Source: an uncultured Gordonibacter sp.
GTDB taxonomy: Bacteria > Actinomycetota > Coriobacteriia > Coriobacteriales > Eggerthellaceae
DNA length: 33,398 bases
Direction of reading: 5' to 3'
Assembly: GCA_904420575.1 (NCBI GenBank)
Contig: CAJFVW010000242.1
Coordinates: 1-33,398 of the forward strand
The notes under the pieces are model-generated. The model was given only the letters and a program-made list of their open reading frames with translations. It was not told the origin of the DNA and did not search any database. This document shows positions 1-33,398 of this stretch, one piece after another; positions within the stretch are counted from its first letter, which is position 1; each line of letters begins with the position of its first letter. Position numbers and translations under genes: made by a program.

Positions 1-18
1 GAGGATGCTTTCCTTTTC

Positions 19-90
19 GCAGGGCCGCCCGCCGGGCGGCCCTGCGGCGTTTGCGGGGCCCCGGGGGCGCAGTCGCCCCCGGGGCCCCGC
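19..90. terminator. Two adjacent GC-rich hairpins, possible terminator of an upstream gene
   Basis: Two perfect inverted repeats sit side by side. The first pairs 19-31 with 33-45 (13 bp arms). The second pairs 53-69 with 74-90 (17 bp arms, loop CAGT). Neither is followed by a T-tract, so classical intrinsic termination is not shown. Such strong stems at the boundary before a new transcription unit most likely end, or protect the 3' end of, a transcript entering from the left of the window. A 219-base open frame running through this region is judged a high-GC artefact. Confidence 0.5.
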
Positions 91-140
91 CACGTCTGGG
101 GGGCGCCGAACGCATGGGAACCGGCGCTCGCCGGTGCCGG

Positions 141-212
141 CGGCCGGGACGTTCGGCCGGGACGTTTCAATCCGGTTGACATTCGTATACAATGTTCATT
201 TGCGAACGTCCC
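141..212. promoter_or_regulatory. Repeat-flanked promoter region, putative operator
   Basis: A 13-bp unit, CGGCCGGGACGTT, is repeated exactly in tandem at 141-153 and 154-166. The core GGGACGTTCG (146-155) recurs as a perfect inverted copy, CGAACGTCCC, at 203-212. Between the arms lies an AT-rich stretch with TTGACA (176-181) and a good -10-like TACAAT (188-193). A weak -35-like TTTCAA lies at 165-170, 17 bases before the -10. The arrangement of half-sites around a promoter looks like a regulator binding site for the dehydratase gene at 236. The repeats are seen directly; the operator role is inference. Confidence 0.45.
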
Positions 213-235
213 TTTCCAGGTGAGGAAATCAGAAG

Positions 236-2077
236 ATGGATCTACGCATATCGAAACGAACGGCGCTTTTGCTTTTGCTTGACATCGTCGCCACCTATGT
301 GGCGTATTGGCTGGCATCGGTGCTGACCGACGTTCGGGGTTTCGTGTTCGTCAACAACGAGATCTACTTCATGCTCGGCATCCTGGCATTGATCAACGTG
401 GGGGTTCTCGCAGCCTTCCACCTGTACAACAACCTATGGGAATATGCCAGCATCGACGAGGCGCTCCAGATCGTGTTCGCGATTCTTCTGTCGACGCTCA
501 TAGGTGCCGTGTTCTTGTGGGTCATCGACGTGAGACTCCCCATCCGGGTGTTTGTCGTCTCGGCCATCTTGCTGGTGCTCATCATGGGGGGGATCCGCAT
601 GGTATGGCGCATCCAGCGCCGCAAGAAACATGCTTTCTCGAGATCGGCGGTCGAACGGCCGCGGACGCTCGTGGTAGGAGCTGGCGAGACCGGTTCCCTC
701 ACCATCGACCGCATGGCGTCGAAGGATCCCAACATGCCGGGCGTTCCCATCGTCGCCACGGACGACGATCCGTCGAAGCAAGGCCTGCGCATCCATGGGG
801 TGAAGGTGGCGGGTTCGAGCGACAGCATCGTCTCGCTGGTCGAACGCTTCGACATCGAGCAGATCGTCGTCGCCATTCCTTCTGCCACGACGGAGGAGAG
901 AAAGCGCATCTATGCCATCTGCACCGAGACCGACTGCAGCCTCAAGACGCTGCCGAACATACGCGAATTGCGCGTGGACGAACTCGAGGGCGTTGCCTTG
1001 CGCGACGTGGAGGTCACCGACCTGCTGGGGCGCGAGGAAATCATGCTCGACACGCGCATCGCTTCGAGCTACATAGCCGGCAAGGCGATCCTCGTCACGG
1101 GTGGTGGCGGTTCCATCGGCAGCGAGCTCTGCCGGCAGCTGGCGAAAGTGGCACCGGAGCGCATCGTGATTTTCGACATGTACGAGAACGACGCCTATAT
1201 GTTGCGGCAGGAGCTGATGGCGGAATACCACGACATCGAAGTGGTCATCGAGATCGGCAACGTGTGCGACGCGGCGCGCATAAACGAGGTGTTCGAGAAG
1301 TATCGCCCTTCCGCCGTCTTCCATGCTGCGGCGCACAAGCACGTCCCCTTGATGGAGGTATGCCCGCGCGAGGCGGTGCAGAACAACGTCTTCGGCACCC
1401 TCAACGTAGTCCATGCCGCCGACCGTTACGAAGCATCCCACTTCATTTTCATCTCCACCGACAAAGCGGTGAATCCGACGAGCGTCATGGGTGCCACGAA
1501 ACGCATGGGCGAGATGGTCATGCAGTATTACGCCCACACCTCGAAAACGATCTTCACTGCAGTCCGGTTCGGCAACGTGCTCGGCTCCAATGGAAGCGTC
1601 ATACCCCTGTTCAAGCGGCAGATAGCCCAGGGCGGGCCGGTGACGGTCACGCATCCGGACATACAGCGCTACTTCATGACGATACCGGAAGCGGCTCGGT
1701 TGGTCATCCAGGCAGGCGGCATGGCCAAAGGCGGCGAGATCTTCATTCTCGACATGGGCGAGCCGGTGAAGATCGTCGATTTGGCGAAGAACCTCATTCG
1801 CTTGTCGGGACTGACGGTAGGAGAGGACATCGCGATAACCTACACGGGCCTGCGCGATGGCGAGAAGATGTACGAAGAGCTGCTCATGGACGAAGAGGAC
1901 ACGCTTCCCACCGACAACGCCTCCATTATGATATCGACCGGGCAGGAGATCAGCTACGACGAAGTGGCGGCCAAGCTGAAAGACCTCGAAAACGCCCTGT
2001 CGAGAAGCGATGACGAGGCGGTGCGCATGCTCGAAGAGGCGGTTCCGACCTACCGTTTCACCAAGAACACACGGTAG
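236..2077 (+). CDS. Membrane-bound UDP-N-acetylhexosamine 4,6-dehydratase (PglF/WbpM/CapD type)
   Basis: This is a 613-residue protein of the long, membrane-anchored class. Four hydrophobic segments occupy roughly residues 9-30, 43-63, 78-98 and 103-125. A first nucleotide-binding domain follows with GAGETG at 148-153. The catalytic short-chain dehydratase domain carries GGGGSIG at 289-295, HAAAHKHVP at 364-372, STDK at 407-410 and an M-x3-K pair (Met418, Lys422). Met replaces the usual Tyr, as is typical for PglF/WbpM. The family converts UDP-GlcNAc to UDP-2-acetamido-2,6-dideoxy-4-keto-hexose at the inner membrane face. With the aminotransferase at 10187 it would give a 4-amino-6-deoxy sugar. 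The start is ATG 236, about 10 bases after GAGG. It probably has its own promoter. Substrate stereochemistry cannot be read from the sequence. Confidence 0.93.
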   Translation: MDLRISKRTALLLLLDIVATYVAYWLASVLTDVRGFVFVNNEIYFMLGILALINVGVLAAFHLYNNLWEYASIDEALQIVFAILLSTLIGAVFLWVIDVRLPIRVFVVSAILLVLIMGGIRMVWRIQRRKKHAFSRSAVERPRTLVVGAGETGSLTIDRMASKDPNMPGVPIVATDDDPSKQGLRIHGVKVAGSSDSIVSLVERFDIEQIVVAIPSATTEERKRIYAICTETDCSLKTLPNIRELRVDELEGVALRDVEVTDLLGREEIMLDTRIASSYIAGKAILVTGGGGSIGSELCRQLAKVAPERIVIFDMYENDAYMLRQELMAEYHDIEVVIEIGNVCDAARINEVFEKYRPSAVFHAAAHKHVPLMEVCPREAVQNNVFGTLNVVHAADRYEASHFIFISTDKAVNPTSVMGATKRMGEMVMQYYAHTSKTIFTAVRFGNVLGSNGSVIPLFKRQIAQGGPVTVTHPDIQRYFMTIPEAARLVIQAGGMAKGGEIFILDMGEPVKIVDLAKNLIRLSGLTVGEDIAITYTGLRDGEKMYEELLMDEEDTLPTDNASIMISTGQEISYDEVAAKLKDLENALSRSDDEAVRMLEEAVPTYRFTKNTR

Positions 2078-2094
2078 GACGCGGTTCGACCCAA

Positions 2095-2103
2095 GGGGGG
2101 GGG
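2095..2103 (+). repeat. G9 homopolymer in the convergent intergenic gap
   Basis: Nine consecutive G lie between the stop of the dehydratase (2077) and the stop of the minus-strand phosphotransferase (2133). It is one of three G9 tracts in the window, the others being at 27330 and 31721. No clear intrinsic terminator is visible in this 55-base convergent gap. Confidence 0.9.
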
Positions 2104-2132
2104 CGAAGCGTGCCCGCGCCCGTGCGAAGGCC

Positions 2133-3275
2133 TCACTCTCCGTCGGGGCCCTGTTCTTTCCCTTCTTTGCTTTCCGGGTTCTGTTCGCGGGGATTGTAGT
2201 GGTGTCGAAGGACGGGTTCGAGCAGGTCGAGCTTGACGATGGCGAACGCCGTGACGCCGATTATGACGCAGAGAATGGGTATCCGCGCGAAGCCGTGGAT
2301 CTCCGTGATGAGCACTGCGCAGAGCGCAAGGATGGCCGTCCATCCCCACATGATCATGACCGTGGCCTGGTGGCTGAACCCGGCCTTCATGAGCTGATGG
2401 TGGATGTGCCCCTTGTCGGCTTCGTCTATGGGGCGATGCGAGCGCTTGCGCCGCATGATCGCCAAGGCGGTGTCGATGATGGGCACTCCTGCTGCTAGTA
2501 TCGGAACAAGAAGCGAGACGAAGAGCGCGGATCGGGCGACGGCGAACAACGAGACGACCCCGAGGGAGAACCCCAGCAGCAACGATCCGGAATCTCCCAT
2601 GAAAATCGATGCGGGATGGAAGTTGTAGAGCAAAAAGCCGATGCAGACGCCGACGATGGCAACACTGAGGAACGTCGCGTCCGGTCGGTTCGTCAAAACG
2701 GCGAACGAGAAGATGGTGATGCCGGTTATTGCCGCTATGCCGGCGGCAAGTCCGTCAAGGCCGTCGATGAGGTTGATTATGTTGGCAAAGGCCACAAGAT
2801 AGAACACGGTTATCGGGTAGGAGAGCCATCCGAACTCGATGAAACCCCCTCCAAACGGATTGTAGATGCTCGAGAGCAGCAATCCCGAACCCGCAACGAT
2901 GCAAGCAGAGACGATCTGCCCTGCCAATTTCAGTTTCGGCCGAAGGTCTTTTACGTCGTCTGCCACGCCGATCGCAAACATGACCGCCACGCCGACCGCC
3001 ACGCCGACGTAGTTGACCGAGAGGTTGGGGTGGGGGGTGAAGGGGCTCTGCCACCCCCAAAAACGAATGCCGACGAGCAGGACGGCGAGGGCGACGACGA
3101 GTCCGGCGAACATCGCGATGCCTCCGAGCCGGGGGACCGGCCTCGTGTTGATCCTGCGCGAGCTCGGGTAATCGATGGCCTTGCATCGCAGGGCTATTCT
3201 TTTCGCGAGGGGAACGAAGACGGCCGTTGAAACGAGCGCAGAGAGAAACAGGGTGCCACATTCAACCCAATTCAT
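2133..3275 (-). CDS. Undecaprenyl-phosphate N-acetylglucosaminyl 1-phosphate transferase (WecA/TagO/MraY family)
   Basis: A 380-residue polytopic membrane protein of the polyprenyl-phosphate sugar-1-phosphate transferase family. Diagnostic features are the cytoplasmic loop with RPVPRLGGIA (residues 45-54), the acidic pair in VADDVKDLRPK (105-115), the NLIDGLDGLAAG motif (168-179), a later FMGDSGSLLLG motif, and a His-rich HIHHQLM loop near the C-terminus. The family transfers GlcNAc-1-phosphate from UDP-GlcNAc to undecaprenyl phosphate, starting teichoic acid, arabinogalactan-like or O-antigen-like glycans. Length is normal. The start is ATG at 3275 on the minus strand with AAAGGG about nine bases upstream. 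It is convergent with the dehydratase and divergent from the glycosyltransferase operon. It is the first of two initiating transferases in the window; the other is PglC-like at 11326. Confidence 0.92.
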   Translation of the reverse strand: MNWVECGTLFLSALVSTAVFVPLAKRIALRCKAIDYPSSRRINTRPVPRLGGIAMFAGLVVALAVLLVGIRFWGWQSPFTPHPNLSVNYVGVAVGVAVMFAIGVADDVKDLRPKLKLAGQIVSACIVAGSGLLLSSIYNPFGGGFIEFGWLSYPITVFYLVAFANIINLIDGLDGLAAGIAAITGITIFSFAVLTNRPDATFLSVAIVGVCIGFLLYNFHPASIFMGDSGSLLLGFSLGVVSLFAVARSALFVSLLVPILAAGVPIIDTALAIMRRKRSHRPIDEADKGHIHHQLMKAGFSHQATVMIMWGWTAILALCAVLITEIHGFARIPILCVIIGVTAFAIVKLDLLEPVLRHHYNPREQNPESKEGKEQGPDGE

Positions 3276-3617
3276 CCTCTGACCCTTTCGTGTGCAATGG
3301 TAGCTTGCGAATCACTTCTCGAAGACGGTCGTGCGTCTGGAACATATAGTATAGCGGTTTGAGACTGCAAACGTGATCCATTTGCCTCAAGTCATACGAA
3401 ATGCGTCGCCGCGCCGCGCAGGGCCTCCCATCGATGCGGGACCGGCCTTTTGAGTTGCAACCGAAGATGGTCGTCGCCCGCGAAAAGCGTGAGGGGTCGA
3501 AAGCTGCCGACAAGGCCTTTCCATTTGTGTGCAAACTGCAAGAAGATGTTTGACCCTCTGTCCGCTCGGGTAAAATAGGACATTCAGACGACGGTCGAAG
3601 GCCACGAAAGGGTGCCG
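3276..3617. other. Divergent intergenic region, about 340 bp, non-coding
   Basis: This region separates the minus-strand TagO-like gene from the plus-strand glycosyltransferase operon. I see no convincing coding sequence; small open frames here have no RBS or recognisable product. On the minus strand TATACT (complement of 3348-3353) could be a -10 for the TagO-like gene, without a good -35. A small inverted repeat GTTTG/CAAAC lies at 3357-3372. The plus-strand promoter candidate is listed separately. The length is unusual for this otherwise tightly packed locus. Confidence 0.6.
3550..3576 (+). promoter_or_regulatory. Candidate sigma-70-type promoter of the glycosyltransferase operon
   Basis: TTGACC (3550-3555) and TAAAAT (3571-3576) are separated by 15 bases (16 if TTTGAC is taken). 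This would start transcription near 3583 and leave a leader of about 35 bases before the glycosyltransferase start at 3618. The boxes match well but the spacing is short. Confidence 0.4.
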
Positions 3618-4679
3618 GTGAATACCTGTCCAGCCATTAGCATCATCATACCTGTGTACAACGTCGAGAAATGGCTCCGACGTGCGGTCGAGTCGTTGCA
3701 GCAGCAGACCTTCGGGGACTACGAGTTGTTCTTGGTGGACGACGGAAGCCGCGATTCCAGCGGCGATATCTGCGACGGTCTTGCCGAAGAGGACGACCGC
3801 ATCAAGGTTATCCACCGAGCCAATGGCGGTGCGGCGAGCGCCCGCAACGAAGCCATGGCGGTGGCCCGGGGAACCTACCTGTATTTCATGGACGGCGACG
3901 ACTGGTGCGAGCCGACCATGCTCGAAGACCTGCACGGCCTTGCGAGCGAAAACGACCTCGATCTGGTGGTGACCGGGTTCTACATCGACACGTATTACGA
4001 CGAAGGGAAATACTATCGAGAGTGGCGCGACGCTCCCGACCGGGTGTTCTCCTCTCAACAGGAATTCCGCGAGCAGGCACATGCCCTGTTCGACGCCCAA
4101 TTGCTCTACGCTCCTTGGAACAAGCTGTACCGCCGTGCGTATCTGGAGGAGCGCGGCATCAGGTTCCCCGCTACGTTCTGGGACGATTTGCCGTTCAACC
4201 TCGACGTCGTGCGCGACGTCGAGCGGGTAGGGTGCCTCGACGGGCACTACTATCACTTCCTGCGCGCCCGCGCCGAAAGCGAGAACACCAAATATCGGAG
4301 CGACATGTACGACAAGCGGGAGGAAGAGCACGCGTGGCTGCAAGAACTCTATCGGAACTGGGATCTCGATTCGCCGGCCATCCGCGAATTTCTCTCGCGC
4401 CGGTATGCGGAACGCCTGGTAGGGTGCATCGAGAACGTGACGAACAGGAACTGCACGCTTTCGCGCGAGGAAAAACGCGAGGAAATCGCGCGCATGATAT
4501 CCACCCCCCACGCGAAAAGCGCCCTTGAGGAAGCGAGCCCGCGCTCGTTCATGATGCGGTTCGTCCTGTTGCCCCTCAAATGGGGGAATGTTCGTTTGAC
4601 GCTGTGGGAGAGCTCGTTCATCTCATGGGTGAAGAGCAACAACACCAACCTGTTCGCCCGTTTGAAAGCGAACCGGTGA
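3618..4679 (+). CDS. Family 2 (GT-A) glycosyltransferase
   Basis: About 353 residues, with the GT2 fold at the N-terminus: ISIIIPVYN (residues 7-15), the nucleotide-binding DDGS (41-44), GGAASARN around 70-77 and the DxD-type motif DGDDW (92-96). The family transfers a sugar from a nucleotide-sugar donor onto a lipid-linked acceptor on the cytoplasmic side. A motif APWNKLYRRAYLEE in the middle recurs as AWNKLYRRDLLDE in the next gene, so the two are paralogues. A GTG at 3612 is also in frame, but AAAGGG (3607-3612) gives proper spacing only for GTG 3618. It is the first gene of the operon, and its TGA overlaps the next ATG (TGATG at 4677). Donor and linkage cannot be predicted. Confidence 0.88.
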   Translation: MNTCPAISIIIPVYNVEKWLRRAVESLQQQTFGDYELFLVDDGSRDSSGDICDGLAEEDDRIKVIHRANGGAASARNEAMAVARGTYLYFMDGDDWCEPTMLEDLHGLASENDLDLVVTGFYIDTYYDEGKYYREWRDAPDRVFSSQQEFREQAHALFDAQLLYAPWNKLYRRAYLEERGIRFPATFWDDLPFNLDVVRDVERVGCLDGHYYHFLRARAESENTKYRSDMYDKREEEHAWLQELYRNWDLDSPAIREFLSRRYAERLVGCIENVTNRNCTLSREEKREEIARMISTPHAKSALEEASPRSFMMRFVLLPLKWGNVRLTLWESSFISWVKSNNTNLFARLKANR

Positions 4680-5758
4680 TGTCTCGCACCCCTTTCATCA
4701 GCGTCGTCATGCCCTGCTACAACGTCGAGCGATATGTGGCGGCTGCGCTCGAGAGCGTCGTCTCCCAGGATCTCGACGATTGGGAGATCGTCGCCGTCGA
4801 CGACTGCTCGACGGACGCCACGCTGTCCGTCCTGCGCGACGCGGCAAGCCGCGACGGACGGATTCGCGTGTTCGCCCTTGATGAGAACCGCGGGGTATCG
4901 GCGGCGCGCAACTTCGGGTTGACGTGCGCGCAAGGCACGCATGTCGCATTCCTCGACCCGGACGACGCCTACGCTCCCGGCCTGTTCGCATGGCTGGATC
5001 GCGTGGTGAAAGAGCGCGATCCGCACATGATCGCATGGGGCGTTCGCGAGGTGTATTCGAACGAGGCCGGAGCCGTCGTTCTGGAAAAGGACGTGGTCAT
5101 GCCATGTCGGTCATGCTGCACGCCGCAAGAGGTGCATGCGGCCATCCTCGAGCTCGAACGCCTTACGTTGTTCGGTTACGCATGGAACAAGCTGTATCGT
5201 CGCGATCTTCTGGACGAGGCCGATGCCAAGTTTCCCTGCACGTCCATCAACGAGGACGTTTTTTTCAACATGGCGGTTGCGGGATCCTTGCGCTCGTTGG
5301 AAGTGGTCGGGGAGGCGCTGTACCGGTACGCACGTCGCGACGTCCAGCGCAGGACGAGCCTGACGGCACGTTTTCTTCCGGACTATTTCGACCTTTCGGC
5401 GCGGCGCGTCGAGGGCATGCTGGGCCTGTATCGGGCCTGGGGCGAGGAAACGCAGGAAGTGAAAGGCGTTCTTGGCACCATTTATGCGAGGTACGTCCTT
5501 TCGGCGCTTCAGCGGAACTGCGATCCTCGAGCGGGCATGGACAGGAATAAGCGTCGCGACTGGCTCGAGGCGCTCTACGAAAGACCTCTTTCCCGAGACC
5601 TGCTCGAGCATGCCGATCCGGACGGGTCGCTCGCCCGCGTGTGCGCCCGGCTTCTCAAGCGAAGGTCGCGTACGGCGGTTCTCCTTGCCGCTCGTGCGGT
5701 GTATGCGGTCAACGTGTTCGCGCCAGGGCTTTTCTCCCGCTTGAAGCAGAGCAGGTAA
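4679..5758 (+). CDS. Family 2 (GT-A) glycosyltransferase
   Basis: About 359 residues. The GT2 motifs are ISVVMPCYN (7-15), DDCSTD (41-46), GVSAARNFG (72-80) and DPDD (93-96). The WNKLYRRDLL segment links it to the preceding glycosyltransferase, suggesting an old tandem duplication followed by change of specificity. ATG 4679 is chosen because it overlaps the upstream stop as TGATG, the usual sign of translational coupling; the frame stays open further upstream but only inside the neighbour's coding sequence. It probably adds one residue of the repeat unit at the cytoplasmic membrane face. Confidence 0.88.
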   Translation: MSRTPFISVVMPCYNVERYVAAALESVVSQDLDDWEIVAVDDCSTDATLSVLRDAASRDGRIRVFALDENRGVSAARNFGLTCAQGTHVAFLDPDDAYAPGLFAWLDRVVKERDPHMIAWGVREVYSNEAGAVVLEKDVVMPCRSCCTPQEVHAAILELERLTLFGYAWNKLYRRDLLDEADAKFPCTSINEDVFFNMAVAGSLRSLEVVGEALYRYARRDVQRRTSLTARFLPDYFDLSARRVEGMLGLYRAWGEETQEVKGVLGTIYARYVLSALQRNCDPRAGMDRNKRRDWLEALYERPLSRDLLEHADPDGSLARVCARLLKRRSRTAVLLAARAVYAVNVFAPGLFSRLKQSR

Positions 5759-5770
5759 GACGTGGGACGA

Positions 5771-7384
5771 ATGGCGAAACAGCAACAGCCGTCGGTTCTG
5801 AAGTCGACGTTCGTGATGTCCGTCGCCACGACGCTGTCGAAGATCACCGGCTTCGTGCGGACCTGGGCTATGGCGTTCGCGCTTGGCAACACGGTTTTGG
5901 CCTCGTCCTACCAGATAGCCTTCAATCTGCCGAACATGCTGTACGAGCTGGTGGCGGGCGGCATCCTGACGACCGCCTTCCTCCCGGTCTATCTTTCCGT
6001 CAAGAACCAGCAGGACGAAAGCGCCGCTTGGAGGTTCGCGTCGAACCTTTTCAACATCGTGCTCGTCTGCTTGGGAGCGGTCGTGCTGCTCGCAACGGTT
6101 TTCGCGCCTCAGGTCATAGCCACGCAGACGTTCATGACAGGTGGCGAGTCGGCCGAACAGGCGGTGTTCTTCTTCCGTTTCTTTGCGGTGCAGGTGCTCT
6201 TTTTGGGATTGGGCGCGCTGGTCGGAGGCATACTGAACGCCCATCGCCGTTATTTCTGGCCCAACATCTCGTCCGCATTCAACAACCTCGTCGTCATCGT
6301 CACTTTCTTCGGATACGTGCCCTTGAGTGCGTGGGATCCTGGCTTTGCCCGGGTGTGGCTGGCGGTCGGCACGACGGTGGGCAGCTTTGCGATGTTCGCC
6401 TGCTTGATCCCAAGCCTGATGAAGGTGGGCGTCCGCTACACGCCACGCATCGATTTCCACGATCCCGCCCTTCGCGAAGTGGCGCGCATCGCCCTGCCGG
6501 TCATCGTGTTCACGGTGGCGAACTTGGTGGCGGTTTCGTTCCGCAATGCCTTTGCCTTGGACGTAGCACCCAATGGCCCCTCCACCATCCAGTACGCTTG
6601 GATGTGGTACCAGCTGCCTTACGGGATCGTGGCGGCGGCATTGTCCATCGCCTTGTTCACCGAGCTGGCCGATTTCGCCGCGCAAAAAAACTGGACGCGG
6701 TTCAAGGAGATGCTCTTGCGCGGCATCCGCCTCACCGCGTTTCTCATCGTCCCTTTGGCCGCTTGCCTGATGGCGCTGGCGAACCCGCTGGTCTCGCTGT
6801 ATCATGCCGGCGAGTTCACCGAAGAGAACGTGGCGCTGGTCGCCCAGGTTCTCTTCTGGTGGGGAACGACGCTCCCCTTGTTCGCCGTGTACATGTATCT
6901 CTACCGCGTGTTCTCGGCGCTCAAGGATCTCGTGACGCTGACGAAGGTCGACGTCGCCCTGCGCGTGGTGAACATAGCCTGCTATGTGGCGCTTACGTCG
7001 GGAGCGGGACCTTTCGAAGGATGGGGCCTGATCGGCATTCCGGTTGCCGATACCGTGTTTTACCTGTTGATGAATGCGGCGTTGTTGTTCATGCTTCAAC
7101 GTCGTGTCGGCTCGTTGGTCGACAGGCAGCTCGTTGTGTTCGGAGCGAAGGTCAGCATCGCTTCTTTGGCCGGCGGGTTTTCCGGATACCTTCTTTTGAA
7201 AGCCGTTTTCGGAGGCGTCTCGGGCATACCGCAGACTTTGCTGGCCGTCGTCGTTTGCGGCATCGCCTCGCTGGCCGTGTTCGCGCTGGCGTCCTGGGCT
7301 TTGCGGGTCCCCGAGATCGGCGCGGTGACCAAGCTGCTGCGAAGGTTTGGGGGGAAAGCAGAGAAGGGTGGAGCCGATGACTAG
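5771..7384 (+). CDS. MurJ/MviN-family lipid-linked oligosaccharide flippase
   Basis: About 537 residues, highly hydrophobic throughout with some 13-14 predicted membrane spans, typical of the MOP superfamily. The N-terminus has family hallmarks: an early Ser/Thr-rich helix, SKITGFVR, the segment NLPNMLYELVAGGILTTAF and FLPVYLS. MurJ flips lipid II, and relatives encoded in polysaccharide loci may flip other undecaprenyl-linked glycans. It follows the second GT2 gene by 12 bases, inside the operon. GTG 5762 is an alternative start with AGG six bases upstream; ATG 5771 follows GGGACGA. Because a Wzx-type flippase is also present at 16036, this may be a specialised second flippase or the housekeeping MurJ placed here. 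Which of the two cannot be decided from this window. Confidence 0.85.
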   Translation: MAKQQQPSVLKSTFVMSVATTLSKITGFVRTWAMAFALGNTVLASSYQIAFNLPNMLYELVAGGILTTAFLPVYLSVKNQQDESAAWRFASNLFNIVLVCLGAVVLLATVFAPQVIATQTFMTGGESAEQAVFFFRFFAVQVLFLGLGALVGGILNAHRRYFWPNISSAFNNLVVIVTFFGYVPLSAWDPGFARVWLAVGTTVGSFAMFACLIPSLMKVGVRYTPRIDFHDPALREVARIALPVIVFTVANLVAVSFRNAFALDVAPNGPSTIQYAWMWYQLPYGIVAAALSIALFTELADFAAQKNWTRFKEMLLRGIRLTAFLIVPLAACLMALANPLVSLYHAGEFTEENVALVAQVLFWWGTTLPLFAVYMYLYRVFSALKDLVTLTKVDVALRVVNIACYVALTSGAGPFEGWGLIGIPVADTVFYLLMNAALLFMLQRRVGSLVDRQLVVFGAKVSIASLAGGFSGYLLLKAVFGGVSGIPQTLLAVVVCGIASLAVFALASWALRVPEIGAVTKLLRRFGGKAEKGGADD

Positions 7385-8519
7385 GCTGCTGGCCGGTTTC
7401 GTATGGGACGGGACATGCGGCGGCATCGACGCCTACCTGGTGGCCTTTGCACGTCTGGCGGCCAGCGAAGGGGTGCGCGTCGATTTCCTCACCAACGAGT
7501 ACGCTCCCGGCTTTGCGGCAAAGCTGGAGGAAATGGGGCACCGTCTGTACGAGATAGCGACGCTCCACGACCGCCGGTCCCAGCGATCCACCATCGAGGC
7601 GCTGAACCGGAAGAACGACTACGATGCGGCGTACTTCAACGTTTCGACCGCCTTGATGCTTCCGGTGGTGCAGGCGGCGCATCGTGCGGGGATCGCCCGG
7701 GTGGTAGTCCATGCCCACGCCGCAGGCAACGACCAGGCTTCGCCGTTGCGCCGTGCCGTTTTCGACGCGGGCAACGCCCTTTTCCGTCCCGCGCTTCGAC
7801 GTGCCGCATCGCTGATGGTGGCCTGTTCGAGCGACGCCGGGCGATGGCTGTTCGGGAATAAGGCCCTGAGCGAGGGAAGGGTGCACGTTGTGCCCAATCC
7901 CGTCGACACGCGCTCCTGCGCGTTCGATCCCGCCGTGCGCGAGCGCATGCGCGAACGGCTCGACGTGAAAGACCGGTACGTGGTCGGCAGCGTGACGGCC
8001 ATGAAGGCCATCAAGAACCCGCTTTTCATGGTTGAGGCGTTCGCGAGGTTTCGGGATGCGTGCGAGAACGCGGTCTTGGTGGTGGCGGGCGACGGCGAGC
8101 TGGCCGACGAGGTCCGCAGGCATGCCGAGCTCACGCTTCCTGCAGGTTCGTGGCGCTTGTTGGGCAAGCGCGAGGACGTGCCGGCCTTGTTGCAGGCATT
8201 CGACTGCTTCATGCTCACCTCGCTCAAAGAAGGGCTGTCGATCGCGACGATCGAGGCGCAGTCCGCCGGCCTGCCTTGTTTGGTGAGCACGGGGGTGCCG
8301 AAGGAGGCTTCCGCAGCTCCCCCCCTGGTGCGACGCCTCCCGCTGTCTGCTGGCCCCCAAGCATGGGCGGGCGAATTGGGTCGGCTTTGGCAGACGCGCC
8401 GCGACTATCCTTCGACGCGCCAGGGGTGGGTTCAAAATGTGGAAGCTGCGGGGTATTCGGCGGATTCCCCCCTTGCCGTTTTGCGCATGATAGAATCATT
8501 GGTTCGTGAGTCAATCTAA
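7377..8519 (+). CDS. GT4-family (GT-B) glycosyltransferase
   Basis: A 380-residue protein starting at ATG 7377 and overlapping the flippase stop by 8 bases, with GAAGGGTGGAG just upstream. The N-terminal domain has the FVWDGTCGGIDAYL glycine-rich acceptor-side loop. The C-terminal domain has VPNPVD, GSVTAMKAIKNP, VAGDGELAD, LLGKREDVP and the E-x7-E donor motif (Glu285 and Glu293 in KEGLSIATIEA). It resembles EpsF-like exopolysaccharide transferases. Such enzymes use a nucleotide-sugar donor with retention of configuration. A C7 run (8319-8325) lies near the 3' end, but the frame is intact. Confidence 0.88.
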   Translation: MTRLLAGFVWDGTCGGIDAYLVAFARLAASEGVRVDFLTNEYAPGFAAKLEEMGHRLYEIATLHDRRSQRSTIEALNRKNDYDAAYFNVSTALMLPVVQAAHRAGIARVVVHAHAAGNDQASPLRRAVFDAGNALFRPALRRAASLMVACSSDAGRWLFGNKALSEGRVHVVPNPVDTRSCAFDPAVRERMRERLDVKDRYVVGSVTAMKAIKNPLFMVEAFARFRDACENAVLVVAGDGELADEVRRHAELTLPAGSWRLLGKREDVPALLQAFDCFMLTSLKEGLSIATIEAQSAGLPCLVSTGVPKEASAAPPLVRRLPLSAGPQAWAGELGRLWQTRRDYPSTRQGWVQNVEAAGYSADSPLAVLRMIESLVRESI

Positions 8520-8532
8520 AGGAGGCGTTTTG
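8518..8532 (+). promoter_or_regulatory. Perfect Shine-Dalgarno deciding a TTG start
   Basis: AAAGGAGG at 8518-8525 is followed four bases later by an in-frame TTG at 8530. The only upstream in-frame start, GTG 8506, lies inside the previous gene and has no Shine-Dalgarno sequence. The ribosome site therefore fixes the start of the Wzy-like protein at TTG 8530. Confidence 0.75.
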
Positions 8533-10194
8533 CTGGCGAAACTTTCCGAAAGCCGCTTTGTTCGCTTTTTCGGATCGGATGCAGTGGCTTTGGCGTTCAA
8601 GATCGCGTATCTGTTGCTCGCGTTCTTGTCGTTCAATTCCCTTGTCGCAAACATGCCTCCCGTCACCTATGCTGCCTATGCGGTCGTTGCGTTCGGCTTC
8701 CTGGTTCTCGTTGCGCGGATGGTCAGATTCCCTCGCTTCAAGGACATGCCGCTTTTGCCGCTGCTGGCGCTGTTCCTCGTCAGCTTCATCGTGTCGGCAG
8801 CGTTTTCTGCGCATTATGGGATCATGGAAAACGTGCAGGGCTTCATCTGGCTCACGTTGGAGTTCTTTTGTCTGTATGCTTGCGACGTGCGCCAGCCCGC
8901 CCGGACGCTCCGGCGCGACCTTGCGGTTTTCGCCTGGGTGTTCGTCGCCTACACCTGCGTCGCGTCGCTTGTCGGGGTGTACATGGGCCTTGCGAACTAT
9001 CAGGACGGCTTCGAGGTGCGCTATATGGTGCGCAACCTCCTGGGGATTTTCCAAGGGCGCCTTTATGGCTTGTATTCCGACCCCAACTACGGTGCAGTGT
9101 ACGGATTGGTCTCCATCATGTTCTGCTGGTGGCTCTTCCTTGCGAGGCGCTCCAAACCCATCTGTGCGGTCGCGATTTTCAACACGCTTGTCCAAGGGGC
9201 CTACATCGGGCTGACGGGATCGAGGACCGGCGTGTACGGAGCGCTTTTCGCCTCAGCCCTCGTTGCGTTCCTGCTTGCAATGCGCCATCTGCGGGGAAGG
9301 GGCCTGCGGGGCGGGCTTGGGATGCGGGCGCTGGCGTCCGCATTTGCCGCCGCCGTTCTTGTGGCGGGCGTCTACGCCGGCTTCAAGGGGGTCGAGCGGG
9401 CCTACCTCGCCCTGTCGCCGGTGGTCGAGCGGGTGGCGCCCTTTCCCCTGGAAAACAACTTCTTCGAATCGCGCATCCATATCTACGAGTCGCCTGAGAC
9501 CCAGAAGCAGAAGGAGCTTGCGCAGCAGGAGGAAGCGCAGGCCCAGGCGTCGCATGCGGACGCAGCGGGTGGTGCAGGCGTTTCGGACGCAGCGGGGACT
9601 TCAGGCGTGGTGGACGCCTCGGGCACGGCGACGCAGGAGGCGTCTGCGGCCGAGGCGTCCACCCAGGGCATCGGTGAGGACAAGATAGGGTTGAGCGCAC
9701 GAGTCGACGTTGACGAAGATGACTTTTCCAATGGCCGGTTCGCCATTTGGAAGAGCGGGCTCGAGGTGTTCTCTCTGTCTCCTCTCGTCGGCGTATCCCA
9801 TCGCCATATTGCGGATTTCGCGGCCGAACACCTGCCGCAAACCTACATCGTCCAGTCAGGCTATACAACCATGCACAACGTTTTTGTTGACGTCTTGGCC
9901 GGTCAGGGGATTGTGGGCATGGCCATTATATTGGTCTTCGTGGTTCTAGGCATCCGGGTTTTGGCGCGCGGGCTTCTTTCCTACGGCGGCGACGGGTATT
10001 GTCGCATGGTGCTCTTGATAGGAATTTTGGCATCGATCGCGTTTTCCGCCCTTTTCTACTCGGAGATCCTTTACATTAACACCGTCGGGTCGGTGGTTTT
10101 CTGGACGACTCTCGGGTATGTCGTGACGCGTTTCAGGCAGACGGAAATGGCAGCGCTTTCCGAAACTGGCGAGAAGGATGGGGCGAATGAGTGA
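8530..10194 (+). CDS. O-antigen polymerase/ligase-like membrane protein (Wzy/WaaL superfamily)
   Basis: About 554 residues with some 10-12 hydrophobic segments. Recognisable are AFKIAYLLL near the N-terminus, the conserved GRLYGLYSDPNYG loop, LTGSRTGVYG, and the long extracytoplasmic region ending in TTMHNVFVDVLAGQGIVG. Family members act on undecaprenyl-linked glycans outside the membrane, either polymerising repeat units or ligating the chain to an acceptor. The same motifs in the same order occur in the second half of the protein at 11326, making them paralogues. In the large loop, bases about 9485-9720 encode a low-complexity Ala/Gln/Ser/Glu-rich insertion of roughly 75 residues. Translation starts at TTG. 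Polymerase versus ligase cannot be assigned. Confidence 0.85.
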   Translation: MLAKLSESRFVRFFGSDAVALAFKIAYLLLAFLSFNSLVANMPPVTYAAYAVVAFGFLVLVARMVRFPRFKDMPLLPLLALFLVSFIVSAAFSAHYGIMENVQGFIWLTLEFFCLYACDVRQPARTLRRDLAVFAWVFVAYTCVASLVGVYMGLANYQDGFEVRYMVRNLLGIFQGRLYGLYSDPNYGAVYGLVSIMFCWWLFLARRSKPICAVAIFNTLVQGAYIGLTGSRTGVYGALFASALVAFLLAMRHLRGRGLRGGLGMRALASAFAAAVLVAGVYAGFKGVERAYLALSPVVERVAPFPLENNFFESRIHIYESPETQKQKELAQQEEAQAQASHADAAGGAGVSDAAGTSGVVDASGTATQEASAAEASTQGIGEDKIGLSARVDVDEDDFSNGRFAIWKSGLEVFSLSPLVGVSHRHIADFAAEHLPQTYIVQSGYTTMHNVFVDVLAGQGIVGMAIILVFVVLGIRVLARGLLSYGGDGYCRMVLLIGILASIAFSALFYSEILYINTVGSVVFWTTLGYVVTRFRQTEMAALSETGEKDGANE

Positions 10195-11317
10195 ATCGAA
10201 GCGCGTTTTCCTGTCTTCGCCGTCGATGGGCGGCGGAGAGCAGAAGTACATCGCAAAAGCGTTCGACACCAATTGGATTGCTCCTTTAGGGGCCAATGTT
10301 GACGAGTTCGAAGACGTGGTCGCCCGCTATGTCGGGGCGAGTTCGGCCCTTGCATTGAACTCGGGAACCGCAGCCTTGCACCTGGGTCTCAAGGCGCTTG
10401 GCGTGCAGAGGGGCGACATCGTTTTCTGCTCTGACCTGACGTTTGCGGCGAGTTGCAATCCCATATGCTACGAAGGCGCCACGCCGGTGTTCATCGATTG
10501 CGAGCCGGAGAGCTGGAACATGTCGCCTGCGGCACTGGAGCGGGCCTTCGAAGACCATGACCCGAAAGCCGTTGTGGTCGTGCACTTGTACGGCGAGCCG
10601 GCGAACATGGCCGCAATCAAGGAGCTGTGCGACGCTCGCGGCGTTCCCGTTTTGGAAGACGCCGCGGAATCGTTGGGGGCGACGGTCGGCGGTCGTCATA
10701 CCGGGACGGTCGGGATGCTCGGGGTGTATTCGTTCAACGGCAACAAGATCATCACCACTTCCGGAGGGGGCATGCTGGTCTCCGACGAGGGCGTCCTGAT
10801 CGACAAGGCGCGTTTCTGGTCCACGCAGGCGCGCGACAAGGCGCTTCACTACCAGCATTCCGAACTTGGCTACAACTATCGCCTTTCGAACGTGTGTGCG
10901 GGCATCGGCCTGGGACAGATGGAGGTGCTGGAAGACCACATTGCGCGGAAGCGGGCCATCAGGGATGCCTATGCGGCGGCTTTTGCGGGGAACGGCCAGG
11001 TGGCGCTCAATCCGGTTGACGTGTACGGCCTGGGCAACCGTTGGCTGACGTGCCTTTCCGTCGATCCGCAGTCGGGCGTGGCGCCTCTGGACGTCATCGA
11101 GGCCCTTGCCAAGGAGAACATCGAGTCTCGCCCCATCTGGAAGCCTATGAGTTTGCAGCCCTATTACGAGAAATGTCCTGCGTACAGCCATGATGGAGGC
11201 GAACGATTCGTAGGGTGGAGGATTTTCGAGCATGGTCTGTGCTTGCCGAGCGACATCAACATGTCGGAAGAGGACCTCGGCCGGGTCGTCGATGTCGTGT
11301 CACGCTTGTTCTCGTAG
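10187..11317 (+). CDS. PLP-dependent nucleotide-sugar aminotransferase (DegT/DnrJ/EryC1/StrS family, PglE-like)
   Basis: A 376-residue fold-type I aminotransferase. Visible features are LNSGTAALHLGL (57-68), DLTFAASCNP (83-92), the PLP-contacting VLEDAAESLGA (155-165), and the Schiff-base lysine Lys187 in SFNGNKIITTSGGGML. The SFNGNK motif is typical of PglE/LegC-type enzymes that aminate the 4-keto sugar made by a PglF-type dehydratase, using glutamate. That suits the dehydratase at 236 and the PglC-like domain encoded next. ATG 10187 overlaps the Wzy-like stop (10192-10194), with AAGGA eight bases upstream. No PglD-type acetyltransferase is seen here; N-acylation could be done elsewhere or by an acyltransferase in the right half. 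The gene sits between two paralogous Wzy-like genes. Confidence 0.9.
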   Translation: MSESKRVFLSSPSMGGGEQKYIAKAFDTNWIAPLGANVDEFEDVVARYVGASSALALNSGTAALHLGLKALGVQRGDIVFCSDLTFAASCNPICYEGATPVFIDCEPESWNMSPAALERAFEDHDPKAVVVVHLYGEPANMAAIKELCDARGVPVLEDAAESLGATVGGRHTGTVGMLGVYSFNGNKIITTSGGGMLVSDEGVLIDKARFWSTQARDKALHYQHSELGYNYRLSNVCAGIGLGQMEVLEDHIARKRAIRDAYAAAFAGNGQVALNPVDVYGLGNRWLTCLSVDPQSGVAPLDVIEALAKENIESRPIWKPMSLQPYYEKCPAYSHDGGERFVGWRIFEHGLCLPSDINMSEEDLGRVVDVVSRLFS

Positions 11318-11325
11318 GGGACGAC

Positions 11326-13515
11326 ATGTACACCCGATGCGTGAAACGTCTGCTTGACGTGGTTTTGTCTGCCTGCCTTCTGGTGGCGCTCTCTCCGGTC
11401 CTGCTTGCTGTTGCCCTGTTCGTCCGAGTGAAGCTGGGCTCTCCGGTCATCTTCAAGCAGGTCCGGCCGGGCCGGTGCGCGAAGTTGTTCACGATCTACA
11501 AATTCAGGACCATGACCGACGAAAGGGGCTTGGACGGAACGCTGCTGCCCGACGAAAGACGTTTGACGGCTTTCGGGGCCGCGTTGCGCTCGACGAGCCT
11601 TGACGAATTGCCCGAGCTATGGAACATACTCAAGGGGGATATGTCGTTCGTTGGACCGCGTCCGCAGCTGGTTCGCGACATGGTGTTTTTTACGCCGGAA
11701 CAGATGCGTCGTCAGGACGTGAGGCCTGGTCTTACCGGTTTGGCCCAGGTCAACGGACGTAACTGCATTACATGGCACGACAAGCTTTCCTGCGATCTTG
11801 CGTACGTGAGCCATATCACGTTCTTCGAGGATGCTACGATATTCTTCAAAACGGTCTCGCTTGTTTTTCGACGCGAAGGGGTATCGGCCGAGGGCTGCGC
11901 AACAGCTCAGGACTACGGAGACGCCCTTTTGGAAAAAGGGGAGATAACCAAGAAGGAGTACGAGGCCAAAAACAGCGAAGCGAGCCGAATGGTCGAAGAG
12001 CACGAAATGAAGGCACGCTGCGACGGCCTCCAAGGCATGCCGAGGGATTCGTTTGCCGGACGGGCGCTTGGTTTTCTCTGCGGCTGGAAGATGTCCACCG
12101 CTTTCCGCATAGCCTATTTGCTGCTCGTTCTCGCTTCGTTCAATTCGCTTTTCGCCTTTACTCCCGGGCTTTCTTATGGGGCGTACGCGTGCGCCGGATG
12201 GGGCGGGATTCTTATCGTCGCGCGTTTGCTTTGCTGGCGAAGGTTCGTACGGTTTCCCCGGATATGGCTTCTGGCGGTTTTTTTGGGAGGCTATGCCCTC
12301 TCGGCTGTCTTGACCGCCTATCCGAACGTGAGTGAATCACTGCAGGGAATCACGTGGCTGACGTTAGAATTCTTTTTGTTGTATCTGTGGGATGCAGGCG
12401 ATTCCTTCGATGATGCCAAGAAGGGCATTTCCGCCTTTGCGGCGACGCTGGTGGTGTATGTGTTCGTCGCTTCGGTAGTGAGCCTTTGCATGGCGGCCAT
12501 CGGGTTTTCGTGCACCGACGCGACGGATATCATGCAGCAGCGCAACATCGGCATTGTCCACGGGCGACTGTGGGGCATATATTCCGATCCCAATTACGGG
12601 TCCATTCTGGCCGTTGTTTCCGTACTGCTGTCCTTGCTGCTGCTGCGTCGCAAGCGAACCCCGCTGCGCATGGGCTTTGTGGTTCTGAACGGTGTCGTGC
12701 AGATCGTATATGCGGCTTTATCCGGATCGCGGACGGGCCTGCTCGTTCTTCTTGTGGCGTTTGCGGCAACGGCCGTCTGCCTGTTCTGCACGCAAGCGAA
12801 GGGGCTGCGGCCTTCGACCCGTCTTTTGGCCGGATGCGGCTTGGCCGTAGTGGTGCTAGGCGGGTCTTTGGCGTTGTATCAGGGCTCGGTGGCGGCATAC
12901 AATGCCTTTCACGTCGCTGCCAACACTTCTGCTGCGGAACAGTCCGCACTCGACGGTTCGTCATCCGTGCGGGAAGGGTCTTCTGGCGAAGATGCGTTGC
13001 CGGACGAGGTGGGCATCGCGCAGCGAGAGGAGCTTGCTGAGGACAAGAGCTCGGGGCGGCTTCGAATATGGGGCGATGCATGGAGGGTGTTCTGCGACAA
13101 TCCCGTGTTCGGAGTCTCGTATCGCAGCATTGGAGACTACGCTCAAGGGATGATGCCGAACTCTTTCATCGCCCACCGCGGCTATACGAGCATGCACAAC
13201 GTATTTTTGGATATCATGGTGGGACAAGGGCTGGTAGGACTCGTCCCCTTCGTGCTCGTTCTTGTATTCGGCGCGAAGGACTGCGTGTACCTGATCAAGC
13301 GGTCGCGGGGCGAGGACGCGGTGATCGCGGTCGCCTGCTCGGCCGTTCTGGGGTCAATACTTCTTTCCGCGTTCCTGTACTCCGAGATCGTCTATATCAA
13401 CACGGCTGGCTCAATCCTGTTTTGGACCATACTGGGCTTCATGGTTTTTTGGCGTTGCAAGATACGCATGACGCGACCTGCCTGCGACGGTCTGCCGCCT
13501 CGTTCGCAGTCATGA
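11326..13515 (+). CDS. Fusion: PglC-like phosphoglycosyl transferase + O-antigen polymerase/ligase-like domain
   Basis: One uninterrupted 729-residue frame encodes two enzymes. Residues 1-192 are a monotopic phosphoglycosyl transferase: re-entrant hydrophobic helix (8-32), KFRTMT (59-64), catalytic Asp-Glu in STSLDELPELWN (D93, E94), SFVGPRP (107-113) and RPGLTGLAQVNGRN (133-146). This family attaches a sugar-1-phosphate to undecaprenyl phosphate on the cytoplasmic side. Residues about 197-226 form a short helical hairpin, LLEKGEITKKEYEA, resembling a SHOCT motif. Residues about 255-712 are a Wzy/WaaL-like polytopic domain: AFRIAYLLL, GRLWGIYSDPNYG (413-425), SGSRTG, TSMHNVFLDIMVGQG (621-635). 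Both domains look intact. Internal ATGs at 11989, 12007 and 12037 could allow separate synthesis of the second domain, though their Shine-Dalgarno sites are weak. The start at ATG 11326 is 8 bases after the aminotransferase stop. Confidence 0.88.
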   Translation: MYTRCVKRLLDVVLSACLLVALSPVLLAVALFVRVKLGSPVIFKQVRPGRCAKLFTIYKFRTMTDERGLDGTLLPDERRLTAFGAALRSTSLDELPELWNILKGDMSFVGPRPQLVRDMVFFTPEQMRRQDVRPGLTGLAQVNGRNCITWHDKLSCDLAYVSHITFFEDATIFFKTVSLVFRREGVSAEGCATAQDYGDALLEKGEITKKEYEAKNSEASRMVEEHEMKARCDGLQGMPRDSFAGRALGFLCGWKMSTAFRIAYLLLVLASFNSLFAFTPGLSYGAYACAGWGGILIVARLLCWRRFVRFPRIWLLAVFLGGYALSAVLTAYPNVSESLQGITWLTLEFFLLYLWDAGDSFDDAKKGISAFAATLVVYVFVASVVSLCMAAIGFSCTDATDIMQQRNIGIVHGRLWGIYSDPNYGSILAVVSVLLSLLLLRRKRTPLRMGFVVLNGVVQIVYAALSGSRTGLLVLLVAFAATAVCLFCTQAKGLRPSTRLLAGCGLAVVVLGGSLALYQGSVAAYNAFHVAANTSAAEQSALDGSSSVREGSSGEDALPDEVGIAQREELAEDKSSGRLRIWGDAWRVFCDNPVFGVSYRSIGDYAQGMMPNSFIAHRGYTSMHNVFLDIMVGQGLVGLVPFVLVLVFGAKDCVYLIKRSRGEDAVIAVACSAVLGSILLSAFLYSEIVYINTAGSILFWTILGFMVFWRCKIRMTRPACDGLPPRSQS

Positions 13516-13545
13516 TGAAGCTTTGCTGGAAAGACGAGTGAAACG

Positions 13546-14778
13546 ATGAAGAAGATCTGGATATTCAACCATTATGCAGTGCCTCCCGGATACCGAGGGG
13601 AAAGCAGGCATTTCCAGTTTGCGCGCATTTTGCGAGACCGAGGGTACGAGCCTGTGATTTTTTCATCGTCCTTTCTGCATGGAACCGAAACAGATCTGCT
13701 TGATGGGTTGGAAGCCGACAGCGTGATGCGCGTATACGAAGGCATACCGTTCGTTCATGTGCGCACGCGCCGATACAAGGGAAATGGCGCCGACCGCATA
13801 CGGGGCATGGCGGATTACTACCGCATGGTCAAACGCGCCGCAAAGGACATGGAGCCACCCTATGCCATCTACGCTTCGTCGCCCCACCCCTTGGCTTTGC
13901 TTGCCGCCATCAAGCTGGCAAGGCGCTTTTCTGTCCGGTGCGTTTGCGAAGTGCGCGACCTTTGGCCGGAGTCCTTCGTGGCCTACGGGATGCTGGATGC
14001 CCGCAGTCCGGTTCTGAAAGTGCTCTACGCCGCAGAGCACTATCTGTACCGCGCCTGTGACGCCTTGGTTTTCACCATGCCGAACGGAGCCGCGTATCTT
14101 GCAGAGAGAGGGTGGACAGACGTCGATCCCGCCAAGGCGGCAAGCGTCAACAACGGTATCGATGTGGCTTCGTTCGACGCTTTGGCCAACGCGCCTTCCC
14201 CCTATGCTCGAAAGATCGCCGCCTCTCCCGGCTTTTCCTTGGCATATTGCGGTACGGTGGCAGACACTCATCCCCTGCTTCCCCTCATCAAGGCCGTGGA
14301 GCAGTTGTGCCAGGAGGGGGCGTGCGACGTCTCTCTGCATGTCTTTGGGGACGGGGATCAGAAGGACGAACTCGAACGGTACTGCAAGGACCACGCTGTC
14401 GGCGCCGTACGTTTTGAGGGAGCGGTTGACCACGACTTGGTGCCGTCCATCATGCACGCGGCAGACGCCAACGTCATTTCGGTTGCGCCTTCGGACTTGA
14501 GCCGATTCGGAATCAGCTGGCTCAAGCTTCCCGAATGCCTGGCAGCAGGCAAGCCCATACTCATGACGTCCGAATTTCCCCACAATCCGGTCATCGACGA
14601 GGAATGCGGCGTGCAAGCGGATGGCACGGTTGACGACATGAAGCGCAAGATACAGCGTCTCTGCTCTTTGGACGCGGTGGCGTATAGGCGGATGTGCGGC
14701 AATGCGCGTCGTGCGGCGCAGAGCTACGATATGCGTGTGCTGGCTTCCAAGCTGGAACGCGTGATCGAAGGGAAGTGA
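13546..14778 (+). CDS. GT4-family glycosyltransferase, WbuB-like
   Basis: A 410-residue GT-B enzyme. The N-terminal IWIFNHYAVPPGYRGESRH, CEVRDLWPES in the middle and the C-terminal LPECLAAGKPILM are characteristic of the WbuB/FnlX-like group, many of which transfer N-acetylated deoxyamino sugars early in O-unit assembly. The donor region has YCGTVADTHPL and VFGDGDQKDELE. The start is ATG 13546, 30 bases after the fusion gene, with a weak purine-rich site. It likely acts on the undecaprenyl-linked sugar laid down by the PglC-like domain. Exact sugar and linkage are unknown. Confidence 0.85.
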   Translation: MKKIWIFNHYAVPPGYRGESRHFQFARILRDRGYEPVIFSSSFLHGTETDLLDGLEADSVMRVYEGIPFVHVRTRRYKGNGADRIRGMADYYRMVKRAAKDMEPPYAIYASSPHPLALLAAIKLARRFSVRCVCEVRDLWPESFVAYGMLDARSPVLKVLYAAEHYLYRACDALVFTMPNGAAYLAERGWTDVDPAKAASVNNGIDVASFDALANAPSPYARKIAASPGFSLAYCGTVADTHPLLPLIKAVEQLCQEGACDVSLHVFGDGDQKDELERYCKDHAVGAVRFEGAVDHDLVPSIMHAADANVISVAPSDLSRFGISWLKLPECLAAGKPILMTSEFPHNPVIDEECGVQADGTVDDMKRKIQRLCSLDAVAYRRMCGNARRAAQSYDMRVLASKLERVIEGK

Positions 14779-14838
14779 GCCAAGCTGCGGCTAGGCGGCT
14801 TGAAAAGGGACCGACGGGCAGAAGAAGAGGACGGGCAG

Positions 14839-15933
14839 ATGAAAGTTCTTCATGGCATGACCGAAGCGGCCAATCAGGCTGCTTATGCGGTTTTGGGGCT
14901 GAGGCAAATCGGCGTCGAGGCGACGTCGGCTCGCTGGCCTGACGACCATGGATGGATTCCGGCGGACTATTGCTTGAACATCGACCGATCGAAAAAGGCG
15001 AAGTACCCCTGGTATGGAGCGAAGATGCTGGCCTTTTTCGAAAAGGCGTCGCGAGAATACGACGTGTTCCATTTCCATGCCGGCCGATCGCTTTTGCCGC
15101 GCTGTTGGGACTTGAAGCGCCTTGACCGCATGGGGAAGCCTTATTACTTCGAATATCATGGAAGCGAGATCAGGCAGGGGGATCCATGGATCGAAGGCAA
15201 TCCCTATGGCAGGCTTCTTCCCCAGTACGGCCCTCGGCCGGAACTCGCCGCCCGAGCGGCGAGCCAGCTTGCACATGCTGCTGGGGCTATCGTGCATGAC
15301 GCGGAATTGGCCCTGTATGATCCTTTTCCAAGTGAGAGGTTCCCTTTGTTCTTCGTTCCCCTGCGCATTGATCCCGATTCCTACGAGGCGCACTATCCTG
15401 ACCCGAGGGAATTGGATCACCGAAAACCTCTGGTGGTCCACGCTCCCAGCAACCCACGGGTGAAAGGGTCCGCCTATGTCGTGCAGGCCATCGAAGAGTT
15501 GCAGAAGACGATCGATTTCGACTTCCAGCTGATAACCGGGATGTCCCACGAAGAAGCAATGGATACGTGCAGGAGGGCAGATATCATTATCGATCAGCTT
15601 CTCATAGGGAGCTACGGCGTGTTCGCGCTTGAATCCATGCTCATGGGCAAGCCGGTGCTGGACTACCTGCGTGCCGACCTGCAAGACCAGTATCCTTCCT
15701 GTCCCATCGTGAGCGTCAACAAGGACACTATCCAAGACGAACTGAAGGATCTTCTGCAAAGCCCAGGGCGGTGGGTCGAACTGGGCAAGCAGGGTCGCGT
15801 CTATGCCGAGACGTATCACGACTATCGAAACGTCGCACGGCTGCTCGAACACCTTTACCGCACTGGGGAAGGGCCGCGCTCGCCGCTCAAGGCCTTTGCC
15901 GCCATGGAGCGTTTGCACTCTCGTACGTGCTGA
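14839..15933 (+). CDS. GT-B (GT4-like) glycosyltransferase
   Basis: 364 residues starting at ATG 14839, eight bases after GAAGAGG. The frame is open from 14800, but that upstream TTG has no ribosome site. The N-terminal domain has MKVLHGMTEAANQAAYAVLG and an FEYHGSEIRQGD loop. The C-terminal domain has VHAPSNPRVKGS, then ADIIIDQLLIGSYGVFALES and MLMGKPVLDYLR, which correspond to the acceptor/donor closure and E-containing motifs of GT4 proteins. Conservation is weaker than in the other glycosyltransferases here, so the family call is good but the substrate is open. It is the last gene of the left plus-strand operon and converges with the Wzx-like gene. Confidence 0.78.
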   Translation: MKVLHGMTEAANQAAYAVLGLRQIGVEATSARWPDDHGWIPADYCLNIDRSKKAKYPWYGAKMLAFFEKASREYDVFHFHAGRSLLPRCWDLKRLDRMGKPYYFEYHGSEIRQGDPWIEGNPYGRLLPQYGPRPELAARAASQLAHAAGAIVHDAELALYDPFPSERFPLFFVPLRIDPDSYEAHYPDPRELDHRKPLVVHAPSNPRVKGSAYVVQAIEELQKTIDFDFQLITGMSHEEAMDTCRRADIIIDQLLIGSYGVFALESMLMGKPVLDYLRADLQDQYPSCPIVSVNKDTIQDELKDLLQSPGRWVELGKQGRVYAETYHDYRNVARLLEHLYRTGEGPRSPLKAFAAMERLHSRTC

Positions 15934-15968
15934 GAGGAACGCGAAGCCTGGAGCATTGGGCAAAAGGC

Positions 15969-15982
15969 GCCGGGCAACCGGC
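15969..15982. terminator. Weak hairpin in convergent gap
   Basis: GCCGG/CCGGC arms with a GCAA tetraloop lie in the 102-base gap between two converging genes, followed by a mildly T-rich stretch. A second small hairpin, CCCAG/CTGGG, pairs 16010-16014 with 16021-16025. Either could help termination, but both are short and lack a U-tract. Confidence 0.25.
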
Positions 15983-16035
15983 ATTCCTTCGTGTCTGGCC
16001 GACATCGCTCCCAGTTTCGTCTGGGTGTGATCCTG

Positions 16036-17493
16036 CTATTTCCCTATGCCTGCCAGCGTGGCTTTTGCCTGGACGAGCGAGGTCTTGAAAAGCGCGACAA
16101 GCGCACCGATGCAAACGAGGCATCCCACGGCCCGGATGGGCAGTGACAGGGAAACGAGCGCGAACGAGCTTGCGAGGCAGAAAGAGCATCCGACGAGGAG
16201 TTTCTTCGTCTCGTAGGGGCAGGGGTAGAGGCGTTGGGCGAACCGAAAGACCATGATCGCCATGACGGCGTAGGCGACGCACAACGAGACGGACGCGCCA
16301 ATTCCCCCCAACCGGGGAATGAGTAGGAGGTAACCCGCCAAAGCACATCCTGCAGCTGCGAAAATGGGGAAAGCCAGATACTTCGATTGCTTAGAGAAGG
16401 AAACGCCGTAGCCTGCAATGCGGTAGACGTTGTAGAACAATTGCCCAAACAGCACACCGGGCAGCATGAAACTGGCGGCCGCATAATCGGGAGTGGTCAT
16501 AAGGTGGATGATTTCTGGGCCGAACAGCGATCCGGCGGTACAGGCCGTCGCGAACAGGAAGACGAATATGTTCATGATCGTGCTGAATTTCTTCGGGGCT
16601 TCGGGGTCTTCGTTCGCCTGCTGGAACGCATAGGCAGTGTACGAGGTAAAAAAAGCACTGGCGATCATGTTGGCAGCATTGGCGCAGCGAGTGGCAATGC
16701 CGTAGACGCCAACTTCGGTTGACGAGGAAAAAGCCAAGAGTATGTAGGTGCTTGACAATTGGAGGATCCAGTAGGCAAGAGCGGTAGGCATCATGGGCAA
16801 GGCATAGCGCAACATGTCTCTGAGCAGCGCGGGATCAAAGCCTTTCAGACGAGGCCTGCTTTTGCTGAGAAGGGCGAAAAAGACGAATTGAAAGAAGTTC
16901 GCACAAGCTAATCCACAGATCAAAGCATAGAATCCCAATTGAAGCACGGTGACGAACACGATGTTGAGGGCGATCATGAGCGCCGAAGCCGCGACGATCG
17001 TGATGGAATAAAGCCCCATCTTGCTCCTCATGCGCAAATCGAGCGAGAGGGGGAGCCACCATAGGTTGAGGGTTACCGACGCCAAGGCTATGGAAACGCC
17101 GACGGCGTATTTCGTGCTGCCGAACAGCGCAGACGAGATGGGGTTTGCAAAGAAGATGAGCGCGATGGCGACGAGGCTCGCGCAGAAAAGCGTTATCCAC
17201 GTGGTGCTGAGCACCTTGCTCTTGTGCTCTTCGGTTGGCTTGTCGTAATAGAAGGCGCTGTAGGCACCGTCGAACGATAGGACGAGGATGGTGTAAATGA
17301 GCGAAGTGAAATTCGTGATGGTGTCATTCATTCCCAATTCGGCGGGAGTCAGGTAAGACGTGTAAAGAGGCAGAAGGAAAAAATTGAGGGCTTTCAGGAC
17401 GACGTTCGAGATTGCAAGCACGATCGTTCCTTGAACGAGCGCTCTAAGCGGGCTTGCCGTCTTATTGCCGTATTTTCCGAAGACCATAAACAT
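16036..17493 (-). CDS. Wzx-type polysaccharide flippase (MOP/PST family)
   Basis: A 485-residue, strongly hydrophobic protein with about 12-14 membrane spans. The N-terminus GTIVLAISNVVLKALNFFLLP, then LPLYTSYLTPAELGM, is the classical opening of polysaccharide-biosynthesis flippases. It would move the undecaprenyl-linked repeat unit to the outer face for the Wzy-like proteins. ATG 17493 opens the frame but has no Shine-Dalgarno sequence; a second ATG at 17487 lies where a transcript from the adjacent TATAAT would begin, so a leaderless start is possible. It is the only minus-strand gene in the right two thirds of the window and is divergent from the fusion gene at 17624. Confidence 0.88.
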   Translation of the reverse strand: MFMVFGKYGNKTASPLRALVQGTIVLAISNVVLKALNFFLLPLYTSYLTPAELGMNDTITNFTSLIYTILVLSFDGAYSAFYYDKPTEEHKSKVLSTTWITLFCASLVAIALIFFANPISSALFGSTKYAVGVSIALASVTLNLWWLPLSLDLRMRSKMGLYSITIVAASALMIALNIVFVTVLQLGFYALICGLACANFFQFVFFALLSKSRPRLKGFDPALLRDMLRYALPMMPTALAYWILQLSSTYILLAFSSSTEVGVYGIATRCANAANMIASAFFTSYTAYAFQQANEDPEAPKKFSTIMNIFVFLFATACTAGSLFGPEIIHLMTTPDYAAASFMLPGVLFGQLFYNVYRIAGYGVSFSKQSKYLAFPIFAAAGCALAGYLLLIPRLGGIGASVSLCVAYAVMAIMVFRFAQRLYPCPYETKKLLVGCSFCLASSFALVSLSLPIRAVGCLVCIGALVALFKTSLVQAKATLAGIGK

Positions 17494-17495
17494 TT

Positions 17496-17513
17496 ATTAT
17501 ACGCTTTTTGCGT
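17496..17513 (-). promoter_or_regulatory. TATAAT box and AACGC/GCGTT-type palindrome upstream of the flippase
   Basis: On the minus strand a perfect TATAAT (complement of 17496-17501) lies immediately before the flippase start, preceded by a short palindrome (ACGC-TTTTT-GCGT, 17501-17513). No good -35 is visible. A start point about seven bases downstream of the box would coincide with ATG 17487, hinting at leaderless translation. The boxes are seen; function is inferred. Confidence 0.4.
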
Positions 17514-17552
17514 TATGCTCTAGCGGGTTACCTGCTTCGAAGACGCTTTCGC

Positions 17553-17558
17553 TACAAT
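17553..17558 (+). promoter_or_regulatory. Candidate -10 box for the fusion gene
   Basis: TACAAT lies 66 bases before the chosen start at 17624. The same hexamer precedes the genes at 236 and 33090. No convincing -35 box is seen at the standard distance. Confidence 0.3.
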
Positions 17559-17623
17559 TTCAAGACATCTTGCCATTTTGCATGGGGTCGCAATGCAAAG
17601 GTTTAATAAGGGAAGGATATGCA

Positions 17624-20188
17624 ATGCCTGTTCGGACTCGGATTGGAAAGGCGCTCTCTCGACCGGCTTTCCAAGACGTCCTCGTATGCACGCTCGCTTT
17701 GTTTCTGGTGTTTGGAGAGGCGGGGGCTTCCACCGAGTCAAGGATCAGTTTTTTGGTAAGCGGCTGGAAGGTCGGCGTCGTTCTGATCGTCGCCTGCCTG
17801 CTGGTTGCTTCTTCCTCGGGCGAGCTGACTCGCTCGGTCAAAGCCTATTTCAAGAACCCCCTTGTGCGGGCTTTGTGCGTGGTTTTCGCCTTGATGCTTG
17901 TGGATTCCTTGGTGGCGGCCGCTGCGAACGGAGGCTTCTCGTTCAAAGGGATCGTCCGCTCCTTCACGTTCTATGGTGCGGTGATGCTCGCAGGCTATTG
18001 CGCCTGTCGGCTGCTCGATGAGCCTCGCAGGCTTGCTCTGTTCCGCTCCGCATGCCGCGTCTGCCTCCTTTGCTTTTTGATCCTCGCTTTCTTCGAAATC
18101 GTGACCGACATTCATTTGCCGGGGAACCGTCTTACCGATCCAGCTCTCTTGACGATGTTGAACGAGCAGGACCTGAACGTGCGATGGTACGTTGCAACGG
18201 GGATTTTCTACAACGAGAACAATTTTTCGGTCTTTCTCGTCGTGCTTGCCGCCCTGTCCCTGCCTTCGTATCGCGACCGCAGATGCGTGCAGGCGTTTTC
18301 CCTCGTTCTGACAGCGCTCGTCTTGGTCGAGGCTTCGGTAGTTGGAGCAACCATCGCCACGGTCGCCTTGTTCGCGGCGTATGCGGTTTGGCTGTTCGCG
18401 ATGCCGTGGCGCATGCTGCCACGCCTTCTGCTCTTGGCCGGTTTTGTGGCGATAGCACTGTGGGTCTCCACACCCGCCTCGCATTTCATCATGTGGGGGG
18501 CGGAGGTCCTGGGATTTCCACCGCCCACCGACCTGTCTGCGGGAGAGGTGGGGTTGATCTCGAGCATCGAGGGTCAAGCCGACAACTTCGAACAGGGGAT
18601 GGGCTCTACTTGGAAGCGGCTCACCATGTATGGCGACTTGGCGGGCCTGGCGCTTTCCCATCCTTTTGGCGTCGGCCCTGGCATGCTGGCCTCTCATTTC
18701 GCGAGCAATCCTTCGCTTTCCGGCTTGTCCAATCCCCACAACTGGTGGCTCGAGTTCCTTTGTTCCTACGGTTTTCCCGCCGCAGTCGCCTACGTCGCCT
18801 TTCTGGCGTATGCCTTGGTGCTCATGGTTCGAAGGTATCGAAGCACCGGGCAGTACGATTGCCTCGTAGCCGTCGTGTCCTATATCGCCGTAGGCATCGG
18901 CTCGATTGCCCCGAGCTCGTTCGACTACATGGCATATTCGTGGATTCCGGTGCTTTTGGCCCTGTCGTCTTTGCAGGTGGGAAAAAGGGAAGAAGCACGT
19001 GGCTTGGTAGCCGGCAAGGTCGACCCCTCAGCCCCTGTGCGGGTTCTGTTCGTGGCGTTCAAGGACCTTGATGCGCCCGCCACGTCGGCGTCCATCAAGA
19101 GGCCGCGGGAGATGTTGAGAGCCTTTCGCGAAATGGGGTGCGAGGTGACAGTGCTTGAAGGGTTGCCGAACCGCTACATGGAGCGCACCCGCAACGTCTC
19201 TTCTCTGATGCGCACCATACGTCAAGGGAGGCAGACGTTTGACCTCTGCTACGTTGAACCCCCTGCGGGGCCCATGCTGTGTCGTCGTGACCTGTCGTTG
19301 CTTCGCTTGATTCGGCGTCGGGGCATCCCTTTGGGATATTTCTACCGAGACGCCTACTGGCTCACGCGTGACGCCCTCGAAGGGGCTACCTTCAAGCAGC
19401 GTGTCATCTATCACCTGAGCAAGCAGGACTTTAAAACGTTCAACAAGGCGGCGACGATCGTGTACCATCCGGGCGTCGCGTCGGCGTCCTGGGCCATGAA
19501 GGCAGCTGCCTCCAAAGGGTGTCCTTATCGGGCGAAGGCGGGCGTTTTGCCTCCCGGCTGCGAGTCGGAGCCGGTGCGCGAAAAGGCTGAGACGAAGGGC
19601 TCGGATCTTCCGACGGCAATATACGTTGGAGCCGCCGACGAGCGCTACGGAACGCCCCTGTTGCTTGATGCGTTCTCCAAGGTCAATGCCGACGCCGTCG
19701 TATGCCGCCTCGTGTTCGTCTGTCCGGAACGCCAATGGGAAGGCCTCGATGATCGCTATCGGGATCTGAAACGGTCTGCCGACTGGCTGAAGGTCGAGCA
19801 TCTTGCTGCCGGAGAAGGTCTGGCAGAGGTGTACGCACGCGCGGATTTCGGATGCATGTCGTATCGGCGGTGCGAATACAACGATGCGGCCATTCCGGTG
19901 AAGATGTTCGAATACCTCACGTACCGCAAGCCCATCGTGACGACCGACATACCGGGCGCTGCGTCGTTCGTGGAGCAATGGGAATTGGGCCTCGTGGTAC
20001 CGGACGATGCGGCGTCTTATGCGGCTGCAATTGAGCGGTTCGCGAGCGAGCCGGATCTCCTTGCGCGCTATCGGTCCAATGCCGACCGCGCCGCTCCCCT
20101 CAACGCCTGGATTGTCCGGGCGGTTCAGGTGTGCAGCGATCTGGTTGGCGACGACCTGTCGCGCCAACCGACTGCTTTGGCCGAATGA
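17624..20188 (+). CDS. Fusion: O-antigen ligase/polymerase-like membrane domain + GT4-like glycosyltransferase
   Basis: An 854-residue protein. Residues about 15-455 are a Wzy/WaaL-like domain with roughly ten membrane spans and a large extracytoplasmic loop. The loop contains WYVATGIFYNENNFSVFL and ends in the conserved HPFGVGPGM and NPHNWWLEFLCSYG segments. After a short hydrophilic linker, a soluble GT-B domain starts near residue 472 (VRVLFVAFKD) and carries KRPREMLRAF, VYHPGVAS, IYVGAADERYGTPLLLDAF and a C-terminal donor motif NDAAIPVKMFEYLTYRKPIV. The membrane domain would act outside and the glycosyltransferase inside the cell. The frame is open from 17465, but AGGGAAGGA six to seven bases before ATG 17624 decides the start. 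It is only distantly similar to the other two Wzy-like domains here. Confidence 0.85.
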   Translation: MPVRTRIGKALSRPAFQDVLVCTLALFLVFGEAGASTESRISFLVSGWKVGVVLIVACLLVASSSGELTRSVKAYFKNPLVRALCVVFALMLVDSLVAAAANGGFSFKGIVRSFTFYGAVMLAGYCACRLLDEPRRLALFRSACRVCLLCFLILAFFEIVTDIHLPGNRLTDPALLTMLNEQDLNVRWYVATGIFYNENNFSVFLVVLAALSLPSYRDRRCVQAFSLVLTALVLVEASVVGATIATVALFAAYAVWLFAMPWRMLPRLLLLAGFVAIALWVSTPASHFIMWGAEVLGFPPPTDLSAGEVGLISSIEGQADNFEQGMGSTWKRLTMYGDLAGLALSHPFGVGPGMLASHFASNPSLSGLSNPHNWWLEFLCSYGFPAAVAYVAFLAYALVLMVRRYRSTGQYDCLVAVVSYIAVGIGSIAPSSFDYMAYSWIPVLLALSSLQVGKREEARGLVAGKVDPSAPVRVLFVAFKDLDAPATSASIKRPREMLRAFREMGCEVTVLEGLPNRYMERTRNVSSLMRTIRQGRQTFDLCYVEPPAGPMLCRRDLSLLRLIRRRGIPLGYFYRDAYWLTRDALEGATFKQRVIYHLSKQDFKTFNKAATIVYHPGVASASWAMKAAASKGCPYRAKAGVLPPGCESEPVREKAETKGSDLPTAIYVGAADERYGTPLLLDAFSKVNADAVVCRLVFVCPERQWEGLDDRYRDLKRSADWLKVEHLAAGEGLAEVYARADFGCMSYRRCEYNDAAIPVKMFEYLTYRKPIVTTDIPGAASFVEQWELGLVVPDDAASYAAAIERFASEPDLLARYRSNADRAAPLNAWIVRAVQVCSDLVGDDLSRQPTALAE

Positions 20189-20265
20189 CCTGCAGAAATA
20201 GAATTGCGTTCGCGAGTTCGTAGGAATGGGCGGTGTGGGAAACCTGTGCTGCTCGCTCCGCTTCA

Positions 20266-20294
20266 TTGTGTGCGCTGGAGCGTTGGGGTAACAT
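20266..20294 (+). promoter_or_regulatory. Candidate promoter of the wbp-like operon
   Basis: TTGTGT (20266-20271), a 17-base spacer and TAACAT (20289-20294) form a moderate sigma-70-like promoter in the 144-base gap before the dehydrogenase gene. Initiation near 20301 would exclude the ATG at 20297 and supports the start at ATG 20333. Confidence 0.35.
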
Positions 20295-20332
20295 ACATGT
20301 CGAAATTGTCTTCAATGGGAGGAATGGGCCTT

Positions 20333-21655
20333 ATGCCGTCAATGAAGGAATCCTTGTTGCGCAAGATCGAATCCCGCGAGATCGTGTGCGGGGTCGTAGG
20401 CCTTGGTTACGTGGGTCTTCCGCTTGCCGTGGAAAAGGCGAAGGCCGGGTTTCGGACCATTGGGTTCGACGTCCAGCCGGAAAAGGTGGAAATGGTCAAT
20501 GCGGGGCACAACTACATCGGAGACGTGGTCGATAGCGACCTTGCGGTTCTTGTGGAAGCCGGTGCGATGTCCGCAACGACCGACTTCTCGTTCGTGAAGG
20601 ACGTCGACTTCGTGGCGATCTGCGTGCCTACGCCCCTTGACGAGCATCAGCAGCCGGACATCTCGTGCGTCGAATCCTCGACGCGTTCCGTTGCGCAGCA
20701 CCTGAGGCCGGGAACCATGGTCGTGTTGGAATCGACTACCTACCCCGGGACGACGGAGGAGCTTATCAAGCCCCTTCTGGAAGAAGGGTCGGGCCTGAAG
20801 TGCGGCGAAGACTTCTATCTTGGTTTTTCGCCCGAGCGCGTCGATCCAGGCAATTTGATTTACAAGACAAAGAACACTCCGAAAGTCGTAGGCGCCATTG
20901 GCGATGACGCCGTGGAAGTGATCGCGTCCATGTATGAGGCGGTTCTCGAAGGCGGAGTGACGCGCGTCTCGTCGCCTGCCGTGGCCGAAATGGAGAAGAT
21001 CCTCGAGAACACGTACCGCAATGTGAACATCGGCCTGGTGAACGAGCTGGCCATGCTGTGTGATCGCATGGGCATCGACATCTGGGAAGTGGTCGACGCC
21101 GCCAAGACGAAGCCCTATGGGTTCACGGCATTTTATCCGGGGCCAGGACTGGGCGGGCATTGCATCCCCCTCGATCCTTACTATCTGTCTTGGAAGGCGC
21201 GCGAATACGGCTTCCACACCTCCATGATCGAATCTTCCATGATGGTGAACGACCGCATGCCCGAGTACTGCGTTGACCGCGCCGCACGCGTCCTGAATAG
21301 GCACAAGAAAGCCATGAACGGCGCCAACGTGCTGGTTCTGGGCGTGGCCTACAAGCAGGACATCGACGATTGCCGGGAAAGCCCCGCTCTGCGCGTTGTC
21401 GAAATTCTCGAAGAGCGTGGCGCCAAGGTGTCCTATTTCGACCCATGGGTTCCGGAATACCGTCACAATGGCAGCGTGCGCACGGGCATTCCCGCGCTGA
21501 CGCCCGAAGTCGTGGCCGAAGCCGACCTCGTGATGGTGACGGCGGCGCATACCAACGTGGATTACGAGATGGTGCAGGCCCACGCTCGGGCGGTCTTCGA
21601 CACCAAAAACGCCATGAAGTCGGTAGCCGCGCGCGACAACATAGAGGTGCTGTAG
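20333..21655 (+). CDS. wbpA: UDP-N-acetyl-D-glucosamine 6-dehydrogenase (WbpA/WecC family)
   Basis: 440 residues from ATG 20333. The N-terminal Rossmann motif is GLGYVGLP (23-30), followed by STTYPGTTEE, FSPERVDPGN, the central-domain AEMEKILENTYRNVNIGLVNE, and the catalytic Cys277 in GPGLGGHCIPLDPYYL. The family oxidises C6 of UDP-GlcNAc (or GalNAc) to the uronic acid with two NAD+. Its immediate partners at 21658, 30258 and 32374 match WbpB, WbpE and WbpD, so UDP-GlcNAcA for the 2,3-diacetamido-glucuronic acid route is the best reading. In-frame ATGs at 20297, 20315, 20324 and 20342 exist; GGGAGGA (20317-20323) and the promoter candidate favour 20333. The next gene starts after two bases. 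Confidence 0.9.
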   Translation: MPSMKESLLRKIESREIVCGVVGLGYVGLPLAVEKAKAGFRTIGFDVQPEKVEMVNAGHNYIGDVVDSDLAVLVEAGAMSATTDFSFVKDVDFVAICVPTPLDEHQQPDISCVESSTRSVAQHLRPGTMVVLESTTYPGTTEELIKPLLEEGSGLKCGEDFYLGFSPERVDPGNLIYKTKNTPKVVGAIGDDAVEVIASMYEAVLEGGVTRVSSPAVAEMEKILENTYRNVNIGLVNELAMLCDRMGIDIWEVVDAAKTKPYGFTAFYPGPGLGGHCIPLDPYYLSWKAREYGFHTSMIESSMMVNDRMPEYCVDRAARVLNRHKKAMNGANVLVLGVAYKQDIDDCRESPALRVVEILEERGAKVSYFDPWVPEYRHNGSVRTGIPALTPEVVAEADLVMVTAAHTNVDYEMVQAHARAVFDTKNAMKSVAARDNIEVL

Positions 21656-21657
21656 GT

Positions 21658-22740
21658 ATGAAGTACGCTCTCATCGGCTGCGGTCGCATTGCGACCAACC
21701 ACGTCAAGGCCGTCGTGAACAACGGACTCGAGTTCGTTGCGGCGTGCGACATCGTTCCGGAAAAGATAGAACAGCTCCTTGCGAAGCACGGCTTGGAAAG
21801 CGATGCATCCATTGCCCGCTACGCCGACTACCGTGCCATGTTGGCCGATCATCCCGATCTCGACCTCGTAGCCATCGCGACGGAAAGCGGCAAGCATGCG
21901 GCCATCGCGTTGGAATGCATCGATGCCGGCATGAACGTCATCATCGAGAAACCCATGGCAATGAGCATCGCCGACGCCGACGAGATCATCCGGCGCTCGG
22001 AGGAGCGACACGTCGTCGTATCGGCTTGCCATCAGAACCGGTTCAACGTCGCCGTCCAGAAGACGCGCGAAGCAGTCGAAAAAGGCCGCTTCGGGCGTCT
22101 TTCCCATGGCAGCATCCATGTCCGCTGGAACCGCAACAAGGACTACTACGCGCAGGCACCCTGGCGTGGCACCTGGGCCGAAGACGGCGGCTGCCTGATG
22201 AACCAGTGCATCCATGGCATCGACCTCTTGCGCTGGATGATGGGCGACGAGGTGGAGGAAGTGTTCGGCACCACCCGCCAGCAGTTCCACGACTACCTGG
22301 AGGCGGAAGACGTGGGCATGGCCGTGGTCAAGTTCAAGAACGGGGCCATCGGCACGATAGAGGGAACGACCAACGTCTATCCGCACAATCTGGAAGAGAC
22401 GCTGTACCTGTTCGGCGAGCGGGGCACGGTCAAGGTGGGTGGCACCTCTACCAACAACATCGACGCGTGGGACTTCGCGGATGAAACCGAGGACGACGTC
22501 GCCAACAAGGGACTGGAGGAAGAAACGAGCAACGTGTACGGCAATGGACATACGAGCCTGTACGCGGACGTGATGGAAGCAATCGAAACCGGGCGAAAGC
22601 CCTATGTCGACGCGGTTGCCGGACGCAACGCGCTTGAAATGGTGCTGGCAATTTACAAGAGCCAGAAGACGGGGCTGCCGGTCAAGCTTCCGCTCGATGA
22701 GTTCGCCAGCGTGGAGATGGCCGGGGAGTTCGACGCATAG
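21658..22740 (+). CDS. wbpB: UDP-GlcNAcA 3-dehydrogenase-like oxidoreductase (Gfo/Idh/MocA, WbpB-like)
   Basis: 360 residues. Nucleotide-binding GCGRIATNH lies at 7-15, and the family-defining EKP motif at 97-99 in VIIEKPMAMS. A CHQNRFN segment and NQCIHGIDLLRWMMG in the catalytic region carry the likely substrate-side His. WbpB oxidises C3 of UDP-GlcNAcA to the 3-keto form, which WbpE aminates; in that route the NADH is often recycled through 2-oxoglutarate. The gene lies two bases after wbpA, with AGAGG upstream of ATG 21658. A second Gfo/Idh gene at 31379 is frameshifted, so this copy is the only intact one in the window. Confidence 0.85.
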   Translation: MKYALIGCGRIATNHVKAVVNNGLEFVAACDIVPEKIEQLLAKHGLESDASIARYADYRAMLADHPDLDLVAIATESGKHAAIALECIDAGMNVIIEKPMAMSIADADEIIRRSEERHVVVSACHQNRFNVAVQKTREAVEKGRFGRLSHGSIHVRWNRNKDYYAQAPWRGTWAEDGGCLMNQCIHGIDLLRWMMGDEVEEVFGTTRQQFHDYLEAEDVGMAVVKFKNGAIGTIEGTTNVYPHNLEETLYLFGERGTVKVGGTSTNNIDAWDFADETEDDVANKGLEEETSNVYGNGHTSLYADVMEAIETGRKPYVDAVAGRNALEMVLAIYKSQKTGLPVKLPLDEFASVEMAGEFDA

Positions 22741-22764
22741 GCAGAGCAGAGGAAAGGTGTTTTA

Positions 22765-23004
22765 GTGACTAACAGCGAAAAATACGATCAAGCATTCATC
22801 GAAACCATCGGCGTGACGGCCGACCAGTTGAATGCCGACTTGCTGTACCAGTCTGTGCCCGCATGGGATTCGGTGGGGCACATGCAGCTGGTGGCGGCGC
22901 TGGAAGATGCCTTCGACATCATGCTGGACACCGACGACATCATCGATTTGAGCTCGTATGACAAAGGCAAGGAGATCCTTGCAAAATACGACGTGGGGCT
23001 TTGA
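22765..23004 (+). CDS. Acyl carrier protein
   Basis: 79 residues, acidic, four-helix ACP-like. The phosphopantetheine attachment serine is Ser36 in PAWDSVGHMQLV, which matches the D-S-V/L motif of stand-alone carrier proteins used by secondary-metabolite and glycan-modifying pathways rather than the classical DSLD of fatty acid synthase. GTG 22765 follows AGGAAAGG by seven bases. It is coupled to the following AMP-ligase (ATGA-type overlap at 23002-23006), which very likely loads it. The downstream LpxD-like protein is a plausible consumer. Confidence 0.88.
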   Translation: MTNSEKYDQAFIETIGVTADQLNADLLYQSVPAWDSVGHMQLVAALEDAFDIMLDTDDIIDLSSYDKGKEILAKYDVGL

Positions 23005-24377
23005 TGTCGGATCTTGCCCTGATAGGAGCCGGTCGGTCGCTGACCTACGAAGAGTTGATGGCCGAAGCGGAGAAGGTGAGCGCCCCGTTGCATGGGCGCT
23101 CCCTTGTCTTTCTGCGTGCAAGGAACGCCATCGAAGCCGTGGTGGGCTACGTGGCGTTTCTCTCGCATGGTCATGTTCCGGTCATGCTGAACGACCATCT
23201 TCCCAACGAAACGTTCGCCGATTTGATGGGGCGTTATCGTCCGGAATACGTCTGGGGTCCTGACGACGGATTCGTGGAGGGAAGACGCACGCTCGAATAC
23301 GGATCGTACGTGCTGCACCGCGTCGGAGGGGATGCCGGTTCGGAATCCGATCTGCATCCCGAACTGGCACTACTGCTCAGCACGTCGGGCAGCACCGGTT
23401 CCCCGAAGCTGGTGAGGCTTTCTCGGGGAAACCTTGCCAGCAACACGGACTCCATCATCGAGTACCTGGGCATCACCAGCGAAGACCGCGCCATCACGAC
23501 GTTGCCCTTCTCGTATTCGTACGGCATATCGATCGTCAACACGCATCTCAAAGCCAAGGCGCGCATCATTCTCACCGACAAAACCTTTATGGATCGAGAT
23601 TTCTGGAGCCTGCTGCGCGACGAGGGAGCAACGACGTTCGGAGGCGTGCCGTACAGTTACGCCATGCTGTCGCGCTTGCGGTTTGGGCGCATGGACGTGC
23701 CGTCGTTGCGCTATCTGACGCAGGCCGGAGGGCGTTTGGGCGAGGACCTGCATCGCGAATTCGCGGAGCTGTGTGCTGGGAAGGGCATGGGCTTCGTGGT
23801 CATGTATGGCCAAACGGAAGCCACGGCGCGCATGGCGTACCTGCCTGCCCGTCGCTCGCTGGAGAAGGTCGGCATGATAGGCGTGGCCATTCCGGGAGGG
23901 GAGTTGAGCCTTGAAGGGGAAGATGGCTCCGTCCTGAATGGCGCTGGCGTAGAAGGCGAGCTCGTTTACCGCGGAGCAAACGTCTCGTGGGGCTATGCGC
24001 TCGACCGTGCGGATTTGGCGAAAGGCGACGAGCGAGGCGGCGTTCTGCGAACCGGAGACCTGGCAACGCGCGACGAAGAGGGCTTTTATCGGATCGTTGG
24101 CCGCAAGAAGCGCTTTTTGAAGCTGTTTGGTAACCGCATTGGCCTTGACGAGGTGGAAGCGTTGTTGGCAAGGAAGGGCGTTTCCGCTGCATGCGTGGGC
24201 AGCGACGATGCTATGAAGATTTACATCGAATCCGGCGAAGCACCGGCTGTTCGCGATATGATAGCCGACGCCTTGGGCATTCACCCGTCGGCCTTCCGCG
24301 TGGAGGCGATGGACGCCCTGCCTCGAACGGAGGCGGGGAAAATCAAGTACGCTTCTCTTTGGGATTGCCATGTTTGA
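23004..24377 (+). CDS. AMP-forming acyl/aryl/amino-acid ligase (ANL superfamily)
   Basis: 457 residues from ATG 23004. All core ANL motifs are visible: STSGSTGSPK (126-135, P-loop A3), MYGQTEA (267-273, A5), LRTGDLA (348-354, A7), GRKKRFLKLFGNRI (366-379, hinge A8) and catalytic Lys446 in TEAGKIKY. Such enzymes adenylate a carboxylic acid and transfer it to a thiol; directly downstream of an ACP gene, ACP loading is most likely. It is shorter than typical acyl-CoA synthetases (500+ residues), mostly in the N-terminal subdomain, like stand-alone A domains. The acid substrate cannot be read from sequence. It overlaps both neighbours. Confidence 0.88.
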   Translation: MSDLALIGAGRSLTYEELMAEAEKVSAPLHGRSLVFLRARNAIEAVVGYVAFLSHGHVPVMLNDHLPNETFADLMGRYRPEYVWGPDDGFVEGRRTLEYGSYVLHRVGGDAGSESDLHPELALLLSTSGSTGSPKLVRLSRGNLASNTDSIIEYLGITSEDRAITTLPFSYSYGISIVNTHLKAKARIILTDKTFMDRDFWSLLRDEGATTFGGVPYSYAMLSRLRFGRMDVPSLRYLTQAGGRLGEDLHREFAELCAGKGMGFVVMYGQTEATARMAYLPARRSLEKVGMIGVAIPGGELSLEGEDGSVLNGAGVEGELVYRGANVSWGYALDRADLAKGDERGGVLRTGDLATRDEEGFYRIVGRKKRFLKLFGNRIGLDEVEALLARKGVSAACVGSDDAMKIYIESGEAPAVRDMIADALGIHPSAFRVEAMDALPRTEAGKIKYASLWDCHV

Positions 24378-25413
24378 CTATACTGAGCTTTTGGAACAGG
24401 ACCCGTTCGGGCTTCCCCATGACGAAAAGGCCGCCTTGCATGCCGGCTGGCTTGCCAGCTTGACTGCTCATCATCGTGAGGCGTGCCTCTCGTACGATCG
24501 GCTATGCGCGGTACTGGGCGACACGCCCGCTTTGCCTGTAAGGCTGTTCAAGGAGTACGACTTGAAGAGCATTCCCGACGACGAAGTGGCCAAGACCATG
24601 ACGTCATCGGGCACGACAGGGCAAAGGGTGTCCAAGATCTACTTGGATCGCGAAACCTCGGCGCGTCAGACGAGGGTCTTGGCAAAAACGGTTTCGGCGT
24701 TCACGGGCAAGGGCCGCATGCCCATGCTCGTCATCGACTCCAAGGCCGTTTTGAAGAACAGGAACATGTTCAGTGCGCGCGGTGCCGGGATTCTCGGTTT
24801 CTCCCTGTTGGGCCGCGATGTCACGTACGCGCTCGACGAGAACATGGATCTCGACCTTGAAGCGATATACGCCTTCATGGAGCGTCATCAAGGCGACCAA
24901 GCGATGCTTTTCGGCTTCACCTTCATGATATGGCAGCACTTTTGCCGTGCGCTCAAGGACAAAGGCATGGCTCTCGATTTGCACGGCACCATGATCCATG
25001 GCGGCGGATGGAAAAAACTTGCCGATCAAAACATCAGCAACGAAGAATTCAAACAGGCGGTTAGAGAGACGTGCGGCATCGAGCGGGTTTGCAACTATTA
25101 TGGCATGGTCGAGCAGACGGGTTCCATTTTCATGGAGTGCGAATGCGGGCATTTGCATGCTTCGGTCTTCAACGACGTCGCCATGGTGGATCCGTTCACC
25201 TTCGACGAGGTTTCGCGCGGCCGCGGGCTGATCAAATGTACGTCGCTTGTGCCGACGAGTTATCCCGGACATGTGCTTCTGACGGAAGACGAGGGGGAGG
25301 TTCTCGGCGAAGACGACTGCCCCTGCGGACGCAAGGGCAAGTACTTCGCGGTGTATGGCCGCTTGCAGGGAGCCGAGATCAGGGGGTGCAGCGATACCTA
25401 TGAGCGAAAGTAA
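24370..25413 (+). CDS. LuxE-like acyl-protein synthetase / acyltransferase (PaaK-LuxE family)
   Basis: 347 residues overlapping the ligase stop by 8 bases. The ANL-like phosphate loop is TMTSSGTTGQRVSKIY (about 76-91), with a mid-protein NYYGMVEQTGSIF equivalent to the A5 motif. Near the C-terminus are two Cys-rich patches (ECECGH and DCPCGRKG) and Cys340 in IRGCSD, which aligns with the conserved acyl-accepting cysteine region of LuxE. LuxE activates an acid with ATP and presents it as a thioester to LuxC for reduction to an aldehyde. A LuxC-like gene follows immediately, overlapping by 14 bases, while LuxA/LuxB luciferase genes are absent. The acyl chain is unknown. Confidence 0.85.
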   Translation: MFDYTELLEQDPFGLPHDEKAALHAGWLASLTAHHREACLSYDRLCAVLGDTPALPVRLFKEYDLKSIPDDEVAKTMTSSGTTGQRVSKIYLDRETSARQTRVLAKTVSAFTGKGRMPMLVIDSKAVLKNRNMFSARGAGILGFSLLGRDVTYALDENMDLDLEAIYAFMERHQGDQAMLFGFTFMIWQHFCRALKDKGMALDLHGTMIHGGGWKKLADQNISNEEFKQAVRETCGIERVCNYYGMVEQTGSIFMECECGHLHASVFNDVAMVDPFTFDEVSRGRGLIKCTSLVPTSYPGHVLLTEDEGEVLGEDDCPCGRKGKYFAVYGRLQGAEIRGCSDTYERK

Positions 25414-26587
25414 GAACGGGCTGCGCCATCTCGTTGGCTCTGGCCGCATGGACACGCGTCCTTGGCCGCCCTTTTCCGATGAGGCGGTCGCCTTTCTTGC
25501 GGACGTGTCCGCCAAGCTGATGGCCGACCCGTCGGTTCGGTCGAACCCGGACGTGGTGTCGTTTGCCTACTGGTGCCGCAAAGGGCACTTGGCGCGGCTG
25601 AAAGAAGCCATGGCGGCTGAGAATGCGCATCGGCTGGGAAGAGGTCTGGCTTTCCACGTGGCCCCTTCGAACGTGCCGGTGAACTTCGCCTTTTCGTTTG
25701 CGTTCGGCCTCCTTGCCGGCAATGCGAACATCGTGCGCGTTCCCAGCAAGCCGTATCCCCAAGTGACGCTCATCTGCTCGGCCGTTTCCGCCGTCTTGGA
25801 GGATCACCCGCGCATGGAAGGGCGTGTGACGTTCGTTTCCTACCCTGCCGACAATGCGGTCACGTCCGATTTTTCTCGCATGGCCGATGCGCGGATTCTC
25901 TGGGGAGGAGACGAGACGGTAGCGTCGTTGCGTGCGCTGCCTTGCAAGCCCCGTTGCGTGGACGTGGTGTTTCCCAACCGCTATTCGATCTCCGTGCTCG
26001 ATGCCCAAGCCGTTGGCGCCTGCGATGCGGCTGCGCTCCAGAAGCTTGCCGAGCGCTTTTACAACGACACGTACCTCATGGATCAGAATGCCTGTTCGTC
26101 GGCACGTCTGGTGCTGTGGTTGCAGGAGGCTGACCGCGCGGTGACTGGCCGGTTCTGGCAGGCCTTGAGAGAATGCGCCTCCCGTGCCTACGGGTTGCAG
26201 GGAGCGGTGGCCGTGGACAAGTACGTGCAGCTGTGCGAGGACGCGATCGAGGGCCGCGCATGCGAGAAGATGACGTTCGACCCCCTGCTTTCGGTCGTTC
26301 GCCTGTCCTGCCTTCCAGAGGATCTGGGCTCCCTGCATGGCAAGGGCGGGTACTTCTACGAATGCGCCATCGATTCGTTCGAGGACGTGGTCGACATGCT
26401 GGACGAGAGGTGCCAGACCGTCACCTGCTTCGGCGTTGACGCGGAGAAGCTGCGTGGGACAGTTCTGTCTCACGGCGCGCGTGGCGTTGACCGCGTGGTT
26501 GGCGTGGGATCCGCCATGGACATCGACATCGTGTGGGACGGTTACGATTTGGTGGGGACGTTGTCGCGGACAGTGGATGCGAGGTGA
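25400..26587 (+). CDS. LuxC-like acyl reductase (acyl-CoA/acyl-protein reductase)
   Basis: 395 residues from ATG 25400. This is an aldehyde-dehydrogenase-related LuxC family protein: HVAPSNVPVNFAFSFAFGL (about 77-95), GNANIVRVPSKP, ILWGGDETVASLRAL, and the nucleophile Cys232 in MDQNACSSARLVLW. LuxC reduces an enzyme-bound acyl thioester to an aldehyde with NADPH. Vibrio LuxC proteins are larger (about 480 residues), so this is a compact version lacking part of the N- and C-terminal extensions. Its coupling to the LuxE-like gene implies a two-protein acid reductase. The aldehyde could be the acceptor for the split transketolase encoded downstream (inference). Confidence 0.85.
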   Translation: MSESKNGLRHLVGSGRMDTRPWPPFSDEAVAFLADVSAKLMADPSVRSNPDVVSFAYWCRKGHLARLKEAMAAENAHRLGRGLAFHVAPSNVPVNFAFSFAFGLLAGNANIVRVPSKPYPQVTLICSAVSAVLEDHPRMEGRVTFVSYPADNAVTSDFSRMADARILWGGDETVASLRALPCKPRCVDVVFPNRYSISVLDAQAVGACDAAALQKLAERFYNDTYLMDQNACSSARLVLWLQEADRAVTGRFWQALRECASRAYGLQGAVAVDKYVQLCEDAIEGRACEKMTFDPLLSVVRLSCLPEDLGSLHGKGGYFYECAIDSFEDVVDMLDERCQTVTCFGVDAEKLRGTVLSHGARGVDRVVGVGSAMDIDIVWDGYDLVGTLSRTVDAR

Positions 26588-26591
26588 CGAC

Positions 26592-27356
26592 ATGGGTCTG
26601 CTCGACGGAAAGAATGCAGTGGTCACCGGATCGAACCGGGGCATAGGCCGCGCGATAGTCGAGGCGTTTGCCGGCAATGGGGCGAACGTGTGGGCTTGCG
26701 CGCGCAAAGAGACGGCTGATTTCGTTGCGGACATGGCGGACGTCGCCGGGCGGCACGGGGTTGCGGTGCGTCCGGTGTTCTTCGACATGGCCGATGCGGC
26801 CTCCATGGCGCGCGCCGTCCGCTCCATGCGGTCCGACGGGCGCCCGATCGACGTTTTGGTCAACAATGCGGGAATCATCTCCGAGAACGCCTCGTTCCTG
26901 ATGACGTCTTCCGATTCGCTCGAAAGGGTTTTCGAGGTCAATTTCTTCAGCCAGATGCGCTTCACGCAGTATGTCGTGCGCATGATGACGTCCTCGCCTG
27001 CTGGTGGTTCTATCGTGAACATGTCGTCCATAGCGGCGCGTGCGGGCATGCCGGGGCAGTTGGGCTATGCCTGCAGCAAAGCCGCCATGGAAACCGCCAC
27101 CATCATGCTCGCCCGCGAGCTCTCGCGAAACAACATCCGCGTCAATGCCGTTGCTCCCGGCTTCGTTCGTACCGATATGGGACTTGAGGCATCAAGCGAG
27201 GTGATTGACGACACGCTGTCGTCAAGCGTGATGGGCAGAATGGGCGAGGCATCCGAGATCGCTGATGCAGTGCTGTTCCTTGCATCCGATCTTTCTTCGT
27301 ACATGACCGGTCAGGTTCTTCATGTAGATGGGGGGGGGTCTTTCCTGAATGGATGA
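26592..27356 (+). CDS. Short-chain dehydrogenase/reductase (FabG-like)
   Basis: 254 residues from ATG 26592, with GAGGTG five bases upstream at the preceding stop. Classical SDR features: TGSNRGIG (12-19), NNAG (91-94), catalytic Ser145/146, Tyr159 and Lys163 (YACSK), and a C-terminal VDGGGS. It probably reduces a keto group with NADPH, or oxidises a hydroxyl. In this setting a keto product from the transketolase, or a 3-ketoacyl group on the ACP, are candidate substrates. Its last codons contain a G9 run (27330-27338), and its stop overlaps the start of the transketolase N subunit by 8 bases. Confidence 0.88.
   Translation: MGLLDGKNAVVTGSNRGIGRAIVEAFAGNGANVWACARKETADFVADMADVAGRHGVAVRPVFFDMADAASMARAVRSMRSDGRPIDVLVNNAGIISENASFLMTSSDSLERVFEVNFFSQMRFTQYVVRMMTSSPAGGSIVNMSSIAARAGMPGQLGYACSKAAMETATIMLARELSRNNIRVNAVAPGFVRTDMGLEASSEVIDDTLSSSVMGRMGEASEIADAVLFLASDLSSYMTGQVLHVDGGGSFLNG
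27330..27338 (+). repeat. G9 homopolymer at the SDR/transketolase junction
   Basis: Nine G encode Gly-Gly-Gly at the SDR C-terminus, 11 bases before the transketolase ATG (27349). A one-base loss would move the SDR stop to just before that ATG, and a gain would extend the SDR frame past it. Slippage would mainly alter translational coupling rather than the SDR fold. Confidence 0.85.
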
Positions 27357-28227
27357 TATCCGGAAAAGCTCAGGCGAGGTCGTGGTGAGCGACGTTACCG
27401 AAAAGGCGCGCCAGATGCGTGCCGATTGCCTCGTGATGGGGCTGGCCGCCGGAAACAGTGGCATCCATCTGGGAGGCAGCTGCTCGGCCATCGAAATCCT
27501 GGCCACGCTGTACTTCGGCGCCATGCGGTTCGACCCCTGCAATCCTGGCGACTTTCTGCGCGACCGCTTCGTTTTCAGCAAGGGACATGGGGTTCCGGCC
27601 CAGTACGCGGCCTTCCATCAGATGGGTCTGGTGTCCGACGCCGACCTGCGCACGTTCAAGCAGGAAGGTTCTCGCCTGACGGGGCATCCCTCCTTGGGCA
27701 TGGTGGAGGGCATCGACTTTGCGAGCGGCAGCCTGGGCCAAGGCCTTTCTTTGGGAGTGGGCACCTGCCTTGCGTTGCGCCGCAAGGGAAACGGGACTTC
27801 CCGCGTGTTCGTCTTGATGGGCGACGGCGAATGCGACGAGGGGTCGGTGTGGGAGGCGGCGATGAGCGCCGCCCACTACGCCCTGGGCAACCTCGTCGCC
27901 GTCATCGACGCCAACGCCCTGCAATACGACGGCGAGACGTCCCGCGTGCTCGGCCTAGGCGACCTTTGCGGCAAATGGCGCGCTTTCGGGTGGGATGCGG
28001 TCGAGGTCGATGGGCACGACGTCGAGGCGCTCGCAGAGGTGTTCTCGCAGCCGGCTGCGCCGCGTCCGCGCGCCGTGGTCGCGCACACGGTCAAAGGCAA
28101 GGGCTTCTCATTTTCGGAGAACGTTGCGGCATGGCACCACTCTCGCCTGACGCGCGACCTTTATGACCAAGGAATGAGGGAGCTGGGCTTTTCACAGGAG
28201 GAGGCGAACCTGCGTGCTGAGCTTTGA
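27349..28227 (+). CDS. Transketolase N-terminal subunit (ThDP-binding half)
   Basis: 292 residues. The thiamine-diphosphate motif is present in full: GDGECDEGSVWEA (158-170) ending in Asn189 of VIDAN. FSKGH (77-81), GHPSLGMVEGIDFASGSLGQG (112-132) and VVAHTVKGKGFSF also match transketolase. As a separate polypeptide it needs the C-terminal partner encoded next. Split transketolases are common in Actinobacteria and Archaea, and in sugar or aminoshikimate pathways. Transketolase moves a two-carbon ketol unit onto an aldehyde acceptor; the LuxE/LuxC pair upstream would supply an aldehyde (inference). ATG 27349 overlaps the SDR stop by 8 bases. Confidence 0.9.
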   Translation: MDDIRKSSGEVVVSDVTEKARQMRADCLVMGLAAGNSGIHLGGSCSAIEILATLYFGAMRFDPCNPGDFLRDRFVFSKGHGVPAQYAAFHQMGLVSDADLRTFKQEGSRLTGHPSLGMVEGIDFASGSLGQGLSLGVGTCLALRRKGNGTSRVFVLMGDGECDEGSVWEAAMSAAHYALGNLVAVIDANALQYDGETSRVLGLGDLCGKWRAFGWDAVEVDGHDVEALAEVFSQPAAPRPRAVVAHTVKGKGFSFSENVAAWHHSRLTRDLYDQGMRELGFSQEEANLRAEL

Positions 28228-29194
28228 CTCGAGATCGATAAGGACTTGGGCGCACCTTGGTTCCTGCGGGGCATTCGGACTTGCCATGTGCGAGGCGGCG
28301 GAAAGAGGCGAAGACGTCGTGGCCGTCACGGCAGACCTCTGCACGTATTCGGGTCTCGACCGCTTTCGCGACGCCTATCCCGACCGCCTGTTCAACGTGG
28401 GCATTGCCGAGCAGAATCTTGTCGGCGTTGCGGCAGGCATGGCCAAGGAAGGCCTCGTGCCCTTTGCCACGACGTATGGAACGTTCGCCTCGGCGCGCAG
28501 CCTCGATCAGGTGCGCGTCTCCATGGGATACATGAAGCTTCCCGTCAAGCTGGTTGGTCTGACGGCGGGATTCTCGAGCGGCATCTTGGGCGCAACGCAT
28601 ATGAGCTGCGAAGACCTTGCCATCATGCGTTCCATACCCAATCTGGTCGTGCTTTCTCCAGCCGATACGACCGAGACGGTGAAGGCGACTTTGGCGGCTG
28701 CCGAGTGCGACGCTCCCGTGTATCTGCGCCTGACGGGCGTCATGGGCAGTCCTGTCGTGTACAAGTCCGACTACGATTTCCGCATCGGCAAGGCGATCCG
28801 CCTGCGAGAAGGCTCTGACGTCCTGGTTTTTGCGACAGGCCCGATGGTTGCGGAGAGCATGAAGGCGGCCAAGCTTCTTGCCGAGCGCGGCGTGGAGTCG
28901 GAGGTCGTGGACGTGCATACCCTGAAGCCGCTTGACCCGGATGTGGTGGAGGAGGCATGCTCGAGCGCCCATGTGCTGGTGGCGACAGTCGAGGAGCACA
29001 GCGTCATCGGGGGCCTGGGGTCGGCCGTCGCCGGAGCCATGGCCGCACGCGGCAGCGCTCGGCCTTTGGTTTCCTGCGGAGTGAACGACTTTTTCCCCCA
29101 TGCTGCCCCCTACGGCGACCTGATACGGGAATGTGGTTTGACAGGCGATCTCATTGCCGAGCGGATTGCGGCGGAACTGGAAAGAAGGAACTGA
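28214..29194 (+). CDS. Transketolase C-terminal subunit (pyrimidine and C-terminal domains)
   Basis: 326 residues from GTG 28214, overlapping the N subunit by 14 bases. AGGAGG at 28198-28203 lies 10 bases upstream. The catalytic glutamate that activates ThDP is Glu66 in NVGIAEQNLVG. FATTYGTFASARSLDQVR and THMSCEDLAIMRSIPN follow, and the C-terminal domain has VVDVHTLKPLD and ATVEEHSVIGGLGSAV. Both halves keep the catalytic residues, so the pair should form an active enzyme. A DXP-synthase-like or dehydrogenase-like activity is less likely given the N-subunit motifs, but it is not excluded. Confidence 0.88.
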   Translation: MLSFDSRSIRTWAHLGSCGAFGLAMCEAAERGEDVVAVTADLCTYSGLDRFRDAYPDRLFNVGIAEQNLVGVAAGMAKEGLVPFATTYGTFASARSLDQVRVSMGYMKLPVKLVGLTAGFSSGILGATHMSCEDLAIMRSIPNLVVLSPADTTETVKATLAAAECDAPVYLRLTGVMGSPVVYKSDYDFRIGKAIRLREGSDVLVFATGPMVAESMKAAKLLAERGVESEVVDVHTLKPLDPDVVEEACSSAHVLVATVEEHSVIGGLGSAVAGAMAARGSARPLVSCGVNDFFPHAAPYGDLIRECGLTGDLIAERIAAELERRN

Positions 29195-29199
29195 TCGAA

Positions 29200-30099
29200 A
29201 TGCTGCTTTCGGTGGACGACATCCAGAAGCTACTTGACGAGGGAGGCTTTCGGGCTCATTACCGGGGGCCTGGAGGCGTTTCTATAACGGGGTTCTCGGA
29301 TCCTGGTGACTATCGGCCCCAGACCGCCATTTGGCTTGGCGCATCGAAGTACTTGCATCTGGGCGAGGGCATGGAATGCGCAGACGTCGCGCTTCTGTTC
29401 GCCGCACCCGACTTCGAAGGGCTGGACTCGTTTCCTGCCGTGTTCGTTTGCGACGATCCCAGGAATGCCTTCATGTACGTGGTGGAATCCGTGGTGCCCG
29501 CCCGCAGGCTTTCCGGCGTGAGCGAGCATGCCCATGTCGACCCATCCGCCCGTTTGGGCGAGAGGGTGTATGTTGGTCCCGGGGCCTTCGTCGATGCCGA
29601 CGTTTCGATCGGCGATGGGACGATGGTGTATCCGCACGCGTCGATCAAGCGCGGCACGGTCATAGGTGCCGACTGCGTCATCATGGACGGATGCGTGATC
29701 GGCAACGAGGGCTTCGGGTTCAGACGCTGTCCGGACGGGGCCCTCAAGCGTCTGCCGCATTTGGGACGCGTGGTCATTGGCGACCGCGTCGAAGTCGGTT
29801 CCAACTCGATCATCGACAAAGGTACGTTTCGCGACACGGTTGTGGAGAGCGGCACCAAGATAGACACGCTGACCGTGATAGGGCACAACGCCCATATTGG
29901 AAGGGATTGTTTTGTCATTGGCGGCTTCGTGGGCGGCAATTCCGTGATCGGGGATGGTTGCGAACTGATCCACATGCAATGCAAGAACCGTGTTTCCATT
30001 GGAGCCGGCGCGAAGGTTGGCATTGGGAGCGTCGTCATCCGCGACATTCCTGGCGGCGTCGAGGTCTTTGGGAACCCGGCTCGGGTTATCAGGAAGTAG
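29200..30099 (+). CDS. LpxD-like ACP-dependent N-acyltransferase (left-handed beta-helix)
   Basis: 299 residues from ATG 29200, 10 bases after AGAAGGA. An N-terminal alpha/beta domain of about 105 residues is followed by hexapeptide repeats from about residue 110 onward. Characteristic LpxD signatures are present in order: VIGNEGFGF, HLGRVVIGDRVEVGSNSIIDKG, then VIGHNAHIG, whose His229 aligns with the catalytic base of LpxD. LpxD transfers an acyl chain from ACP to the amino group of a UDP-glucosamine derivative. No other lipid A gene is visible, and the C-terminal helical extension of true LpxD is missing. A role in N-acylating a UDP-amino sugar of this cluster with the acyl group of the ACP at 22765 is the simplest inference. 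Confidence 0.83.
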   Translation: MLLSVDDIQKLLDEGGFRAHYRGPGGVSITGFSDPGDYRPQTAIWLGASKYLHLGEGMECADVALLFAAPDFEGLDSFPAVFVCDDPRNAFMYVVESVVPARRLSGVSEHAHVDPSARLGERVYVGPGAFVDADVSIGDGTMVYPHASIKRGTVIGADCVIMDGCVIGNEGFGFRRCPDGALKRLPHLGRVVIGDRVEVGSNSIIDKGTFRDTVVESGTKIDTLTVIGHNAHIGRDCFVIGGFVGGNSVIGDGCELIHMQCKNRVSIGAGAKVGIGSVVIRDIPGGVEVFGNPARVIRK

Positions 30100-30113
30100 A
30101 CGGCGATCTTTGG

Positions 30114-30142
30114 TGGTCAGACCGTGAGATTTGGGCGATAAT
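30114..30142 (+). promoter_or_regulatory. Candidate internal promoter before the WbpE-like gene
   Basis: TGGTCA (30114-30119), a 17-base spacer and GATAAT (30137-30142) lie in the 158-base gap between the acyl module and the aminotransferase. This is the largest gap in the right half apart from the right-edge terminator region. No other structure is obvious there. It would allow wbpE-wbpD expression independent of the acyl module. Confidence 0.35.
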
Positions 30143-30257
30143 AGCCACGGTCGCATTCGGCCCCGTTTTCGGCGTCGATCTGACATGCTGGCGCACAGGT
30201 GCGCTTGCGGGATCGCTAGGCTTTGAAAGGGCTGTTCTTCGGGAAAGGAAACAGAGA

Positions 30258-31382
30258 ATGCAGTTCATTGATTTGAGGGCTCAATTCGAACGCATCGAAG
30301 ACGATGTGTGTCGCCGCGTGGACGCCGTCCTCCGGAGCCAGAAATACGTGATGGGGCCGGAGATTGCCGAACTCGAGGAAGAGTTGGCTTCCTATGCGGG
30401 AGTCAAGCATGTCTTCACCTGTTCGAGTGGCACCGATGCCCTGGTGATCCCCCTCATGGCTTTCGACCTCAAGAAGACCGATGCCGTGTTCGTGCCGTCG
30501 TTCACGTTCTTCGCATCGGGAGAGAGCGTGACGCTGGCCGGAGGCACCCCCGTCTTCGTCGATTCCGATGCGCAGACCTACAACATCAGCCCTGAAGATC
30601 TCGAACGTGCGATCAAGGAGGTGCTTGCCGAGGGCAAGCTGACACCGCGGGGAATCGTGGCGGTCGATCTGTTCGGACAGCTTGCGGATTACGCCGAGAT
30701 TCAGCGCATAGCGGACGAGCATGGCTTGTTCATCGTAGAGGATGCCGCACAGGGTTTTGGTGCGATGCGGGAAGGAAGGCGCGCCGGCAGTTTCGGCACG
30801 GTGGCGGCGACGTCGTTCTTTCCGGCCAAGCCCCTTGGGTGCTACGGCGACGGGGGCGCGATCTTCACCAACGACGACGATCTGGCCGACTTGATCCATT
30901 CGATTCGGGTCCATGGCCAAGGTGCAGACAAATACGACAACGTCCGCATTGGCGTCAACGGCCGCATGGACACGATTCAGGCTGCCGTCGTATTGTCGAA
31001 GCTGCAGATCTTCGACGATGAGATCGTCGCGCGCAACAAGGTGGCGCAGGCCTACGCCGAACGTCTTCAGGGTGTGCTGCACGTGCCCTCTGTGATGGAA
31101 GGGGACACGTCCGTTTGGGCACAGTACACTTTGCAGGCGAAAAGCTCCGAAGAGCGTCAGAAGATCATGGACGGGCTGAAAGAGCGAGGCATCCCGACCG
31201 CCTGTTACTATCCCATCCCCATGCACTTGTCCACCGCATATGCCGACCTCGGTTACAAGGAAGGCGATCTGCCCGTTTGCGAGGCGGCGGCACGACGGGT
31301 CTTCAGCATACCCATGCATCCCTATTTGACCATGAGGCAGATCGACGAGATAGCAGATGCCATCAAGGAGGTGCTCGCATGA
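30258..31382 (+). CDS. wbpE: UDP-2-acetamido-2-deoxy-3-oxo-glucuronate aminotransferase-like (DegT family, WbpE-like)
   Basis: 374 residues from ATG 30258, with AAAGGA eight bases upstream. It opens with the DLRAQFERI segment typical of WbpE/VioA/DegT enzymes. SSGTDALVIPLMA, the FVPSFTFFAS loop and VEDAAQGFGA bind PLP. Lys191 in FFPAKPLGCYGDGGA is the Schiff-base lysine; the FxPxKxLG context is the WbpE type and differs from the SFNGNK type at 10187. WbpE aminates C3 of the 3-keto uronic acid from WbpB. The stop overlaps the following ATG (ATGA at 31379). Substrate assignment rests on family motifs plus wbpA, wbpB and wbpD in the same locus. Confidence 0.88.
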   Translation: MQFIDLRAQFERIEDDVCRRVDAVLRSQKYVMGPEIAELEEELASYAGVKHVFTCSSGTDALVIPLMAFDLKKTDAVFVPSFTFFASGESVTLAGGTPVFVDSDAQTYNISPEDLERAIKEVLAEGKLTPRGIVAVDLFGQLADYAEIQRIADEHGLFIVEDAAQGFGAMREGRRAGSFGTVAATSFFPAKPLGCYGDGGAIFTNDDDLADLIHSIRVHGQGADKYDNVRIGVNGRMDTIQAAVVLSKLQIFDDEIVARNKVAQAYAERLQGVLHVPSVMEGDTSVWAQYTLQAKSSEERQKIMDGLKERGIPTACYYPIPMHLSTAYADLGYKEGDLPVCEAAARRVFSIPMHPYLTMRQIDEIADAIKEVLA

Positions 31383-32361
31383 ACGAGGATCGTCCCGTTT
31401 TGCGCGTAGGCGTGCTTGGCACGGGAAACATGGGCCGGAACCATGTGCGCGTGCTGTCCACCATGCCCGAGTACCAGTTGGTAGGGTGCTATGATGCGTC
31501 AAGCGAAGCTTGCAAGGCTCAGGCGTCGCTTTACGGCATTCGCGCCTTCTCGTCCCCCGAGGAATTGTTTGACGCTTGCGACGTCGTGAACGTAGCGACG
31601 CCTTCTTTCCTGCACAAGGAGCATGCCATCGCTGCAGCGATGGCGGGGTGCCATGTTCTGGTCGAAAAGCCCATCGCTTTGAACGCCGAGGACGCCCAAG
31701 ACATCATCGACGCCTGCGCAGGGGGGGGGTGCGTCTTTGTGTCGGGCATGTGGAGCGGTTCAACCCTGCCATCGAGGCGCTGTCCGGCATATTGGCTAAC
31801 GAGGAAGTCCTGTCGCTCGACTTCAGGCGCCTGAGTCCGTTTTCTCCGCGCATATCCGACGCCGACGTCGTGCAAGACCTCATGATCCACGACATCGACA
31901 TCTTGAACGCCCTTGCATCGGCGCCCATCAAGCGCGTGGTGAGCCACGGAGCCAAGGTCTACACCGACAAACTCGACTATGCCCAGGCGCTCGTCACGTA
32001 CGAGGACGGGCTGGTTGCCAGCCTGACCGCCAGCCGCGTGACGGAATCCAAGGTGAGGGAGGCGACGGTCAGCGCCAAGGACGCATTCGTCACGGTAGAT
32101 TACCTGAATCGCACCGTAGAGATCTCGCGCAAGACCAATTTCGAGTTGAACATAGGTCATTCGATGGAATACAAGCAAGAGAACATCGTCGAGCGCGTGT
32201 TCGTACCCATTGCCGAGCCGCTGAGAAGCGAGTTCGCGCACTTCGCAGCCTGCATTCATTCGGGCGACGAAGTAAAGACGAGCGGTGAAATGGGGAAGCG
32301 TGCCGTTGAGCTGTGCATGGCGATTTCCCAAGGGGCGCTTGTCGGGCAGCAGTCCTCTTAG
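31379..32361 (+). pseudogene. Gfo/Idh/MocA oxidoreductase, frameshifted at a G9 tract
   Basis: The N-terminal part reads MNEDRPVLRVGVLGTGNMG, carries LVEKPIALN (EKP motif) and ends DIIDACAGGG at the nine-G run 31721-31729. In that frame translation then continues through about 34 nonsense residues to TGA at 31832-31834, giving a 151-residue product. The expected continuation (VRLCVGHVERFNPAI and the whole C-terminal domain with DVVQDLMIHDID) lies in another frame that runs to TAG 32359-32361. A tract of ten G (or seven) would restore a protein of about 327 residues, normal for the family. Both halves look well conserved, so the break is recent, reversible, or a base-calling error. It sits between wbpE and wbpD and may be a WbpB-type enzyme parallel to the one at 21658. 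Confidence 0.85.
31721..31729 (+). repeat. G9 homopolymer at the frameshift site
   Basis: The run of nine G is the exact point where the reading frame of the Gfo/Idh gene changes. A gain of one G restores the frame. G-tracts of this length are classic sites of slipped-strand mispairing. Confidence 0.9.
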
Positions 32362-32373
32362 AAAAGGATGATG

Positions 32374-32946
32374 ATGTCGGTTCAAGAATGCTACGTTCAC
32401 GAGTCGTCGTATGTGGACGATGGGGCGCGCGTGGGGAGAGGGACCAAGATCTGGCACTTTTCTCACGTCCAATCGGGCGCCGTCGTTGGCGAGCGCTGCT
32501 CGCTGGGGCAAAACGTCAATATCGCCGACGGCGCGGTGGTCGGAGACGATTGCAAGCTGCAAAATAACGTGTCGATCTACAAGGGAGTGGTGTTAGGCAG
32601 GGGCGTTTTCTGTGGCCCCTCCTGTGTGTTCACCAACGATTTCTACCCTCGGGCCCAAAGTGGACAAGGGTGGGAGATCAGGGAAACCCATGTTGGCGAC
32701 GGGGCTTCGATTGGCGCAAACGCCACGATCGTGTGCGGAAACTCCGTTGGAAGCTTCGCAATGATCGGTTCGGGCGCCGTGGTGACTCGCGATGTTCCTG
32801 CCTACGCTCTGATGGTGGGGGTGCCCGCCAGGCAGATTGGGTGGGTGTGCGAGTGCGGCGAAAAGCTTGACGGCGATTTCTCCTGCCCTCGCTGCGGGCG
32901 TGTTTACCAATTGCGCGCGGGCGCCCTCTTGCCGGGTCCGTCCTGA
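32374..32946 (+). CDS. wbpD: UDP-2-acetamido-3-amino-2,3-dideoxy-glucuronate N-acetyltransferase-like (WbpD-like)
   Basis: 190 residues of hexapeptide-repeat (left-handed beta-helix) structure: TKIWHFSHVQSGAVVGERC, LGQNVNIADGAVVGDDCKLQ, NNVSIYKGVVL, then CVFTNDFYPRA and the acetyl-CoA-site region GANATIVCGNSVG through VGVPARQIGW. The final 25 residues carry CEC then CPRC, a zinc-ribbon-like tail also seen in many WbpD homologues. The enzyme acetylates the 3-amino group to complete UDP-2,3-diacetamido-2,3-dideoxy-glucuronic acid. Three ATGs in a row (32368, 32371, 32374) follow AAAAGGA; 32374 has the best spacing. It is the last gene before the terminator at 33021. Confidence 0.88.
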   Translation: MSVQECYVHESSYVDDGARVGRGTKIWHFSHVQSGAVVGERCSLGQNVNIADGAVVGDDCKLQNNVSIYKGVVLGRGVFCGPSCVFTNDFYPRAQSGQGWEIRETHVGDGASIGANATIVCGNSVGSFAMIGSGAVVTRDVPAYALMVGVPARQIGWVCECGEKLDGDFSCPRCGRVYQLRAGALLPGPS

Positions 32947-33011
32947 CGGCATGCTTTTCGCAGATTTTGATGAAATATTGGCGGCATGGGTCTGCCGTCG
33001 TGCGGGTTTAT

Positions 33012-33017
33012 TACAAT
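33012..33017 (+). promoter_or_regulatory. Candidate -10 box before the right-edge secreted protein
   Basis: TACAAT occurs in an AT-rich pocket about 75 bases before the ATG at 33090; no strong -35 box is seen. If used, transcription would begin at the 5' arm of the terminator hairpin that follows. Confidence 0.3.
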
Positions 33018-33020
33018 TGT

Positions 33021-33064
33021 CCCTGCAGCGCCGTTCCCTCGAGGTCGCGCTGCGGGGATTTTTT
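33021..33064 (+). terminator. Strong intrinsic terminator
   Basis: CCCTGCAGCGC (33021-33031) pairs with GCGCTGCGGGG (33047-33057), 11 bp with one G-T wobble and a 15-base loop, followed by a run of six T (33059-33064). It lies 75 bases after the WbpD-like stop and should end the wbp operon. Only 25 bases separate it from the next start codon. Confidence 0.82.
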
Positions 33065-33089
33065 CTGAAGCATGATCCAAGGAGCCTCA

Positions 33090-33398
33090 ATGGAGATTAA
33101 ACGCAGCAGCTTTCTGGCCAAGGCGCTTTCCTGCATGTTGGCTGCAACCCTTGCTTTGACTTGTGGGGTTGCTCCGGCGTTTGCCACAGAGGGCGCGACA
33201 GGAGGAGCCGGTTCGGTCGGTCTTTCGGACGAAAGCGGGGAAGCGGCCGGTGCACCTGGCGAATCTGGCGAGGGCCCCGCCGAGCCCGCCGAGCCCGCCG
33301 AGCCCGCCGAACCCGCCGAGCCCGCCGAACCCGCCGAGCCCGCCGAACCCGCCGAGCCCGCCGAACCCGCCGAGCCCGGCGGGGGCGCCGAGCCCGCC
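33090..33398 (+). CDS. Secreted protein with Ala-Glu-Pro repeats (partial, runs off the window)
   Basis: ATG 33090 follows AAGGAG by five bases. The first 32 residues form a Sec signal peptide: basic start MEIKRSSFLAK, hydrophobic core ALSCMLAATLALTCGVA, and likely cleavage after PAFA. The mature start is Gly/Ser/Glu-rich, then residues 64-96 are 11 tandem Ala-Glu-Pro units, Gly-Gly-Gly, and another Ala-Glu-Pro at the edge. Such Pro-rich stalks usually span the cell wall and lift a distal domain outward; that domain is not in view. No function can be assigned. The neighbouring polysaccharide genes make a wall-associated protein plausible. Confidence 0.75.
   Translation, partial: MEIKRSSFLAKALSCMLAATLALTCGVAPAFATEGATGGAGSVGLSDESGEAAGAPGESGEGPAEPAEPAEPAEPAEPAEPAEPAEPAEPAEPAEPGGGAEPA
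33279..33377 (+). repeat. 9-bp coding tandem repeat (Ala-Glu-Pro), 11 units
   Basis: Eleven copies of GCCGARCCC. The first three use GAG; from the fourth on GAA and GAG alternate, so the effective DNA period becomes 18 bp. This implies later expansion by an 18-bp unit and likely length variation between strains. Confidence 0.9.

Follow-up and report, generated by a model that had tools for sequence, protein, structure and literature searches.

The window analysed here, 33,398 nt of contig CAJFVW010000242.1 from an uncultured Gordonibacter sp. (assembly GCA_904420575.1), carries eight co-directional ORFs on the + strand at positions 22765-30099. All eight were recovered in the families that a sequence-only reading had given them, now assigned by HMM, and are listed with their sugar-gene neighbours:

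20315..22740, + strand: nucleotide-sugar dehydrogenase and a second Gfo/Idh (context, amino-sugar side; TIGR03026 432.7 bits; Gfo/Idh Pfam families)
22765..23004, + strand: acyl carrier protein, ACP (NCBIfam ACP 4.8e-5, a weak match; Ser36 in DSVG)
23001..24377, + strand: AMP-forming acyl ligase (LIG), probable acyl-ACP ligase (Pfam AMP-binding 2.5e-44)
24370..25413, + strand: LuxE-like acyl-protein synthetase (Pfam LuxE 2.8e-44; relative of LuxE in 7xc6)
25400..26587, + strand: LuxC-like acyl reductase (Pfam LuxC 2.7e-27; relative of 7xc6 chain A)
26592..27356, + strand: SDR ketoreductase (Pfam adh_short_C2 1.3e-61; catalytic YxxxK kept)
27349..28227, + strand: split transketolase N-terminal (ThDP-binding) subunit, TKN (Pfam Transketolase_N 7e-41; PDB 6yak 1.9e-63)
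28214..29194, + strand: split transketolase C-terminal subunit, TKC (Transket_pyr 1.9e-37, Transketolase_C 8e-26; PDB 6yaj 1.8e-66)
29200..30099, + strand: LpxD-like acyl-ACP N-acyltransferase (NF002060 218.9 bits, cut-off 207)
30258..31382, + strand: DegT-family sugar aminotransferase (context; Pfam DegT 3.2e-105)
31379..32361, + strand: Gfo/Idh sugar dehydrogenase (context; reading frame interrupted in a poly-G run)

The genes are coupled as tightly as had been described, overlapping or lying 4-5 bases apart, but the overlaps, earlier put at 6 bases or fewer, reach 14 bases (spacing in bases: ACP/LIG -4, LIG/LuxE -8, LuxE/LuxC -14, LuxC/SDR +4, SDR/TKN -8, TKN/TKC -14, TKC/LpxD +5). The ligase more likely starts at ATG 23004, which overlaps the ACP stop, than at TTG 23001. 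Residue comparison with relatives found the catalytic residues of the module enzymes intact: the ACP attachment Ser was kept in 62/62 relatives (DSxG motif), the ligase motif residues K136, E273, D353 and K447 in 73-75 of 75, Cys340 of the LuxE-like protein in 74/74 and Cys232 of the LuxC-like protein in 78/78. LuxE, LuxC and both catalytic cysteines are shared with the LuxCDE fatty acid reductase of luminous bacteria (PDB 7xc6), whereas the module has a dedicated ligase and ACP and stands in a glycan context. As had been noted, it lacks luciferase genes; no Bac_luciferase match, and hence no LuxA/LuxB, was found in the window or the genome bin (∼86% complete).

Dozens of unrelated genomes have these families next to one another, so the module is not a chance assembly. 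A split transketolase accompanied the ACP/ligase/LuxE/LuxC/SDR core in 36 of the 80 retrieved LuxE loci, spread over many phyla, which bears out the expectation that the families would co-occur. The usual order in these loci was SDR-TKN-TKC (adjacent pairs: SDR-TKN 33, TKN-TKC 40, LuxE-LuxC 86). The transketolase variant is nevertheless a minority, as most relatives carry the remaining module genes without it and it was present in 5/38 LuxE loci from evenly drawn clostridial and bacteroidal samples. A Gammaproteobacteria sample held LuxC in 3/274 genomes, one of the three being the centre genome of that sample. On the SDR tree, the SDRs that adjoin a transketolase group together (10 label changes vs 24.8 in shuffles, 0/500 as low), and therefore SDR and transketolase travel together; the top 10 matches of the window SDR among module SDRs were all (10/10) transketolase-adjacent. 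Replacement of the transketolase by a ThDP lyase was considered and dropped, since 0/8 lyase loci had a transketolase at first (Fisher p 0.009) but 3/4 did in a later sample.

The module had been described as inserted into a glycan locus. Recent insertion is not supported, given the lack of a marked GC difference (60.8% vs 59.5%) and the conservation of its neighbours in relatives: the ACP-ligase-LuxE-LuxC-SDR-LpxD block of two further genera of Coriobacteriales lies immediately next to the same DegT-Gfo genes, with DegT orthologues 59-67% identical to that of the window. The Gfo/Idh gene is split into two frames (tblastn 59-68% to orthologues), and an intact orthologue fits UDP-GlcNAc 3-dehydrogenase best, at 239 bits, under the curated cut-off of 450. 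The LpxD-like enzyme passes its family score and keeps the counterpart of the catalytic H239 of E. coli LpxD, though not that of H276, and it misses the cut-off of equivalog TIGR01853 (191.1 vs 242.5 bits). Such enzymes are present in only some transketolase loci, and LpxC of the lipid A pathway was not found in the ∼86% complete bin. The DegT aminotransferase is the probable source of an acceptor amine. Acylation of an amino sugar by the LpxD-like enzyme, as suggested earlier, would fit the adjacent DegT and Gfo/Idh genes, with the sugar nitrogen as the acceptor.

In the transketolase, TKN has the catalytic histidines corresponding to positions 37, 77, 110 and 258 of human TK, and TKC keeps the catalytic residues E66 and H129, as in pentose-phosphate transketolase; catalytic Glu and His are likewise retained across the module transketolases. 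The phosphate-holding positions of TKC are replaced (C18, Y45, T117, L125, V176), so that it has C, Y, T and V at E. coli R358, S385, H461 and R520 and is naturally S385Y, D469L and R520V in E. coli numbering. The S385 and R520 counterparts were taken from pairwise alignments and motif inspection, as one multiple alignment was off register in variable loops, and the exact R520 counterpart is uncertain by one position owing to a one-residue insertion in the loop. Human H416, D424 and R474 (E. coli H461, D469 and R520, the phosphate/acceptor site) were each kept in 0/40 module copies, and 0/5 further copies had any of them, giving loss in 45/45, while housekeeping transketolases kept all three in 30/30. 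The absence of these residues from all the module copies compared is the new observation here. Loss of H461 and D469 alone was rejected as a module marker, because other specialised split transketolases, which occur in Coriobacteriia, vary there too; R520 is the better marker, with R in 0/40 module copies vs 14/15 non-module split copies. The split transketolase of Carboxydothermus hydrogenoformans (PDB 6yaj/6yak) shares the two-gene architecture and catalytic residues (N subunit 43% identity) but retains the phosphate-holding residues. The transketolases of the module group together, separate from the sampled housekeeping copies (SH-aLRT 99). The possibility that the module enzyme is the sole copy for central metabolism was ruled out, as the bin holds another split transketolase; at least one other transketolase was found in 41/41 genomes searched.

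Two engineered E. coli enzymes bear on these changes. S385Y/D469T/R520Q moved preference from phosphorylated to non-phosphorylated aldehydes (PMC5073344), and R358I/H461S/R520Q makes tartaric semialdehyde from 5-ketogluconate and thus acts on a non-phosphorylated keto acid (PMC12016104). The loss of phosphate-holding residues makes more likely the scheme put forward earlier, in which an acid would be reduced to an aldehyde, extended by a ketol unit and reduced again.

Among pathways for which a product has been proposed, the tetronate pathway of Vibrio cholerae O1 (RfbK/L/M/N/O; VC0249-VC0252 and RfbK) comes closest; it yields tetronate-acylated perosamine (PMC12208996, PMC9201469, PMC4772473, PMC3441752); the sequence-only reading did not mention it. 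The window shares its ACP and acyl ligase pair, its LuxE and LuxC functions, an alcohol-forming dehydrogenase and an acyltransferase, and in V. cholerae the acyl group ends on a sugar amine. The tetronate genes differ in having no transketolase, an iron-containing alcohol dehydrogenase (RfbM) where the window has an SDR, LuxE and LuxC functions in a single protein (RfbN) rather than separate genes, and perosamine rather than a UDP-GlcNAc-derived sugar as acceptor. The transketolase argues against a product identical to the 2,4-dihydroxybutanoyl group of V. cholerae O1. The sequence-only reading knew of no flagellin glycosylation island that has LuxC/LuxE-like genes with a split transketolase, but this combination is already on record in Dickeya, where a luxC-luxE-fadD-tktAB-fabG-acpP module, to which the papers assign no mechanism, has all the same families adjacent to a hexapeptide acyltransferase and a sugar aminotransferase (maa-vioA at the cluster end), as the window has its acyltransferase beside DegT. 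The Dickeya module has two FabG genes and a Maa-type rather than LpxD-type acyltransferase, and it lies beside flagellin genes, whereas no flagellin family was found in the Gordonibacter bin. Flagellin glycosylation islands of Aeromonas group II and Enterobacteriaceae share ACP, 3-oxoacyl-ACP reductase, AMP-ligase, LuxE and LuxC; their context is flagellar and no transketolase is mentioned.

We infer the substrates, step order and acceptor sugar as follows. The starting compound would be a small acid, probably dicarboxylic, of which LuxE activates a single carboxyl for reduction by LuxC to a semialdehyde; the split transketolase would move a two-carbon ketol unit onto this non-phosphorylated semialdehyde, and the SDR would reduce the new ketone. 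The ligase would load the polyhydroxy acid on the ACP, and from there the LpxD-like enzyme would pass the acyl group to a UDP-amino sugar, acylating its amine; the adjacent Gfo/Idh and DegT gene products would supply this sugar. By analogy, this scheme is in outline the tetronate pathway with an added chain-extension step. Judged from gene content and residues, we regard it as evenly balanced whether these genes of a surface-glycan locus make a hydroxylated short acyl group on the dedicated ACP and attach it to a nucleotide-activated amino sugar through the amine. Points against the scheme are the lack of a transketolase in most relatives and the presence of LpxD-like enzymes in only part of the transketolase loci. 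In addition, an enzyme that has lost its phosphate site should bind the usual ketose-phosphate donors less well too, so the ketol donor may be hydroxypyruvate or another ketose.

The steps could also run in another order, a less probable but serious alternative: the ACP would receive a starter from the ligase, the SDR would act on the ACP-bound chain, and the released acid would pass through LuxE/LuxC to an aldehyde that the transketolase caps, with the polyol tail attached by a glycosyltransferase or acyltransferase. A thioesterase accompanies the module in 10 other loci and directly precedes LuxE in 8 of them, as LuxD precedes LuxE in lux gene order, which suggests release of the acyl group from the ACP ahead of the reduction; KASIII-like and FabA-like genes, found in 11 and 13 loci, point the same way. 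All three are missing from the window, however, the LpxD-like enzyme requires its final acyl group bound to ACP, and ligase and ACP act last in the tetronate precedent (PMC12208996). It is improbable that the transketolase merely makes a glycan sugar precursor from central ketose phosphates, leaving the LuxC aldehyde untouched. Its place in a sugar locus and the other specialised split enzymes of Coriobacteriia would suit that role, but the phosphate-holding residues are gone in 45/45 module copies and it is coupled with SDR and LuxE/LuxC across phyla.

Still less credible is a lipid-bearing glycan, with a long-chain fatty acid as the substrate of LuxE/LuxC and the ACP, a reading put forward for those flagellin islands that have ACP/FabG/ligase/LuxE/LuxC (PMC4875605, PMC7874193, PMC7575072). 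That proposal was built on family names only, the best glycan precedent, tetronate, is a C4 acid, and a ketol transferase is hard to reconcile with a lipid anchor. Direct two-carbon transfer by a transketolase to an ACP, giving glycolyl-ACP, has reportedly been proposed for quinocarcin and naphthyridinomycin. Despite the ACP in the same operon, we consider it very improbable here: no lipoyl-carrier protein or oxidant gene adjoins, transketolase is a better match to the sequences than pyruvate dehydrogenase is, and LuxE/LuxC would be left without a role.

Returning to semialdehyde extension, this gut-type actinobacterium probably uses the module to make an unusual hydroxylated acid and to place it on a surface sugar. 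More tentatively, and slightly short of an even chance, its transketolases may form a separate natural split class that no longer uses phosphorylated acceptors and extends LuxE/LuxC semialdehydes, so that polyhydroxy (aldonic-acid-like) acyls for surface amino sugars would arise by acid reduction and ketol transfer, perhaps in repeated rounds in some loci. If true, this would explain a gene set labelled 'fatty acid biosynthesis' without a product in flagellin-island genome papers, and would predict a new kind of acyl decoration for bacterial glycans. It would also mean that natural transketolases are changed at the positions engineered in the E. coli enzyme for non-phosphorylated aldehydes, and such enzymes would be useful for biocatalysis and as a test of specificity evolution.

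The ACP, AMP-forming ligase, LuxE, LuxC, SDR, transketolase and LpxD-like genes, eight with the transketolase split in two, all lie on the forward strand at 22765-30099, as the sequence-only reading had it; the spacing, described there as overlaps or gaps of 0-6 bases, was measured as overlaps of up to 14 bases or gaps of 4-5 bases. Catalytic residues were intact in alignments (ACP Ser36, ligase motif residues, LuxE Cys340, LuxC Cys232 and SDR Tyr/Lys; LuxE and LuxC also against 7xc6), with LuxE Cys340 invariant in 74/74 relatives and LuxC Cys232 in 78/78.

The genome bin (2.96 Mb, 245 contigs, completeness ∼86%), to which the window, an entire contig of 33,398 bases, was assigned based on homology, also encodes another split transketolase pair (contig C38) and a DXS-like gene (contig C229). 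Given that second pair, and a separate transketolase-like gene in 41/41 genomes searched, the module transketolase is not the central-metabolism copy, a possibility raised by the earlier reading. Module C-subunits were separated by one branch (SH-aLRT 99) from the housekeeping split enzymes sampled. In transketolase (E. coli numbering), R358, S385, H461 and R520 bind the phosphate of the substrate, with D469 beside the acceptor hydroxyl. The S385-phosphate contact has been described (PMC5073344). Position matching across the E. coli, human, C. hydrogenoformans and window enzymes was checked pairwise. R358, H461, D469 and R520 were all retained in 30/30 housekeeping transketolases, and R520 in 14/15 non-module split enzymes. 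Among module transketolases, H461, D469 and R520 were each kept in 0/40 (and in none of five copies fetched later) and R358 in 25/40; the window enzyme carries R358C, S385Y, H461T, D469L and R520V. The module enzyme should nevertheless be able to move a ketol group, since catalytic Glu411 and most ketol-handling His residues are retained. Of two laboratory variants, S385Y/D469T/R520Q acts on aldehydes lacking a phosphate (PMC5073344), and R358I/H461S/R520Q converts 5-ketogluconate to tartaric semialdehyde (PMC12016104). The residue changes, which do not identify the donor, are the strongest computed support for an acceptor that would be non-phosphorylated and possibly acid-bearing. Another specialised split class in Coriobacteriia (L145, L146, L147, L150) has H461 replaced by D and D469 by N, with R520 kept; no LuxE gene was found within the 4 kb fetched at these loci.

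A LuxE alignment searched against 84,980 species genomes returned 80 loci, with relatives' genes called by a simple ORF caller and tblastn. The predicted co-occurrence of these families was borne out, with a split transketolase in 36/80 loci; the 80, as best matches to the query, are a biased set. Among the named sources are Clostridia, Bacteroidota, Gastranaerophilales, Duganella, Helicobacteraceae, one Alphaproteobacterium, Fretibacterium, Thermoguttaceae and Abditibacteriota. Same-strand adjacent pairs in the retrieved loci were LuxE-LuxC (86), ligase-LuxE (60), ACP-ligase (49), TKN-TKC, the N- and C-terminal subunits (40), and SDR-TKN (33). In even samples, with a LuxE threshold of E 1e-20, LuxE occurred in 26/391 genomes of one clostridial class and 11/395 of one bacteroidal class; 38 of these loci were fetched, 21 having the ligase-LuxC core and five a transketolase. 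Full-length LuxE matches occurred in 5/100 Coriobacteriia genomes, the window's included, and only the window's LuxE has a transketolase next to it. A wider ACP-ligase-LuxE-LuxC-SDR module thus exists, of which the form with transketolase is a widespread but minority variant.

Two LuxE-LuxC pairs with one or two transketolases occur in L037, L048, L082, L085, L174 and L175, which suggests repeated rounds of reduction and extension. In ten LuxE loci (e.g. L036, L072, L081, L098) a lactate/malate-dehydrogenase-like gene directly follows LuxC, a hint that those pathways involve a 2-hydroxy acid.

SDR-TKN-TKC appears to move as one unit, as judged from differing nearest relatives and SDR-tree clustering. 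The window LuxE is nearest to coriobacterial copies without transketolase (62-68%) and its transketolase C subunit to a clostridial copy (60%), while the ten best SDR matches are all transketolase-adjacent. On the SDR tree, built by a quick method with many weakly supported forks, transketolase adjacency required 10 changes versus a shuffled mean of 24.8 (0/500 shuffles as low).

The earlier statement that LuxC/LuxE-like genes occur in flagellin islands was confirmed, but not its proviso that a split transketolase is absent: papers on Dickeya from 2015 on place the module with tktA/tktB between fliA and fliC, labelled fatty acid or sugar biosynthesis (one guesses 'liposugar'), and the five-gene core is present in Aeromonas and enterobacterial islands. 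Aeromonas piscicola AH-3 flagellin bears an unidentified 102 Da unit; a dihydroxybutanoyl residue is also ∼102 Da, which is arithmetic rather than evidence.

The module sits in a surface-glycan locus with a polysaccharide-biosynthesis epimerase/dehydratase, glycosyltransferases, sugar aminotransferases, an initiating sugar transferase and a nucleotide-sugar dehydrogenase. Other features are:

33090-33398, 5' part of a predicted secreted protein gene (signal-like N terminus, long Pro-Ala-Glu repeat), truncated by the contig end
31379-32361, second Gfo/Idh gene, in two frames, broken at a nine-G run (31721-31729)
27330-27338, nine-G run at the 3' end of SDR
2095-2103, nine-G run

Relatives carry intact orthologues of the broken gene, and the break could be phase variation (compare the poly-A tract of V. 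cholerae wbeL) or a sequencing or assembly error; nine-G runs were not significantly enriched in the window (three observed versus 1.24 runs of at least eight expected). The LpxD-like enzyme, whose family moves acyl groups from ACP to UDP-sugar amines, keeps its catalytic His. Its gene is next to those for a DegT aminotransferase and a Gfo/Idh enzyme, and the intact Gfo/Idh orthologue in locus L025 matches UDP-GlcNAc 3-dehydrogenase best, scoring 239 bits, short of the curated cut-off of 450. Together these suggest a 3-amino-sugar acceptor like that of the GnnA/GnnB pathway.

In V. cholerae O1, RfbL activates 2,4-dihydroxybutanoate for CoA or RfbK; RfbN, which has a LuxE domain, is an acyl protein synthase/acyl-CoA reductase; VC0250 and VC0252 are an iron-containing alcohol dehydrogenase and an acetyltransferase, respectively; and perosamine is acylated by tetronate (PMC12208996, PMC9201469, PMC4772473, PMC3441752). 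The module can be read as this logic with a ketol-transfer step added. In eight other loci (L065, L079, L081, L082, L086, L098, L104, L107) the gene immediately ahead of LuxE encodes a thioesterase, which favours another order of steps there; LuxD precedes LuxE in light-producing bacteria, the same layout. For the window, we infer the substrate, donor, product, acceptor and step order of a pathway that would combine tetronate-type logic with ketol transfer.
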